Shown: one piece after another, positions 1 to 55,092 of the stretch
Numbering within the stretch: position 1 is the first letter of the stretch
How the letters are laid out: each line of letters starts with the position of its first letter
From: Gammaproteobacteria bacterium
GTDB taxonomy: Bacteria; Pseudomonadota; Gammaproteobacteria; Steroidobacterales; Woeseiaceae
Direction: 5' to 3'
NCBI GenBank assembly: GCA_030429005.1
Contig: JAUIDP010000014.1
Location: 1 to 55,092 of the forward strand
Length of the DNA stretch: 55,092 nt
The notes under the pieces: model-generated
Told to the model about the DNA's origin: nothing
What the model saw: the letters and a program-made list of their open reading frames with translations, nothing else
The model's database searches: none
Translations under genes and position numbers: made by a program

Positions 1-80
1 TCATTTGTGTGCACGAACAAGGTTCTGGTATCCCGTTCCAAGGAATTGCAGGTAAATTGTCGATCGTCTGGCAGCGAACT

Positions 81-108
81 TTGACAGCATTATTCGCCGG
101 AATATACT
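81..108 (+). promoter_or_regulatory. Sigma-70 type promoter
   Basis: A perfect -35 TTGACA (81-86) and a -10 TATACT (103-108) are separated by 16 bp, upstream of the gene starting at 136. The transcript would start near 115, leaving a leader of about 20 nt. I see no clear operator overlapping it. Confidence 0.7.
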
Positions 109-135
109 CGTAGTTACCGCAGCGAAGACCTCCGC

Positions 136-510
136 ATGAGTGCCACCGACAACATTGCCCACAAGATCGACGCGCTGTTTGCCAGCATCGATCAAAACGA
201 CACCGAAGCGTTTCTCGGCTTCCTGACCGACGATGCCGAGTTCCGGTTTGGCTCCGCGCCACCCGTGCAGGGCCGCGATGCCATCGGCCGGGCCGTGTCG
301 GAATTTTTCGCGTCGATTGCCGGCTGTACACATGTGCTGAGTGAAACCTGGACAGGTCCGGACTCATTTGCCTGCGAAGGCGAAGTGACGTACGAGCGTA
401 TTGACGGCAGCAGGATCACGCTGCCGTTTGCCGACATGTTCAGCCTGCGTGGCGAAAAGATCTGCGGTTACCGGGTCTATATTGACATCGCACCGCTGTT
501 CGCGCGCTAG
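136..510 (+). CDS. SnoaL-like / NTF2-fold protein
   Basis: This 124-residue protein has the size and pattern of the SnoaL/NTF2-like cone fold: an N-terminal helix pair, then FLGFLTDDAEFRFG, a PPVQGRDAIG segment, and a beta-rich C-terminal half ending in YRVYIDIAPLF. Members include ketosteroid-isomerase-like enzymes and many small-molecule binding proteins, so the ligand cannot be read from the sequence. There is no signal peptide, so it should be cytoplasmic. A strong promoter lies just upstream, while a Shine-Dalgarno sequence is weak or absent. Its stop codon overlaps the stop of the convergent CBS gene. The fold call is fairly safe; the function is unknown. Confidence 0.7.
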   Translation: MSATDNIAHKIDALFASIDQNDTEAFLGFLTDDAEFRFGSAPPVQGRDAIGRAVSEFFASIAGCTHVLSETWTGPDSFACEGEVTYERIDGSRITLPFADMFSLRGEKICGYRVYIDIAPLFAR

Positions 511-911
511 CCCTGCGCAATCTTCTCCAGCGCACGCAATACATCCCGGCGACTGATCTGGCCAACCAGCCGATTGTCCTGCATGACCGGGAATCGCCGA
601 AAGCGGTTGTCCTGGAATTTCTGCGCGAGATCCACGATGCTCATTTCGGCATCGACCGTCGTCACGCCACTGCTCATGTAATTCCTGACCGGCCCGCCGC
701 GATCGCCGAAATACCCGGCCTGTAACGCCACTCTCATGCAATCGAGCTCGGACAGCATGCCGACCAGTTCGCCGTGCTCGTCCACGACCGGCGCTCCCGA
801 AATCCGGTGCTGTACGAGCAGATGCACCGCATCGAGGACGTCCATATCGGGTGTGAAGGACACCAGGTGACTGGCCATGTAATCTTTGACAACACCGGAT
901 CTGACACTCAT
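507..911 (-). CDS. CBS-domain pair protein
   Basis: The 134-residue protein is almost entirely two CBS motifs in tandem, roughly residues 8-62 (VKDYMASHLVSF through GMLSELDCMR) and 76-130 (VRNYMSSGVTTV through GQISRRDVLRAL). Such Bateman modules bind adenine nucleotides and act as energy or ionic sensors. No catalytic domain is attached. Its ATG overlaps the nqrM stop codon, so it is the last gene of the Na+-NQR operon. A role in sensing nucleotide state for the respiratory pump is a reasonable guess from position only. Confidence 0.85.
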   Translation of the reverse strand: MSVRSGVVKDYMASHLVSFTPDMDVLDAVHLLVQHRISGAPVVDEHGELVGMLSELDCMRVALQAGYFGDRGGPVRNYMSSGVTTVDAEMSIVDLAQKFQDNRFRRFPVMQDNRLVGQISRRDVLRALEKIAQG

Positions 912-1084
912 TTTCGCGCCTCGTCTTTACAGCCCTTACCGCTACACAGCGCGCAACCGCCGCTGCTCAATCCGCCACAACTCCCACTGATGGGCTTGCG
1001 GCCATTGATGACCCCGATTGCCATCAGCCCAATCACCAGCAGCACGATGGCAAAGGTAAACACAAATGTAACCAGCAAAGTCAT
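908..1084 (-). CDS. nqrM: Na+-NQR maturation protein NqrM
   Basis: This 58-residue gene is easily missed. It encodes an N-terminal membrane helix (about residues 2-26) followed by a short cysteine-rich tail with Cys36, Cys44, Cys47 and Cys52. That is the NqrM (DUF539) pattern, a factor known to be needed for iron delivery to the NqrD/NqrE site of Na+-NQR. The start ATG overlaps the apbE stop, and its TGA overlaps the ATG of the CBS gene, so all three are translationally coupled. The order nqrF-apbE-nqrM matches the Vibrio operon, which makes the call strong despite the small size. Confidence 0.9.
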   Translation of the reverse strand: MTLLVTFVFTFAIVLLVIGLMAIGVINGRKPISGSCGGLSSGGCALCSGKGCKDEARK

Positions 1085-2097
1085 TCGGTCACTCCCAGCG
1101 CAGCAAACGCGGGCGACATCCGCTCGTCGATGCCGGCTTGCCCGCGAACCAGGAACAGCGTCGCGATATTCTCGCTGATTGCCAGGCGCATCCCGTCATC
1201 CGGCCCCAGCGCCAGCAACGCGGTCGCCATTGCGTCGGCGAACGCCGCTGCTTCCGCGATCACCGTGACCGACGCAAGGTTGTGCGCAACCGGCCGCCCG
1301 GTCCTGGCATCAATCAGGTGTGAATACTGTACACCGCCCGATTCAAAAAAATTGCGGTAGTCACCGGATGTGGCAACGGCCAGGTCGGTCAGCCGGATGA
1401 CCGAGTGCACGCGGCGCTCGCCCGTCAGCGGTTCCTCGATCGCAACTGCCCACCGCCGGCCAGCACGATTCCGCCCTTTCAGCTTCATCTCGCCACCGAT
1501 TTCGACGAGGTAATTCGGTACCTGCTTGTCATCCAGCAAATCCGCCACGCGGTCGACAGCGAGCCCCTTGGCATAGCCCGACAGGTCGAGGTACAGCGCC
1601 GCCATTTTCTTACGCAACGCCGGCACCGAACAATCCGCTTGCAGGTGCTGGTAACCCACCCGCGCCCTGACGGTTTCGATCTCGGCCTCCGCCGGTGCAT
1701 TGAGCGTACTGCCGTCGGGCCCGAAGCCCCACAGGTTGACCAGCGGGCCGACAGTGATATCGAAGGCGCCCGCACTGGTCCGGCTGAACTCGAGCGATTG
1801 TTCCGTGGCACGACAGAATTCCATCGACACCGGCTGCCACTCGGTCGAGCGGCTGATATTGAATCGCGAAACTTCCGAATCGATGCGGTAGGTGGACATC
1901 TGTTGCTCGGTTGCCAGCAACAATGCTTCCACTTCGTCTTGCAGCGCGGCAACCTCGATCTCAGCTGGCAGGGCCGGCAACTTGATTTTGAATGTCGTGC
2001 CCATCGTCGCTCCGCCGAACTCGTCTAGCGACGGGCGATCGTCGCCACAGGCCGCGAGCAGCAGCACTCCCACCAGCAACGACGCGACGTTGCGCAT
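1081..2097 (-). CDS. apbE: FAD:protein FMN transferase ApbE (lipoprotein)
   Basis: ApbE transfers FMN from FAD onto a threonine of target proteins by a Mg-dependent reaction; here the targets should be NqrB and NqrC encoded upstream. The 338-residue protein begins with a lipoprotein signal ending in LLLAAC (Cys17), placing it on the periplasmic face. Family motifs are visible: GATMGTTFKI near the N-terminus, FDITVGPLVNLWGFG, DLSGYAKGLAVDRV, YLVEIGGEMK, and ATSGDYRNFF followed by SHLIDARTGRPV. Length is normal. The gene follows nqrF directly and overlaps nqrM. Confidence 0.95.
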   Translation of the reverse strand: MRNVASLLVGVLLLAACGDDRPSLDEFGGATMGTTFKIKLPALPAEIEVAALQDEVEALLLATEQQMSTYRIDSEVSRFNISRSTEWQPVSMEFCRATEQSLEFSRTSAGAFDITVGPLVNLWGFGPDGSTLNAPAEAEIETVRARVGYQHLQADCSVPALRKKMAALYLDLSGYAKGLAVDRVADLLDDKQVPNYLVEIGGEMKLKGRNRAGRRWAVAIEEPLTGERRVHSVIRLTDLAVATSGDYRNFFESGGVQYSHLIDARTGRPVAHNLASVTVIAEAAAFADAMATALLALGPDDGMRLAISENIATLFLVRGQAGIDERMSPAFAALGVTE

Positions 2098-3342
2098 TCA
2101 GCCTCCGAAATCGTCCAGCATGATGTGATCGCGAGTAACGCCCAGGTCCTCGAGCATCTTGATGACTGCGGTATTCATCATCGGTGGCCCGCAGAGGTAA
2201 TACTCGCAATCCTCCGGCGCTTCATGTTTTTCCAGGTATTCGTCATGCAGCACGTTGTGGATGAAGCCGACGTAGCCGTTCCAGTCATCCTCGGGTTGCG
2301 GGTCCGACAGCGCGACATGCCATTCAAAATTGTCGTTCGCCTCGGCCAGTGCGTCGAATTCGTCGGCGTAGAACAACTCCCGCAAGCTTCTTGCGCCGTA
2401 CCAGAACGATATCTTGCGCTTGCTTTGCAGGCGCTTCAGCTGGTCGAAAATGTGCGAACGCATCGGCGCCATGCCTGCACCGCCGCCGATAAACACCATC
2501 TCGTTGTCTGTCTGCCTGGCAAAGAACTCGCCGTACGGTCCCGAGATCGTGACGACGTCGCCGGGCTTCAGCCCGAAGATGTACGACGACATCTGGCCCG
2601 GCGGCACGCTGGCGTCAGAGCCTGCCGGCGGCGTCGCAATGCGGACGTTCAGTTTGACCAGTTCTTTTTCCAGCGGGAAGCTGGCCATGGAATACGCCCG
2701 CGACACCGGTTCGGTGACATGTGACTCGTAGTCCCACAAGCTGTAGCGGTCCCACTCGTCGCGAAAACGTTCGTCAATATCGAAATCGGCGAAGCAGAGG
2801 TCGTGCGGCGGGCACTCGATCTGGATATAGCCGCCGGCCTTGTAGTCGAGGACTTCGTCTTCCGGCAGGCGGATCACCAGTTCCTTGATGAAGCTCGCGA
2901 CATTGTGATTGGACACAACGGTGCCGGACATCTTGCGGATGCCGAACACTTCGTCGGCCACCCGGATATGCATGTCCTGTTTGACAGCAACCTGGCAGGA
3001 CAGGCGCACGTGGTCCGCCGCTTCGCGCTTGTTGATCAGCGATCTCTCTGTCGGCAGGATCGCACCGCCGCCGTCGAGCACGCGCACCCGGCACTGCCCG
3101 CAGGTGCCACCGCCACCACAGGCCGATGGTACGAAGATGTCGGCGTCGGCGAGCCCGTTCATCAGTTTGCTGCCCACCGGCATTTGCAGGGTTTTCTCGT
3201 CGTTGACGACGACGGCCACCGTACCGCTGCTGACCAGGCGCGAGCGCGCTGCCAGGATGACCAGCACGAGCAGCAGGATGACCAGCGTGAACAGCCCGGC
3301 TCCGACACCGATCTCCAGCAAGGGTGAGTAGCCAGGCGTCAC
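2098..3342 (-). CDS. nqrF: Na+-NQR subunit F (NADH dehydrogenase)
   Basis: NqrF is the entry point of the pump: it oxidises NADH at FAD and passes electrons to a [2Fe-2S] cluster. The 414-residue protein has one N-terminal membrane helix (about 12-32) and a plant-type ferredoxin domain with cluster ligands Cys75, Cys81, Cys84 and Cys116. A ferredoxin-reductase module follows, with the FAD-binding RAYSMASFP motif and the NADH-binding [11 protein letters not shown] loop. The C-terminus has [10 protein letters not shown], typical of the NAD domain. The start overlaps the nqrE stop by four bases. Confidence 0.97.
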
Positions 3343-3950
3343 AGGCGGATTCCCGAGAAACCCATGAAGCCCAGCGACATCAGGCCGACAATGATGAAAG
3401 TAATCCCGAGGCCCTGCAGGCCGTCCGGGACATCACTGTATTTCATTTTTTCGCGTATGCCGGCGAGTGCAATCAGCGCAATTGCCCAGCCACTGCCGCT
3501 GCCGAGCCCGTAGACAACACTTTCGCCGAGAGAATACTGGCGCTCGACCATGAACAGCGTGCCGCCGAGGATGGCGCAATTCACCGTGATCAGCGGCAGG
3601 AAAATGCCCAGCGCGTTGTACAGGGCCGGAAAATACTTGTCGAGGGTCATCTCCAGGATCTGTACCAGCGCGGCGATGACACCGATATAGCTGACCAGCC
3701 CGAGGAAACTGAGGTCGACATCCGGCAGCCCGGCCCAGGCGAGCGCGCCCTCCTTCAGCAGGCACACATATATAAGGTGATTGACCGGTACCGTGATCGT
3801 CTGCACGGCGATTACTGCGATGCCGAGACCGATCGCGGTGCTGACGCGTTTGGAAATCGCGAGAAACGTGCACATGCCGAGAAAAAACGCCAGCGCCAGG
3901 TTCTCGACGAAGGCGGCCGTTATGAACAGGTTGACGTAGTCGGCCATCAC
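3339..3950 (-). CDS. nqrE: Na+-NQR subunit E
   Basis: This 203-residue integral membrane protein of six predicted helices matches NqrE, which with NqrD forms the pseudo-symmetric membrane core holding a cysteine-ligated iron centre. It begins [18 protein letters not shown] and contains [10 protein letters not shown] and [10 protein letters not shown], the latter two each carrying a conserved cysteine of the iron site. Length equals that of the usual family member. It overlaps nqrD and nqrF by four bases on either side. Confidence 0.96.
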
Positions 3951-4606
3951 AGCACCTCGGTCCGGTGCACTTCGTGGATCTGGTAATCGGGCTTCTCAAC
4001 CTGCTGGCGCTTCCAGGTGCGAATGCCCCAGATCAGCAAACCGATGATGAAAAACGCACTGGGCGGCAACAGCATCAGACCGTTAGCCTCGTACCAGCCA
4101 CCGTCGGACACGAGCGGCAATATCGGGTAGCCCAGCAACGTGCCGGCACCGAACAACTCGCGCAGCGTGGCAACGGCGATCAGTATCACGCTATAGCCCA
4201 AACCATTGCCGAGACCGTCCAGGAAACTCGCGCCGACACCATTCTTCATCGCGAACGCTTCGGCCCGGCCGAGGACGATGCAGTTCGTGATAATCAGCCC
4301 GACGAAAACCGAGAGCTGCTTGCTGGTTTCAAACGCGTAAGCGCGCAGCAGCTGGTCGACGACAATGACGAAGGACGCGATGATCGTCATTTGTACGATG
4401 ATGCGGATGTTGTTCGGAATGTGATGACGGATGCTGCTGATCGTCGCGCTCGACAGTGCCGCCACGCTGGTCAGTGCCAGGCACATCAGCAAGGCCGGTA
4501 GCAACGACGTCGTTACTGCCAGCGCCGAACAGATACCCAGCACCTGCAACGTTACCGGGTTGTTGTCGATCAGGGGGTCGATCAGGATTTTCTTCGTGCC
4601 GTTCAT
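3947..4606 (-). CDS. nqrD: Na+-NQR subunit D
   Basis: A 219-residue, six-helix membrane subunit. Family features include the N-terminal [21 protein letters not shown], and [18 protein letters not shown], whose cysteine is one of the iron ligands shared with NqrE. It belongs to the RnfE/NqrD family, but the gene order and the presence of NqrA and NqrF identify the complex as NQR rather than RNF. Four-base overlaps join it to nqrC and nqrE. Confidence 0.96.
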
Positions 4607-5400
4607 CGTTGCTGCTCGCTGCGAATCGTTTCGAGATACGGACCAAAGCCATGCTCGCCGACCCAGTAGTGCACCAGGTTGGTAACACCGCGTCCGGTCA
4701 GCGTCGCGCCGGCAAGCCCGTCCACCTGGTAGCCGCTGTCGGCGGAGTTTTCGGCAACCGTGCCGCGAATCACCTCGATTCGTGCCGTGCCGGCGTCATC
4801 AAACAGCTGCTTGCCGCTCCACTGGGCCCGCCAGGCCGGCTTGTCGACCTGGTCGCCGAGACCCGGTGTTTCTGCATGCTGGTAGAAGCGCAGCCCACGC
4901 ACGGTATTACCGTCGTTTTCCAGCGCGAGATACCCGAACATCGTTGACCACAGCCCCGAACCATAGACCGGCAGAATGATTTGCTCGAGCGTCTCGCCGT
5001 CACGCACGAGGTAGACCGGCGCGTACTTCGCGCGCCGGCGGATCGAGGCGATATCAAGCGCCGCGGGAATTGCAATACCCGTTGCCGGGTCGCTGGCGGC
5101 AGCGAGCGGATCGAAGCCATCCACGCCCGGCGAATCGACATACTCGCCGGTGGCCAGGTCGACCATACGTGCCTCGATGCGATCGAAAGCGTCGCCGGCG
5201 GCGCCGTCCGGCGCCGACAGCCCGGCCACGTCGAGGATAATACGCTGCCGGTAGTCAGCCTCGTTTTGCTGCTGTTTCGGTTTCAGCAACACCGCGGTAC
5301 CGGAGACCAGCACCGAGCAAACAAGGCTCAGCACGACGGCGACCAGCAGCGTGCCAGTGACGCCGTCGCGCGATGCCTGCCCGCCAGCTGCTTCAGCCAC
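4603..5400 (-). CDS. nqrC: Na+-NQR subunit C (covalent FMN)
   Basis: NqrC carries a covalently bound FMN on the periplasmic side. The FMN attachment motif is [13 protein letters not shown] near the C-terminus, with the acceptor threonine at about residue 233, which is the ApbE target signature. I place the start at a GTG (5400) that overlaps the nqrB stop as GTGGCTGA and yields 265 residues, close to the usual length; the longer open frame adds about 20 residues unlike the family. One N-terminal membrane helix (about 16-37) anchors a soluble domain. Confidence 0.93.
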
Positions 5401-6601
5401 TGCGCTGCACCCTGCGCCTGACGTTTGCCTGCACGACGAAGTAGTCGATGACCGGCGCAAAGATATTGCCGAACAGGATGGCCAGCATGATGCCTTCGGG
5501 GAACGCCGGGTTGACGACCCGGATAACGAAAGTCAGGAACCCGATCAGCAGGCCGAAGATCCACTTGCCGGTGTCGGTATTGCAGGCGCTGACCGGATCA
5601 GTCGCCATGAAGATCGCGCCAAACGCGAAGCCGCCGAGGACGATATGCCATTCCCAGGGCATGCTCATCATCGGGTTGCTGCTGTCGATATAGCCCGCAA
5701 CAACGGCCGGGATAATCAGCCCGATAAACACACCGGCCATGATGCGCCAGGAGGCTATACCGGTGTAGATAAGGAATGCCGCGCCAAACAGGCAGGCTGC
5801 CGTCGAGGTTTCGCCGATCGAGCCCTGCATCTGGCCGAAAAACGCCTGGCTCCAGGTAAGCCCGCTGGCCACGACACCACTGACCCCTTCAATCGCGCTG
5901 ACCCCGAGCGCCGTTGCACCGCTGAAGCCGTCGACCGCGGTCCAGACGGCGTCGCCGGAAAGCTGCACCGGGTAGGCGAAATACAGGAAAGCGCGGCCCA
6001 CCAGCGCCGGGTTGAGGAAATTCTTTCCGGTGCCGCCGAACACTTCCTTGCCGATGACCACGCCGAAGCTGATGCCGATGGCAACCTGCCACAGCGGGAT
6101 CGTTGCCGGCAGGATCAATGCGTACAACATCGAGGTGACGAAAAAGCCCTCGTTGACTTCGTGGTTGCGAACACCGGCGAACAGGACTTCCCAGAAGCCG
6201 CCGGCGATCATCGTGACAATGTATATCGGCAGGAAATAACTCAGGCCAAACATGAAATTGTCGTAGGTGCTGTTCGGGTCGTGACCCGCACCGAGAAACG
6301 CAGTCAATGCCTCGCGCCAGCCCGGGTTGCTGTCGATGCCAAGGGCCAGCATCGCCGTGTGCGCCTGGTAGCCGGTATTCCAGATACCGATCAGTGCACA
6401 GGGCGTAACGGCAAACACGACCAGGATCATGACGCGCTTCAGGTCGATCGCATCACGTACATGCGGCGATCCGCGCGTGACGTCTGGCGGCGAATAGAAC
6501 AGCGTGTCCACCATCTCGTAGACGGCGTGCAGTTTCTCGAACCGCCCGCCGCGCAGGAACAGCGGTTCGAGATCGTCCAGTATGCCGCGTAATCCCTTCA
6601 T
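5393..6601 (-). CDS. nqrB: Na+-NQR subunit B (covalent FMN, riboflavin)
   Basis: NqrB is the large membrane subunit that forms the Na+ path and carries a covalent FMN plus riboflavin. The 402-residue protein has about ten membrane helices. The ApbE attachment motif DGFSGATALG places the FMN-bearing threonine at about residue 230. Family stretches such as PATIPLWQVAIGISFGVV and GKEVFGGTGKNFLNPALVG are present. Its ATG overlaps the nqrA stop (ATGA). Confidence 0.97.
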   Translation of the reverse strand: MKGLRGILDDLEPLFLRGGRFEKLHAVYEMVDTLFYSPPDVTRGSPHVRDAIDLKRVMILVVFAVTPCALIGIWNTGYQAHTAMLALGIDSNPGWREALTAFLGAGHDPNSTYDNFMFGLSYFLPIYIVTMIAGGFWEVLFAGVRNHEVNEGFFVTSMLYALILPATIPLWQVAIGISFGVVIGKEVFGGTGKNFLNPALVGRAFLYFAYPVQLSGDAVWTAVDGFSGATALGVSAIEGVSGVVASGLTWSQAFFGQMQGSIGETSTAACLFGAAFLIYTGIASWRIMAGVFIGLIIPAVVAGYIDSSNPMMSMPWEWHIVLGGFAFGAIFMATDPVSACNTDTGKWIFGLLIGFLTFVIRVVNPAFPEGIMLAILFGNIFAPVIDYFVVQANVRRRVQRSG

Positions 6602-7953
6602 CAGCCGTTAACCTCGATCTCGTCCAGTGTCTTGCGCAAATGCGGGCCATAATCGTACTTGCCGTTGCAAACGAACGAACACAACGCCAGGTCTTCCTCG
6701 TCCAGCTCCAGGCAGCCCAGTGCCTGCGCGCTGTCGGTATCCCGCACCAGCAGGGCTTTCAGCAATGGCGTCGGCAGGATGTCGAGCGGCATGATCCGTT
6801 CGAAACTGCCGATCGAGACCATGGCCCGGGCGCTGCCATTCTGCGTCGTCGTCAGGTCGTAGGCGCCACCGCGCAACCAGTTCCCGACATAGGCCCGGAT
6901 GGCCGAGTAGCGATTGACACCGGGACGCATCCAGGACAGGAATTCGCGCGGGCTGCCTTCGCGCAGCACACACACCTGGTTATGGTAGCGGCCCAGCCAG
7001 GCCGCGTGGCGCGCCGCGTGGTGACCCGCCAGCACTGACCCGGAGATAACCCGCAATTTCGACGGATTGACTTCGCTCTGCAGCAGGTCGCGAATACTGG
7101 CCCCGGCACGGGTCTTCAGCAATCGCGGACGCTTTATCTCGGGGCCACCGAGGGCAATGATGCGCTCGACACTGATGCGCCCGGTCAGAAACAGGCGGCC
7201 GATGGCAATGACGTCCTGGTAGCCGATATGCCAGGCAATGCGCGCAGCGCTGACCGGGTCGAGAAAATGCATGTGCGTACCGACAAGACCTGCCGGGTGC
7301 GGCCCGGCGAACTCGGCGTGTACGAAGCGGTCGCCGTCCGGACAACGGATGCCGCTGCCGGGTGCCGTGCAAACGTAGGTCTTGTCCTGCCCGAGCCTGG
7401 CGATAACCCGCAGGCCGGCCGCAAATGCCGCCGGGTCGCCGGTAATCACTACCGCAGGATCTGCCGCCAGTGGATTGGTATCGATCGCTGTAACGAATAC
7501 GGCCCGGGGCACGGCATCGGGCGCCGGAATGCGGCTGAACGGCCGGGTTCGAAACGAAGTCCACTGCCCCGATGCGACCAGGACTTCGCGGACCCGGTCG
7601 GCGGCGAGGCTATCAATTTGTTGCTCGTCGAACGCGTCAAAGCGGGCTTCGTCGCCGTCATCGTCAAGATCGATGACAACCGACTGCAACACGCGCCGCT
7701 CGCCACGATTGATCGCGCGTACGGTGCCGCTGCCGGGCGCCACGAACGGGACCTGCGGATTGCGCTTGTCGGTGTACAACGCCTGCCCCAGCGAGACGCG
7801 GTCGCCAACCTTGACGGCCATCGCCGGCTTGAGGCCCGGCGTATCGTGCCCCAGCAGTGCAACACTCAGGCACACAGGGGCCTCGCTTATTTCCTGCGAC
7901 GGACTGCCCGCCAGCGGAATGTCGAGGCCGCGCTTTATTCTGATGGGTTTCAA
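6601..7953 (-). CDS. nqrA: Na+-NQR subunit A
   Basis: NqrA is the peripheral cytoplasmic subunit of the pump, implicated in quinone binding. The family begins with a lysine-rich GLDIPI/L-AG motif, here KPIRIKRGLDIPLAG. No ATG or GTG lies at the right place, so I choose the TTG at 7953, giving 450 residues, the normal length; a longer frame runs back into the upstream gene with unrelated sequence. GGPEIKRPRLLKTRAG and the C-terminal CSFVCNGKYDYGPHLRKTLD motif fit the family. A rare TTG start may lower its initiation unless it is coupled to the upstream gene, 32 bases away. Confidence 0.94.
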   Translation of the reverse strand: MKPIRIKRGLDIPLAGSPSQEISEAPVCLSVALLGHDTPGLKPAMAVKVGDRVSLGQALYTDKRNPQVPFVAPGSGTVRAINRGERRVLQSVVIDLDDDGDEARFDAFDEQQIDSLAADRVREVLVASGQWTSFRTRPFSRIPAPDAVPRAVFVTAIDTNPLAADPAVVITGDPAAFAAGLRVIARLGQDKTYVCTAPGSGIRCPDGDRFVHAEFAGPHPAGLVGTHMHFLDPVSAARIAWHIGYQDVIAIGRLFLTGRISVERIIALGGPEIKRPRLLKTRAGASIRDLLQSEVNPSKLRVISGSVLAGHHAARHAAWLGRYHNQVCVLREGSPREFLSWMRPGVNRYSAIRAYVGNWLRGGAYDLTTTQNGSARAMVSIGSFERIMPLDILPTPLLKALLVRDTDSAQALGCLELDEEDLALCSFVCNGKYDYGPHLRKTLDEIEVNG

Positions 7954-7985
7954 GATAGCCTGCCGTCCAATAGCCTGGATGAACT

Positions 7986-8966
7986 TCAGGACCAGGCCAT
8001 GAAGAGCATGCAGCCGGTGAGCCAAACGGCACCGATCGTATGTACTGCCAGCGTACTTTCGATTGCTGCTGTCATTCGGTCGCGATTGGCAATGCCGACG
8101 GTAATCGCGGCGGCGGCCCGGAACGTCATGGCAAGCAGCAGCAGTGGCACCGAAGGTGCCCACCACGGCAATGCACCTGCGTACGCGAGGTAACTTACAG
8201 CGGCAGCCGCCGCCAGGTGCAGGCCGGCATAGACCGCCGCTGTCGCCGGCAACCCGATGCGGACCGGCAGCGTCCGCTTTCCGGTCGCCCCGTCTGCCTT
8301 GATATCCGGTACTTCGTTAATCAACAGGATAGCGATCACCCAGGTACTGACTGGAATGGAGAACAGCAGCAGGTCGTGGCTGTAGCCTGCGCCCTGCAGC
8401 CAGGCGGACCCGCAGACCGGCAGGACACCGAAACTGATACCGACGGCAAGCTCCCCGAGACCGATCGAGTTCAGCCGCAGCGGCCCCAGCGAATAAAACA
8501 CGCCCAGCAGGACACCGGCAATGCCCAGGTACAGGACAACAATGCCCTTGGTGGCAATCAGCACGACACCGGCCAGTGCCGCCACGACCAGCAGGCCGGT
8601 ACCGAGTTTCGCCATCGTCACCGCATTCAGGATGCCGGTCTGGATGAATCGTGAGCCGCCGGTGTAGGGATAAACTCGATCGTCGTTCTGCCGGTCAGTA
8701 CCGCCCGAGTCATCGCCAACGTCATTCAGCACGTTACAGCCGGCGTGCACACAAACGGTCGCGAGCAATGCGAGCAGAAAAACGCTGGCGTCAAATCCGC
8801 CGGTGCTTGCGACACCCCAGGCCGTGCCGGCGAGCACCGGCAGGACCGATGCCGGAAAAAACTTCGGCCGGGTTGCATGAAACAACCGTTTTGCACGTGC
8901 TGTAATCGACGAACCCGTGAAATTTTCCGGCAAGGGATTGGTGCTGCGCACGGTGTCGGCGGGCAT
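7986..8966 (-). CDS. UbiA/MenA-family prenyltransferase
   Basis: This membrane enzyme attaches a polyprenyl chain to an aromatic acceptor. The two Asp-rich motifs that bind Mg-diphosphate are present: NVLNDVGDD at residues 78-86 and NEVPDIKADGATGKR near residue 215. About eight or nine hydrophobic helices are visible. The first motif, followed by GTD, looks more like MenA (dihydroxynaphthoate prenyltransferase) than UbiA. I start at ATG 8966, which follows GAGAAG at good spacing, giving 326 residues; an upstream extension is unlike the family. It is the first gene of the nqr operon, suggesting a role in supplying the quinone that NQR reduces. The exact acceptor is uncertain. Confidence 0.85.
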   Translation of the reverse strand: MPADTVRSTNPLPENFTGSSITARAKRLFHATRPKFFPASVLPVLAGTAWGVASTGGFDASVFLLALLATVCVHAGCNVLNDVGDDSGGTDRQNDDRVYPYTGGSRFIQTGILNAVTMAKLGTGLLVVAALAGVVLIATKGIVVLYLGIAGVLLGVFYSLGPLRLNSIGLGELAVGISFGVLPVCGSAWLQGAGYSHDLLLFSIPVSTWVIAILLINEVPDIKADGATGKRTLPVRIGLPATAAVYAGLHLAAAAAVSYLAYAGALPWWAPSVPLLLLAMTFRAAAAITVGIANRDRMTAAIESTLAVHTIGAVWLTGCMLFMAWS

Positions 8967-9094
8967 TATTCTTCTCGTTGGCGTTGGCAATTTGCAGTCG
9001 CCCTGCAGCGCTGCAACGACCAATCGAGAATAACAAATTGCGCTTCGATAGGAAATTTGTACGACCGCTCGACGCATGCCCGGGGCCGCCGGAC

Positions 9095-9814
9095 TCAGTC
9101 CTCCAGCGCCGAGTTCGCCGGATCGCGCAATACCATCAGCGCCAGCGCCGTGGCAATCACGCTAAGCCGCAGATCCGAACCGATGTCACCGGCAACGAAC
9201 AGCGTCGGGTTGACGTCGGTCAGCTGGACCACTGCGACGATCGTTTCCTCGAATGTCAACTGGTAGCCGATCGGTGCAGATGACTGCAATTTTGAGCCCG
9301 CGTACTTGTGCAGCGACTCGATGCCGAGATGATTGTCAAATACGCTGGACTGGCCACTGCGCCGGTCCATTGCCAGCATTTTCGCGGCAAGGCCTTTCGC
9401 TTTCGGCTGGCCGATAAGCAACCGCGCACCGAGCAGCTTGTCGTCCAGCCAGAAATCGCATTGATAGGACATCTTCTTCGGGTCGAATGTCACGACATCG
9501 ACATTGACGGTCTTTCTGCCGACCTTGCAATCCGCACTGGCAATTTCTGTGGACTCGGCGTCCTGCAACAAGAATGATGAGCTGCCCTTGTTCGAAACAT
9601 AGCTGTCATTCAACAGACCCAGCCGCGATTCGCCGCGAGAGAACTTGCCCTTGAGCTCGCCCAGCCGAAAACTGCCGCGGTTGTATCCACCGAAGCCAGT
9701 CGCATCCAGCCGCTCGCTGTTCGCGGCAAAACCATCCGGCAATTGCACCTCGGCCACCGGCAGAGCGTGACCCGAGAGACTGACGCAGATGATTGAAAGT
9801 GCAACGAAGCGCAT
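9095..9814 (-). CDS. Secreted protein of unknown function
   Basis: I do not recognise this 239-residue protein. It starts with a short signal peptide (MRFVALSIICVSLSGHALP). A mixed alpha/beta body follows with only two further cysteines, in ASADCKVGRK and YQCDFWLDD, which could form a disulfide in the periplasm. A hydrophobic stretch near the C-terminus (LSVIATALALMVL) could be a tail helix. The pattern of GSSSFLLQDAES and CDFWLDDKLLGARLLI hints at a beta-sandwich, but this is weak. The start lies only 11 bases beyond the T-tract of a strong terminator, with a GGAT Shine-Dalgarno element, so expression may depend on read-through. Confidence 0.7.
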   Translation of the reverse strand: MRFVALSIICVSLSGHALPVAEVQLPDGFAANSERLDATGFGGYNRGSFRLGELKGKFSRGESRLGLLNDSYVSNKGSSSFLLQDAESTEIASADCKVGRKTVNVDVVTFDPKKMSYQCDFWLDDKLLGARLLIGQPKAKGLAAKMLAMDRRSGQSSVFDNHLGIESLHKYAGSKLQSSAPIGYQLTFEETIVAVVQLTDVNPTLFVAGDIGSDLRLSVIATALALMVLRDPANSALED

Positions 9815-9825
9815 TTTGTTGATCC

Positions 9826-9859
9826 AAAAAAAGGCACGCGGCCTTTGCGGCCGCGTGCC
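9826..9859 (-). terminator. Rho-independent terminator of the beta-barrel gene
   Basis: An 11-bp perfect GC-rich stem (9833-9843 paired with 9849-9859, loop TTTGC) is followed on the minus strand by seven T (9832-9826). It lies ten bases past the stop of the outer-membrane protein gene at 9870. It sits directly in front of the next gene on the same strand, so it may set the ratio between the two. Confidence 0.88.
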
Positions 9860-9869
9860 AACCCGGCAA

Positions 9870-10409
9870 CTAATGTGAGCCGAACTCGTAGTTCAGGTTG
9901 AGCGTCAGGCGATCCAGGTCGCCGCCGCCAATCTGCATCTGTCCGTACTCGCCGTTCAATGACCAGCGCGGCTGGATCTTGTAGCCGGCGCCAATCGCCC
10001 AGGAGAATGCGTCGTCATAGCCGTTCGCACGTTCCGCCAGGTCGTTGCCGACGGTAACCGCCGTGGAGTCGAGATAACTCCAGCCCAACCGGCCGTACGA
10101 GATGAATCGGGTGCCGATCGGAACTGACATTTTCGTCGACAGTTCCCAGACGTTACCGCTTACTTCCACGCCAGTGTCTTCGACCAAACCCTCGGCGTCG
10201 AACAACCGCGTGTACGCGCCTTCAACAGCAAAACGTTCGCTCAGGTTGTAGCCGCCAAGAATCGTTGCCGACGGCACTGTTTCATCAAACCCGGAAAATT
10301 CAACCTGGTACGCGCCGCCGCCAAGGGCGGCGTAGAAAGTGCCTTTTTCGGCCGCCGTCACTGGCACGCTGATGGCGGCAATTGCCAGCAGCGTTGTTGT
10401 TTTCTTCAT
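9870..10409 (-). CDS. Small outer-membrane beta-barrel protein (porin-like)
   Basis: The 179-residue protein has a signal peptide (MKKTTTLLAIAAISVPVTAA) and then alternating amphipathic strands typical of an eight-stranded OmpA/OmpW-like barrel: GTFYAALGGGAYQVEF, ATILGGYNLSERFAVEGAYT, ISYGRLGWSYLDST, WAIGAGYKIQPRWSLNGEYG, LTLNLNYEFGSH. No peptidoglycan-binding domain is attached. It has its own consensus promoter, an AGGAGG ribosome site and a strong terminator, so it is probably well expressed. Substrate or structural role cannot be told. Confidence 0.82.
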   Translation of the reverse strand: MKKTTTLLAIAAISVPVTAAEKGTFYAALGGGAYQVEFSGFDETVPSATILGGYNLSERFAVEGAYTRLFDAEGLVEDTGVEVSGNVWELSTKMSVPIGTRFISYGRLGWSYLDSTAVTVGNDLAERANGYDDAFSWAIGAGYKIQPRWSLNGEYGQMQIGGGDLDRLTLNLNYEFGSH

Positions 10410-10455
10410 TTTATGGCCCTCCTTCAGGCCAAACCCGCAGGTCGCGGGCGAAACG

Positions 10456-10483
10456 ATATTACGCCGACGCCAATGGCCGTCAA
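10456..10483 (-). promoter_or_regulatory. Promoter of the beta-barrel gene
   Basis: On the minus strand TTGACG and TAATAT are separated by 16 bp, ending about 46 bases before the ATG at 10409, which is itself preceded by AGGAGG. This is a near-consensus housekeeping promoter. Confidence 0.65.
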
Positions 10484-10550
10484 GCGGAATAAATGTATTA
10501 AAAACAGTAGCTTGTTGCGCAGGAATCGGGACCGACCGCGCGCTGTTGTA

Positions 10551-11864
10551 TCACGCTTCGCGCAGATATCCCCAGCAGTGCAGGCGGTCGTGATCTTCGT
10601 ACCAGCGATCGCCGATGTCGGTGCGGTAGTACATGTTCGGTATCAGGATGTTCCTGACACGCTGGTAGGCCTGCGCCTGCGCCTGCCGTACGGACAAGCC
10701 CATGCCGGTCACAATCAGCACGACACCGGAATTGCCGGTGATCAGCCATTCGCCATTCACTTCGCGCACGTCCTCGATATGAATGCCCTCGTACTTGGGC
10801 TTGCGGAAAATGATGATGCGGTCCCTCGAGTTGGCGGCGAAAGTTTTCGGATCGTTGTAGGGAAACGGCGGCACGACGACGCGCACGCCGATCTGGAAGC
10901 CCGTGCGGGTCTTGAAGTTCTTCAATTCGCCACTTGCCATGCCGTAGAGAAACTCGCCCATCGGCATCGAGATGCCGTCGCTCTGGATGCTGATCGTCGG
11001 GTAGCCGAAGCGTGCCGTGAATTCGAGCGGATAGATGCCCTGCCCGTTGACGATGCAGTTGACGTCGATGTAGCCGACGTAGTGTTCTTCGGCCAGCTTG
11101 TCGCGCAACTTTGCCAGCGTCGCCGAGAACAGCTTGTTGGGCCCGCTCCAGTACATGCAGGTGCCCATCTCGCCGGTGGCCGGACCGATATTGCCCGGGA
11201 ACAGCGGCTTGTGCTCAAAGTTGATGTTGATCGGCATCATGAAGTCGCTGCCATTGAAGAACGCACCGACGGCCACTTCGACTCCGCGAACGCGCCGCTG
11301 CAGCTGAAAAACCTTGACGGTATCCGCATAGACAGCCTTGTAGGACTGCAACACGTGGATAACGTCGGTACCATCCTCTTCCTGGCCGACGAACAGCAGC
11401 CGCTTGATATTCTGTGCTTCGCCGCTTGGCTTGATGACGTAGGTCGCGGGGTGCGCCCGCACGTAGTCGATGGCTGTGTCGAAGTCATTGAACTCCTCGA
11501 ACGGGATGATCGACACGCCGTGTTTGCGGAGTTCCTGCTGGCCGAAGGTGCGGTCGTCTTCGAGCCGGTCAGTGTAGGCGGTACCGCCGACAACATGTTT
11601 GCCGGCCGCGCGCAGCCTGGCGGCTTTTTCTCCCTGCCCGAGCACATCGTCGAACACGATGACATCCGCCCAGTCGACATGGTCTTCCCAGCTGTCCACT
11701 TTGGGCACGAAACCATCGCCGATCAGGCGCTCGTCTTCGTTCTCGATGTAGTAACGGACTTCGTTGCCGTCCCGCGATACCAGCCAGGCGATATCGCTGA
11801 TCAACGCATCGATCGACACAAACAGAAACCGTTTTGGCTCAAACCGCTTTGGCTCGGCACTCAT
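10551..11864 (-). CDS. PurD-like ATP-grasp ligase
   Basis: The 437-residue protein resembles glycinamide ribonucleotide synthetase in its ATP-grasp fold: TYVIKPSGEAQ (ATP-binding strand, about residue 140), the central GPATGEMGTCMYW, YVGYIDVNCIVN and YPLEFTARFGYP, then a C-terminal domain with TGMGLSVRQAQAQAY. The N-terminal 100 residues (FLFVSIDALISDIAWLV) do not look like the PurD N-domain, so a purine role is unlikely. ATP-grasp enzymes join a carboxylate to an amine or thiol through an acyl phosphate. It is divergent from a FemAB-like GNAT gene 92 bases away, and the pair may build an amide-linked product together. Start chosen at the ATG with GGGAG upstream. Confidence 0.75.
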   Translation of the reverse strand: MSAEPKRFEPKRFLFVSIDALISDIAWLVSRDGNEVRYYIENEDERLIGDGFVPKVDSWEDHVDWADVIVFDDVLGQGEKAARLRAAGKHVVGGTAYTDRLEDDRTFGQQELRKHGVSIIPFEEFNDFDTAIDYVRAHPATYVIKPSGEAQNIKRLLFVGQEEDGTDVIHVLQSYKAVYADTVKVFQLQRRVRGVEVAVGAFFNGSDFMMPININFEHKPLFPGNIGPATGEMGTCMYWSGPNKLFSATLAKLRDKLAEEHYVGYIDVNCIVNGQGIYPLEFTARFGYPTISIQSDGISMPMGEFLYGMASGELKNFKTRTGFQIGVRVVVPPFPYNDPKTFAANSRDRIIIFRKPKYEGIHIEDVREVNGEWLITGNSGVVLIVTGMGLSVRQAQAQAYQRVRNILIPNMYYRTDIGDRWYEDHDRLHCWGYLREA

Positions 11865-11956
11865 TCCGACTGCTCCCACAGGAATTGGCAGGTCAACATA
11901 TCTGAGTCGGAGTATCCGCGTGTAGTATTGCGGCATCAAGTAGAAGAGGCACCGTT

Positions 11957-12895
11957 TTGATAAGGACAGAAACCGACCCCCAGGCTTGCCGGACCCTCTG
12001 GGACCAGTTCTCGCCACGGCAAAACGCCTGGGATGACTGGGACCTGATGTATGCCTTCCACGACCAGGATCGCCACCGCTTTCACTTCCTGGTGCACGAG
12101 GAGAATGCGGAGGCGAACGGACTGGTTCCGCTGGTCTTCGATACAACGCAGGACCGCTACATGCTGATGGCTGGCAGCTACCCCGACGGCAGGGAGTTAT
12201 GGATCCGCCACCCTGACTTCCCGGAATTTTTCGAGCAGTTCCCCGATCGCACGGTGCTGTTTGATCTCAGGCAGGGCTGTGCCGACGATATCGTTCGCAT
12301 CCACCCGCAATACGCGGATCATTTCGCGGAGCAGGACCACCGCTATTTCCTCGTTCCTGCGAGTTTCGACTTCGACTTCGTCAATCACCTCGATGTGCTC
12401 GGCAAGGACAGGAAACAGAAGTTCCTCTACGACCTGCGCAACATCCGCAAGCGTGAACCACAGCTTGACTGGAGCAACGACAACGAGTCCGACCTGTTCA
12501 TCGAACTGGTGAACCGCAACTTCGGCGCCGAGTCTGACTATGCGAATCCGGACGATGCCAAAGAAGTGCGCCGGGTTATTGGCGAACTGCAGTCCAGCGG
12601 ACGCCTGAAGACGCTGACGATCTCGATTGACGGCGTGCGACAAGCCGTTTCAATGTCACTGTTGCAGAACAACAGGATGGTCGCGCTGTATTCGTCCAGC
12701 AACAACGACTTCAACAACCTCGGCAAACTGTTGAATGTCGAGACGATCCAGGAAGCCTGCCGCCTGCGGGTCGACGAGATCAGTTACATGACCGGCATGC
12801 AGTGGAAAGCCAACTGGAAAATGCAAAGCGAGGTTTGCTGCACCTTTCGCAAACCAGTGGCGACCGCTTGGAATCAGTCTAATATGAATCCGTAA
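11957..12895 (+). CDS. BioF2/FemAB-like GNAT acyltransferase
   Basis: The 312-residue protein matches the GNAT family related to FemAB and BioF2-like (PF13480): the middle KDRKQKFLYDLRNIRKRE and the C-terminal core LYSSSNNDFNNLGKLLNVETI followed by RLRVDEISYMTG are typical of the acyl-CoA or aminoacyl binding half. The initiation codon appears to be TTG at 11957, after AGAGG. The later ATG would cut away conserved N-terminal sequence. No signal peptide, so it acts in the cytoplasm. Its divergent neighbour is an ATP-grasp ligase, which suggests one pathway with two amide-forming or N-acylating steps; the substrates are unknown. Confidence 0.7.
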   Translation: MIRTETDPQACRTLWDQFSPRQNAWDDWDLMYAFHDQDRHRFHFLVHEENAEANGLVPLVFDTTQDRYMLMAGSYPDGRELWIRHPDFPEFFEQFPDRTVLFDLRQGCADDIVRIHPQYADHFAEQDHRYFLVPASFDFDFVNHLDVLGKDRKQKFLYDLRNIRKREPQLDWSNDNESDLFIELVNRNFGAESDYANPDDAKEVRRVIGELQSSGRLKTLTISIDGVRQAVSMSLLQNNRMVALYSSSNNDFNNLGKLLNVETIQEACRLRVDEISYMTGMQWKANWKMQSEVCCTFRKPVATAWNQSNMNP

Positions 12896-12983
12896 TCCAG
12901 CGGCAATACAGACCGTGCAGGACCTTTGAACGACCGATCGCGCTGCATATGGCAAATGCGCGACTTTCGAACTCACCGAACCT

Positions 12984-12989
12984 TATAAT
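12984..12989 (+). promoter_or_regulatory. Consensus -10 element of the coiled-coil/AAA+ operon
   Basis: A perfect TATAAT lies 80 bases before the ATG at 13069 in a 173-base intergenic region. A matching -35 is not evident at 16-18 bp, so an activator or alternative factor may assist. The start codon itself has AAGGA at good spacing. Confidence 0.4.
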
Positions 12990-13068
12990 CAAGCGATTCG
13001 TCCCCATGTCAATCCTACAAAGCCCTCAATTCGGGACGCTGTAACACTCGCCAAGAAGGATACGAATA

Positions 13069-14784
13069 ATGGCTGACAATCAAGAAAGCGGCGCGAAACT
13101 CAAACGGCAGGAAACCACCGACGACATTCTGGATATAGCTCTGAACAGGGATCGCAAGTCACAACGATCGGAAAAAAGCGAGACTTCGCAGGAACAAAGC
13201 ACGACGGCCAGGAAATTTGCCAACATAGAAAGCAATGCGTACTACAGAATTGTGTTTGGTGAAGGCGAGCCGGAAGCGAAGAAGGAACAGGTTGCGAAGC
13301 TGCTTGCATACGACACGACGCTGGACAAGACCGAAAACAAGGAGAGGCTGGCTGCATTCGAGCTATTTAAAGAATGGCTCATGGACCAACGCAAGGACAT
13401 GGCTCAGGAGATAATTAACCTGACCGACACCGATGCGTTTTCAGAGCTGAAAGACGTTTTCGACCAGATGAACCAGGGGTTGCTGAACTTTGAAAAGCAG
13501 ATGGCCCCGCTTACAGATATCCTCGATGCAGTTTACAAGTTGCGCATGGCCAGTGATGGAGCAATGTTCGATGTCTTCCGGGAAATCCAGGAAGACAAGG
13601 AAGAGGAGGCGCGTATCGCAGCTTTGCGCTCTGAGCAGGATGCGGAACTGGAACGACTGAATCTCGAAGTAGCGTCTATTCGAGAGCGCAACCTCGTGTT
13701 GCAGGGACAAAAATCCTGGTTTGGACTGGGCGGCACCAAGAAAAGCGCGCTCCAGCAAATCGCAAAGAATGAGAGTCAACTGGACGGTGTGCGGTCGTCA
13801 ATCTCCGTTCTCGAATCCGAAATCGACAACACCAAGTTCAGCAGGGAGTCTCGATTTGCCCAGTTTGCGGAGGAAAAACGCAAGCTCCGTGAATTGCTGG
13901 ATATCACATCCGAGGAACACAAGGAGCGCCAGCAAGCGCTGGTCGACAGCGCCAATGGCTTTGTCGAAATGGCAGAAACTCGAACTTCGAATGTCCTCGA
14001 ACATCTGGAGGGGATCAATGACCAGGTTGATCGTCTCGGTGATAGCAATGGTGGAATGCGAAATGTGTACGCAGTAATAAGCGAAGCTGTGGAAGAGGCA
14101 GAAGCAGCGAACACCCGGACCAGGGACAGCCTCGTCGAAGGACCTGACGGGGAAAGCAATATTCAGCAAATGAATCGTGAGAACAAGAAGATGGCTGTCG
14201 AGGAACATGTCACAGCACTGACTGCTGCGAAAGTAGACACGATGGGTACGTTTAGCGATCTGACTGCGGAAAGTTACCGCATAAAGTCCATGAAGGACTC
14301 CAACAACAACCAGGTTGCAAAGACCCGCAGCTTGAACAGTAAAGGTGTTTCCGGCGTTGCAAGCCGGCTGAGCACAGTTTTGCAGGGTGTTTCCATGGCG
14401 GCGCTGTCTGAGTCGTCGGAAGTAGCCCAGATGACGCTGGAGCGGATGAACGAACAGACGAATCGAATCACTCAGAAAGAAGCACTGAAGAATGCAATGG
14501 GCATCAGCCAGGAAAATGACGCGCTCGTGAAAGCTATCGAAGAGCTTGAGAGCTACGGCAAGATTGCCAGAGCCGCGACCGACATCAGTCGCGAGGGCTA
14601 CCAGGAAATGAAACAGAACCTTGCTGAACTCGAGAGAACGGCCAGAGACGTTTCCGATGCCGTCAAAGACGCAGTTGCAGTCGGTGCTGATGTGATGAGT
14701 GACAGTTCGTCCGATGACAAGGAACGCGCGAATACCGAAACATCCGGTACGGGCAGTGATCCGTTTGGCCGTCTGAACCAGTAG
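13069..14784 (+). CDS. Cysteine-free coiled-coil protein of unknown function
   Basis: I do not recognise this 571-residue protein with confidence. It contains no cysteine, no signal peptide and no membrane helix. Charged residues are dense and heptad-like coiled coil covers roughly residues 170-320 (EEEARIAALRSEQDAELERL onward) and 480-540. A short glycine/aromatic island, SWFGLGGTKKSALQQI near residue 217, interrupts the first coil. The tail is Ser/Asp rich and disordered (DVMSDSSSDDKERANTE). The C-terminal helical part slightly recalls TelA-type toxic-anion-resistance proteins, but this is only an impression. It is first in an operon with a ClpB-like motor five bases downstream, so it may be a scaffold, substrate or filament for that motor. 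Composition is more A+T-rich than most neighbours. Confidence 0.75.
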   Translation: MADNQESGAKLKRQETTDDILDIALNRDRKSQRSEKSETSQEQSTTARKFANIESNAYYRIVFGEGEPEAKKEQVAKLLAYDTTLDKTENKERLAAFELFKEWLMDQRKDMAQEIINLTDTDAFSELKDVFDQMNQGLLNFEKQMAPLTDILDAVYKLRMASDGAMFDVFREIQEDKEEEARIAALRSEQDAELERLNLEVASIRERNLVLQGQKSWFGLGGTKKSALQQIAKNESQLDGVRSSISVLESEIDNTKFSRESRFAQFAEEKRKLRELLDITSEEHKERQQALVDSANGFVEMAETRTSNVLEHLEGINDQVDRLGDSNGGMRNVYAVISEAVEEAEAANTRTRDSLVEGPDGESNIQQMNRENKKMAVEEHVTALTAAKVDTMGTFSDLTAESYRIKSMKDSNNNQVAKTRSLNSKGVSGVASRLSTVLQGVSMAALSESSEVAQMTLERMNEQTNRITQKEALKNAMGISQENDALVKAIEELESYGKIARAATDISREGYQEMKQNLAELERTARDVSDAVKDAVAVGADVMSDSSSDDKERANTETSGTGSDPFGRLNQ

Positions 14785-14789
14785 TTTTC

Positions 14790-17006
14790 ATGAGCGCGCC
14801 TACAGAAGACCTGGTCCACGATCACCTGATACGCGGACACGACTACCTCAACTACTTTCCCGACTTTGAACTGGTCGGGCGTGACCAGGTACTGCACAAA
14901 CTAACGGCAATACTCATGCGTAAGCACGCAAACAACGTATTGCTGATCGGGGCCGGTGGCGTTGGCTGCTCCGCGATCTGCCTGGGACTGCAAGAAAGCA
15001 AACATAAGCCGGACACTCCATTCGATATCGTAAGCAAAAGATTCTTCTGGCTCGACAGTGACTGGCTGTTCTCCAGCGGTGATGCACAAAACATTGGAGA
15101 TGGTTTTTCGAAAGCGTTGCGCACGTTATCGCGGACACAAGATTCCGTACTGATTATCGATGATATGCGCGACTTTATTGAAGCCGCGCGAAACAATGGT
15201 TGCACACATTTGATCAATGCGCTGATGCGCGCGCTGAAGAAGAAGAAATTTCAGGTCATCATAGAATCGAGAGACGACGACCTGGAAACAGTCCTAAAGT
15301 GTCATTCCGATATGCTGGAAAGCTATACGATGTTGGACATCGCCGAGCCTGACGAAGATTTGTTGCGGGAAATAGTTGGAAGTGCCGCTTCGGTACGACT
15401 TAGAAAACACCACAAGATCCGGATATCGGACCAGGCGATTGAGGCTGCGATCGATGTAACCAGCAAGTACCGGATACGGGACCTCGGGCTAAGCCGAGCC
15501 CAACCCGAGCGCTCACTGACACTATTGGACCGCGCCCTAACCACGTATCGACTGAAAGCGCATGCTCGGGACCCGCAGCTGGATACACTGGACGAGGAGC
15601 TGGCAGCACTGCGCAAGGAAAAGAAAGATTCAGATGCGTCAGCTGTACAAAAGCGCATTGAAGACATTTCTATTGCGTGGTCGGAGCGCCAACAGAACAT
15701 CAAAAGCATATTTCAAGAACTTCGTGACGGCGAAGATGCGATTCGTGATCTCGAGGCCGAGATTGAGGCCCACCGCGAACGCGAAAGGCAGACACTACAG
15801 GACGCATCACGTGACGAAGAGGCCGGCGACAACAGTGCAAATTATGTTTCTTTTGCAGCACGTGTATCCGGGTCCGGATACGATTCCGAAGCAGTAACGA
15901 AACTCAAATCTCAAATCTCGAAGTACGAAGCAGAGGTTGGAAAAAACAAGGAGAAGTTTGATGCTCTTACAAATGAGATCAACAATGCTCTTGAATTGAC
16001 CCGCGACCATGTGCTCGAAGAATTCAGCAGCATATCCGGAATACCGGTCAGCAAATTGACCCAGGATGAACGGGCCAAGCTGCTGCATCTCGACGAAAAT
16101 CTGGAGAATCGCGTTTTCGGGCAGCATGAAGCCGTAACCCTTCTGGCAAACCAGGTTCGGGTTGCCCGCGCAGGCTTACAGAGCCCCAACAAGCCACAAG
16201 CGGCATTTATGTTTCTCGGGCCATCCGGTGTCGGCAAGACAGAGCTGGCAAAGGCGCTGACAGTCGAATTGTTCGACGACGAACGCTCGCTGCTTAGATT
16301 CGACATGTCGGAATACATGGAAAAGCACGCGGTTGCCAAGCTTATCGGGGCTCCACCTGGCTACGAAGGCTACGAGGCCGGCGGAATCTTGACGAACGAA
16401 ATGCGTAGAAATCCGCGACGCATTATTCTGTTTGATGAAATCGAGAAAGCACATCCGGACATATTTAACGTGTTCTTGCAAATTCTCGACGATGCAAGAT
16501 TAACCGATAACCGCGGACTAACTGTGTCGTTTCGCGATGCGATAATTCTGATGACGACAAATATCGGAACGACACATTTTCTTGCGGAAGAAGATTTCGA
16601 CATTGCCAAAGGAATGGCTATTGAAGACCTTGACGCGCAGTACCGCCCCGAGTTCCTTGCTCGCTTCAATGGCAAACGAAACATTGTCTGCTTCAAGCCA
16701 CTTTCGCTTGAAGTCATTGAAAAGATTGCAGCACGGGATATTCGGGCGCTCAATGACATGGTAAGGATGTCGCTTCCGGACCTATCGGTCGATATCGACG
16801 ATAGCTCACTGCGCGCGATGTGCCGAGACCACTACAAACCGATAACCGGTGCACGAGGTATTACCGGCTACATCGAGGGAGTCATCAAACCGGAAATCGC
16901 CAATACCGTGCTGTTCAATCAACAAGCCAGCGGCACTGTGGTCGTCCGCTATGACGAGAAAACCAGGGAAGTTGTACTCCATCCACCCCAGTCAGCTACC
17001 GGATAG
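14790..17006 (+). CDS. ClpB-like AAA+ protein with inactive first ring
   Basis: This 738-residue protein is a double AAA+ Clp/Hsp100 ATPase lacking the usual N-terminal Clp_N domain. D1 (about 25-230) is degenerate: Walker A reads GAGGVGCS at residues 54-61 with Cys in place of the essential Lys, Walker B is LIIDDM instead of a DE pair, and the paired arginine fingers are replaced by MLESYTM. A coiled middle region (about 265-420) leads to the ClpB-like SGIPVSKLTQDERAKLLHL. D2 is intact: GPSGVGKT (about 477-484), pore loop GYEGY (524-528), ILFDEIEKAHPD (545-556), YRPEFLARFN, and sensor GARGI. The ClpP-docking IGF/IGL loop is absent, so it likely remodels proteins rather than feeding a protease. 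It sits between a coiled-coil gene and a membrane protein gene. Confidence 0.85.
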   Translation: MSAPTEDLVHDHLIRGHDYLNYFPDFELVGRDQVLHKLTAILMRKHANNVLLIGAGGVGCSAICLGLQESKHKPDTPFDIVSKRFFWLDSDWLFSSGDAQNIGDGFSKALRTLSRTQDSVLIIDDMRDFIEAARNNGCTHLINALMRALKKKKFQVIIESRDDDLETVLKCHSDMLESYTMLDIAEPDEDLLREIVGSAASVRLRKHHKIRISDQAIEAAIDVTSKYRIRDLGLSRAQPERSLTLLDRALTTYRLKAHARDPQLDTLDEELAALRKEKKDSDASAVQKRIEDISIAWSERQQNIKSIFQELRDGEDAIRDLEAEIEAHRERERQTLQDASRDEEAGDNSANYVSFAARVSGSGYDSEAVTKLKSQISKYEAEVGKNKEKFDALTNEINNALELTRDHVLEEFSSISGIPVSKLTQDERAKLLHLDENLENRVFGQHEAVTLLANQVRVARAGLQSPNKPQAAFMFLGPSGVGKTELAKALTVELFDDERSLLRFDMSEYMEKHAVAKLIGAPPGYEGYEAGGILTNEMRRNPRRIILFDEIEKAHPDIFNVFLQILDDARLTDNRGLTVSFRDAIILMTTNIGTTHFLAEEDFDIAKGMAIEDLDAQYRPEFLARFNGKRNIVCFKPLSLEVIEKIAARDIRALNDMVRMSLPDLSVDIDDSSLRAMCRDHYKPITGARGITGYIEGVIKPEIANTVLFNQQASGTVVVRYDEKTREVVLHPPQSATG

Positions 17007-17014
17007 GATCTGAC

Positions 17015-17767
17015 ATGCCTGATGAGCAATCCCGGGAAGAACTGCTCCGTCGCGCTCGGGAACTGCACAACAAAGCCGGGGAGTCGGGGGACGACCGTTC
17101 TCGTCTTCACGAATCGACTGCTGAGCGATTGAGTCGCCAGAACCCGCTTGTGAGATCGTTGTTTCGTGCTTCCGATAGATTGCGCGATTCGCTGGGGCCG
17201 GTTGGCACTGTTCTGAGTTATTTGATTCGCTGGCTGGGAATATGGCTCAGGTGGTTGGCATTCGAGCCGACCAACGGTGATCTGAATTCCGTACGCTTCT
17301 CAAAATTTCGCGCACTCCGAAACCTGCTTCTGACCATTCTGGTCATATTTGGAGTTCACATTGCAGCAAGCGCTGCCTATTACTACGGCACCCATTTCGA
17401 AGAAACAGTGTACGTAACAGGCAAACAGGAAATCGTTACCGGCGAGCTCTACCAGTTCGGTGGCTGCACATCCCTTCCATGCAGCACCGCTGCCGACAAT
17501 GGCAAATTCTATCTCGTCGAGTCGAGCCTCTATTTTCCGCTCTTGCTGTATCCCGAGGAAGAAGTCTTTGCCAATATTCCACACCAAAACGCCGCATGTA
17601 ACGTCCGCGGATATGGAATCTACTTTCGGGCCTTGCGGTGGATTTATAAGACGTTCCAGCTTTATCAACATGTCGTCGACGTATCCTGCAGACCTTATAC
17701 GGAAGACGAAATTCGCCGAACGGTAACCGACGGGGAAATTGTTCGTGATCCGGTATCGGAAGATTAA
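17015..17767 (+). CDS. Membrane-anchored protein with Cys-containing outer domain
   Basis: This 250-residue protein has a charged, disordered N-terminus (about 1-45), an amphipathic or membrane segment VGTVLSYLIRWLGIWLRWLA (about 67-86), a clear membrane helix LLLTILVIFGVHIAASAAYY (about 103-122) and a C-terminal domain of about 125 residues. Four cysteines lie in that domain (CTSLPC, NAACNVRG, VDVSC), which suggests disulfides and a periplasmic location. The ETVYVTGKQEI and YGIYFRALRWIYKTFQLYQ segments loosely resemble DUF1523-type domains, but I would not assert it. It ends the operon, eight bases after the AAA+ gene, and is a natural membrane anchor for it. Confidence 0.72.
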   Translation: MPDEQSREELLRRARELHNKAGESGDDRSRLHESTAERLSRQNPLVRSLFRASDRLRDSLGPVGTVLSYLIRWLGIWLRWLAFEPTNGDLNSVRFSKFRALRNLLLTILVIFGVHIAASAAYYYGTHFEETVYVTGKQEIVTGELYQFGGCTSLPCSTAADNGKFYLVESSLYFPLLLYPEEEVFANIPHQNAACNVRGYGIYFRALRWIYKTFQLYQHVVDVSCRPYTEDEIRRTVTDGEIVRDPVSED

Positions 17768-17791
17768 GAAGGAATATGCCCAGATCGAGAT

Positions 17792-17800
17792 TGCTATACT
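17792..17800 (+). promoter_or_regulatory. Extended -10 promoter, probable leaderless transcript
   Basis: TGC-TATACT forms an extended -10 element whose expected transcription start, about 7 bases on, coincides with the GTG at 17807. No Shine-Dalgarno sequence precedes that GTG, which fits leaderless translation. Confidence 0.4.
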
Positions 17801-17806
17801 CGCCCG

Positions 17807-19687
17807 GTGAGCACAGTCTGCAAGAGCGCTGAACAGGCAGCGCGGACCATCGTCGAGCGAGTCGGCAAAACTGTCGTACTGGGCCTGCCCATCGGCGTCG
17901 GCAAAGCAACGCAGATCGCAGACGCGCTGTATGCGATGGCCGAACAAGACAGCGAACTGTCGCTGACGATCTTTACCGGCCTCACACTGGAACCGCCTGC
18001 CGGCAACAGCGAACTCGAAAAGCGTTTTCTCGAACCATTGGTCGAACGGCTCTACAGCGACTGGCCGGTGCCGCGCTACTCCGAAGCCATACGTACCGGT
18101 ACACTGCCAGGCAATGTTTCGATCCGGGCATTCTACCTGCGGCCGGGCGCCTACCTGGGCAACGCCTACGTGCAGCAGCAGTATGCCAGCATCAATTACA
18201 GCCAGGTGGCCGGCGAGCTGATCCGTATGGGCGTCAACGTTATCGCCCAACTGGTCGCCGTCGATCCGGAGCAGCCTGGCCGCTACAGCCTGGGTGCAAA
18301 CCCGGAAGTCACCCTCGACCTGTTGCCCTATCTCGACGAACGCCGCGAGGCCGGACTTGCTGCACTCGTCGTTGGGCAGGTCAATCACACGATGCCCTAC
18401 ATGTACGGCGCTGCGGATGTCGCCGGGGAAACACTCGACATCGTACTGGACGATCCGGGTGCCGACTTTCCGTTGTTCGCGTTGCCGAATCGCAACGTCG
18501 CTGACGGGGACTATGCAACCGCCATGCACGTCGCCAGCCTGGTACGCGACGGTGGCACGCTGCAGGTCGGCATCGGCTCGCTCAGTGACGCCGTTGCTCA
18601 TTGCCTGATCCTGCGGCACACCGAACCCGCCCTGTTTGCCGAAGTTCTGCAGCAACTGCCGGGCGGTTCAGCGGTGCGGCGCCGGCGGCAGTTGCCCATC
18701 GAACAGGAACCCTTTAGCAAAGGCCTGTTCGCATCGACCGAGTTGCTGAGTGACGCGCTGTATTCCCTTTTCGAGACCGGCATCGTCCGTCGCCCCGCCG
18801 ACGCCGACGATCCGGCCGTGATACACGCCGGCTTTTTCGTCGGTTCCGGCGCACTGTACGAGAAACTCCGCAACTTGCCTGCGGATCAGCGCCGGCTGAT
18901 TGACATGACACGCATCTCGCAGGTCAATACGCTGTTCGGCAACGAAGCACGGAAGCGCGCACAACGGGGCGATGCCCGTTTCATCAACGAGACGATGATG
19001 GTTACGCTGCTCGGTGCCGCTGTATCCGACGCGTTGGAAGACGGCCGCGTTGTCAGCGGCGTCGGCGGCCAGTTCGATTTTGTCTCGATGGCCCAGTCAC
19101 TCAACGACGCGATGTCGATACTGATGTGTCGCGCCCGCCGGCAAAGCGGCGGCAAGGCAACGTCCAATATCCGCTGGAATTACGGCCACAATACGGTCCC
19201 GCGGCACCACCGCGACGTGTTCGTGACGGAATACGGAATCGCCGCGACCCGCGGGTGCAGTGATCGGGACACAATCGATCGTCTGCTGCACATCGCCGAT
19301 GCCGAGTTCCAGGCAGGGCTGCTCGAATCCGCCCGGTCGGCCGGCAAAGTCGAAACCGCCTATACGCTGGACAGCGACGCCGCCAGGAACACGCCGGCTG
19401 CGTTACAGTCGGTTTTCGACGCCTATCGTGCACATTTCCCGCCCTACCCGTTGGGGACGGAATTCTCGGCTGATGAACAGGCGCTGGTCGACGCACTGGG
19501 TTGGTTACAATCAAACACGGCGACAAAGGGGAGCACCGTGGCAACGATGCTGCGCGCCGTGACGGCCAGTGCCGCCGGGGACAACGCGGGCGCGTTGGCG
19601 CGCATGCGCCTGGATCGCCCGTCCGGACCCGGGGAGATGCTGTTGCAGAAGATGTTAAGTCTGGCGCTGAAGAGGACCCGTCAATGA
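17807..19687 (+). CDS. Acetyl-CoA hydrolase/CoA-transferase family protein
   Basis: The 626-residue protein belongs to the acetyl-CoA hydrolase/transferase superfamily: an N-terminal domain with PIGVGKATQIADALY, a middle with LVRDGGTLQVGIGSLSDAV, and the C-terminal motif VSGVGGQFDFVSMAQ with VTEYGIAATRG close to the end. These enzymes move or hydrolyse CoA from short acyl groups through a glutamyl-CoA intermediate. It is longer than the usual 430-500 residues, with an insertion around residues 270-340. The GTG start is the only good candidate. It overlaps a thioesterase gene by ATGA, so the pair probably works on the same acyl-CoA pool. Confidence 0.85.
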   Translation: MSTVCKSAEQAARTIVERVGKTVVLGLPIGVGKATQIADALYAMAEQDSELSLTIFTGLTLEPPAGNSELEKRFLEPLVERLYSDWPVPRYSEAIRTGTLPGNVSIRAFYLRPGAYLGNAYVQQQYASINYSQVAGELIRMGVNVIAQLVAVDPEQPGRYSLGANPEVTLDLLPYLDERREAGLAALVVGQVNHTMPYMYGAADVAGETLDIVLDDPGADFPLFALPNRNVADGDYATAMHVASLVRDGGTLQVGIGSLSDAVAHCLILRHTEPALFAEVLQQLPGGSAVRRRRQLPIEQEPFSKGLFASTELLSDALYSLFETGIVRRPADADDPAVIHAGFFVGSGALYEKLRNLPADQRRLIDMTRISQVNTLFGNEARKRAQRGDARFINETMMVTLLGAAVSDALEDGRVVSGVGGQFDFVSMAQSLNDAMSILMCRARRQSGGKATSNIRWNYGHNTVPRHHRDVFVTEYGIAATRGCSDRDTIDRLLHIADAEFQAGLLESARSAGKVETAYTLDSDAARNTPAALQSVFDAYRAHFPPYPLGTEFSADEQALVDALGWLQSNTATKGSTVATMLRAVTASAAGDNAGALARMRLDRPSGPGEMLLQKMLSLALKRTRQ

Positions 19688-20160
19688 ATATTGCAGGCAA
19701 GACACCGTCGGAGTCGGCGATCGAACAAAACGTCTACAAGGTGTTTCCGAACGACCTGAATTCCAAGTACACCGTGTTCGGCGGGCTCGTGATGGGCCTT
19801 TGCGATCGCACGGCATTGATTGTCGCGGAACGGCACAGCGGCAGCGCATGTGTCACGGCAGCCGTCGACAGCCTGAATTTCGTCGCGCCTGCTCGCTCGG
19901 GAGAGACACTTGTCATCAAGGCCTCCGTGAATCGCGCCTGGAACAGCTCCATGGAACTGGGCGTGCGTGTGCTGGCAGAAAACACCCACAGCGGCGAGTC
20001 GCGCCACGTCGTGTCGGCCTATTTCACCTTCGTTGCACTCGGTGAAAACGGCAAGCCGATCACCGTACCGGCAGTCGTTCCGAAAACGCGCGAAGAAAAA
20101 CGCCGGTTCAAGGAAGCGGACCGCCGCCGCAAGCAACGCCTGAAGAACCGCAAGCAATAA
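19684..20160 (+). CDS. Hotdog-fold acyl-CoA thioesterase
   Basis: The 158-residue protein has the acyl-CoA thioesterase II/YciA pattern: FPNDLNSKYTVFGGLVMGLC (Asn and the following VFGG turn of the active site), then VDSLNFVAPARSGETLVIKA and HVVSAYFTFVAL. It hydrolyses acyl-CoA to free acid and CoA. The C-terminus is a basic tail (RRFKEADRRRKQRLKNRKQ), which is longer than typical and could bind nucleic acid or membrane. The ATG overlaps the preceding stop codon, which fixes the start. Chain-length preference cannot be read. Confidence 0.88.
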   Translation: MNIAGKTPSESAIEQNVYKVFPNDLNSKYTVFGGLVMGLCDRTALIVAERHSGSACVTAAVDSLNFVAPARSGETLVIKASVNRAWNSSMELGVRVLAENTHSGESRHVVSAYFTFVALGENGKPITVPAVVPKTREEKRRFKEADRRRKQRLKNRKQ

Positions 20161-20173
20161 CGGCAACGGTCAC

Positions 20174-20773
20174 TTACTTCGTTGGCAGCGTGTACCGGAT
20201 GTTGTCTTTCGAGACTCTCAGTAACTTGCGCTTTTGCATCTCGTCGACCAGCGCCTGGCGTTCGGTATCGGACAGCTTGTCAGACACAAGGTTGCCGATC
20301 GTATTCTTCAGCGTCTGCACCTTGCGCGGGCGGGACTGGCCACGATTGATCAGGTTGTTGACGATCGCGTCGATCATGTCGTCTTTCGCCGTTTTCTTGG
20401 GAATTCGCAGAACCGGGATCTCGGCGAGGTCCTTCACGCGGCGCACATTGACTTTGCGGCGCTTCAGGTGCCGCACCAGCGGGTCGAAGCCCTTGTCCTT
20501 GCTGACGATGTGGTACGCGCCATCGGGGTCCGCGGACACCAGTGCACCAACGTAGTAGGCAACGTGGAAGTCCAGGGCGTTCGGTCCGTTGCCGTCGATC
20601 TCGATATATTCCGCACGTTCGCCCAGCTTCTGCATCGCCGTTACGACATTGCGCGGCAGCCGGACCTGGCTGGCGCCGATAAATACGAGGACTTTGAAGG
20701 GCTGAGTCTCGAGCAGGCTCAGGTTTTTTGGCTGGACATTTTCGAAATCGATCAGGACGTAGTTGGTGGGCAC
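20174..20773 (-). CDS. NYN/PIN-like domain nuclease
   Basis: The 199-residue protein opens with YVLIDFENVQP, the N-terminal acidic strand of NYN (PIN-like) domains, followed by DGNGPNALDFHVAYYVG and IVSKDKGFDPLVRHLK, which together give the conserved acidic cluster that binds a metal in RNA-cleaving enzymes. The last 70 residues form a helical extension similar to a winged-helix or OST-HTH-like module. It is likely a cytoplasmic ribonuclease or RNA-binding protein. The gene is convergent with the thioesterase gene and divergent from the DUF1295 gene. Confidence 0.8.
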   Translation of the reverse strand: MPTNYVLIDFENVQPKNLSLLETQPFKVLVFIGASQVRLPRNVVTAMQKLGERAEYIEIDGNGPNALDFHVAYYVGALVSADPDGAYHIVSKDKGFDPLVRHLKRRKVNVRRVKDLAEIPVLRIPKKTAKDDMIDAIVNNLINRGQSRPRKVQTLKNTIGNLVSDKLSDTERQALVDEMQKRKLLRVSKDNIRYTLPTK

Positions 20774-20897
20774 TCTTGCCTCCGTGCGAATTGCCTTGGG
20801 TAAACCGGTATTCTACTGCCCATTGCCACAACGATACATTCTGAAACACCTGCCAGGCGGTGAAGCAGCTATTCTTGCCGCAATGGGAGAATCTGAA

Positions 20898-21776
20898 ATG
20901 GCAGAACGCAGCAACGCAAACATTTTCGGCGCATTGCTGATCGCACTCGCCGCCGGCGCATTACTGTCCTGGGCCGGCAGCGACGGTGGCGCCCGCATTG
21001 GCGCTCTGCCGGTATTCGCGGTCTGTGGCGCGCTCGCTTTCGCCATCAACTGGCTTGTATTTGTGCCGTCGGCACTCGCAAAGACCGAGCATTACTATGA
21101 CCTGACAGGCGGCCTCACCTATATCACGGTCACGATCGTCGCCGTCTGTTTTGCCGACACGCTGGACCTGCGCGCCGCACTGGTCGCCGCCATGGTGATC
21201 CTCTGGGCATTGCGGCTGTCGACATTCCTGTTCCTGCGTATTTCGAAGAGCGGTAAGGACGACCGCTTCGATACGATCAAGAATCGCCCGCTCCGGTTCC
21301 TGCTGGCCTGGACGCTGCAGGGATTGTGGGTCCTGGTAACCGCAGGCGCCGGACTGGCCGTCATCACCGGTGGCGCGCACGAGCCGCTGGGCGCGGTCGG
21401 CATTGCCGGCATCGCCACCTGGGTCATCGGCATGCTGATCGAGAGCATCGCAGACCGGCAGAAATCGAAATTCCGGGCCGATCCTGACAATGCCGGCCGT
21501 TTTATCGACACGGGCTTGTGGTCGTGGTCGCGCCACCCGAACTATTTTGGCGAAATCGTATTGTGGACAGGTATGGCCATTCTCGCCTGGCCGGTGTTGC
21601 ATGGCTGGCAACTGGCGACGCTCGTTTCCCCGTTTTTCGTCGCGTTTTTGCTGATCCGGGTCAGTGGCATCCCGATGCTCGAGGCAAAAGCTGACGAGCG
21701 CTGGGGCGGACTGCCGGAATACGAAGCGTACAAACGGAACACGCCGGTACTGGTGCCAAAGCCGCGTTCGTTGTAA
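20898..21776 (+). CDS. DUF1295 / steroid-reductase-like membrane protein
   Basis: A membrane protein of 292 residues with about seven helices, in the DUF1295 family related to 3-oxo-5-alpha-steroid 4-dehydrogenases and isoprenylcysteine methyltransferases. The C-terminal signature WSWSRHPNYFGEIVLW, followed by GIPMLEAKADERWG and YEAYKRNTPVLVP, is diagnostic and usually forms the NADPH or SAM binding site. I start at ATG 20898, with GGGAG eight bases upstream; an in-frame ATG five codons earlier has no such site. The substrate is unknown. Confidence 0.86.
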   Translation: MAERSNANIFGALLIALAAGALLSWAGSDGGARIGALPVFAVCGALAFAINWLVFVPSALAKTEHYYDLTGGLTYITVTIVAVCFADTLDLRAALVAAMVILWALRLSTFLFLRISKSGKDDRFDTIKNRPLRFLLAWTLQGLWVLVTAGAGLAVITGGAHEPLGAVGIAGIATWVIGMLIESIADRQKSKFRADPDNAGRFIDTGLWSWSRHPNYFGEIVLWTGMAILAWPVLHGWQLATLVSPFFVAFLLIRVSGIPMLEAKADERWGGLPEYEAYKRNTPVLVPKPRSL

Positions 21777-21789
21777 ACAGGTGCGCGTG

Positions 21790-23355
21790 ATGAGGTATTC
21801 CAGAGCTGAAAAACTTCGGACAGCGCAGTCCTGCACGCTGCGTTACCTGGTGGTACTCGTTGCGGCGATAGCGATATCGGGCTGCAGCCCGTTGCACGTG
21901 GTCAACGGCCTGAGCCCTTCGAGCCATTACCAGCTGACGTCGGACATTGCCTACGGCGATCTCGATCGCCAGACGCTCGACGTTTATGCACCGGTGGGCG
22001 CCGACGGGTCATCGCCGCTGCTCGTCTACTTCTACGGCGGCGGCTGGCGCAAGGGTGACAAGAGTCATTTCGAGTTTGTCGCGTCGTCGCTGACCCGCGC
22101 CGGCTACGTCGTCGTCATCGCCGACTACCGGCGCTTCCCCGACGTTGTGTTCCCGGCATTCATCGAAGATGGCGCTATGGCCGTAGCCTGGGCGATGAAG
22201 AATGCCGACGACTATGGCGCCGATACGAGCAAGTTATTCCTTATGGGCCACTCGGCGGGCGCCCACACAGCCGCCCTGCTCAGCCTGGACTCCTACTACC
22301 TGGCGAAGCATGGCATCGACACACGCGACATCGATGGCCTGGTTGGCTTGTCCGGCCCGTACGACTTCCTGCCCATTACCGAAAGCTACCTGCCCGAGCT
22401 GTTCCCGGAAGACACGCATTTTGCCAGCCAGCCGGTGAATTTCGTTTCGGCGGACTCGCCGCCGACGTTGCTGATTCACGGCACGGACGACGACCTGGTC
22501 GTGCCGGCAAACAGCGAAAGCCTCGCCGGGAAACTGGCCGCCGCCGGCGTCGACGTGACATTGAAACTCTATGCCGGTGCCGGACACGCATTGACCGTCG
22601 TTTCGCTGGCTCCACCGCTTGACTTTACGACACAGGCCGTCGAGGACACGCGCATATTCCTCGATGCACACAGCCGGCCGACAACGCCGCTCGACATTGC
22701 CGTTTTTGGCGCCACCGGAGAGGTCGGCAGCCATATCGTGCAGGAGGCTCTCAATCGTGGTCACAGGGTCACCGCCGTGTCGCGCGACCCGGCACAGGTC
22801 GAGCTCCGGCACGAGCGGCTGACCGTCGTCGAAGGTGACCTGCTCGATCCGGCACGCGTGTCCGAGATCGTCGCCCGGCAGGATGTCGTCGTCCTGTCCG
22901 TGCGTGGTGTGATCGGGGACTCCGGTGAACCGGACAGCGCTTTGCAATTTATCGCGGCGGAATCGCTGGTCGACGTCCTGTCGAGGCAGGGCGACGGTGC
23001 CGCGCGACTGCTGCATGTCGGCGGCGCCGGGTCCCTCGAAGTCGAGCCGGGCGTCATGTACGCGGAAAAGCTGCCGACGATTGCCCTGCCCAGGGGCCTC
23101 GAGATCGAAATTCTTGGCCAGATCCTGGCCCTCGAGTTCTATCAAAAGGTGGACGACGTCGACTGGACCTACGTGACGCCGCCGAGGAACCTGACCAACG
23201 GACCGAGGACCGGAACTTACCGTGTCGGTGGCAACGAGGCGCTCGAGGATGACCGGGGCCGGATGCGCGTTTCCCGGGCGGACTTCGCCGCCGCACTGGT
23301 CGACGAAGCAGAGCAAGGGCTGCATTCCCGCAGCCAGATCTCCATCGCCTATTGA
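21790..23355 (+). CDS. Lipoprotein fusion: alpha/beta hydrolase and NAD(P)-binding domain
   Basis: This 521-residue protein fuses two families. Residues 1-32 are a signal peptide with lipobox AISGC (Cys32). Residues 60-290 are a BD-FAE/carboxylesterase-type hydrolase: FYGGGWRKGD oxyanion region, nucleophile GHSAGAHTA (Ser about 155), an HGTDDDLVVP acid site and the GAGHAL histidine. Residues 300-521 are an atypical SDR/NmrA-like Rossmann domain starting DIAVFGATGEVGSHIVQEAL, with EGDLLDP and VTPPRNLTNGPRTGTYRVGG, similar to NAD(P)H-binding proteins of the YwnB type. A Rossmann domain on an exported lipoprotein is odd, as NAD(P) is scarce outside the cytoplasm. Two once-separate genes may have been joined. 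Confidence 0.82.
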   Translation: MRYSRAEKLRTAQSCTLRYLVVLVAAIAISGCSPLHVVNGLSPSSHYQLTSDIAYGDLDRQTLDVYAPVGADGSSPLLVYFYGGGWRKGDKSHFEFVASSLTRAGYVVVIADYRRFPDVVFPAFIEDGAMAVAWAMKNADDYGADTSKLFLMGHSAGAHTAALLSLDSYYLAKHGIDTRDIDGLVGLSGPYDFLPITESYLPELFPEDTHFASQPVNFVSADSPPTLLIHGTDDDLVVPANSESLAGKLAAAGVDVTLKLYAGAGHALTVVSLAPPLDFTTQAVEDTRIFLDAHSRPTTPLDIAVFGATGEVGSHIVQEALNRGHRVTAVSRDPAQVELRHERLTVVEGDLLDPARVSEIVARQDVVVLSVRGVIGDSGEPDSALQFIAAESLVDVLSRQGDGAARLLHVGGAGSLEVEPGVMYAEKLPTIALPRGLEIEILGQILALEFYQKVDDVDWTYVTPPRNLTNGPRTGTYRVGGNEALEDDRGRMRVSRADFAAALVDEAEQGLHSRSQISIAY

Positions 23356-23372
23356 GCTGAGCCTGTCGGATG

Positions 23373-23405
23373 GTTCCCGGGGCAGTTTTTTTTGCAGCCG
23401 GGAAC
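23373..23405 (+). terminator. Hairpin with T-run in the loop, possible terminator
   Basis: An 8-bp stem (23373-23380 with 23398-23405) encloses a loop containing eight T. It follows the hydrolase stop by 17 bases. The T-run lies in the loop and not after the stem, so it is not a standard terminator on either strand. Confidence 0.3.
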
Positions 23406-23432
23406 TTGCGCCGATTCTGTTGTTCCTAGTAA

Positions 23433-23447
23433 TGTAATAGTGTAACA
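23433..23447. promoter_or_regulatory. Zur-like box
   Basis: TGTAATAGTGTAACA agrees at 12 of 15 positions with the gammaproteobacterial Zur consensus as I recall it (TGTTATAwTATAACA). It lies 18 bases before the first gene of a zinc-receptor locus, where repression by Zn-Zur would be expected. Confidence 0.55.
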
Positions 23448-23465
23448 AATTGCAGTTTCCACCCG

Positions 23466-23777
23466 ATGACCAAAGCAACCCCGACATCCCCGGCTGACAG
23501 CAACAGGCATCGCTCGACAGCGATCCTGGGTCTCGTCGCTATCGTGTTGCTACAGGTCTCGATCGCCGCGCACCAGTTCAAGCACAGCGCCGATCACGGC
23601 TTCAATGTCTGCCACGCCTGTACTGCGTATAACCAGTTGGAAGACGTCGCACACACCCATGCGGCCCCAGCCGATTTCGGTGTTGCCATACAGGCCACCC
23701 CGATCAGCAGCGTCAGACTGGCGGCACCAGCCGACGACGCTGCGCCCTACCAGCCACGAGCCCCACCGAACACCTGA
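23466..23777 (+). CDS. Small His/Cys protein of the zinc receptor locus
   Basis: This 103-residue protein has one N-terminal membrane helix (STAILGLVAIVLLQVSIAA, about 18-36) followed by HQFKHSADHGFNVCHACTAY, a His/Cys cluster, and HTHAAPADF. The layout is that of small DUF2946-like proteins found beside TonB receptors for metals. It would sit in the inner membrane with the cluster in the periplasm and could bind or hand over zinc; this is inferred. A Zur-like box lies just upstream and the receptor gene follows 86 bases later. Confidence 0.6.
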   Translation: MTKATPTSPADSNRHRSTAILGLVAIVLLQVSIAAHQFKHSADHGFNVCHACTAYNQLEDVAHTHAAPADFGVAIQATPISSVRLAAPADDAAPYQPRAPPNT

Positions 23778-23863
23778 TCTGTTCAGCCTGACCGCGGTGA
23801 ATGGCCGCGAAAACTGCCGGACCGGATTGCCGGCGAAGCACAATGAATAGATTGGAGGATCTC

Positions 23864-26041
23864 GTGAATACGATGGATCTGATGTACACCCCCCCGCAGC
23901 GCCGCGTGGCGGCTTGCGTGGCGACTGCCTGCCTGGGATTGGGCCTCGGCAGCAGTGCGGGAATAGCCGTTGCTGCAGAGAACGGCGAAGAATATAACGA
24001 ACATACGATCGACGAAGTCGTGGTTACCGGCGTGCCGCTGGAACGTACCGTCAAGGAACTGGCACAACCCACGGAAATCGTCGGTGGCGAAGACCTGACG
24101 AAGAAGCAGGCAGCGAGCCTCGGGGAGACGCTGTCACACGAACTGGGCGTCAGCTCGACCTATTTCGGACCGGTTGCATCACGCCCGGTTATCCGCGGCC
24201 AATCGGGCGAGAGGATCCGGGTACTGTCCAATGGACTGGACTCGATGGACGCGTCGGCGCTGAGCGAGGACCACGCGACCAGCGTAGACGGTATTCTCGC
24301 GGAACGCGTTGAGATCATTCGCGGGCCTGCAACGTTGTTATACGGCAGTGGCGCCGCCGGCGGCCTGGTCAACGTCGTCGACAACCGTATCATCGAAGAA
24401 AGCCTCGCCGAACCGATCGAGGGTTTCGTGACGCTGGGTACAGATTCCGCGACCGGCAAGGAAGCACTGGCCGGTGAGGTCGCCTTCGGCACAGACCGTA
24501 TCGGCTTGCACCTCGACTACTTCAGCCGCGACACGGACGATGTCGAGATTCCGGGCTACGCCGAGTCCGCAGCCCTGCGGGCGATGGAAGAGGACGACCA
24601 TGACCACGACGATGGCGATGGTGACGGCGACGATCACGACGAAGACCACGAGCATGAGGAAGAAGAGGCCTACGGCAAGATCGAGAACACGGCCAGCGAA
24701 ACCAAAGGCGGTGCTGCCGCGGTCACGTTCGTTGGCGACAACGGCTTTTTCGGCGTTGCGTACAGCGAGTATGACAGTGTCTACGGAGTCCCGGGCCACC
24801 ATCATCATCACGAAGAAGAGGAAGGCGATGGTGACGGCGACGAGATGCACGACGAGGAAGAGGAAGAAAACGTCAACATCGACCTCGAGCAGAGCCGCAT
24901 TGATGTTCGCGGCGAATATCGCTTCGCCGCTGCCGGCAAATTGCGCATGAAATATGCGCGCAACGACTACGAACACGTCGAACTTGAAGGCGGTGACATC
25001 GGTACGATCTTCGAAACGACCGGCACGGACATGCGCGTGGAGTATGAGCATCCTGCATTCGGCGATGTCGAAGGCGCCTTCGGATTCCAGTACAAGGATA
25101 TCGAATTCGACGCTATCGGCGACGAAGCCTTCGTACCGCCATCGGACACGACGCAGACCAGCCTGTTCGTCTTCGAGGACTGGCAGCTTAACGACCGCTG
25201 GAACCTGCAGGGCAGTGCACGTTTCGAGCAGCAATCCATTGATGCGCCGGACCTGCCCAAGTACGACGATGACGCATTCGGCGTTTCCGTGGGTTTTGTT
25301 CGTGCCATTGGCAACGACTACTCGCTCGCGCTGAATCTTTCCCGCACCGAAAGACACCCGAACTCGACGGAACTCTTTGCCGACGGCGCGCACATTGCCG
25401 CGCAGCGCATTGAACGCGGCTCGGTCACCCAGGGCAACGGCATGCTGGACAAGGAAACCTCGTCCAACGTGGACCTGACCCTGCGTGGCGAATCGGACCG
25501 CGTGGAATGGTCGGTCACCGGGTTCCTCAACGACATCGACGACTATGTCCTGCTCGCGCCGTCCGACGTGTTTGAAGACGAGTTGCAGGTGTTCAACTAC
25601 ACCCAAACCGATGCGCGCCTGTACGGCTTCGAAGCGGAAGCGCGCATCGAGCTGTTTGAAAACTCAAACGGTCACCTGCATACGCGCCTGTTCACAGACT
25701 ACGTTCGTGGCAAGGAACAGAATGGTGGCGGCAACCTGCCCCGTATCACGCCGCTGCGCTACGGCATCGGATTGCACTATACCTATGGCGGTTTCGGCGC
25801 GGCGGTCGACGCGATGTTCAGCAGCGAGCAGGACGACATTGCAGAGAATGAACTGCCGACGGATTCGTACACGCTGCTGAGTGCGGAGCTGTCCTACATG
25901 CTGGATGGGCCGCAGATGTTCGTGTTCCTGCGCGGCACCAACCTGACCGACGAGGATGCCCGCCAGCATACATCGCCGCTGAAAGATATCGCACCGCTGC
26001 CAGGCCGCTCGCTGCAACTCGGCCTGCGCTACGACTTCTAG
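23864..26041 (+). CDS. znuD: ZnuD-like TonB-dependent zinc receptor
   Basis: An outer-membrane gated channel that takes up zinc with TonB energy. The signal peptide is followed by a TonB-box-like TIDEVVVTGVP and a plug domain (ASRPVIRGQSGERIRVLSNG, VEIIRGPATLLYGSGAAGGL). The barrel ends RSLQLGLRYDF. Two extracellular loops are very rich in His, Asp and Glu, at about residues 242-269 and 311-335, the second with a run of five His. This is the hallmark of ZnuD-type receptors. I choose the GTG at 23864, five bases after GGAGG, giving 725 residues; ATG 23843 or 23873 remain possible. The Zur-like box and His/Cys companion upstream support zinc as substrate. Confidence 0.9.
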   Translation: MNTMDLMYTPPQRRVAACVATACLGLGLGSSAGIAVAAENGEEYNEHTIDEVVVTGVPLERTVKELAQPTEIVGGEDLTKKQAASLGETLSHELGVSSTYFGPVASRPVIRGQSGERIRVLSNGLDSMDASALSEDHATSVDGILAERVEIIRGPATLLYGSGAAGGLVNVVDNRIIEESLAEPIEGFVTLGTDSATGKEALAGEVAFGTDRIGLHLDYFSRDTDDVEIPGYAESAALRAMEEDDHDHDDGDGDGDDHDEDHEHEEEEAYGKIENTASETKGGAAAVTFVGDNGFFGVAYSEYDSVYGVPGHHHHHEEEEGDGDGDEMHDEEEEENVNIDLEQSRIDVRGEYRFAAAGKLRMKYARNDYEHVELEGGDIGTIFETTGTDMRVEYEHPAFGDVEGAFGFQYKDIEFDAIGDEAFVPPSDTTQTSLFVFEDWQLNDRWNLQGSARFEQQSIDAPDLPKYDDDAFGVSVGFVRAIGNDYSLALNLSRTERHPNSTELFADGAHIAAQRIERGSVTQGNGMLDKETSSNVDLTLRGESDRVEWSVTGFLNDIDDYVLLAPSDVFEDELQVFNYTQTDARLYGFEAEARIELFENSNGHLHTRLFTDYVRGKEQNGGGNLPRITPLRYGIGLHYTYGGFGAAVDAMFSSEQDDIAENELPTDSYTLLSAELSYMLDGPQMFVFLRGTNLTDEDARQHTSPLKDIAPLPGRSLQLGLRYDF

Positions 26042-26050
26042 GCAACAATA

Positions 26051-26095
26051 AAGGGGTCAGGGCCGCGGCTCTGACCCCTTTTTCTTTTGTTTTTT
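26051..26095 (+). terminator. Terminator after the zinc receptor gene
   Basis: A 10-bp stem AAGGGGTCAG / CTGACCCCTT (26051-26060 with 26071-26080) is followed by a T-rich tract to 26095. It lies between the convergent receptor and photolyase genes. The GGGGTCAG...CTGACCCC core recurs in the large inverted repeat at 37103-37235. Confidence 0.8.
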
Positions 26096-27524
26096 ACAGT
26101 CCGGAGAAAGCAGCCAGCGCCCGCTCGCGACTTTCTTTCAGGTCGACGACCGGGTACGGGTAGTCATCGCCCAGCGCGACACCCGCCTCCTCCAGGACAG
26201 CGGTCGGCGCTTCCCAGGGATTATGCAGGTACTTGTCCGGCATACTGTCGAGCTCCGGCACAAAGTTGCGCACGTAGACGCCGTCCGGGTCGAACTTCCG
26301 GCCCTGTAACACCGGATTGAAAATGCGGAAGTACGGTGCCGCATCCGCCCCGCAGCCGGCGACCCATTGCCAGCTCGCACTGTTGTTCGCCAGGTCGGCA
26401 TCGCAAAGGGTGTCCCAGAACCAGGCTGCACCGAGACGCCAGTCGAGCAACAGGTTCTTGACGAGAAATGAAGCGACAATCATGCGCACGCGGTTGTGCA
26501 TGTAACCGCTGCGCCAGAGCTCGCGCATACCGGCATCGACAATCGGTATACCGGTCCTGCCCTGCTGCCATCGCTCGAGCAGCTCTGCGTCGTCTCGCCA
26601 CGGAAACTCGTCGAACTTGTCCTGCAGGTTGTCCGTCGGCAAGCCGGGAAAATTGACCAGCAGGTTGTAGGAAAACTCGCGCCAGCCCAGTTCGCTCAGG
26701 AAATGCTCGAGATCCTCAGAGTTATCGCTGCCGTGGTCTTTGGCTGCGTACCACACCTGGTTGGGCGACACCTCTCCAAAGTGCAGGTGCGGGGACAAAC
26801 GCGACACGTTGTCGAGGTCCGGACGATTGCGGCCTTCCTTGTAATTGTTGATGCCGGCATCGAGAAATTTCTGCAACCGCTCCGCGGCCCCGGCTTCACC
26901 CGGCTGCCATTGTGCGGCCATGTCCTCGTACCACGGGGTAGCCGGCAACAGGCCCAGCTTCGAAAGCTCCTCACCCACTTGGCACTCGTATATCGCGAGG
27001 TCGGCGGGACGCTCAAGCGGCTTTCGCGGCGACTTTGCCGAGCCCAGGCAAGCCTTGCGATAAAACGGTGTAAACACTTTGTACGGAGTGCCATCAGGCT
27101 TGCGGACATCTTCAGGCTCGAACAGCAGCGAAGCATTGAAACTGCGCACAGCGAATTCCGCTTTGTCGAGTGCGCTCTTTATTGCCGTGTCCTGGCCGAC
27201 TCGCCAGGGCTCGTAGCAGCGGTTCCAGTACACGGCCGTTGCACCGGTTTTCTCAACCAGCCGCAACAAGATCTCCCGTGCATCGCCCTTGAGAAACACG
27301 AGACCGCCATCCAGCGATTCGTTCAGCGCGTGCAGGCTGCGATGCAACCACCAACGGCTCGCTCCGCCCATGGCGAAATTGCCGGCACTCGTCTCATCCA
27401 GCAGGTAGACCGGCAAGACAGGGCTACCGAGCTCTGCAGCGGCATTCAACGCGGGATTGTCGGCCAGCCTGAGGTCCTGGCGAAACCAGACAACCACAGG
27501 GGTTTCGTCGGCTAAGTTTCTCAT
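26094..27524 (-). CDS. phrB: Deoxyribodipyrimidine photolyase
   Basis: The enzyme uses blue light and reduced FAD to split cyclobutane pyrimidine dimers in DNA. The 476-residue length is that of class I CPD photolyases. It starts VVVWFRQDLRLADNPAL (antenna-binding domain), then has the FAD domain with INNYKEGRNRPDLDNVSRLS, WREFSYNLLVNFP, GIPIVDAGMRELWRSGYMHN and LADLANNSASWQWVAG-like sequence (DADLANNSASWQWVAG), followed by YFRIFNPVLQG. All these are catalytic-core motifs. The longer open frame upstream is not family-like, so I start at ATG 27524. Confidence 0.95.
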   Translation of the reverse strand: MRNLADETPVVVWFRQDLRLADNPALNAAAELGSPVLPVYLLDETSAGNFAMGGASRWWLHRSLHALNESLDGGLVFLKGDAREILLRLVEKTGATAVYWNRCYEPWRVGQDTAIKSALDKAEFAVRSFNASLLFEPEDVRKPDGTPYKVFTPFYRKACLGSAKSPRKPLERPADLAIYECQVGEELSKLGLLPATPWYEDMAAQWQPGEAGAAERLQKFLDAGINNYKEGRNRPDLDNVSRLSPHLHFGEVSPNQVWYAAKDHGSDNSEDLEHFLSELGWREFSYNLLVNFPGLPTDNLQDKFDEFPWRDDAELLERWQQGRTGIPIVDAGMRELWRSGYMHNRVRMIVASFLVKNLLLDWRLGAAWFWDTLCDADLANNSASWQWVAGCGADAAPYFRIFNPVLQGRKFDPDGVYVRNFVPELDSMPDKYLHNPWEAPTAVLEEAGVALGDDYPYPVVDLKESRERALAAFSGL

Positions 27525-27625
27525 GCAACCAGTATAGGCATCCTGCAGCCGCCAACATGTAATTAAATGTAACCGGAATGTCACTGCTGCGGGCGAGTCT
27601 GATGTAATCTTGATAGCGAGAAATC

Positions 27626-27653
27626 CGGGTCGGTCAACGAGAGGAGACCCGGG
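27626..27653 (+). other. Hairpin in the RND operon leader
   Basis: A 7-bp stem CCGGGTC/GACCCGG with a 14-base loop lies about 75 bases before the adaptor start. GGCC repeats at 27654-27681 could form a second hairpin. The 204-base intergenic region also holds two direct copies of ATGTAA (27558-27571). Role unknown. Confidence 0.35.
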
Positions 27654-27728
27654 GCCGCACTCCGAAAATGGCCTTGAGTCATTGCGGGGTTTTGTCGTGT
27701 TTATCGAACCAATTTGAATCGAGGTTGC

Positions 27729-28808
27729 ATGTCCACTTCCTGCCGCGCCCTGTTGTTGCTTTGCCTGCTGCACCTGTCATTCACTGCTGCCGCGCAGGCG
27801 CCGGTGCGCGTCGAAACTGTTTCGGACCGCACGATCGTCCGCCAGGTCAACGTGACCGGCACGGTCACGTCACCGCGCACCGCGGTACTGAGCACCGCCG
27901 TCGCGGGCCTCGTGGCTGACATCAGGATTGACGAAGGCCACCGCGTCGAGGCCGGAGACCCGTTGCTGGTACTTGACGCCGAACTGGCCCAGCTGGCGCT
28001 GGAGCGCGCCCTTGCCGAAGTGAAGCAACAGGAGATCGCCGTCGCGGATGCCAGGCGCCGTTTCAGCGAAGCGGAGCAGGTCGGTGAGTTACGCGGTATC
28101 GCGCGTACGCAGATCGAATCGCTGCGCGCCGAAGTTACAAGCGATGAAGCAGCCCTGGCTGCCGCGCAGGCAGCGGCACGCGAACAACAGGCGATCGTCG
28201 ACCGGCATACACTCAGGGCACCGTTTCCCGGTGTCATCAGCGAGCGACTGGCAGAGCTCGGCGAGTGGGTCAATCCCGGCAATGGCCTGCTGGAACTGGT
28301 GGCAACCAATAACCTGCGTTTCGACTTCCGTGTCGGCCAGGAGAACTACGCGATACTGACGCCACAGACACCGGTCGATATCACGCTGGATGTTGCTGCG
28401 GATCAGACGTTCTCTGGTCACATCGATACGATCGTCCCGATCAAGGATGCCAGCGCGCGCACCTTCCTCGTACGGGTACTCGCCGAGCAACCCGACGTCG
28501 AGAACGCACTGCACATTACGCCGGGCATGTCGGTCCGCGGCAAGCTCAACATCGACGCGGACCGCAGCAGCATCGCTGTATCACGGGATGCGATCCTGCG
28601 CTTTCCCGACGGCCGCGTGACAGTCTGGGTAGTGGATTCCGCTGACGACGTGCCGGTCGTCCGTGAACAGCGCGTGCGAACCGGCTTCGAATTTGACGGC
28701 ATGGTCGAGATACTCGACGGCCTCGCCGTCGGCGACGTCGTCGTGGTCCGGGGCAACGAGATGTTGCAGGAAGCCCAGGCTGTTTCGATTCTTAACCGGA
28801 AGTTGTAA
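27729..28808 (+). CDS. RND efflux periplasmic adaptor
   Basis: This 359-residue membrane-fusion protein links the RND pump to an outer-membrane channel. It has a signal peptide (ALLLLCLLHLSFTAAAQA), a beta-barrel/lipoyl start VTGTVTSPRTAVLSTAVAG with DEGHRVEAGDPLLVLD, a helical hairpin (about 75-150), the second lipoyl half TLRAPFPGVISERLAELGEW, and a C-terminal barrel ending VGDVVVVRGNEMLQEAQ. I start at ATG 27729; a TTG five codons earlier is less likely. The pump gene begins three bases after its stop. No outer-membrane factor gene is nearby, so it must be elsewhere. Confidence 0.92.
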   Translation: MSTSCRALLLLCLLHLSFTAAAQAPVRVETVSDRTIVRQVNVTGTVTSPRTAVLSTAVAGLVADIRIDEGHRVEAGDPLLVLDAELAQLALERALAEVKQQEIAVADARRRFSEAEQVGELRGIARTQIESLRAEVTSDEAALAAAQAAAREQQAIVDRHTLRAPFPGVISERLAELGEWVNPGNGLLELVATNNLRFDFRVGQENYAILTPQTPVDITLDVAADQTFSGHIDTIVPIKDASARTFLVRVLAEQPDVENALHITPGMSVRGKLNIDADRSSIAVSRDAILRFPDGRVTVWVVDSADDVPVVREQRVRTGFEFDGMVEILDGLAVGDVVVVRGNEMLQEAQAVSILNRKL

Positions 28809-28811
28809 GCC

Positions 28812-31800
28812 ATGTTTGACGCTATCGTACGCAACGGCATCCTGATGACAGTGGTCGCGCTGATCGTATCGGTGCTCGGCGTTCTGGCGGCCTTTCGTGT
28901 ACCTATCCAGATGATCCCCGATCTCGAGGTGCGCACGATTTCCATTCGTACGTCATGGCCGGGCGCAACACCGCAGGACGTTGAAAAAGAAATCGTCATC
29001 GAACAGGAAGAGTACCTGCGTTCGCTGCCTAACCTGCAGAGACTGGAGTCCGAAGCGTCGCGAGGCCGCGCCGATATCGAGCTCGAATTCCCGTTCGGCG
29101 TCGACATGACGCAGACGCTGATCGAAGTAAACAATGCATTGAACCAGGTACCTTCGTACCCGGAGAATGTCGACGAGCCACGCGTATTTGCCAACTCGTT
29201 CTCGGAAAATTCTTTCATGTTTTTCGGTATCTCGCCGTTGCCTGGCAATCCGCAGGATATCGATATGGTCATGATGCAGGACTTCGTCGTGGACAATGTC
29301 CGGACCCGCCTGTCCGGCGTGGCCGGCGTGTCACAGGTTGACATATCCGGCGGTGCCGAACGCCAGATCAAGATCCTGCTCGACCCGACGCGACTGGCCG
29401 ACCGGCAGTTGTCGATTCTCGATGTACGCAACGCGATTCGCGCGCGTAACCGGGATGTGTCGGGCGGAGAAATCGAGAGTGGCAAGCGTCGCTACCTGCT
29501 ACGCACGGTCGGCCGCTTCGATACCGTCGACGACCTGAACGACCTCATCATCGAACGGCGCGGCGACTCGCTGATACGACTGGGCGACGTTGCGACGGTG
29601 CAGCTCGACCATTCCGAGATCAACGGTTTCGCGTTCTTTAATGGCCAGCCGATCCTGTTCACGCGGGTCAATCGCGAGGCAGGCTCCAATGTCATCGATA
29701 TCAAGTACGCGATGCTCGATGCCGTGGAGCGTGTCAACCAGGATGTCCTGAATCCCAACGGCATGCGCATGCAACTCATTGCCGAGGATGCCGGCTACGT
29801 CGAAGCATCGGTACGCAACGTCTGGGTGAACCTGTCACTTGGCGCAATCTTCGCGACGGCGGTCATGTTCCTGTTCCTGCGCTCGGCCCGGGCGACCGCT
29901 GTTGGCGTGCTGGGTATCCCGATCTGTACCATCGCCGCGTTCATCGGGTTGCTCGCGGCCGGGCGCACGATCAATGTCATTTCACTCGCCGGGGTTGCCT
30001 TTGCCATCGGCATGACGCTCGACAACAGTATCGTCGTCATTGAAAGCATTGAACTCAAACGCAGGCTCGGTCTCGACCGGTTCCGCGCGGCAGTCGAAGG
30101 CGTCAAGGACGTCTGGACGGCTGTACTCGCATCCACGCTGACAACCATTCTCGTGTTCCTGCCAATCCTGTTCATCCAGGAAGAGGCCGGGCAACTGTAC
30201 TCGGACGTGGCCATCGCCATTTCCGCGTCGATCATGGCGTCGATGCTGGTCGCTATAACGCTGATCCCGACGGCCAGCGCACGGCTGTCCTTCGGCACCG
30301 AGGGACGCGAGCGCAGCGACAGCGACTTCCGCAGACGCCTGCTCGCGCGCATCGACACGCTGATCGCTACGCCGAAGCGACGCCGCCTGACCATCGGCGC
30401 AACGCTGGCCGCCAGCATCGGCGTCATCGTGCTTCTGACACCGCCCGCCGAGTACCTGCCCGAGGGTGAGGAACCGAAGACGTTCGCGCGCATGAATGCA
30501 CCGCCGGGCTACAACCTGGAGACGATGACCGAGATCGGCATGGAACTGCAGGACTATTACCTGCCGTTCGTTGATGACGATCCAGATCGATTCGACAATG
30601 GTGAGGCCGATGTACCGGCGCTCAAGTACCTGAACACGAGAATTTCGGCCGACGGTTTTCGCATTATCGCCGAGCCCGTAAGTCACGCCCATATCGACGA
30701 CCTGATGGACGTCATGACGGAGCGCTTCCAGGAGTATCCGGGCATGCGTGCGTTCGCTTCCCGCGGCTCGATTATCTCGAGCAACAACGGCGGCACCCGC
30801 AGCATTAACCTCGACATTTCCGGCCCGACGCTCGGCGTAATCTACGATGCGGCGATCGCCACGTACCGGCGCGCCGAGGAAGTTTTCGGTAACCCGCGGA
30901 TACAGTCGAGCCCGTCGGCACTTGCCTTGTCGCAACCACTGCTCGAAGTGCGACCCGACTGGGCACGAGCCGCCGAACTGGGCCTGGCAGCCGGTGATGT
31001 CGGCTACACGGTGGCTGCACTGATGGACGGTGCATTCGTCGATGAGTACTTCCAGGGCGACGACAAGATCGACATCTACCTGTACGGCACCACCGGCGGC
31101 GGTGCCGATGTCGACAGCATCGGCGGACTGCCGATCTTCACGCCGCAGGGCAGTATCCTGCCGCTGGAGTCCATCGCCACCATCCAGGAAACAGTCGACA
31201 CGAGTTCCGTCCGGCGTGTGAACGGCCAGCGTACCGTGACGCTGAACATCATCCCGCCGCCGTCTATCGCACTCGAGAACGGCGTGGAGATGGTGCGCAA
31301 TGACGTCGTCGCCTTCATGCGCGAGTCCGGGACGTTACCGTCGACCGTGAACATCGATATTTCCGGCGCCAGCGACCAGCTCGACGCCACGCAGGCAGCC
31401 CTTGCAGCCAACCTCCCCGTTGCGCTGATTATCGTCTACCTGCTGCTCGTCGCCATCTTCAAGCACTGGGGCTTCCCGCTGCTGATCATGACGACAATCC
31501 CGCTGGGCATTGCTGGCGGCATCGTCGGCCTGACGCTCTTGAATGTCACCGGAGCATTGCTGGGCTGGCTGGGACTCGGTGGCCTGAACCAGCCGTTTGA
31601 CATGATCACGATGCTCGGCTTCCTGATCCTGATGGGCACCGTCGTGAACAACCCGATCCTGATCGTCGACCGGGCCATGCGGCATATGCAGGAACAGGGT
31701 TCGACGGCAATCGATGCGGTACGCGAAGCCGTTGCCTCGCGCCTGCGGCCGATTGCGATGTCGACACTGACGACCATTTGCGGCCTGTCGCCGCTGGTGT

Positions 31801-31985
31801 TCATCCCCGGCGCCGGTACCGAGTTATACCGCGGCGTGGGCGCGATCGTGCTGTTTGGCATTCTTGGCGCCGCGTTCGTGTCGCTGACCATGTTGCCGGC
31901 ACTGACGATCGCTGTCCTGCAGTGGAACGAAGACCGCAAGACCGTGGCTGCACAGAAGGGCTCAGAGCCGCTCCTGACACCCTAG
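28812..31985 (+). CDS. RND family efflux permease
   Basis: The 1057-residue protein is an AcrB-like RND pump with two repeats of transmembrane and porter domains. TM1 leads to FRVPIQMIPDLEVRTISI; the fourth helix has GMTLDNSIVVIESIE; the tenth helix has GTVVNNPILIVDRAM. In E. coli AcrB the proton relay is Asp-Asp in TM4 and Lys in TM10; here these read Asp-Asn and Asn, a variant known from other RND subfamilies. Substrate cannot be told. It forms an operon with the adaptor, with a three-base gap. Confidence 0.94.
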   Translation: MFDAIVRNGILMTVVALIVSVLGVLAAFRVPIQMIPDLEVRTISIRTSWPGATPQDVEKEIVIEQEEYLRSLPNLQRLESEASRGRADIELEFPFGVDMTQTLIEVNNALNQVPSYPENVDEPRVFANSFSENSFMFFGISPLPGNPQDIDMVMMQDFVVDNVRTRLSGVAGVSQVDISGGAERQIKILLDPTRLADRQLSILDVRNAIRARNRDVSGGEIESGKRRYLLRTVGRFDTVDDLNDLIIERRGDSLIRLGDVATVQLDHSEINGFAFFNGQPILFTRVNREAGSNVIDIKYAMLDAVERVNQDVLNPNGMRMQLIAEDAGYVEASVRNVWVNLSLGAIFATAVMFLFLRSARATAVGVLGIPICTIAAFIGLLAAGRTINVISLAGVAFAIGMTLDNSIVVIESIELKRRLGLDRFRAAVEGVKDVWTAVLASTLTTILVFLPILFIQEEAGQLYSDVAIAISASIMASMLVAITLIPTASARLSFGTEGRERSDSDFRRRLLARIDTLIATPKRRRLTIGATLAASIGVIVLLTPPAEYLPEGEEPKTFARMNAPPGYNLETMTEIGMELQDYYLPFVDDDPDRFDNGEADVPALKYLNTRISADGFRIIAEPVSHAHIDDLMDVMTERFQEYPGMRAFASRGSIISSNNGGTRSINLDISGPTLGVIYDAAIATYRRAEEVFGNPRIQSSPSALALSQPLLEVRPDWARAAELGLAAGDVGYTVAALMDGAFVDEYFQGDDKIDIYLYGTTGGGADVDSIGGLPIFTPQGSILPLESIATIQETVDTSSVRRVNGQRTVTLNIIPPPSIALENGVEMVRNDVVAFMRESGTLPSTVNIDISGASDQLDATQAALAANLPVALIIVYLLLVAIFKHWGFPLLIMTTIPLGIAGGIVGLTLLNVTGALLGWLGLGGLNQPFDMITMLGFLILMGTVVNNPILIVDRAMRHMQEQGSTAIDAVREAVASRLRPIAMSTLTTICGLSPLVFIPGAGTELYRGVGAIVLFGILGAAFVSLTMLPALTIAVLQWNEDRKTVAAQKGSEPLLTP

Positions 31986-32015
31986 CCGGGAAATCGTGAC
32001 GGCAAGGTGCCTGCT

Positions 32016-34574
32016 TCAGAAACGGTAGTCCAGCCCTACGCCCCAATAAGCACCATTAAAGCCGAACGGTGCCGAGCGACGCGAATAGCGGAAAACCGTC
32101 AGGCTGCCCATGTCCATTGCGCCCGGGCTTGATTCGAACAGACCGCCGCGTGATGTCGAATTGGTCACCTCGTCCGGAGTGACGTCGAAAATATTGATAC
32201 CGGTCAGGTAAGCCGTCAGGTGATCGCCGAAGTCATAAGCGACCCGCAGGTCTGTCAGTGTCTCGGCCCCGTAGGTCTGGCTGCCCTGGTCGACGGTTGT
32301 GTACTCGCCATAGTATTGCAGCGCCAGGTTGACGCTTAGACGCTCGCCTGCCCAGTTGCCACTCAGGATACCCCGGCTGTCCGGTTGCCAGGTTTCGATC
32401 ACCGAAGGCTGGAAGCCGCCGAAAATGTCTTCCGGCGCGATCGTTCCCAGGCCCGGCGAATTCGAAAAGATGTCGGTAATCTCTGTGTCGGTGAAATTAG
32501 CGGCCAGCGTGATCGTAGCGTCGCCACCCAGCAACTGGATATCGCCGAAGGTGGACACGATATCGACGCCGGATGTTTCGGTGTCAATAGCGTTCAGGAA
32601 GAATTGCCCACCGCCGGACCCCGTTGCGGTCAGCGCGGCGTCGAGGATCGGAGAGAGGCCGAATCCGAGGTTGTTACTGATGACGATACGATCTTCGATG
32701 TCGATGGAATAATAGTCAATCGCAAGGTTCCAGCGGTCCGAGATGTCGACAACCACACCAAAACTGAAATTGGTCGACTCCTCTTCCTTAAGCTCCGGAA
32801 TGCCGATAGCTTGCGCCAGCAAACTGTCATTGCGGAACGTTCCAGTCTCAATCTGCTGTCCGCCAATAAATTGCGTGCTGATATTGCTGAAATACAACTG
32901 CTGCATAGACGGTGCACGGAAACCTGTGCTGGCAGCAGCACGCAGCCGGAATGAATCCGTTACTCTCAGGTTTCCGGCAAGCTTGAAGTTGGTCGTATCG
33001 CCGAAGCCTTCGTAGTCGTCATATCGAACAGCGCCGTTGAGCAGCAGGCGATCGGTCGCCTGCCATTCCACATCGGTATAGAAAGAGATGACTTCACGAG
33101 TCTCGTCAGCTTCGCTCGAAGGGGCGATTCCCCCGAATCCCTGCGTACCACCACCGGCATCCTGGGGATACAATGACACACCCATGTCGGTATCGTAGTC
33201 GGTGTAGGAATACTCATCGCCCGACGAGACCCTGTACTCGTCTTCCCGCAGCTCGGCGCCAAGCGATACAAACCAGTCACCGAAAGGCCGACTGTAGTCA
33301 AGATTGAACGTCTGCAGGCCCAGTTCGATTTCGTAGGCGTCTGCAGCCCGCGGGATCTGCGCGCGGATATCCGCGTCACTCAGGCCCTGGCCGTAATTCA
33401 GTTCGTTAACGAACGAATAGTTGACCGTGTTGCTGGTGCGGTAGCCGATCCGGTTCGTGCCTTCGGTGATGGACAGGTCGAGCATGCCGCCATCATCAAA
33501 CTCTGTGCGATAGCCAACATTGACGGACTGATCGGTAATATCAGAATTAATCAGCGGCAGAAAGCCGTCGATAATGACGTTCTCTCCATCATCCAGGTCT
33601 GCACCGGAACCTGCAGGGTTTCGATTGAAAGCGCCGGACTGGTTCTCGCGCCGCGAGTACGTCACGAAGCCATACAATTCACCTTCGCCAAGCCCAACCC
33701 CGGTGTTCAGGACAATCGCTGTTTGTTCGGAGTCTGCATCGCCGATGCGGAATGGGTCGCGGCTCGGGCTGTTTACCTCGCGCGACTCGTTACCCGGCGC
33801 CGGCTCGAGGTAGCCATTGCCGTCTGTATCCATACAGCCGCCGTAGAGGCAGACGCCCTGTGGGTTTGCGCGCGTGGTTGCCTCCCGGTCGCGGTAATTG
33901 AATGAGATGTTCAGGTAGCCATCGTCGCCCAGTGCGAAGCCCTTGTTGGCGTTGAAGTTGACTGTCTGTCCGTCGCCTTCGGTGTACTCGCCACCAGATA
34001 TGCCCAACTCACCACCGGATGCATAGTCTTTTAGCTGAATGTTGATCACTCCGGCGATCGCATCGGAACCATACTGTGCCGCCGCGCCGTCTCGCAAAAC
34101 TTCGATGCGCTTGATGGCGACAGCCGGTATGGCATTTAAATCTGTGCCGGCGGTGCCGCGACCTACCGAATTGTTAATGTGAATCAGCGCGGCCTGATGT
34201 CGCCGCTTGCCGTTCACCAGTACCAACGTCTGGTCCGGCCCGAGTCCGCGCAGTGTCGCCGGGCGCAGGGCATCTGTACCGTCTGAAATCGACGAACTGG
34301 AAAAATTGAACGACGGCGCGAGATTTTGCAGCATGCGGCCAACTTCAGTCTGGCCCGTTGCCGTCATTTCCTCGGCACCCAGTGAGTCAACCGGTACGGC
34401 CAGGTCCTCGGACACCCTGCCGGGCGCGCGAGTACCCAGGGTGACAATCTCTTCGATTACTTCGCCCTGCTCCTGTGCGATAGCGCCGGGACCGGCAAAA
34501 ACTGCCGCAGCAGCCATTAGTGCCAGTATTGCGCGCGGAACACACGCCGGCGCGAACATCTTCTGTTTGCTCAT
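32016..34574 (-). CDS. TonB-dependent receptor, substrate unknown
   Basis: An 852-residue outer-membrane receptor. The signal peptide (about 1-30, ending AGPGAIAQ) is followed by EVIEEIVTLGTRAPGR, a TonB-box-like region, then a plug with LRGLGPDQTLVLVNGKRRH and IEVLRDGAAAQYGSDAIAGV. The barrel ends GVGLDYRF with a terminal Phe. I start at ATG 34574 behind GGGGGAGA, not the longer frame. This plug style is common in receptors of marine gammaproteobacteria that import organic nutrients. There is no adjacent metabolic gene that names the substrate. Confidence 0.92.
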   Translation of the reverse strand: MSKQKMFAPACVPRAILALMAAAAVFAGPGAIAQEQGEVIEEIVTLGTRAPGRVSEDLAVPVDSLGAEEMTATGQTEVGRMLQNLAPSFNFSSSSISDGTDALRPATLRGLGPDQTLVLVNGKRRHQAALIHINNSVGRGTAGTDLNAIPAVAIKRIEVLRDGAAAQYGSDAIAGVINIQLKDYASGGELGISGGEYTEGDGQTVNFNANKGFALGDDGYLNISFNYRDREATTRANPQGVCLYGGCMDTDGNGYLEPAPGNESREVNSPSRDPFRIGDADSEQTAIVLNTGVGLGEGELYGFVTYSRRENQSGAFNRNPAGSGADLDDGENVIIDGFLPLINSDITDQSVNVGYRTEFDDGGMLDLSITEGTNRIGYRTSNTVNYSFVNELNYGQGLSDADIRAQIPRAADAYEIELGLQTFNLDYSRPFGDWFVSLGAELREDEYRVSSGDEYSYTDYDTDMGVSLYPQDAGGGTQGFGGIAPSSEADETREVISFYTDVEWQATDRLLLNGAVRYDDYEGFGDTTNFKLAGNLRVTDSFRLRAAASTGFRAPSMQQLYFSNISTQFIGGQQIETGTFRNDSLLAQAIGIPELKEEESTNFSFGVVVDISDRWNLAIDYYSIDIEDRIVISNNLGFGLSPILDAALTATGSGGGQFFLNAIDTETSGVDIVSTFGDIQLLGGDATITLAANFTDTEITDIFSNSPGLGTIAPEDIFGGFQPSVIETWQPDSRGILSGNWAGERLSVNLALQYYGEYTTVDQGSQTYGAETLTDLRVAYDFGDHLTAYLTGINIFDVTPDEVTNSTSRGGLFESSPGAMDMGSLTVFRYSRRSAPFGFNGAYWGVGLDYRF

Positions 34575-34704
34575 GATTTCTCCCCCGAGATCGACTGTGC
34601 AGGTCTTCGGACCTGCTGCTGTATTCAGTTTGACCGGAATCGAGTCGCTTGATTCAATTCCGCGCCGCCTCACATATACAGCTTAGTACAAAAAGTTATA
34701 ACCG

Positions 34705-35631
34705 CTACCCGCCGAAGCCGATCTCGAGGCCGATCTTGCCGCGATCGCGGACTTCGCCGGTTTCAAACTCGGCAAACCACTTGATGCGTTCAAGGCCGGA
34801 CCAGCGATACTCGAACAGGATGCCGAGCGCATTGCCGAAGCTGAGAAAATCTTCCGTCAGAACCGCACGCTCGCCGAACTCCCGCGGCACGTAGGCATAG
34901 TAGGTAAACCACTCCAGCTCGCCGGATTCGAGATTAAAAGGTGCAAGCACGCTGAAGACGCTCTTGGTTGAGTCGGACTTGAACCCGTGCACGAGTTCGA
35001 CGCTCCAGGCGATGTCTCTGCGTGTCGTCAGGCGCAGTTCGGTCCGTACGTAATTTTCGTCGAGCATTCGTTCGCCGCCGAGCTCGTAGGTCAGGAACTC
35101 GTTGATACGTCCTGAGTACTCCAGCTCGAAAAAATTGAGGTCGAACGGCTCACTCAGTGCATTGCTGGCGCGCAGGTCGCTGAGATCGCCTGCGACCAGC
35201 TCCAGCCGGTCATCGCCAATTGCAACCACGCCGCGCACGCCACGAATCCAGCCCTCATCCGAAAGGCCCGTCGAGGACACGCGCCCTTTATAGGGGGGAA
35301 TGACACCGAACTCGACCTTGTTGTTTCCGGCGGCCCAGCGACCGAAAAACCAGCGCACATTGATGTCGTCACGGCCACCAAAGGTGTTGTAAGCCGAAGG
35401 AAACGCCGCACCGGTTGCAACAAAGGCGTGCACGCTCCACTGCTCGTTGAAACTGAACTCCGGTTTGAAGCGAAACCGGTACTGCTCGCGCCTTGCCCGA
35501 TTGCTCGAATCGTCCAGGCGCAGCGAAACGTCACCCGGGAAGCCGAACTCTCCGGCGGCAGGTTGCGCGAACAGGATGACGGCGGACAGCAACGAGCAAC
35601 GTGCAATCGCCAGGAAACGAGCGGTGATCAA
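34705..35631 (-). CDS. Outer-membrane beta-barrel-like protein
   Basis: I recognise no family here with certainty. The 308-residue protein has a signal peptide (about 1-26) and many alternating strands ending in charged turns, for example YRFRFKPEFSFNEQWSVHAF, DDINVRWFFGRWAAG, NKVEFGVIPPYKG, DLNFFELEYSGRINEF, YVRTELRLTTRRDIAW, and GKIGLEIGFGG at the end. This fits a 12- to 16-stranded barrel. It lies 130 bases before the TonB receptor on the same strand, so it may be cotranscribed, and it is divergent from the beta-helix gene. Confidence 0.6.
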   Translation of the reverse strand: MITARFLAIARCSLLSAVILFAQPAAGEFGFPGDVSLRLDDSSNRARREQYRFRFKPEFSFNEQWSVHAFVATGAAFPSAYNTFGGRDDINVRWFFGRWAAGNNKVEFGVIPPYKGRVSSTGLSDEGWIRGVRGVVAIGDDRLELVAGDLSDLRASNALSEPFDLNFFELEYSGRINEFLTYELGGERMLDENYVRTELRLTTRRDIAWSVELVHGFKSDSTKSVFSVLAPFNLESGELEWFTYYAYVPREFGERAVLTEDFLSFGNALGILFEYRWSGLERIKWFAEFETGEVRDRGKIGLEIGFGG

Positions 35632-35732
35632 GGCCTTTTATTCTTCCCGAAACAGAAATTCAACGTCCTTGTAACACACTTCTCTTAGCGTACGGAGGAT
35701 AACCAGAACGCATCGACGTGGGAGAAACAAGC

Positions 35733-37088
35733 ATGAAATCAGCATTCGCGAGCATTCTCGTGGGATCCGTACTATTGCCAGCTACCGTTATCGCAGGCCC
35801 GACAGCCTATGTCGAGAACAACAGAAACGGTGGGCCGGGCTCGCTACGCGCGGCACTGGCCAGTGGCGCGACAGAAGTCGTCATCAAACCGGCCGTCGGC
35901 ACCATCACGCTGAAATCACCGCTCTGGTACACCGGCGTGAAGGCTTTGACGATCAAGGGTAGCGGCCAGACCATCGAAGGCTTTGGCCTCGGTGAGGCAT
36001 CGATGCTGACGCTCACGAAAGGTGCCGACCTGAAGATCAGCAACCTGACTTTCGATGCCGGTGGTGGTGACGAAGACGGCCCCTGGGAACGACTGGTCAA
36101 CGAAGGCGGCGGCCGTGCAATCTACGTCGACGTTCCCGCAAACGCGACTGGCGTCGTCAGGCTGGACCTGCAGGACGTGACCGTCCTCGGCACCGGCAAC
36201 CACGGCGTGCACGTATCGGATTGCCTGCTGGAAGCCGAAGACGGCGGCGACGACGCCGATGCCTGTGGCGACGGCAATACCGGCGAGGGCGAAGGCTCGG
36301 ATGCTTCGATCCACGTTTTTCTCAGGAACGTGTTGGTGCAGCAAAGTGGTTTCGGTACCCAGGATGCCGACGGCGTTCGCATCGATGAACGCGGCTACGG
36401 CGACATTCGCCTCTGGGCCCGGACGTCGACCTTCGATCGCGTCGGTGCCGACGGTATCGAGCTGGACGAAGGCGGCTATGGCGACGTACACGTCGACGTT
36501 CGCTACGTCGACTTCACGCAAAACGGTGAGTACTGCCTCATCAACGAATTCATTCCCGGCGACGACTGCGATGACGACGGCGATCCCGACGTCGACGACG
36601 GCTTCGATATCGACGAAGCCGGCCCCGGTTCTATCCTCGGCCAGGTTCGCGACAGCAGCGTGATCGAGAACTACGACGAGGGCCTGGATTTCGACGAGGC
36701 CGGCATGGGCGGTACCAACCTGAAGTTCGTCAATATCACCAGCATCGACAATACAGACGAAGGCATCAAGGTCTCCGAGCTGGACCACGGCGACAACCGC
36801 GCATGGCTGAACAACGTGCATGAAACGGGTGACTTCGAGTTTGAAGAGATCGGCGATGGCAGCACGTCGATCGCGGTATTCAATACCTGGGTCGGCGATG
36901 ACTTCAAGTTCGTCGAGGAGAATGCCGGCACGGTCACGCTGTTCCTGCATGACACCGAGATCGTCGACAAGCTCGAGATCGAAGCGGTCGACCCCGGCCC
37001 TGAAACGGTCGATGCCTTCCTCAGGCAACGCGGCAGTACGATCGGCGAAATCGACCTGGTCGACGACACGACATTGCTCGAGTTCTAG
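35733..37088 (+). CDS. Acidic beta-helix repeat protein, secreted
   Basis: This 451-residue exported protein has a signal peptide (MKSAFASILVGSVLLPATVIA) and a start like a right-handed parallel beta-helix: NRNGGPGSLRAALASGATEV and KSPLWYTGVKALTIKGSGQT, as in pectate-lyase-like folds. From about residue 210 it carries irregular repeats of 30-40 residues with a D/E-E-x-G-x-G turn: IDERGYGDIRLW, LDEGGYGDVHVD, IDEAGPGSILGQ, FDEAGMGGTNLKF, SELDHGDNRAW, EEIGDGSTSIAV. The strong Asp/Glu content suggests calcium binding. No catalytic residues are obvious. GGAG eight bases before the ATG fixes the start. Confidence 0.7.
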   Translation: MKSAFASILVGSVLLPATVIAGPTAYVENNRNGGPGSLRAALASGATEVVIKPAVGTITLKSPLWYTGVKALTIKGSGQTIEGFGLGEASMLTLTKGADLKISNLTFDAGGGDEDGPWERLVNEGGGRAIYVDVPANATGVVRLDLQDVTVLGTGNHGVHVSDCLLEAEDGGDDADACGDGNTGEGEGSDASIHVFLRNVLVQQSGFGTQDADGVRIDERGYGDIRLWARTSTFDRVGADGIELDEGGYGDVHVDVRYVDFTQNGEYCLINEFIPGDDCDDDGDPDVDDGFDIDEAGPGSILGQVRDSSVIENYDEGLDFDEAGMGGTNLKFVNITSIDNTDEGIKVSELDHGDNRAWLNNVHETGDFEFEEIGDGSTSIAVFNTWVGDDFKFVEENAGTVTLFLHDTEIVDKLEIEAVDPGPETVDAFLRQRGSTIGEIDLVDDTTLLEF

Positions 37089-37102
37089 AAACGAAAAACT
37101 AG

Positions 37103-37235
37103 GCAAAAAGGGGTCAACAAAAAGGACCAACAAAAAGGGGTCAGAGCCCTTTCTGAATAAAACTGCCAGAGTGTTCTTAAGCACAAAAAGGGCTCTGACC
37201 CCTTTTTGTTGGTCCTTTTTGTTGGCTCCTTTTGC
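37103..37235. repeat. Large inverted repeat with tandem sub-repeats
   Basis: Two arms (37103-37152 and 37185-37235) are inverted copies; the inner 38 bases are identical and the outer parts differ by one gap and two bases. Each arm holds three tandem units of about 14 bases starting AAAAAGG. The 32-base centre is unrelated. It lies between convergent genes and would form a very strong bidirectional terminator. The core GGGGTCAG is shared with the terminator at 26051. It may be a REP-like element. Confidence 0.85.
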
Positions 37236-37236
37236 G

Positions 37237-38580
37237 TTACTCGTCGTGGCGGGCGTCGGTTATGCGATCCAGCCGCCGCAGCGTCGGGAAAAGCAGGAGT
37301 GCACCCGCCACGACACCGGCCGCCATGATGCCGCCGGTCAGCACGGTAGCCACCGGGCCGAGGAATGTCGCGACCGTACCTGCACGAAAGTCGCCGAGGT
37401 CATTGGACGTGGCGATAAACAGCGCATTGACCGAGTTGACCCGCCCTCGCAGCTCGTCCGGTGTCGCCAGCTGGATGATTGTCGAGCGTACATTGACACT
37501 CACCATGTCTGACGCACCGTAGACGAACAGCGCGGCCAGGCTGAGCCACAAGCTTCCGGAGATGGCGAAAACAATGATCGACACCGCGAAAATCGCCAGT
37601 GCCGTGTTAAGCAGTGCGCCGGTGTGGCGCATTGGCGGCAGGCGAGCGAACAGGATTCCGGCAGCAACCGCGCCAAGCGCCGGCATCGCGCGCATCAGTC
37701 CGAGCGCCTCCGGGCCCACGTGCAGCACATCGATGGCATAGACCGGCAACAGCGCCACGACACTGCCAACCAGCACAATGAACAGGTCCAGCGATATGGA
37801 TGGCAGCACCAGCGGGTTCCGGTAGACGTAGCGAATGCCGTCCAGCATCTGCGCCAGGCCGCGGCCTGCCGGCCGCCGGACAACGATCGATGGCAGCAAC
37901 ATGGCCATGCCTGCAGCCACGAAACAGGAGACCGCCAGCAGCGGGTAGATGCCGGTATCCATCCAGGCGATCAGGAAGCCGGCGACAAACGGACCCGCGG
38001 CGCTGCCGGCCGTCCAGCTCGTGCTGGTCAGCGCAACCGCCCGCGACAGGTAGTCCCGCGAAACAATGCCCGGCAGGATGGAGTCGACCGCCGGCATGTA
38101 GAACGCCCGGGCAATGCCGTTCAGGAACAGCAGGCTGAAAACGACAAACCGGTCGAATTCGCCGCTGCCGAGGCTGATGGCCAGTCCGACCAGGACGAGG
38201 CCCTCGAGCACGGCACAGCCAACCATGACATGCTTGCGTTGCAGGTTGTCGACGACCCAGCCGGACAGGATGAACAGCCCGGCTATCGGCAGGATCTGCA
38301 TCAGTCCGACCAGCGCCAGGTCGAACGGGTTGCCGGTTGCCGCGTAGATATGCCAGCCGACAGCGACTGACAGCATCGTCGACGCGAGTGTCACGAACAC
38401 CCGCGAGACAAGATAGAGTGCCAGTGCCGCGTTCAGGACGAGGTGCTTTGCGTCGCTGCCAGCCGCGCAGTGTCGCCGCTGACACCAATGATGGAACAGG
38501 CCGCAAGGACGGCCAGCGGCATCGCTCCGGCAACACCCGGCGATTGTCTGCGGGTATGATTGATCCCTGACATGGTGCAC
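37237..38580 (-). CDS. MFS transporter (start uncertain)
   Basis: A 12-helix major facilitator transporter of the enterobactin-exporter/MFS_3 type. Recognisable parts are ALYLVSRVFVTLASTMLSVA, GWVVDNLQRKHVMVG (loop 2-3), and STIIQLATPDELRGRVNSVN (loop 10-11 region). The first 48 residues of the frame, from GTG 38580, look unlike protein coding. The only good Shine-Dalgarno (AGGAG) points to ATG 38573 in another frame, which ends at 38433. The true start may therefore be a CTG at 38436, overlapping that stop as CTGA, or a frameshift may have split the N-terminus. Substrate unknown. Confidence 0.8.
   Translation of the reverse strand: MHHVRDQSYPQTIAGCCRSDAAGRPCGLFHHWCQRRHCAAGSDAKHLVLNAALALYLVSRVFVTLASTMLSVAVGWHIYAATGNPFDLALVGLMQILPIAGLFILSGWVVDNLQRKHVMVGCAVLEGLVLVGLAISLGSGEFDRFVVFSLLFLNGIARAFYMPAVDSILPGIVSRDYLSRAVALTSTSWTAGSAAGPFVAGFLIAWMDTGIYPLLAVSCFVAAGMAMLLPSIVVRRPAGRGLAQMLDGIRYVYRNPLVLPSISLDLFIVLVGSVVALLPVYAIDVLHVGPEALGLMRAMPALGAVAAGILFARLPPMRHTGALLNTALAIFAVSIIVFAISGSLWLSLAALFVYGASDMVSVNVRSTIIQLATPDELRGRVNSVNALFIATSNDLGDFRAGTVATFLGPVATVLTGGIMAAGVVAGALLLFPTLRRLDRITDARHDE
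38433..38573 (-). CDS. Possible small lipoprotein or leader upstream of MFS
   Basis: This 46-codon frame begins at an ATG with AGGAG six bases upstream and ends TGA inside the MFS frame. Its N-terminus (NHTRRQSPGVAGAMPLAVLA followed by AC) resembles a lipoprotein signal with Cys26. It may be a real small gene translationally coupled to the transporter, a leader, or the product of a frameshift. The evidence is thin. Confidence 0.3.
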   Translation of the reverse strand: MSGINHTRRQSPGVAGAMPLAVLAACSIIGVSGDTARLAATQSTSS

Positions 38581-38643
38581 TCCTGTTGGTCTGCCGCCAG
38601 ATTACCAGTTGCGCTGCCAGGTGTTTAGCCCGAGGGAATCCGG

Positions 38644-40116
38644 ATGAAAATTTTCGTTCAGGCAGTCGCGGTAGTTGCCCTGCTTTGCCTCACCGCATGC
38701 AGCAGCACTGGCCCGGACACGGCAGCGGGTGATGCGCCGATCGAATTGCGACTGATGAGCTTCAACATCGAATGGGGCGGCACCCATGTCAGCTTCGACA
38801 ACGTAGTCGCTGCTATTCGTCTTTCGGGTGCCGACATCGTCGGTATCCAGGAAGCCGAAGGCAACCTGGCACGCCTGGCCGGCGAACTGGGCTGGCACTA
38901 CAACCTGCAGAACTATGTCATCTCGAAGTTCCCGCTGCTGGATCCGCCGGGTGCCGATCGCCGCTTCGTTCTGGTCGAGGTGCGACCCGGCGCAGTTGTC
39001 GCACTGGCGAACGTCCATCTCCCTTCGGATCCATACGGACCCGAGCGAGTCCGTGACGATGCGTCCCTCGATGAGGTTCTGGCGCTGGAAACCGGCCTGC
39101 GCCTGGCTGCACTGCGCCCCACCCTCGACGCGCTGGCCGCGACGCTGAAAAGCGGAACCCCTGCATTCATCACCGGTGACTTCAATGCGCCGTCGCATAC
39201 CGACTGGAGCGAGACGACGACGGGTGCCCGGCCACATATGAAATACGCCGTGGACTGGCCGACCAGCCGCGCCGTGGAAAGCGCCGGCTTCCGTGATTCC
39301 TGGCGGGAGATGCATCCGGACCCCGCGGCCTCCCCGGGCCTCACCTGGTGGGCGGGCCGCCCGCCACTCGCCGCTTATGCGCCCGGTGCCAACGATCCGC
39401 AGGATCGTATCGACTTCATCTGGGTCGCCGGGCCGGCCCGGACAACGGCCAGCACACTGGCCGGCGAACCCGGTGCGAGAGATGTGACAGTCAGCGTTTC
39501 ACCGTGGCCAAGCGATCACCGGGCGGTGGTCTCAACCTTTGTCACAACCCCGGCTGCCATGCCGCGACTGCTGAGCCCGCAACGACGCATCTACAGCACA
39601 GCCGAAGACGCTGTCATCACGTATCGCAATGCCGAGGACTCGCTGATCGACGTCGCCGGTGTTGGCAGCTTCCCGGTTTCCGGCGACGGGAATCTCGTGG
39701 TTCCGGCCGGCGACCTCGACACCGGCCGCCATGACATCGCACTTCGCACGCCGGGCAAAACGGATATCCGGAGTGACTTCTGGCGCATCGACCCGGCGTC
39801 ATCGCCGCTGGTCGAGACATCCCGCCGCAGCTACGACGTCGGCGAAGCCGTTCAGATCAGCTGGAAGAACGGGCCCGGCAATCGCAACGATTACCTCGGC
39901 ATTTACGAGGCCGGGATCGACGCCGAATACATAGCGGGATATGACGGAGGCCTTGCCTGGATTTACGTGGACGCACTGCCGGAAGGCACGCTGCGGCTCG
40001 ACCAGGCGTCGTCGATGTCCGCCTGGCCATTGCCGCGCGGCAGCTATGTCGTTCGCCTGCTCAAGGATGACGGTTACGAAGTGTTGGCCGAGTCGCAACC
40101 GTTTACCGTCCGCTGA
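38644..40116 (+). CDS. Endonuclease/exonuclease/phosphatase-family lipoprotein
   Basis: This 490-residue lipoprotein (LCLTAC, Cys19) contains the EEP catalytic fold at about residues 36-300: LMSFNIEWGG, IVGIQEAEG, NVHLPSDP, TGDFNAPSHTDW, DPQDRIDFIWV and WPSDHRAVV, which supply the Asn, Glu, Asp-Asn and Asp-His residues of the metal-dependent site. Substrates of the fold are phosphodiesters or phosphomonoesters, including DNA, phospholipid head groups and inositol phosphates. The C-terminal 170 residues form two beta-rich parts with KNGPGNRNDYLGIYEAG and YVVRLLKDDGYEVLA, an Ig-like region seen in some secreted phosphoesterases. Confidence 0.86.
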   Translation: MKIFVQAVAVVALLCLTACSSTGPDTAAGDAPIELRLMSFNIEWGGTHVSFDNVVAAIRLSGADIVGIQEAEGNLARLAGELGWHYNLQNYVISKFPLLDPPGADRRFVLVEVRPGAVVALANVHLPSDPYGPERVRDDASLDEVLALETGLRLAALRPTLDALAATLKSGTPAFITGDFNAPSHTDWSETTTGARPHMKYAVDWPTSRAVESAGFRDSWREMHPDPAASPGLTWWAGRPPLAAYAPGANDPQDRIDFIWVAGPARTTASTLAGEPGARDVTVSVSPWPSDHRAVVSTFVTTPAAMPRLLSPQRRIYSTAEDAVITYRNAEDSLIDVAGVGSFPVSGDGNLVVPAGDLDTGRHDIALRTPGKTDIRSDFWRIDPASSPLVETSRRSYDVGEAVQISWKNGPGNRNDYLGIYEAGIDAEYIAGYDGGLAWIYVDALPEGTLRLDQASSMSAWPLPRGSYVVRLLKDDGYEVLAESQPFTVR

Positions 40117-40164
40117 TGATCCGGCGTTATCATTGTTCGTGCAGGTAACGTGGAGAGAACCGGC

Positions 40165-40971
40165 ATGCCACTTGAGTATTTCGACCCCGATGTCGACAGT
40201 GCGAATGTTGTCAAAGCGCTTAAGCGTGACGGCGCTGCGATCATCAGGCAGCAGGCGTCTACAGAAACCGTCGACACGGTGCTCGGCGAGCTGCGCGAGC
40301 AGTTCGATACACAGGGCCGAAACGACGAGAACGATTTCAACGGCTACAAGACGCTGCGGGCAGGTGGCATTCTTGCCTGGTCTCCGACATCCGCCGAGCT
40401 GGTTGCACACCCGCGGGTGCTTGAGGTTTGCGATGCGATACTGCTGGAGCACTGCCTGAATTACCGGATCGGCAGCCTGACAGCGATTGAAATTCTGCCG
40501 GGCGAGAAAGCCCAGAACCTGCATACCGATGACGGCATCTACCCGCTGCGTATACCGGGCATGCAGTTACAGGTCAGCGCGATGTGGGCGCTGCAGGACT
40601 TCACCGAGGAGAACGGTGCCACTCGCGTCGTGCCGGGCAGTCACCTGGAAAGCAATGTGCACCGCTACCAGTCCGGCGAGATGGAGAAAAGCGACGCCGT
40701 CGTCCAGGCCGTCATGCCAAAAGGTTCGGTGCTCTTCTATATGGGAACCACCTGGCACGGCGGCGGCGCGAATCAATCGGATGCGCCCCGCGCGGGGTTG
40801 ATCAATACCTACGCGCTGGGCTGGCTCCGCCAGGAAGAAAACCAGTACCTGAACGTGCCGCGCGAAATCGCTGCTGGCTACCCGAAAAAAATACGCCAGC
40901 TAATGGGCTACAGCATGCACCGCACGCTGGGCGCCTACCAGCACGAAGACGGCACCTGGACGAAGGAATAG
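40165..40971 (+). CDS. Phytanoyl-CoA dioxygenase (PhyH) family protein
   Basis: A 268-residue Fe(II)/2-oxoglutarate dioxygenase of the PhyH family. The iron ligands are the HTD pair in [12 protein letters not shown] and the distal His in [12 protein letters not shown]; the 2-oxoglutarate-binding Arg is likely in [14 protein letters not shown]. It probably hydroxylates a small molecule; the family includes ectoine hydroxylase, and many members are of unknown substrate. I use ATG 40165, nine bases after GGAGAG, rather than the GTG at 40150. Its stop lies five bases before the convergent LEA14-like gene. Confidence 0.88.
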
Positions 40972-40976
40972 CTCCT

Positions 40977-41444
40977 CTAGTTGGCAGCGGCCGGCGCCAG
41001 GGAAATCTCGCCCGCATCCTTGACGCGGATGCTGGGACTCAGTGGGCCGGGATCCAGTTTGGCCTCGAATTCGTAATCGATCGTGTTGCTGGCATTCGAC
41101 ATCATGTCGCGCAGCAGGCCGATACCGGCAAACAGGTTGGCTGAAGCCGTCAACGTCAAGTCGGCCTCGCCGTAACCTTCGACAACCGGCAGGTCATTGC
41201 CGACACCCTTGACGACATCGTGCCCGGCGAGGCTGACGGTGTAGGACACACCCGACAGCTTCAGTGACTCGTTGTTGGGATTCAACACGTGCAGCACGAT
41301 CTCGAAATCCGGCAGCGCTCCCTGCGACGGCAACGCCCGTACTGACTTCACGGTCACTGTCGGCGTCTCGAATCCCGGACGCATTCCCACACAACCAGAC
41401 AGCACTGTGAGTGCTACCAGCACGATGGCAGACCTTGACGGCAT
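40977..41444 (-). CDS. LEA14-like (WHy domain) lipoprotein
   Basis: The 155-residue protein has a lipobox TVLSGC (Cys18) and a single WHy/LEA type 2 beta-sandwich: FEIVLHVLNPNNESLKLSGV (the family's NPN motif), followed by YTVSLAGHDVVKGVG and ADLTLTASANLF. WHy domains are linked to desiccation and hypersensitive response in plants and to stress proteins in bacteria. It would sit in the envelope. The next genes on the same strand code for hemerythrin and a YidB-like protein. Confidence 0.83.
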   Translation of the reverse strand: MPSRSAIVLVALTVLSGCVGMRPGFETPTVTVKSVRALPSQGALPDFEIVLHVLNPNNESLKLSGVSYTVSLAGHDVVKGVGNDLPVVEGYGEADLTLTASANLFAGIGLLRDMMSNASNTIDYEFEAKLDPGPLSPSIRVKDAGEISLAPAAAN

Positions 41445-41488
41445 AACAGACCCTCTTTAGTTGTTGTTTTCTTTATATTACGCGAAGG

Positions 41489-42040
41489 CTAGGGAGCAAG
41501 CGCGTCCTGCAGCGACCGGAACTGCTTGTCGACGATCGGCCCGTACAGCGGGTCCGGGCGCCGAACGACAGTCGCCGATTCGATCTGCCCATGTCCGTCG
41601 GCGACCAGCTTGTCCAGGCGCCGGAACAGGTCGGACTCCTCCCAGTGCATATGCTCCCGCAACGCTTTCACGTAGCGCAGCGCATCCGCAACGATTTCCT
41701 TGCGGCGTACGGCGTTGCCGGACGCCACCATTTCCAGCTTCTCGCGTAATTCCAGGCCCTGGTCACCGATCTTCAGGTGATCTTCGGTGACGCGCGCCAT
41801 TCCCTGTGACAGATCCGGCCGAGCTGCGCGCAACTCCGCATACAGCATATCCTCGTTCGGGTGGTGCACGGCATCCGGGTAGACCGTCATGTAACGCATG
41901 ATGTCCACCATCAGCCCTAGCTGTCCGTCCCGCTCATCGAAGATTTCCTGCACCTGCTCCTCGAGCAGCGTAAGCAACTGCGCCATGTTGCGATGGTCCT
42001 GCCGAAGCCCGGTGAGAATTGGAGCGATTTCGTCCGCCAT
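41489..42040 (-). CDS. Hemerythrin-like domain protein
   Basis: A four-helix HHE domain (about residues 5-140) with candidate di-iron ligands in LRQDHRNMAQL, DAVHHPNEDMLYAEL, TEDHLKIGDQ and REHMHWEESDLFRRL. Such proteins bind O2 or NO or sense iron and redox state. A C-terminal tail of about 40 residues follows (ATVVRRPDPLYGPIVDKQF). Cytoplasmic. It lies alone between the WHy and YidB genes on the same strand, with gaps of 44 and 118 bases. Confidence 0.88.
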   Translation of the reverse strand: MADEIAPILTGLRQDHRNMAQLLTLLEEQVQEIFDERDGQLGLMVDIMRYMTVYPDAVHHPNEDMLYAELRAARPDLSQGMARVTEDHLKIGDQGLELREKLEMVASGNAVRRKEIVADALRYVKALREHMHWEESDLFRRLDKLVADGHGQIESATVVRRPDPLYGPIVDKQFRSLQDALAP

Positions 42041-42158
42041 GGAACAAACCTCTGCGATTTAAAGAGTCTGTTCCCCCAATCTAGTTCGCGCTGCCGGGCC
42101 AGGCTATCCGGAATTGTTCGTACTCGGCGTGACGGCCCGTAGCCGGTCTGTTCGCAGA

Positions 42159-42590
42159 TCAGGCGCTCTTCGTAAGACTGCCCATCAGTCCTTCGAGCAT
42201 GCTGTCGAGACCGCCGGTGTCCGGCAGTGCACCGTCCGGGCTCAGCTTGTCGACGATTTGCGGCAACAGTCCGGACAGCAGGGCACCGGCTTCGCTGCCA
42301 CTGATACCAGCCTCATCGGCGAACTTCGACAGCTTGTCGGGCCCCAGTGCCGAAGCCAGTTTGTCCGGTGCAACGGCGAGATTGTCGCCACTGCCCAGCC
42401 AGGACGATACAGCATCGGCCAGTCCGCCCGACTGCAGCGAGCCAACGATGTCGGCAAGCCCGCCGCCAGAGCCGTTGCCCGAGCTGAGCAGTTTCATCGC
42501 TGACTTGGCGATTTCCGGGTTGTCCATCGCGAACTTCGCAACATCGCCCATCATGTCCGGGTTCTTCAAAAGTGCATCAAGCATTCCCAT
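42159..42590 (-). CDS. YidB-like DUF937 protein
   Basis: The 143-residue protein matches the YidB/DUF937 family: GSGGGLADIVGSLQSGGLAD, VSSWLGSGDNLAVAPDKL and EAGALLSGLLPQIVDKLSP are diagnostic. I choose ATG 42590, preceded by GAGGAG; the longer frame adds residues with no family match. Its function is not established. It is an abundant stress-associated cytoplasmic protein in related bacteria, by general knowledge. Confidence 0.85.
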   Translation of the reverse strand: MGMLDALLKNPDMMGDVAKFAMDNPEIAKSAMKLLSSGNGSGGGLADIVGSLQSGGLADAVSSWLGSGDNLAVAPDKLASALGPDKLSKFADEAGISGSEAGALLSGLLPQIVDKLSPDGALPDTGGLDSMLEGLMGSLTKSA

Positions 42591-42780
42591 TCGGTGTTCT
42601 CCTCTCGTTCTTATTGTTCTCACGGGTCCGTGAAATTGGCTGATCATTCACACTAGATCATCGCGGAGTGTACCGCCACCACAAGGCTGCAATAAACGCG
42701 ATATTGGTACGAGTGGTTCACGCTTGTGCCGAGCACCACGGCGTCCCCTGCGTTCCCGAGTCGCTTGACAACATCATGAC

Positions 42781-42814
42781 CCATATGTACCATGTCTCTC
42801 CGTGGTACATATGG
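42781..42814. promoter_or_regulatory. Palindromic operator of the GntR gene
   Basis: Perfect 12-base arms CCATATGTACCA (42781-42792) and TGGTACATATGG (42803-42814) are separated by ten bases. It lies 25 bases before the GntR start. Autoregulation by YtrA-type GntR proteins at such sites is known, so this is probably its own operator. Confidence 0.8.
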
Positions 42815-42839
42815 AACTTAACAACAGACGGACAATTCC

Positions 42840-43229
42840 ATGCAAATCGTCATTGATATAGAAAACCCGAATCCACCGTTCGCGCAGCTGATCGAGCAGA
42901 TCAAACAGGCTGTCAGCAGCGGCCAGCTCGCGCCCGGCGCCCCGCTGCCGTCCATACGCCAGCTCGCCAGCGACCTGGACCTGAACAACAAGACCGTGGC
43001 GAAAGCCTACCGCCTGCTCGAGCGCGACTCGGTCATCCAGTCACGCGGCTATCGCGGCACTTTTGTGCACCCGGACGGCCAATCGAACAGCAGCGTCGAC
43101 CTGAACTCGTGGGTCGTCGAACAACTGCAGGAAACCATAGCGGCGTTTCGCAAGGCGGGGGTGACCGACCCCGAAATCAACAATGCCTTTCGCAACGTCA
43201 TGAATGAATCAATCATTACAGGAGGCTGA
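42840..43229 (+). CDS. GntR-family (YtrA-type) transcription regulator
   Basis: The 129-residue protein is a short GntR: winged helix at about 8-76 (FAQLIEQIKQAVSSGQLAPG, LPSIRQLASDLDLNNKTVAK, RGYRGTFV), then a helical dimerisation tail of about 50 residues without a ligand-binding domain. This is the YtrA subfamily, which usually regulates an adjacent membrane system. The downstream membrane gene begins three bases after its stop, and a perfect palindrome lies upstream. Confidence 0.92.
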   Translation: MQIVIDIENPNPPFAQLIEQIKQAVSSGQLAPGAPLPSIRQLASDLDLNNKTVAKAYRLLERDSVIQSRGYRGTFVHPDGQSNSSVDLNSWVVEQLQETIAAFRKAGVTDPEINNAFRNVMNESIITGG

Positions 43230-43232
43230 CTC

Positions 43233-44111
43233 ATGGCCTGGTCAAACAATCTTTTCTACATCGTCTTCGCAGGACAGATATTGCTGTTGTCCTGGTACCT
43301 GCCAACGAAACTGCTTGCGCGGATGCAGCACGTGCTGGAAACCTATCCGCCTGCGAAGTATCCGAAGCTGTACCCGAAACCGATCGAGCACTACAGGATG
43401 GGTCACTTGCTGTACAAGTACGCGAACCGCTGCATTCTGTTGCTGGGTTTCGCGATACTGCTCGCGCTCATGTTCTGGGTAGACCACGCCACCTTCGCCG
43501 ACGACGGCTTTATTTCCGAGGCCTGGCCGGCAGTCTTCGGTATGTTGCAGTTCCTGCCGCTGATCGGCGTGGAATTGTCCGAGTTCAGCAACCTCAAGCA
43601 AATGCGGCAGGCCAATTCGGCCGCGCGGCGGGTTGCCAGCCTGGAGCGGCGCAGTTTCATCGACATGGTCTCCCCGGCCTTACTCGGAATGACCGTGCTG
43701 CTGTTTGTCGGCGCGATCGTTTTCGACCTCTACGTGCACGACTTTGCCGTGTCCTGGGGACACGACACCGTGCACAGGGCTATCGTCATGAGTATTACCA
43801 ACGGGCTGCTCGCCACTGTCGGTCTCCTGAGTTTCTTCGGCCGCAAGCGGGACCCGCACCAGTCGGCGGAAGACAGGACTCACAGTGTTGCCGTCAACCT
43901 GAAGGCACTGCTGTTTATCAGCATGGCATTGAGCGTATTCAACCTGATGAGCGCCGCCGAGAACCTGGTGCATATGCAATCATTCGAAGCAGTGCTGGTC
44001 AGCATCTACTTCCAGGTCATTGCGCTGCTGTCAGTAGGCTACACGCTGAAAAACATAAAGACCGAAGACCTCAACTTTGACGTCTACAGGAAAGATGCAG
44101 CGGCAATATAA
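43233..44111 (+). CDS. Membrane protein of the GntR operon
   Basis: This 292-residue protein has about seven hydrophobic helices, for example LFYIVFAGQILLLSWYL, CILLLGFAILLALMFWV, LLGMTVLLFVGAIVFDLYV and NLKALLFISMALSVFNLM. I recognise no transporter signature. The soluble loop after helix 1 (about 30-65) is Pro/Tyr rich (YPPAKYPKLYPKPIEHYR). It is cotranscribed with a YtrA-type regulator, a setting where ABC or membrane efflux components are common, but there is no ATPase gene here. Confidence 0.75.
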   Translation: MAWSNNLFYIVFAGQILLLSWYLPTKLLARMQHVLETYPPAKYPKLYPKPIEHYRMGHLLYKYANRCILLLGFAILLALMFWVDHATFADDGFISEAWPAVFGMLQFLPLIGVELSEFSNLKQMRQANSAARRVASLERRSFIDMVSPALLGMTVLLFVGAIVFDLYVHDFAVSWGHDTVHRAIVMSITNGLLATVGLLSFFGRKRDPHQSAEDRTHSVAVNLKALLFISMALSVFNLMSAAENLVHMQSFEAVLVSIYFQVIALLSVGYTLKNIKTEDLNFDVYRKDAAAI

Positions 44112-44120
44112 GCCCCCTGG

Positions 44121-44152
44121 TGCTGGTCGTGGCTATTCGAGCACGACCAGCA
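44121..44152. other. Hairpin at the end of pyc
   Basis: An 11-bp perfect stem (44121-44131 with 44142-44152) and a ten-base loop that contains the pyc stop codon (44133-44135). It lies ten bases after the stop of the convergent membrane-protein gene. There is no T-tract, so it is at best a weak bidirectional terminator or an mRNA 3'-end stabiliser. Confidence 0.4.
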
Positions 44153-47100
44153 GGTCTTTCGCGTCGAATTGCTCGCCGATTCTCGCCAGCACCCGCTTGA
44201 CCGTTGCGTCCTTTTCGGCGGTGATCGAGGTTTCCATTTTCATGGCTTCCATCGTCAACAGCGTGTCGCCGCGCTCAACTGCCTGGCCGACTTCGACGGC
44301 AATCGTCGAGACGACGCCGGGCATCGGCGCACCGACATGGTTCGGGTTGGCACTGTCCGCCTGCTCGTTTTCACGGTGCGCCGACTCCGAGCTGCGATCC
44401 TGGATCAGCACCGAGCTGGGCTGGCCATTGATCTCGAAGAAAACCCGCCGATAGCCACGGTTGTCCGTTTCACCGGTCGTCAGGTGACGCAGCACGATCT
44501 CGCGCCCGTCATCCATCGTCGCCACGACCTCCTCTTCGGCCTGCATGCCATAGAAATACACATGCGTCGGCAGCACGCCGACATCGCCGTAACGTTCACG
44601 GTGCCGGCGGAACTCGGTAAAGACTTTCGGGTACATCAGGTACGACGCCAGGTCGTAGTCGCTGATCGGGTGCTCATGGCCTTCATCGAGCTTGCGGCGC
44701 TCTGCCTCGAGATCCGCGGCATCGAGCAACGACCCCGGGCGAACCGTAATCGGCTTGCGATTCCGCAACACTTTTTTCTGCAACGCCTGTGGAAAACCGC
44801 CGGGCGGCTGTCCCAGCTCACCGGCGAACAGCGACACGACGGACTCCGGGAAAGTGATATCGGTGTCCGGGTCGAGCACGTCTTCGATAGTCGTATCCGA
44901 TGTCACCATCATCAGCGCCATGTCGCCGACCACTTTCGATGACGGCGTCACCTTGACGATATCGCCAAACGCCATGTTGACATCGGCATAGGCGCGCGCG
45001 ACCTCGTGCCAGCGATCGGCAAGACCGAGCGATGCCGCCTGTTCCTTCAGGTTCGTAAACTGCCCGCCCGGCATCTCGTGCAGGTAAACCTCCGACGCGC
45101 CCGCACGGATGTCCGGCTCAAACGCGGCGTACTGTTCACGCACCTGCTCCCAGTAGTCACTGATCAGGCGCACACTAGCCAGATCGACATTCGCGTCACG
45201 CTCACCGTTCGCCAGCGCCGCGACAATCGAACCGAGGCATGGCTGGGAGGTCAGCCCGCTCATCGAGTCCATAGCGGCATCGAATGCATCGACACCTTCG
45301 TCAACCGCGGCCAGCACCGTAGCCGCCGCGGCACCGCTGGTGTCGTGCGTGTGCAGGTGAATGGGCAGGCCAACTTCCTGCCGCAATGCGCGTATCAGTG
45401 TGCGCGCAGCGGCCGGCTTCAACAGCCCCGCCATATCCTTGATGCCGAGTATATGTGCGCCGGCCGCTTCCAGTTCCCTGGCCAGCTCGACGTAGTAACG
45501 CAGGTCGTACTTCGAACGCTGCGGGTCGAGGATATCGCCCGTGTAGCAAATTGCCGCTTCGGCAATCTTGCCGGTAGCACAGACGGCGTCGATGGCCACG
45601 CGCATGTTCTCGACCCAGTTGAGACAGTCGAAGATACGAAAAACGTCGACGCCGGCGTCTGCCGATTGCTGCACGAAAAAACGCACGACGTTGTCCGGGT
45701 AGTTGGTATAGCCGACACCGTTCGAGGCCCGCAGCAGCATCTGCTGCATAAGGTTCGGCATCGCTGCCGACAGGTCGGACAGCCGCTGCCACGGATCTTC
45801 GTTCAAAAAGCGCATCGATACGTCGAACGTGGCGCCACCCCAGGATTCCACGGAAAACAGCTGTGGCAACAGCTGCGCGTAGTGCGGCGCGATGCGCAGC
45901 ATGTCGATCGACCGCATGCGTGTCGCCATCAGCGACTGGTGTGCATCGCGAAAGGTCGTGTCCGTTACCAGCGGCGCCTTGCTGTTGCGCAGGAACTCCG
46001 CCACCGCTTCCGGACCGTCCGCATCGAGAATCTGCCGCACACCGTTCACCGGTGCTTGCAAATCCAGGGCCGGCACAGCGGGTTGTTTCAGTGCCTTCGG
46101 CCGGTTGCGCCCGGCGACCTGCGCATTGCCGTTGACGATGACATCGCCGATGAATTCCAGCAATTGCGCGCCATGACTGCTGTCCGGTGGCAATTCGAGC
46201 AACTCGGGTGATTCATCGATGAAGCGCGTGTTGTAGTCGCCTTTCGGGAAACGGGCATCCGAGACCAGCGCGCTCAGAAAAGAGAGATTCGTTTCGACGC
46301 CGCGCACGCGGAATTCGCTGAGACCGCGCAACATGCGATCGGTCGCTTCCGCTTCCGACACGCCGGAAGTCGTGATCTTTACGAGCAGGCTATCGTAGTG
46401 ACGGCCGATGACTGCACCGGAATAAGCCGTGCCCGCGTCCAGCCGAATGCCCGGGCCGGCCGGGCTGCGGTAGGCAACGATGTGGCCGTAGTCCGGGATG
46501 AAACTGTTGCGCGGGTCTTCGGTCGTCACGCGGCACTGGATTGCGGCACCGCGCATGCTGATTTCTTCCTGCGCCGGAATGCCCGACGATGCGATGTCGC
46601 CGATCTTGCCGCCGGCCGCGATACGAATCTGCGACTTGACGAGATCGAGCCCGGTGATCTGTTCGGTGACCGTGTGCTCGACCTGGATACGCGGATTGAC
46701 CTCGATGAAATAGAACTTGCCGGTGTCCGCATCCTGCAGGAACTCGACGGTACCTGCATTGCAGTACTGTACCGACTGCGCCAGCCGCACTGCTGCACTG
46801 CACAGCTCTTCTCGCTGCGCTTGTGACAGGTACGGCGCCGGCGCGCGCTCCACGATCTTCTGGTGGCGACGCTGCACGGTGCAGTCGCGTTCAAACAGGT
46901 GTACGACCTGGCCATGCGTATCGCCGATGATCTGCACCTCGACATGCCGGGCATTGCGCACGAGCTTTTCGAGATAGACCTCGTCGTTGCCGAATGCTGC
47001 CTGGGCTTCGCGCCGCGCCGCGGCAACCTGGTCGAGCAAATTGGACTCGTCCTCGATAACGCGCATACCGCGGCCGCCGCCGCCCCAGCTCGCCTTGAGC

Positions 47101-47570
47101 ATGACCGGAAAACCGATTTCCTTCGCCAGCTCGAGGACCTGGCTGTCGTCGTCCGGCAACGGTTTTGTTGCCGGCATGACGGGCACGTCGGCCCGGGTCG
47201 CGATCTCCCGTGCCTGCACCTTGTTGCCGAGTCGCCGCATGATCTCCGGCGTCGGGCCGATGAACGTGATACCCGATTCCTCACAAAGAGCCGCGAATTC
47301 CGGGTTTTCCGACAGGAACCCGTAACCCGGATGGATGGCATCCGCGCCGGACTTCCTCGCAATCCGGATGATGTCGTGCATATCGAGGTATGCCTCGATC
47401 GGCCCCTTGCCCTCGCCGACCTGGTAGGACTCGTTGGTGCTGAAGCGATGCAGGGTCAGGCGATCCTCGGCCGAGTAAATGCCGACAGATGGTATGCGCA
47501 GCTCGCGCGCCGCGCGAAACACGCGGATCGCAATCTCGCTGCGATTGGCGATGAGAATTTTATTGAACAT
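44133..47570 (-). CDS. pyc: Pyruvate carboxylase
   Basis: This single-chain enzyme carboxylates pyruvate to oxaloacetate with ATP and biotin. The 1145 residues contain a biotin carboxylase domain (about 1-450: KILIANRSEIAIRVFRAARE, WGGGGRGMRV, FIEVNPRIQVEHTVTEQ), a carboxyltransferase domain (about 530-800: VTDTTFRDAHQSLMATRMRS, LHTHDTSGAAAATVLAA), and a C-terminal biotin carrier with LLTMEAMKMETS, where the middle Lys is biotinylated. The domain order and length are normal. It fills the TCA cycle when growing on sugars or amino acids. There is no clear Shine-Dalgarno before the ATG. Confidence 0.97.
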   Translation of the reverse strand: MFNKILIANRSEIAIRVFRAARELRIPSVGIYSAEDRLTLHRFSTNESYQVGEGKGPIEAYLDMHDIIRIARKSGADAIHPGYGFLSENPEFAALCEESGITFIGPTPEIMRRLGNKVQAREIATRADVPVMPATKPLPDDDSQVLELAKEIGFPVMLKASWGGGGRGMRVIEDESNLLDQVAAARREAQAAFGNDEVYLEKLVRNARHVEVQIIGDTHGQVVHLFERDCTVQRRHQKIVERAPAPYLSQAQREELCSAAVRLAQSVQYCNAGTVEFLQDADTGKFYFIEVNPRIQVEHTVTEQITGLDLVKSQIRIAAGGKIGDIASSGIPAQEEISMRGAAIQCRVTTEDPRNSFIPDYGHIVAYRSPAGPGIRLDAGTAYSGAVIGRHYDSLLVKITTSGVSEAEATDRMLRGLSEFRVRGVETNLSFLSALVSDARFPKGDYNTRFIDESPELLELPPDSSHGAQLLEFIGDVIVNGNAQVAGRNRPKALKQPAVPALDLQAPVNGVRQILDADGPEAVAEFLRNSKAPLVTDTTFRDAHQSLMATRMRSIDMLRIAPHYAQLLPQLFSVESWGGATFDVSMRFLNEDPWQRLSDLSAAMPNLMQQMLLRASNGVGYTNYPDNVVRFFVQQSADAGVDVFRIFDCLNWVENMRVAIDAVCATGKIAEAAICYTGDILDPQRSKYDLRYYVELARELEAAGAHILGIKDMAGLLKPAAARTLIRALRQEVGLPIHLHTHDTSGAAAATVLAAVDEGVDAFDAAMDSMSGLTSQPCLGSIVAALANGERDANVDLASVRLISDYWEQVREQYAAFEPDIRAGASEVYLHEMPGGQFTNLKEQAASLGLADRWHEVARAYADVNMAFGDIVKVTPSSKVVGDMALMMVTSDTTIEDVLDPDTDITFPESVVSLFAGELGQPPGGFPQALQKKVLRNRKPITVRPGSLLDAADLEAERRKLDEGHEHPISDYDLASYLMYPKVFTEFRRHRERYGDVGVLPTHVYFYGMQAEEEVVATMDDGREIVLRHLTTGETDNRGYRRVFFEINGQPSSVLIQDRSSESAHRENEQADSANPNHVGAPMPGVVSTIAVEVGQAVERGDTLLTMEAMKMETSITAEKDATVKRVLARIGEQFDAKDLLVVLE

Positions 47571-47741
47571 CGATTTTTACGCGAGAAATTGCAGCTCTTG
47601 CTAATACGGCAGGCTTTGCTGCGGGAGCTGCTCAGAGCCTAAGACTGCCATACTCGGTACCAATGACAACAGTTACGTTTGAGATGATCTGCGCGGGGCG
47701 CCGAAGTGTCACAGCGTAGAAATTGCGTCCCTTGCACCGTC

Positions 47742-48209
47742 TTAGTGCACCATGTGCAGTTCAGGCCAACCAGACGGCCGCCTGGCAAGCTCTCCGGTCT
47801 TTTCCCGGGCGACCGGTCGCCCGATCGCTGCCATCGCATCCGACAATTGCTGCAGCTTTGCTGCCATCGTACTGATTGTCGCCGGCGGCAGGATGGCGGC
47901 AAGCGCACCGCGGGCAGCAACGGGATTGTGCTGTTGCAAGCTGCGCAGTGCCGTTACAAGGACCTGCTCATGCAGGGAAAGACACGGGCAACCCAGCTCG
48001 TGCAAGGCTACGGTTTCGTGCGAAGACGCGACGATCACGTCCCAGGCCTTGCATACGGCCTCGATCAGTTGATCGCCACCACAGCCCGCAATTTCCTCGT
48101 GGATCTGCTGACGTGTCGGAAAACCGTGCGCGATACTGGACAAATAGCTGCGAGATATCCAGATGAGGAGTTCGGTAGGACAATCTGTATTCGCTTTGCA
48201 ATATCGCAT
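47742..48209 (-). CDS. Small protein with Fur box, function unknown
   Basis: I do not recognise this 155-residue protein. The N-terminus has MRYCKANTDC and the middle has AGCGGDQLIEAVCKAWDV and ELGCPCLSLHEQVLVTALRS, so cysteines may bind a metal. The C-terminal half is helical (ISTMAAKLQQLSDAMAAIG). GGAG seven bases before ATG 48209 fixes the start; a longer frame would begin inside the Fur box. A perfect Fur palindrome overlaps the promoter, so it should be iron-repressed. Confidence 0.65.
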   Translation of the reverse strand: MRYCKANTDCPTELLIWISRSYLSSIAHGFPTRQQIHEEIAGCGGDQLIEAVCKAWDVIVASSHETVALHELGCPCLSLHEQVLVTALRSLQQHNPVAARGALAAILPPATISTMAAKLQQLSDAMAAIGRPVAREKTGELARRPSGWPELHMVH

Positions 48210-48234
48210 GGTCGACTCCGGTGGTTTTGAAAGG

Positions 48235-48263
48235 ACTATTGTCTGCCTGGTGTAGAAACGCAA
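48235..48263 (-). promoter_or_regulatory. Promoter of the Fur-controlled gene
   Basis: On the minus strand TTGCGT and AATAGT are separated by 17 bp. The -35 lies at the edge of the Fur box at 48260-48278, so Fur binding would block it. Confidence 0.45.
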
Positions 48264-48278
48264 ATGATTCTCATTTGC
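48260..48278. promoter_or_regulatory. Fur box
   Basis: GCAAATGATTCTCATTTGC has perfect 8-base arms around TTC and matches about 14 of 19 positions of the Fur consensus GATAATGATwATCATTATC. It lies 50 bases before the small unknown gene at 48209 on the minus strand. Confidence 0.72.
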
Positions 48279-48422
48279 ATGTTACACAGCCCGGCCCGGG
48301 ATGCAACCGCCAGGTACGCAAACATTGCAATTCGACCGGTTCCGGCGCGGCCTCGCCAAAACCAGGCAGCGGGGCACGATAGACTGGGTGTCATTGCATG
48401 CAAAAACCGGGGAGGCTGAACA

Positions 48423-49187
48423 ATGGGAGTGGAACTGATCGCGCTGGCGGCACTGTGGCTGGCGGAACCGGAAACCCGGGACAGTGGTTCCGCACCCGAC
48501 TGCGAACCTGCCGTATTCGAGGCCTGGAGCACGGTGTTCGACGGCGCCGGCGGGTCGCATTCAAACCACGACCGATCGGCGCTGTACTGCTTTGCCGATG
48601 GTCGCGCCGACATTGCCGAGTACCGCAGCCTCGATGCCGATGGACGCGCCGTGTTTCACGGGGCGAGCATTACGATCTGGAACGAGACGCGCAGCGAAGG
48701 CCGCACGCTGTGGGCCATGGTCGGTGTCGATGGCTGGACGGACATCGAGGTTCGCTGGGAGGACCAGGCGCTGGTTTCTACAGGCAGGGGCCACGACCCC
48801 GAAGGCGTGTTTCTCGAGCGCTGGACGACCCGGTTCTCAGCCAGCGGCGACCAGGACTTCAGGATGGATCGCAGCTTCGATAATGGCAGCACCTGGGTCG
48901 CACCGAAGAACACGATCCGGTACCTGAAGTCGACGGCCCGGCCCGAACCGTTCCCGACCGCATGGGCTGAACAGTTCGCTGCCTTTGCGCCCGACCTTGC
49001 AGGCGACGACGGAATGATATTCCTGGACGGCACGGCCTGGGGCAGGTTCAGCTACGACAATGCAGGCGTACCGACCGGCTTCGTATTTGCTTCCGCTGCT
49101 CCAAAAGAAGGCCAGTGGGTCTGGCGAACGCTGACCTGGACGTATGCGGACGGCGTGACGAATGTCGCCGATACGCCGATTGAGTGA
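48423..49187 (+). CDS. Hypothetical protein, possibly exported
   Basis: This 254-residue protein is not assigned. It begins with a short hydrophobic stretch (MGVELIALAALWLAEPE) that may be a signal. The rest is beta-rich with aromatic and acidic turns: CEPAVFEAWSTVFDGAGG, ITIWNETRSEGRTLWAM, FLERWTTRFSASGDQDFRMD, SFDNGSTWV, and QWVWRTLTWTYADG. The SFDNGSTWV motif resembles sialidase/DUF1579-like domains of small secreted proteins, but the match is not enough to name it. It starts after GGGGAGG. It is followed by the XRE gene 68 bases later. Confidence 0.6.
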   Translation: MGVELIALAALWLAEPETRDSGSAPDCEPAVFEAWSTVFDGAGGSHSNHDRSALYCFADGRADIAEYRSLDADGRAVFHGASITIWNETRSEGRTLWAMVGVDGWTDIEVRWEDQALVSTGRGHDPEGVFLERWTTRFSASGDQDFRMDRSFDNGSTWVAPKNTIRYLKSTARPEPFPTAWAEQFAAFAPDLAGDDGMIFLDGTAWGRFSYDNAGVPTGFVFASAAPKEGQWVWRTLTWTYADGVTNVADTPIE

Positions 49188-49255
49188 AGCAGCCAGGCCG
49201 CGAGCCAATCAGCAAGTGAAAGGCGTATGATTGGCGACTCAATCGAGGAGGAAGA

Positions 49256-49645
49256 ATGTCATTAGCTGAAGAAAGCCGCAGCATCGAAGAACCGGAAGCC
49301 GATACAGTCGGCGGTCGCATCGTCCACGCTCGCGAGGCTGCCGGCCTGTCCACGGCCCAGTTGGCGCGTCGTGCCGGTATCATGACCTCAACGTTGCAGG
49401 CGTGGGAACTCGGTCGCTGCCTGCCGAGGGCCAATCAGTTCGTCAAGCTCGCCGGGATACTTAACGTCAGCCCCACCTGGCTGTGGGTCGAGCGCGGGTC
49501 GAGCCCGAGCGACGAGATGAACAGCACTGAACTGGAAAATCTGCAGGAAAGCCTGAGCCTGCTGCGCGGCAACCTGCTGAGCGTCATAGACGGCCTCGAG
49601 CGCCTGGAACGGCGTCTCGAAAAATACGAGAGCTTTCGCGCCTGA
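49256..49645 (+). CDS. XRE-family transcription regulator
   Basis: The 129-residue protein has a helix-turn-helix at about 18-75 (RIVHAREAAGLSTAQLARRA, STLQAWELGRCLPRANQFVK, LAGILNVSPTWLWVERG), then a coiled coil (NLQESLSLLRGNLLSVI, RLERRLEKYES) for dimerisation. It begins 9 bases upstream of a Na+/H+ antiporter gene in the same direction, which it may control. Confidence 0.88.
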   Translation: MSLAEESRSIEEPEADTVGGRIVHAREAAGLSTAQLARRAGIMTSTLQAWELGRCLPRANQFVKLAGILNVSPTWLWVERGSSPSDEMNSTELENLQESLSLLRGNLLSVIDGLERLERRLEKYESFRA

Positions 49646-49654
49646 TCGCAAGTT

Positions 49655-50896
49655 ATGTACGAGCAACTCGCTGTCCTGGCAGTTTTCGTATTTCTCTACA
49701 GCATCGTTTCCGGGCGGCTCGAGCGCAGCGTCATCTCCGGACCGATGATTTTCGTCGCCGCCGGCTTTGCCATGGGGCCGGCCGGGCTCGACTGGTTTCC
49801 CGGTGACGAAACCCAGTCGGCGTTGCGGCTGCTGGCGGACCTGACGCTTGCCCTGTTCCTGTTCATCGATTCCGCCAATGCCAACCTGCGCACGCTGGAG
49901 CATCACTATGCGATTCCGGCGCGCATGCTGTTAATCGGCCTGCCAGGTGCGATATTGCTCGGTTGCCTGCTGGCGCTGGCCATGTTCGATGTCCTCAGTA
50001 TCTTCGAGGCCGCAGTGCTTGGCACGATGCTGGCTGCGACTGACGCCGCACTTGGCAAGGCGGTCATCACCAACACCAGGGTGCCGTCACGACTGCGAGA
50101 GGGCCTGAACGTCGAAAGCGGCCTGAATGACGGCCTGGCCGTGCCGTTCCTGCTCGCTTTCATCGCGCTCGAAGTTGGCAGCGAAGAAGGTATCGGCAGC
50201 GGACTCGTGCTGCGACTGCTGGCCGAGGAACTTGGCATTGGACTCGCGATCGGCGTCGGTATCGCCGCGTTGGGTGCCTGGCTCTTGAAAAATTGCTGGC
50301 GTCGCGGCTGGGTGAGCAATACCTGGGTCCAGATCACGACCGTCGCGCTGGCCATCGGCTGCTTTTCACTGGCCGACAGCTTGCATGGCAGCGGCTATAT
50401 CGCCGCTTTCACCGGTGGGATGACATTTGGTTTCCTGACCCGCAAGCATACGCACGAGCTGGTGCATTCCGCCGAAGGCATCGGCGAGACGCTGGCGCTG
50501 TTAACCTGGATGTTGTTTGGCATCGCTGTCGTCGGCCAGGTTCTCAACCAGATGACCTGGCAGGTTCTGTTGTACGCCTTGCTCAGCCTGACTGTCGTAC
50601 GCATGCTGCCTGTCTACCTGTCCCTGGCTGGCAGCGGCGAGTCGCAGGCCAACAGGCTTTTTCTTGCCTGGTTCGGTCCGCGTGGCCTGGCCAGCATCGT
50701 CTTCGCGATCATCGTGCTCAACGAAGGGTTGCCGGGCGCCGATCTCATGGTGCTCGTGGTGGCCTGTACTGTATTTATCAGCCTCGTGTTGCATGGCATT
50801 ACCGCGAACCCGTTGGCAAAGCGTATCGCCGGGTCCGGGTCCCCCGGTCAGAAGCAGGCGCCGGGCAAACCTACTCGAGACGCATCCGGGCAATGA
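49655..50896 (+). CDS. Na+/H+ antiporter, CPA1-like
   Basis: A 413-residue membrane protein with about 12 helices of the NhaP/CPA1 type. The ion-binding ESGLNDGLAVPFLLAF carries the Asn-Asp pair of the family, with VLGTMLAATDAALGKAVI before it and FAGGMTFG-like YIAAFTGGMTFGFLTRKH after it. It exchanges Na+ or K+ for H+ across the inner membrane. The C-terminal end overlaps the convergent Bax-like gene by 26 bases. With Na+-NQR elsewhere in this window it fits a Na+-based physiology. Confidence 0.88.
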   Translation: MYEQLAVLAVFVFLYSIVSGRLERSVISGPMIFVAAGFAMGPAGLDWFPGDETQSALRLLADLTLALFLFIDSANANLRTLEHHYAIPARMLLIGLPGAILLGCLLALAMFDVLSIFEAAVLGTMLAATDAALGKAVITNTRVPSRLREGLNVESGLNDGLAVPFLLAFIALEVGSEEGIGSGLVLRLLAEELGIGLAIGVGIAALGAWLLKNCWRRGWVSNTWVQITTVALAIGCFSLADSLHGSGYIAAFTGGMTFGFLTRKHTHELVHSAEGIGETLALLTWMLFGIAVVGQVLNQMTWQVLLYALLSLTVVRMLPVYLSLAGSGESQANRLFLAWFGPRGLASIVFAIIVLNEGLPGADLMVLVVACTVFISLVLHGITANPLAKRIAGSGSPGQKQAPGKPTRDASGQ

Positions 50897-51902
50897 TCCG
50901 GTCGAGCTCCCCGGAAGCACGCAACTTCTCGATTTCCTCGCGCAGCCTCGTTGCGTCGGCATCGTCTTCGGCACCAACGACGAAACGTATCGGTTCATCC
51001 CTGAACGTCGCGCCGTCCGCGATATCGAGCTTGTTGACCCGGATGACACCTTTCAGCGTGTCCACGTATTCCTGGCCGCGTTCTGAGTAGCGCACCAGGC
51101 CGTCTGCCAGCGCCAGGGACGTCAGCGGCTTGCCTTCGGCCCGCAGCCTGGCGCGAATCTTCCGGAAATCCTCGTACGCCGGGTGCGACATCAGGTTGAT
51201 GAAGTAGCCGCGCACGCTGTCGAACGGCCAGTCGAATGCGGCGATGCGATGATCGCCAAGATTCTTGCGTTGTTGCTCCGGCACGAGACCACTGCCGCCA
51301 TAGGTCCACTGGCCGAACAATGCATTACCCTCGACGGCGAAACGTGAAGTGCCGTAGCCGCTCTCGTAGGCCGCCTGGCCGAGAGCCAGGCCATTCGGAA
51401 TGATGTCCAGCTTGTACAGGAGTTCGTCGATAACCGCACTGAGGTTGTCACTGTCCGCGGCCAGTTGCGCCGCACTTTCGTCGTCGAGAACTCGCAACAG
51501 CACGGCTCCCGCGCGTATCCGCTGCACCTCGTCAACATCAACAGGCTGACCGCTTGCCAGCGATGCCTGCGCCTCAAGCAAGCGCTCGCGACGCTCCATC
51601 ACCATGCCGTTCGCGTGCACGATCAACGGCAACATCAGGCGGTAGAAAATCTCTTTCTTGTCATGTACCGACATTTTCTGCGCACCGACGCGCCAGCTCT
51701 CGCTGATGCCGGTGATCATGGCATGCGGAACCTCGAGGTGCTGGCCGCGTTTTTCCTCACCCCACCAGTTTTCGGACTCGAGCCAGTCGACCACCTGGTC
51801 ATGATTCGACAGCACGATAACTTCCTGCGCGAATACCGACGTGCAGGTATACATGGTGGCCAGCAGGACTACAGCGGAAATTTGAAGCGTGCGGTTTTTC
51901 AT
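50871..51902 (-). CDS. Bax-like glucosaminidase
   Basis: A 343-residue exported protein with a signal peptide (about 1-25, ending SVFA). The domain at about 140-290 matches Bax/glucosaminidases: GLALGQAAYESGYGTSRFAV with the catalytic Glu, ALFGQWTY, and GYFINLMSHPAYEDFRKIR. It should cleave N-acetylglucosaminyl bonds in peptidoglycan. The start ATG lies 8 bases after a TATACT -10 element (51911-51916 on the minus strand), so the transcript may be nearly leaderless. Confidence 0.86.
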   Translation of the reverse strand: MKNRTLQISAVVLLATMYTCTSVFAQEVIVLSNHDQVVDWLESENWWGEEKRGQHLEVPHAMITGISESWRVGAQKMSVHDKKEIFYRLMLPLIVHANGMVMERRERLLEAQASLASGQPVDVDEVQRIRAGAVLLRVLDDESAAQLAADSDNLSAVIDELLYKLDIIPNGLALGQAAYESGYGTSRFAVEGNALFGQWTYGGSGLVPEQQRKNLGDHRIAAFDWPFDSVRGYFINLMSHPAYEDFRKIRARLRAEGKPLTSLALADGLVRYSERGQEYVDTLKGVIRVNKLDIADGATFRDEPIRFVVGAEDDADATRLREEIEKLRASGELDRIIARMRLE

Positions 51903-51951
51903 CGTGCCTCAGTATACTCAATCCCTGCGCAGACGAAGTCCCGGACAGTGA

Positions 51952-51960
51952 TGCTATAGT
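51952..51960 (+). promoter_or_regulatory. Extended -10 promoter of the MscS gene
   Basis: TGC-TATAGT is an extended -10 element 40 bases before the TTG start at 52001. A -35 at 17 bp is not obvious. Confidence 0.4.
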
Positions 51961-52000
51961 TACGGCTCAACCGTTTGACCCGAACCCTGCCGGAACAACC

Positions 52001-53290
52001 TTGGACCAGATCAAGACGCAAGTTGTCGAATACGCGAATATTGCCATCAGCTACATTCGCCAGCCGGAGGTTCTTTTCGAACTGGGCCTCGTCATCCTGT
52101 TGTTCCTGCCGGCCTGGCTGTTATCCAATCGCGTCGAACCGGTGCTCGAACAACGGCTGCGTGGCATTTCCGGCATGCCGGGACTGCTGCGTGTACTCGC
52201 GGCCTTCCTGCGCCGTCTCGAATGGCTGTTCTATGTCATCCTGCTTGGCATCGCCTACCTGGCCACAACAGCCTACGGTTGGCCGACTGAAAACCACCTT
52301 CTCTACGTCGTGATGCTGCTGGCCGGTGCCTGGCTGTTGATCCGGGTCGCCTCGAAAGCCATTCGCAGCAAGATCCTGAGCAAGCTGTTCACGATTGTCG
52401 TCTGGACGCTGGTCGCGATTTCAGTTCTGGGTATCGCGGATGAAGTCGCGACAACCCTCGACGACATCGGCTTTACGTTCGGCAATGTGCGATTCTCGGT
52501 CCTGCGCATACTGCAGGGCGTCGTTTTCGTCAGTGCCCTGCTCTGGGCGGCTTTCGCAACCGGCAATTTCCTCGATCGCCGCATCCAGAAAGTCGAGGAG
52601 TTGACGCCGTCGCTGCGCGTGCTGCTCGGCAAGGTGCTGCGCATCACGCTGGTGTTCCTGGCCGCGATGATCGCGATGCAAAGCCTGAACATCAACCTGA
52701 CCGCACTGACGGTGCTGTCCGGTGCTGTCGGCGTCGGCATCGGCTTTGGCCTGCAGAAAGTTGTCTCCAACTTTATCTCCGGCATCATCATCCTGCTCGA
52801 CCAGTCGATCAAACCGGGCGACACGATTACGTTGGGCGAGACTTTTGGCTGGATACGCGAACTGCGCGCGCGTTTTGTTTCTGTCGTGACCCGCGACGGG
52901 CGCGAATACCTGATCCCGAACGAAGACTTCATCACGACACAGGTTGTCAACTGGTCGTTCTCGGACCGCTTTGTGCGGCTCGACGTACCGTTTGGTGTTT
53001 CCTATGACTCGGACCCACACGAAGTCAGTCGCATCGCCATTGAAGCCGCCGCCGGCGTCGACCGGGTTGCGGCGTCCCGGCGCCAGCCCGTTTGCTGGAT
53101 GACCGAATTCGGCGATTCGTCGATCAACTTCGTGCTGCGTTTCTGGATAGACGACCCGCAGGACGGATTAACGAACATCCGGGGCAAGGTGCTGCTGGCG
53201 CTCTGGGATACGTTCAAGGAAAACGACATCAGTATTCCGTTCCCGCACCGCGAAGTCATCATGCGGACGCCAGTCACGGTTGTGGACTGA
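52001..53290 (+). CDS. MscS-family mechanosensitive channel
   Basis: This 429-residue protein has five or six membrane helices and then a soluble beta domain. The pore-lining helix LSGAVGVGIGFGLQKVVSNF and the beta-domain start ISGIIILLDQSIKPGDTITL, followed by REYLIPNEDFITTQVVNWSF and VPFGVSYDSDPHEV, are diagnostic of MscS proteins. It should open under membrane tension and release osmolytes. TTG 52001 is the best start, with weak ribosome binding; no alternative ATG lies in the right place. Confidence 0.93.
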   Translation: MDQIKTQVVEYANIAISYIRQPEVLFELGLVILLFLPAWLLSNRVEPVLEQRLRGISGMPGLLRVLAAFLRRLEWLFYVILLGIAYLATTAYGWPTENHLLYVVMLLAGAWLLIRVASKAIRSKILSKLFTIVVWTLVAISVLGIADEVATTLDDIGFTFGNVRFSVLRILQGVVFVSALLWAAFATGNFLDRRIQKVEELTPSLRVLLGKVLRITLVFLAAMIAMQSLNINLTALTVLSGAVGVGIGFGLQKVVSNFISGIIILLDQSIKPGDTITLGETFGWIRELRARFVSVVTRDGREYLIPNEDFITTQVVNWSFSDRFVRLDVPFGVSYDSDPHEVSRIAIEAAAGVDRVAASRRQPVCWMTEFGDSSINFVLRFWIDDPQDGLTNIRGKVLLALWDTFKENDISIPFPHREVIMRTPVTVVD

Positions 53291-53317
53291 CTCCACCCGC
53301 GTCGAACCCGGGCTCAC

Positions 53318-55092
53318 CTAGCGCTGCGCGCGCGTGCTTTCCGCAAACACCACAATGCCGGTGATACGCTCTTCGCCCCGCTCCGCAGTAAATGTCGCCT
53401 CGTCGCCCGGCTTCGATTCGCGCAATACGTACATCAGGTCATAGATATCGCGAATTTCCCGGCCGGCGAGTTCGACGATTCGATCGCCACGCTCGAGGCC
53501 AGCAGCTTCGGCCGGTCCCCCAGCCCGTACGCCTGCCAGCAACATGCCGGGCTTGTCGTCAGGCGCGCCCGTGTAGTCCGGAATTGTGCCAAGTGATGCG
53601 CCGTAGCTTCGTACGTCACCAATCGGTGCAGGCGCTTCTGACTTCTTGTAGGTGAGCCCCTCTGATGAAGTCAGGTCGAACGCGATGTTGGCAACAAGAC
53701 CAGCGATCTGTGCGGCGCCTGCCGCATTGACCAGGTCCGCATCGTCGCTGGGCTTATGGTAGTCGTCGTGAGCGCCGGTAAAAAAGTGCAATACCGGCAC
53801 GCCAGCCGCATAAAACGGTGTCTGGTCGGACGGCCCGTAGCCATCTCCACCCAATGTGCAATTGATTCGCTGCTCTTTGCAAAGCGGCTCGACAATCGCA
53901 TTCCATTCCTCGGCGGACTCTCCGCCCAGCACCGACACCGTGTTGTTGCGCAGACGGCCCACCATGTCCAGGTTGAGCATCGCCACCATGCCGCTTGGTG
54001 CCATGCCGGGCAACGGCCGCCGCGCCAGCTCGCTGGAACCGAGCAGTCCGCGCTCTTCACCCGTGAACGCGACAAAGACAACATCCCGGCTGAGTTCGTC
54101 GCGGCGCGCAGCCAGCTGCCGGGCAGCCTCGAGCAGGGCCGCCGTTCCGGACGCGTTGTCGTCGGCGCCATTGTGCGGTTCGTTCGCATCCGGAGCCAGG
54201 GAGCTGTTGCCGCCGAAGCCCAGGTGATCGTAGTGTGCCCCGATCATGACGGCGCCGGCCAGTCGCTTCTCCGGACTGAGCCGTGCGACGATGTTGTCGA
54301 CCGGCTCGGTCGTCTCGACCAGCTCAACGCTGATCTCGACGCGCCTGGTACCCGCGAGCAGGCGTTCGGCAACGTCGCGTTCTACGACAACGACGGGAAT
54401 ACCGGCGCTGGCTTGCGTGTCGACGCGCAGTTCCGGTAACGGCGCCTCATCTTCACCGCCCACTGTCGGGAGGTCTGCTACCAGCAAAGCGACTGCACCA
54501 TTCTCGCGTGCCTTGTAGGCTTTGTAGCGAATGTCACCAAAACGGCGTTGCAGGTCATCATCCGCAAAGTCGCCGTCCGTCGGCGTAAAGCGGCGCACGA
54601 GCACGACCTTGCCTTCGACGTCGACACCCTCGTAGTCGTCGATGCCATGATCTGCTGACTCGATCCCCCACCCGGCGAAAACGACGGGTGCACTGACTGC
54701 CGTCCGCGCGGAAAAGCCCGGAATCATGTAGGCATCGGCCGGGACAGCGTTGCCGTCAATCGCAAGCCGCGTTCCGGCGCCACGCTGTACCTCGACCACG
54801 GCGTCGAACCGCTGCCGGTAGCTGCCGTTCTCACCGGCCGGCGCCAGGCCGATTGCCTTGAATTGGGCTTCCAGCCAGTCCGCCGCGTCAGCCAGTCCTT
54901 GCGTGCCAACACCGCGGCCTTCCCGCGCGTCATCCGCGAGCCATGCGACATCTGCCGCAACCCGATCAGCCGCTGAGTCCGTTGCCGGGGGTGGCGTATC
55001 GACCCAGCGCGCTACATAAACATCGGTATCACCGTCGTTTGCCTGGTTCCGGTTCGAACCGAACGCCAGCCATGCACCGTCCGGCGAGAACA
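53318..55092 (-). CDS. M28 peptidase with propeller, PA and PDZ parts (5' end missing)
   Basis: The open frame continues to the window end, so the N-terminus is cut. The upstream part reads FSPDGAWLAFGSNRNQAND then GDTDVYVARW, a PD40/TolB-like beta-propeller blade. The peptidase begins at about 54890 and holds an inserted PA domain (VVFAGWGIESADHGIDDYEG). Zinc ligands are in GAHYDHLGFGG, NGADDNASGTAAL, AFTGEERGLLGS, LNLDMVGRL and DDYHKPSDD. A PDZ domain ends the protein (AGVRAGGPAEAAGLERGDRI). It is probably periplasmic or secreted and cleaves amino-terminal residues. Propeller plus M28 plus PDZ is known in other bacteria. Confidence 0.88.
   Translation of the reverse strand, partial: FSPDGAWLAFGSNRNQANDGDTDVYVARWVDTPPPATDSAADRVAADVAWLADDAREGRGVGTQGLADAADWLEAQFKAIGLAPAGENGSYRQRFDAVVEVQRGAGTRLAIDGNAVPADAYMIPGFSARTAVSAPVVFAGWGIESADHGIDDYEGVDVEGKVVLVRRFTPTDGDFADDDLQRRFGDIRYKAYKARENGAVALLVADLPTVGGEDEAPLPELRVDTQASAGIPVVVVERDVAERLLAGTRRVEISVELVETTEPVDNIVARLSPEKRLAGAVMIGAHYDHLGFGGNSSLAPDANEPHNGADDNASGTAALLEAARQLAARRDELSRDVVFVAFTGEERGLLGSSELARRPLPGMAPSGMVAMLNLDMVGRLRNNTVSVLGGESAEEWNAIVEPLCKEQRINCTLGGDGYGPSDQTPFYAAGVPVLHFFTGAHDDYHKPSDDADLVNAAGAAQIAGLVANIAFDLTSSEGLTYKKSEAPAPIGDVRSYGASLGTIPDYTGAPDDKPGMLLAGVRAGGPAEAAGLERGDRIVELAGREIRDIYDLMYVLRESKPGDEATFTAERGEERITGIVVFAESTRAQR

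What the first reader, a model, noticed from the sequence alone, without database searches (positions are those of the whole stretch)
13069..17767. Candidate new three-gene system: coiled-coil protein, ClpB-like motor, membrane protein
Three genes with gaps of only 5 and 8 bases encode a large cysteine-free coiled-coil protein, a Clp/Hsp100 AAA+ protein without ClpP-docking loop or N-domain, and a bitopic membrane protein with a Cys-containing outer domain. No transposon or partner gene is attached. I know of no described system with this composition. A coiled-coil polymer plus AAA+ disassembly motor plus membrane anchor resembles, in layout only, ESCRT-III/Vps4 or PspA-type remodelling. It could handle membrane stress, phage defence or protein disaggregation at the membrane.
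Basis: partly seen in the sequence, partly recalled or inferred. Interest (0 to 1): 0.88.

Follow-up and report, generated by a model that had tools for sequence, protein, structure and literature searches.

The report
Three-gene membrane motor of jumbo phages
Three neighbouring genes, for a long coiled-coil protein, a half-disabled ClpB-like motor and a membrane anchor, travel together through giant bacterial viruses and scattered bacteria, and appear to form an undescribed protein machine at the cell membrane whose job is still unknown.

Summary
Three genes in fixed order, coiled-coil (cc), ClpB-like (clp), membrane protein (tm), recur in 43 cc-bearing loci: the window, 24 other bacterial loci (Gamma- and Alphaproteobacteria, one Desulfuromonadales MAG) and 18 viral records, including the cultured 490-kb Agrobacterium phage Atu_ph07. 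Clp follows cc in 43 of 43, tm in 39 of the 40 loci that reach far enough. No other neighbour is constant. The window copy is GC-poor and cc is absent from 98 relatives. Cc and tm have no convincing family match. Clp lacks the D1 Walker-A lysine and Walker-B glutamate in 38 of 38 sequences read but keeps both in D2. Best explanation: an inner-membrane-anchored, single-engine Hsp100 that remodels its coiled-coil partner, or clients it holds; assembly and function are inferred. ESCRT-III/PspA, ClpB, ClpV and Dodola membership fail on tested features; TelA is inconclusive. I found no paper describing the trio.

The parts
13069..14784 (+). cc: long all-helical coiled-coil protein, 571 aa, member of an unnamed family
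   Evidence: ORF; 43 family rows; no convincing Pfam, PHROG or PDB match; AlphaFold2 all helix, pLDDT 72
13711..13734 (+). cc residues 215-222 K-S-W-F-G-L-G-G, conserved glycine/aromatic loop between two long helices
   Evidence: loose pattern [FWL][FWL]G[FYLWM][GLA] in 41 of 43 rows; between helices 165-212 and 225-254 in the model
14761..14781 (+). cc C-terminal tail after a low-confidence linker, short motif P-F (residues 565-566)
   Evidence: PF within the last 12 residues in 31 of 43, any F in the last 10 in 40 of 43; pLDDT under 50 at 534-563 and 567-571
14790..17006 (+). clp: ClpB-like Hsp100 motor without N-domain, 738 aa
   Evidence: separate from ClpB in the tree, support 100*
14949..14972 (+). 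degenerate D1 Walker A (GAGGVGCS, Cys in place of Lys)
   Evidence: Lys absent in 38 of 38 members read, present in 5 of 5 ClpB controls
16218..16241 (+). intact D2 Walker A (GPSGVGKT)
   Evidence: Lys in 38 of 38, D2 Walker B Glu in 38 of 38
17015..17767 (+). tm: bitopic inner-membrane protein, 250 aa
17324..17386 (+). transmembrane segment of tm (hydrophobic window at residues 104-124)
   Evidence: helix 97-125 in the model
17390..17734 (+). outer domain of tm, possibly an OB-like beta barrel, with Cys151, Cys156, Cys195, Cys225

Best explanation
The trio encodes one machine at the cytoplasmic face of the inner membrane of Gram-negative cells. Shown by sequence: the three families occur together in fixed order; the motor has one ATPase ring with intact catalytic residues (D2, with its pore-loop aromatic) and one without (D1); the anchor has one main transmembrane segment. 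Inferred: tm holds the complex at the membrane through its N-terminal part and exposes a disulphide-bonded, possibly OB-like domain to the periplasm. The coiled-coil protein is the motor's dedicated partner, a membrane-near scaffold or assembly whose flexible PF tail or glycine/aromatic loop is gripped by the motor. ATP-driven threading by D2 then pulls cc subunits, or clients held by them, apart and resets the structure. It would work like a coiled-coil scaffold plus AAA+ disassembly motor plus membrane anchor, without detectable descent from ESCRT-III/Vps4. It is an accessory Hsp100, not a replacement for ClpB. Its selective value is most likely envelope integrity, or exclusion of competitors during infection.
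For: Co-occurrence: clp downstream of cc in 43 of 43 cc loci (two cut at a contig end, two with a broken frame); tm in 39 of the 40 that reach it. The other 65 ClpB/ClpA-like viral loci kept carry no cc in the DNA held. Pairwise-distance correlations over 37 complete loci: cc-clp 0.89, cc-tm 0.79, clp-tm 0.80. D1 catalytic residues absent and D2 ones intact in 38 of 38 read; five of 43 were not read (partial, broken or under the score limit). D2 pore loop GYEG or close to it in place of ClpB's GYVG. By a crude window, residues before the membrane segment are more positive than those after it in 29 of 38 tm proteins. In Atu_ph07 Cys151 and Cys156 are lost together. A canonical full-length ClpB coexists in 8 of 9 trio genomes; in the ninth it looks split over two contigs.
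Against: No physical interaction, localisation, polymer or phenotype has been measured. The cc model has low confidence at both ends, and no fold match stands above the helical-bundle background. In some phages 1-2.5 kb separates the genes (L101, L102, L028), so tight coupling is not essential. L137 carries cc and clp without a recognisable tm in the 3 kb that follow. 9 of 38 tm proteins do not follow the charge rule as measured, and 6 of 38 have five or more Cys after the window. Distance correlations partly reflect shared ancestry.
Confidence: 0.45

Rival explanations
1. Superinfection exclusion or anti-phage system: a jumbo phage, or a bacterium that captured the module, uses the membrane-anchored motor to block or dismantle an incoming competitor at the inner membrane.
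For: The module is shared between tailed phages and scattered bacteria; starred branches force at least two phage/bacterium changes in quick trees. It is patchy: cc in 1 of 99 close genomes and 1 of 398 phylum genomes, the window's own in both; clp of this kind in 2 of 369 class genomes, the window's own and G496. It is a cassette at unrelated sites.
Against: No defence island seen: in 124 neighbours from 19 loci PADLOC (2023) at E 1e-10 lists 7 models (mad2 in 5 members, two PycC models in 2 and 1, the rest in 1 each). No nuclease, toxin or sensor domain found in the trio. No PADLOC match for cc or tm.
Confidence: 0.25
2. cc is not a polymer but an adaptor or holdase that delivers aggregated or membrane-inserted clients to a tethered disaggregase: an envelope proteostasis system useful to a cell under stress or under a long phage infection.
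For: The motor is of the ClpB type with a coiled region between the rings. Atu_ph07 carries several other Clp-type genes and a DnaJ, which its describers read as stress survival (PMC6102473, passages).
Against: No conserved stress-type promoter: the best sigma-32-like site is in the window and is not at that place in sister loci. D1 lacks its catalytic residues, unlike ClpB. The N-domain is missing.
Confidence: 0.25
3. A phage assembly or host-takeover module (for example membrane-proximal virion assembly) that bacteria keep as a remnant or reuse.
For: PMC7824862 (passage) suggests that jumbo-phage ClpA/ClpX proteins, naming AUZ95251.1, may act as translocases or aid virion assembly. The trio occurs in records of up to 608 kb.
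Against: The 20 bacterial clp proteins read keep the D2 catalytic residues, and bacterial copies sit among ordinary chromosomal genes as far as shown (25 of 118 Pfam families listed). In phages no non-trio neighbour family is found in more than 2 of 17 loci. Among INPHARED phages cc was found only in Atu_ph07, deposited twice. Whether the proteins are in virions was not readable here.
Confidence: 0.05

Closest known systems
ClpB/Hsp104 disaggregases (TIGR03346)
   Same: Two-ring Hsp100 layout, D2 catalytic and pore residues, coiled region between the rings
   Different: No N-domain, D1 Walker A and B residues lost, D1 pore-loop stretch replaced; 399-435 bits in nine genomes against a cut-off of 1232; found with cc
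Phage 'ClpB/ClpA' proteins, phrog_4871; Atu_ph07 'ClpB' AUZ95251.1
   Same: The window clp matches phrog_4871 at 1e-173; AUZ95251.1 is the clp of one trio
   Different: Treated only as a single Clp protein in the passages seen; partners not recognised there
Type VI secretion ATPase ClpV/TssH (TIGR03345)
   Same: Hsp100 motor acting on a dedicated partner assembly (recalled)
   Different: 345.8 bits against 884.95
ESCRT-III/Vps4 and PspA/Vipp1 membrane remodelling
   Same: Layout only: coiled-coil protein, AAA+ motor, membrane anchor; cc has a low-confidence C-terminal tail with a short motif
   Different: No PspA or Snf7 match in 15 cc members; the motor is of Hsp100 type
TelA / tellurite-resistance coiled-coil proteins (PF05816)
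   Same: All-helical; one weak BFVD fold match named tellurite resistance protein, prob 0.98, TM-score 0.21-0.30
   Different: Profile comparison at noise level, hhalign 5.7% and 1.5%, with 4 of 40 shuffles scoring higher
SPFH-NfeD pairs (recalled)
   Same: Coiled-coil scaffold with a membrane protein bearing an OB-type domain
   Different: No SPFH or NfeD match listed; here a motor is the constant partner

Membership tests
ClpB disaggregase (NCBIfam TIGR03346) | Whole-protein score over the curated cut-off | tested here: not met
   434.9 bits against 1232.1
ClpB disaggregase | Two functional ATPase rings | tested here: not met
   D1 Walker A Lys and Walker B Glu absent in 38 of 38 read; present in 5 of 5 ClpB controls
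Hsp100/Clp superfamily, D2 motor | Intact D2 Walker A and B, arginine finger, sensor 2 GAR, pore aromatic | tested here: met
   D2 Lys and Glu in 38 of 38; other motifs shown aligned for 38; Pfam AAA_2 3.5e-54 and ClpB_D2-small 5.6e-8
ClpP-dependent unfoldases (ClpA/ClpC/ClpX) | ClpP-docking IGF/IGL-type loop | tested here: not met
   absent in 36 of 37 stretches read of 38 given, one ambiguous VGL
T6SS ClpV (TIGR03345) | Whole-protein score over the curated cut-off | tested here: not met
   345.8 against 884.95 bits
T6SS ClpV (TIGR03345) | T6SS genes in the neighbourhood | tested here: inconclusive
   none among the 25 of 118 neighbour Pfam families shown; the other 93 were not listed
ESCRT-III / PspA | Snf7 or PspA/IM30 domain in the coiled-coil protein | tested here: not met
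   none among the 13 families matched by any of 15 members at E 0.1
ESCRT-III / PspA | Polymerisation on membranes, disassembly by the AAA+ partner | not testable with these tools
   needs biochemistry
TelA (PF05816) | Sequence-profile homology | tested here: inconclusive
   hhalign probability 5.7% and 1.5%; no Pfam TelA match in 15 members; one BFVD fold hit prob 0.98
Dodola defence system (DolA+DolB; partner recalled) | DolA partner beside a DolB-type Clp | tested here: not met
   clp matches DolB at 6.6e-26, but cc and tm match no PADLOC model at E 1
OB-fold outer domain | OB-type five-stranded barrel | tested here: inconclusive

The most novel reading that the evidence does not exclude
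A membrane-remodelling or envelope-guarding machine invented independently of ESCRT-III/Vps4: a coiled-coil scaffold, disassembled by a single-engine Hsp100 tethered to the inner membrane by an OB-domain anchor. It is carried by jumbo phages and exchanged with Gram-negative bacteria, where it protects or reshapes the inner membrane during infection or excludes competitors.
Probability: 0.3. Interest if true: 0.9.

Novelty: categorically new. Interest (0 to 1): 0.78.

Why it matters
A three-protein machine with two families that have no convincing match in Pfam, PHROGs or the PDB, and an Hsp100 whose first ring lacks its catalytic residues in every member read, has been counted as a lone 'ClpB' or 'ClpA' in the jumbo-phage papers seen. 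Recognising it as one unit gives a definite set of genes to test. It poses direct questions: what a membrane-tethered single-engine Hsp100 pulls on, and why both giant phages and scattered bacteria keep it. If it is a scaffold-plus-motor membrane system, it is an independent solution to the ESCRT/PspA problem. If it is an exclusion system, it is a kind outside known defence islands. Carriers whose record titles name strains exist (Halopseudomonas laoshanensis, H. bauzanensis, Aestuariivirga sp.), as does phage Atu_ph07, so it can be tested now.

Tried and rejected
TelA homology: suggested by one BFVD fold match and a recalled sequence resemblance. Profile comparison gave 5.7%, then 1.5% with a 43-row cc alignment, where 4 of 40 heptad-shuffled TelA profiles scored higher. 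In its favour, the real alignment spans 282 columns, against at most 131 in the eight best shuffles printed. Left as inconclusive.

Pore-forming-toxin-like folds (AhlB, SmhB, ClyA, YaxB rows) and STAT or 14-3-3 rows lie inside the helical-bundle background that the tool names. No claim made. No PspA, Vipp1 or ESCRT-III chain was in the 50 rows shown, which proves nothing. The cc profile has one nominal PDB hit at E 1.4e-4 over 56 positions, an RnfG-type subunit, which I take for chance.

Heat-shock promoter: an 11 of 13 match to a recalled sigma-32 consensus upstream of cc in the window (2 of 200 shuffles reach it). Of 24 loci scanned, L119 also has 11 of 13 at another spacing (8 of 200), L117 has 10 (15 of 200) and L115 has 10 far upstream (20 of 200); the best matches of L115 and L116 are not at the window's place. 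Rejected as a family feature.

tRNA-linked insertion: 1 tRNA in 22 bacterial loci scanned. Rejected.

Empty-site test: the gene downstream of the trio was found in 10 of 62 genomes, own included. In four congener regions the downstream pair is conserved, but the genes upstream of the trio are not found beside it, apart from weak partial hits to other flank genes in two. No clean empty site; inconclusive.

Defence island and prophage context in bacteria: 124 of 131 listed neighbours were scanned (six L131 proteins and one 1739-aa L138 protein left out), from 19 of 25 bacterial loci. PADLOC listed 7 models; 25 of 118 matched Pfam families were shown, all of ordinary kinds.

Plasmids: no cc match (E 0.01) or tm match (E 0.1) in 72,556 records; clp finds only matches under 60% identity there, the listed ones ClpB-like at about 34%.
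Full report
OBSERVATION. They encode a 571-aa cysteine-free coiled-coil protein (cc), a 738-aa ClpB-like protein (clp) and a 250-aa protein with one main transmembrane segment (tm). Their GC is 0.51-0.52 and GC3 0.55-0.61, while 16 other window ORFs that I picked have 0.56-0.64 and 0.66-0.80. Cc is found in 1 of 99 genomes of the window's relatives, the window's own, and in 1 of 398 genomes of the phylum with a family profile, again its own. The D1 part of clp has family-level matches in 2 of 369 class genomes, the window's own and G496 (56% identity); the next best is 27%. This points to horizontal acquisition. A clean empty site could not be shown.

THE TRIO RECURS. tblastn of cc found the isolated jumbo phage Agrobacterium phage Atu_ph07 (490 kb, two records of one phage) and nothing else among 50,697 phage records at E 0.1. 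It found nothing among 72,556 plasmids. A clp scan of IMG/VR kept the best 80 of 166 loci. Thirteen of them, at 38-53% identity, carry cc upstream; two more start inside clp; the other 65 ClpB/ClpA-like loci carry no cc in the DNA held. A cc-profile scan gave 16 viral loci, five of them new, on records up to 608 kb. A scan of the GTDB-based genome collection (84,980 species) with a five-row cc alignment gave 24 bacterial loci. Record titles name strains of Halopseudomonas laoshanensis, H. bauzanensis, Aestuariivirga sp., Taklimakanibacter lacteus and Pokkaliibacter plantistimulans; others are MAGs, among them a 6.6-Mb Pseudohongiella chromosome (74% identity in cc), several alphaproteobacteria and a 6-kb Desulfuromonadales contig. 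That scan uses short peptide patterns, so 24 is a lower bound. L117 is the G496 locus seen before (L098), and L123 and L124 are near-copies.

In all, 43 distinct loci hold cc: 25 bacterial and 18 viral. Clp lies downstream on the same strand in 43 of 43. Of these, L127 and L134 are cut at the contig end, and L132 and L136 have a frame break. Tm follows in 39 of the 40 loci whose sequence reaches that far: 38 read in full and L112 in part. L127, L134 and L136 end before it. L137 is the exception, with no tm found in the 3 kb that follow. Thirty-seven loci have all three genes readable. Eight of eight trio genomes tested hold a single cc copy. In phages an insert of up to about 2.5 kb may separate the genes (L101, L102, L028).

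Nothing else is constant. In 17 loci, mostly viral, no non-trio family occurs in more than 2. In 25 bacterial loci one non-trio family occurs in 7 (at varying places; directly downstream only in the kin L120, L126 and L135), and every other in 3 or fewer, among close kin. Of 131 listed bacterial neighbours from 19 loci, 124 were scanned. The 25 of 118 matched Pfam families shown are ordinary, and PADLOC lists 7 models at E 1e-10. One tRNA occurs in 22 bacterial loci.

ARE THE VIRAL RECORDS VIRUSES? Terminase large subunit (phrog_2) was found in 11 of 20 records, including 10 of 10 records of at least 150 kb; the records without it are 125 kb or shorter. The same search also rings in 6 of 14 cellular control genomes, so it is support, not proof. 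Atu_ph07 is an isolated phage whose genome its describers read as lytic (PMC6102473: abstract, passages and the structural-protein section seen).

THE MOTOR. Clp starts at D1: its residue 28 aligns with ClpB profile position 175. It scores 434.9 bits for ClpB against a cut-off of 1232.1, 345.8 for ClpV against 884.95, and matches phrog_4871 at 1e-173. In 38 family members the D1 Walker-A lysine is absent in 38 (Cys in 26) and the D1 Walker-B glutamate is absent in 38 (Asp in 35, Asn in 3). D2 keeps both in 38. Five true ClpB proteins have all four. Five of the 43 loci were left out of this count because clp was partial, broken or under the score limit (L127, L132, L134, L136, L137). The D1 pore-loop stretch of ClpB (GAKFRGEFEER in the controls) is replaced in the family, while the D2 loop reads GYEG or close to it, with Phe for Tyr in Atu_ph07. 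A ClpP-docking loop is not seen in 36 of 37 stretches read. A canonical full-length ClpB is present besides the trio in 8 of 9 carrier genomes; in the ninth it looks split over two contigs. Clp is therefore an extra, single-engine Hsp100.

TREES. Rooted on ClpB, the family is one clade (100*), and starred branches force at least two phage/bacterium changes in both the clp tree and the cc tree. Both are quick trees with SH-aLRT support only and some long branches. The window lies in a ten-row bacterial clade, while an alphaproteobacterial clade (Dongia, Aestuariivirgaceae) nests among phages.

THE COILED COIL. No Pfam family is matched by more than 2 of 15 cc members at E 0.1; the best single value is 6.7e-4, in one member. 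The window cc has no PHROG match better than 0.057. The PDB profile search gave one nominal hit at E 1.4e-4 over 56 positions, an RnfG-type subunit, which I regard as chance similarity; the rest are E 0.086 or worse. AlphaFold2 gives long helices with mean pLDDT 71.9 and pTM 0.47. Conserved points are a K-S-[FW]-F-G-x-G-G-like loop between two long helices (loose pattern in 41 of 43) and a C-terminal P-F tail after a low-confidence linker (PF in 31 of 43, an F in the last ten residues in 40 of 43). Fold searches gave nothing clearly above the helical-bundle background. TelA was tested because of one fold match and was not supported.

MECHANISM. Shown: three co-occurring families in fixed order (pairwise-distance correlations 0.89, 0.79 and 0.80 over 37 loci; shared ancestry contributes), an Hsp100 with D2 but not D1 catalytic residues, and a membrane protein. 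Inferred: the three form one complex at the inner membrane; cc is the motor's dedicated partner; D2 threads cc, or clients held by cc, to take an assembly apart. I rate this at 0.45. The main rivals, superinfection exclusion or defence and an envelope proteostasis role, are set out in the fields. They are not exclusive of the mechanical model.

KNOWN OR NEW. In passages of PMC7824862 the clp of Atu_ph07, AUZ95251.1, is named as a ClpA-type chaperone that could translocate proteins or aid virion assembly. PMC6102473 speaks of ClpB gp492 (passages); that this is AUZ95251.1 follows from its product name. PMC11242549 mentions Clp proteins of a Sinorhizobium jumbo phage (passages). Passages of PMC7159879 on conflict systems show no such trio. 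Searches for the accessions and for descriptions of such a trio found nothing more (listings and abstract openings only). I therefore call the system categorically new, its motor being a new variant of Hsp100.

LIMITS. The paper library holds open-licence papers only. No complex prediction, no expression data and no phenotype were available. The bacterial prevalence is a lower bound. L137 breaks the three-gene rule once.

Noticed in passing
window 12982-13007: A sigma-32-like promoter word pair (11 of 13 to a recalled consensus, spacing 13) upstream of cc; 2 of 200 shuffles reach it, but the best matches of sister loci lie elsewhere.
   Followed up: yes
L137 (Rhodospirillales MAG), cc 9860-11629, clp 11714-14182: The only sufficiently long locus with cc and clp but no recognisable tm in the 3 kb downstream; a 338-aa ORF without a match to the trio lies there.
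   Followed up: partly
L132 1677-3826 and L136 about 5234-7056: Clp is split over more than one frame in these MAG loci, either decay or assembly error.
   Followed up: no
window 17807-20160: The acetyl-CoA hydrolase/transferase-type gene and the thioesterase gene downstream of the trio stay together in four congeners examined, while the genes upstream of the trio are not beside them.
   Followed up: partly
L028/L097/L109, L108, L110 tm genes: Three phage anchors have only two Cys after the membrane segment instead of four; in Atu_ph07 the Cys151-Cys156 pair is the one missing.
   Followed up: partly
Agrobacterium phage Atu_ph07 genome: According to its describers this phage carries seven Clp-type genes (PMC6102473, passage).
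   Followed up: no
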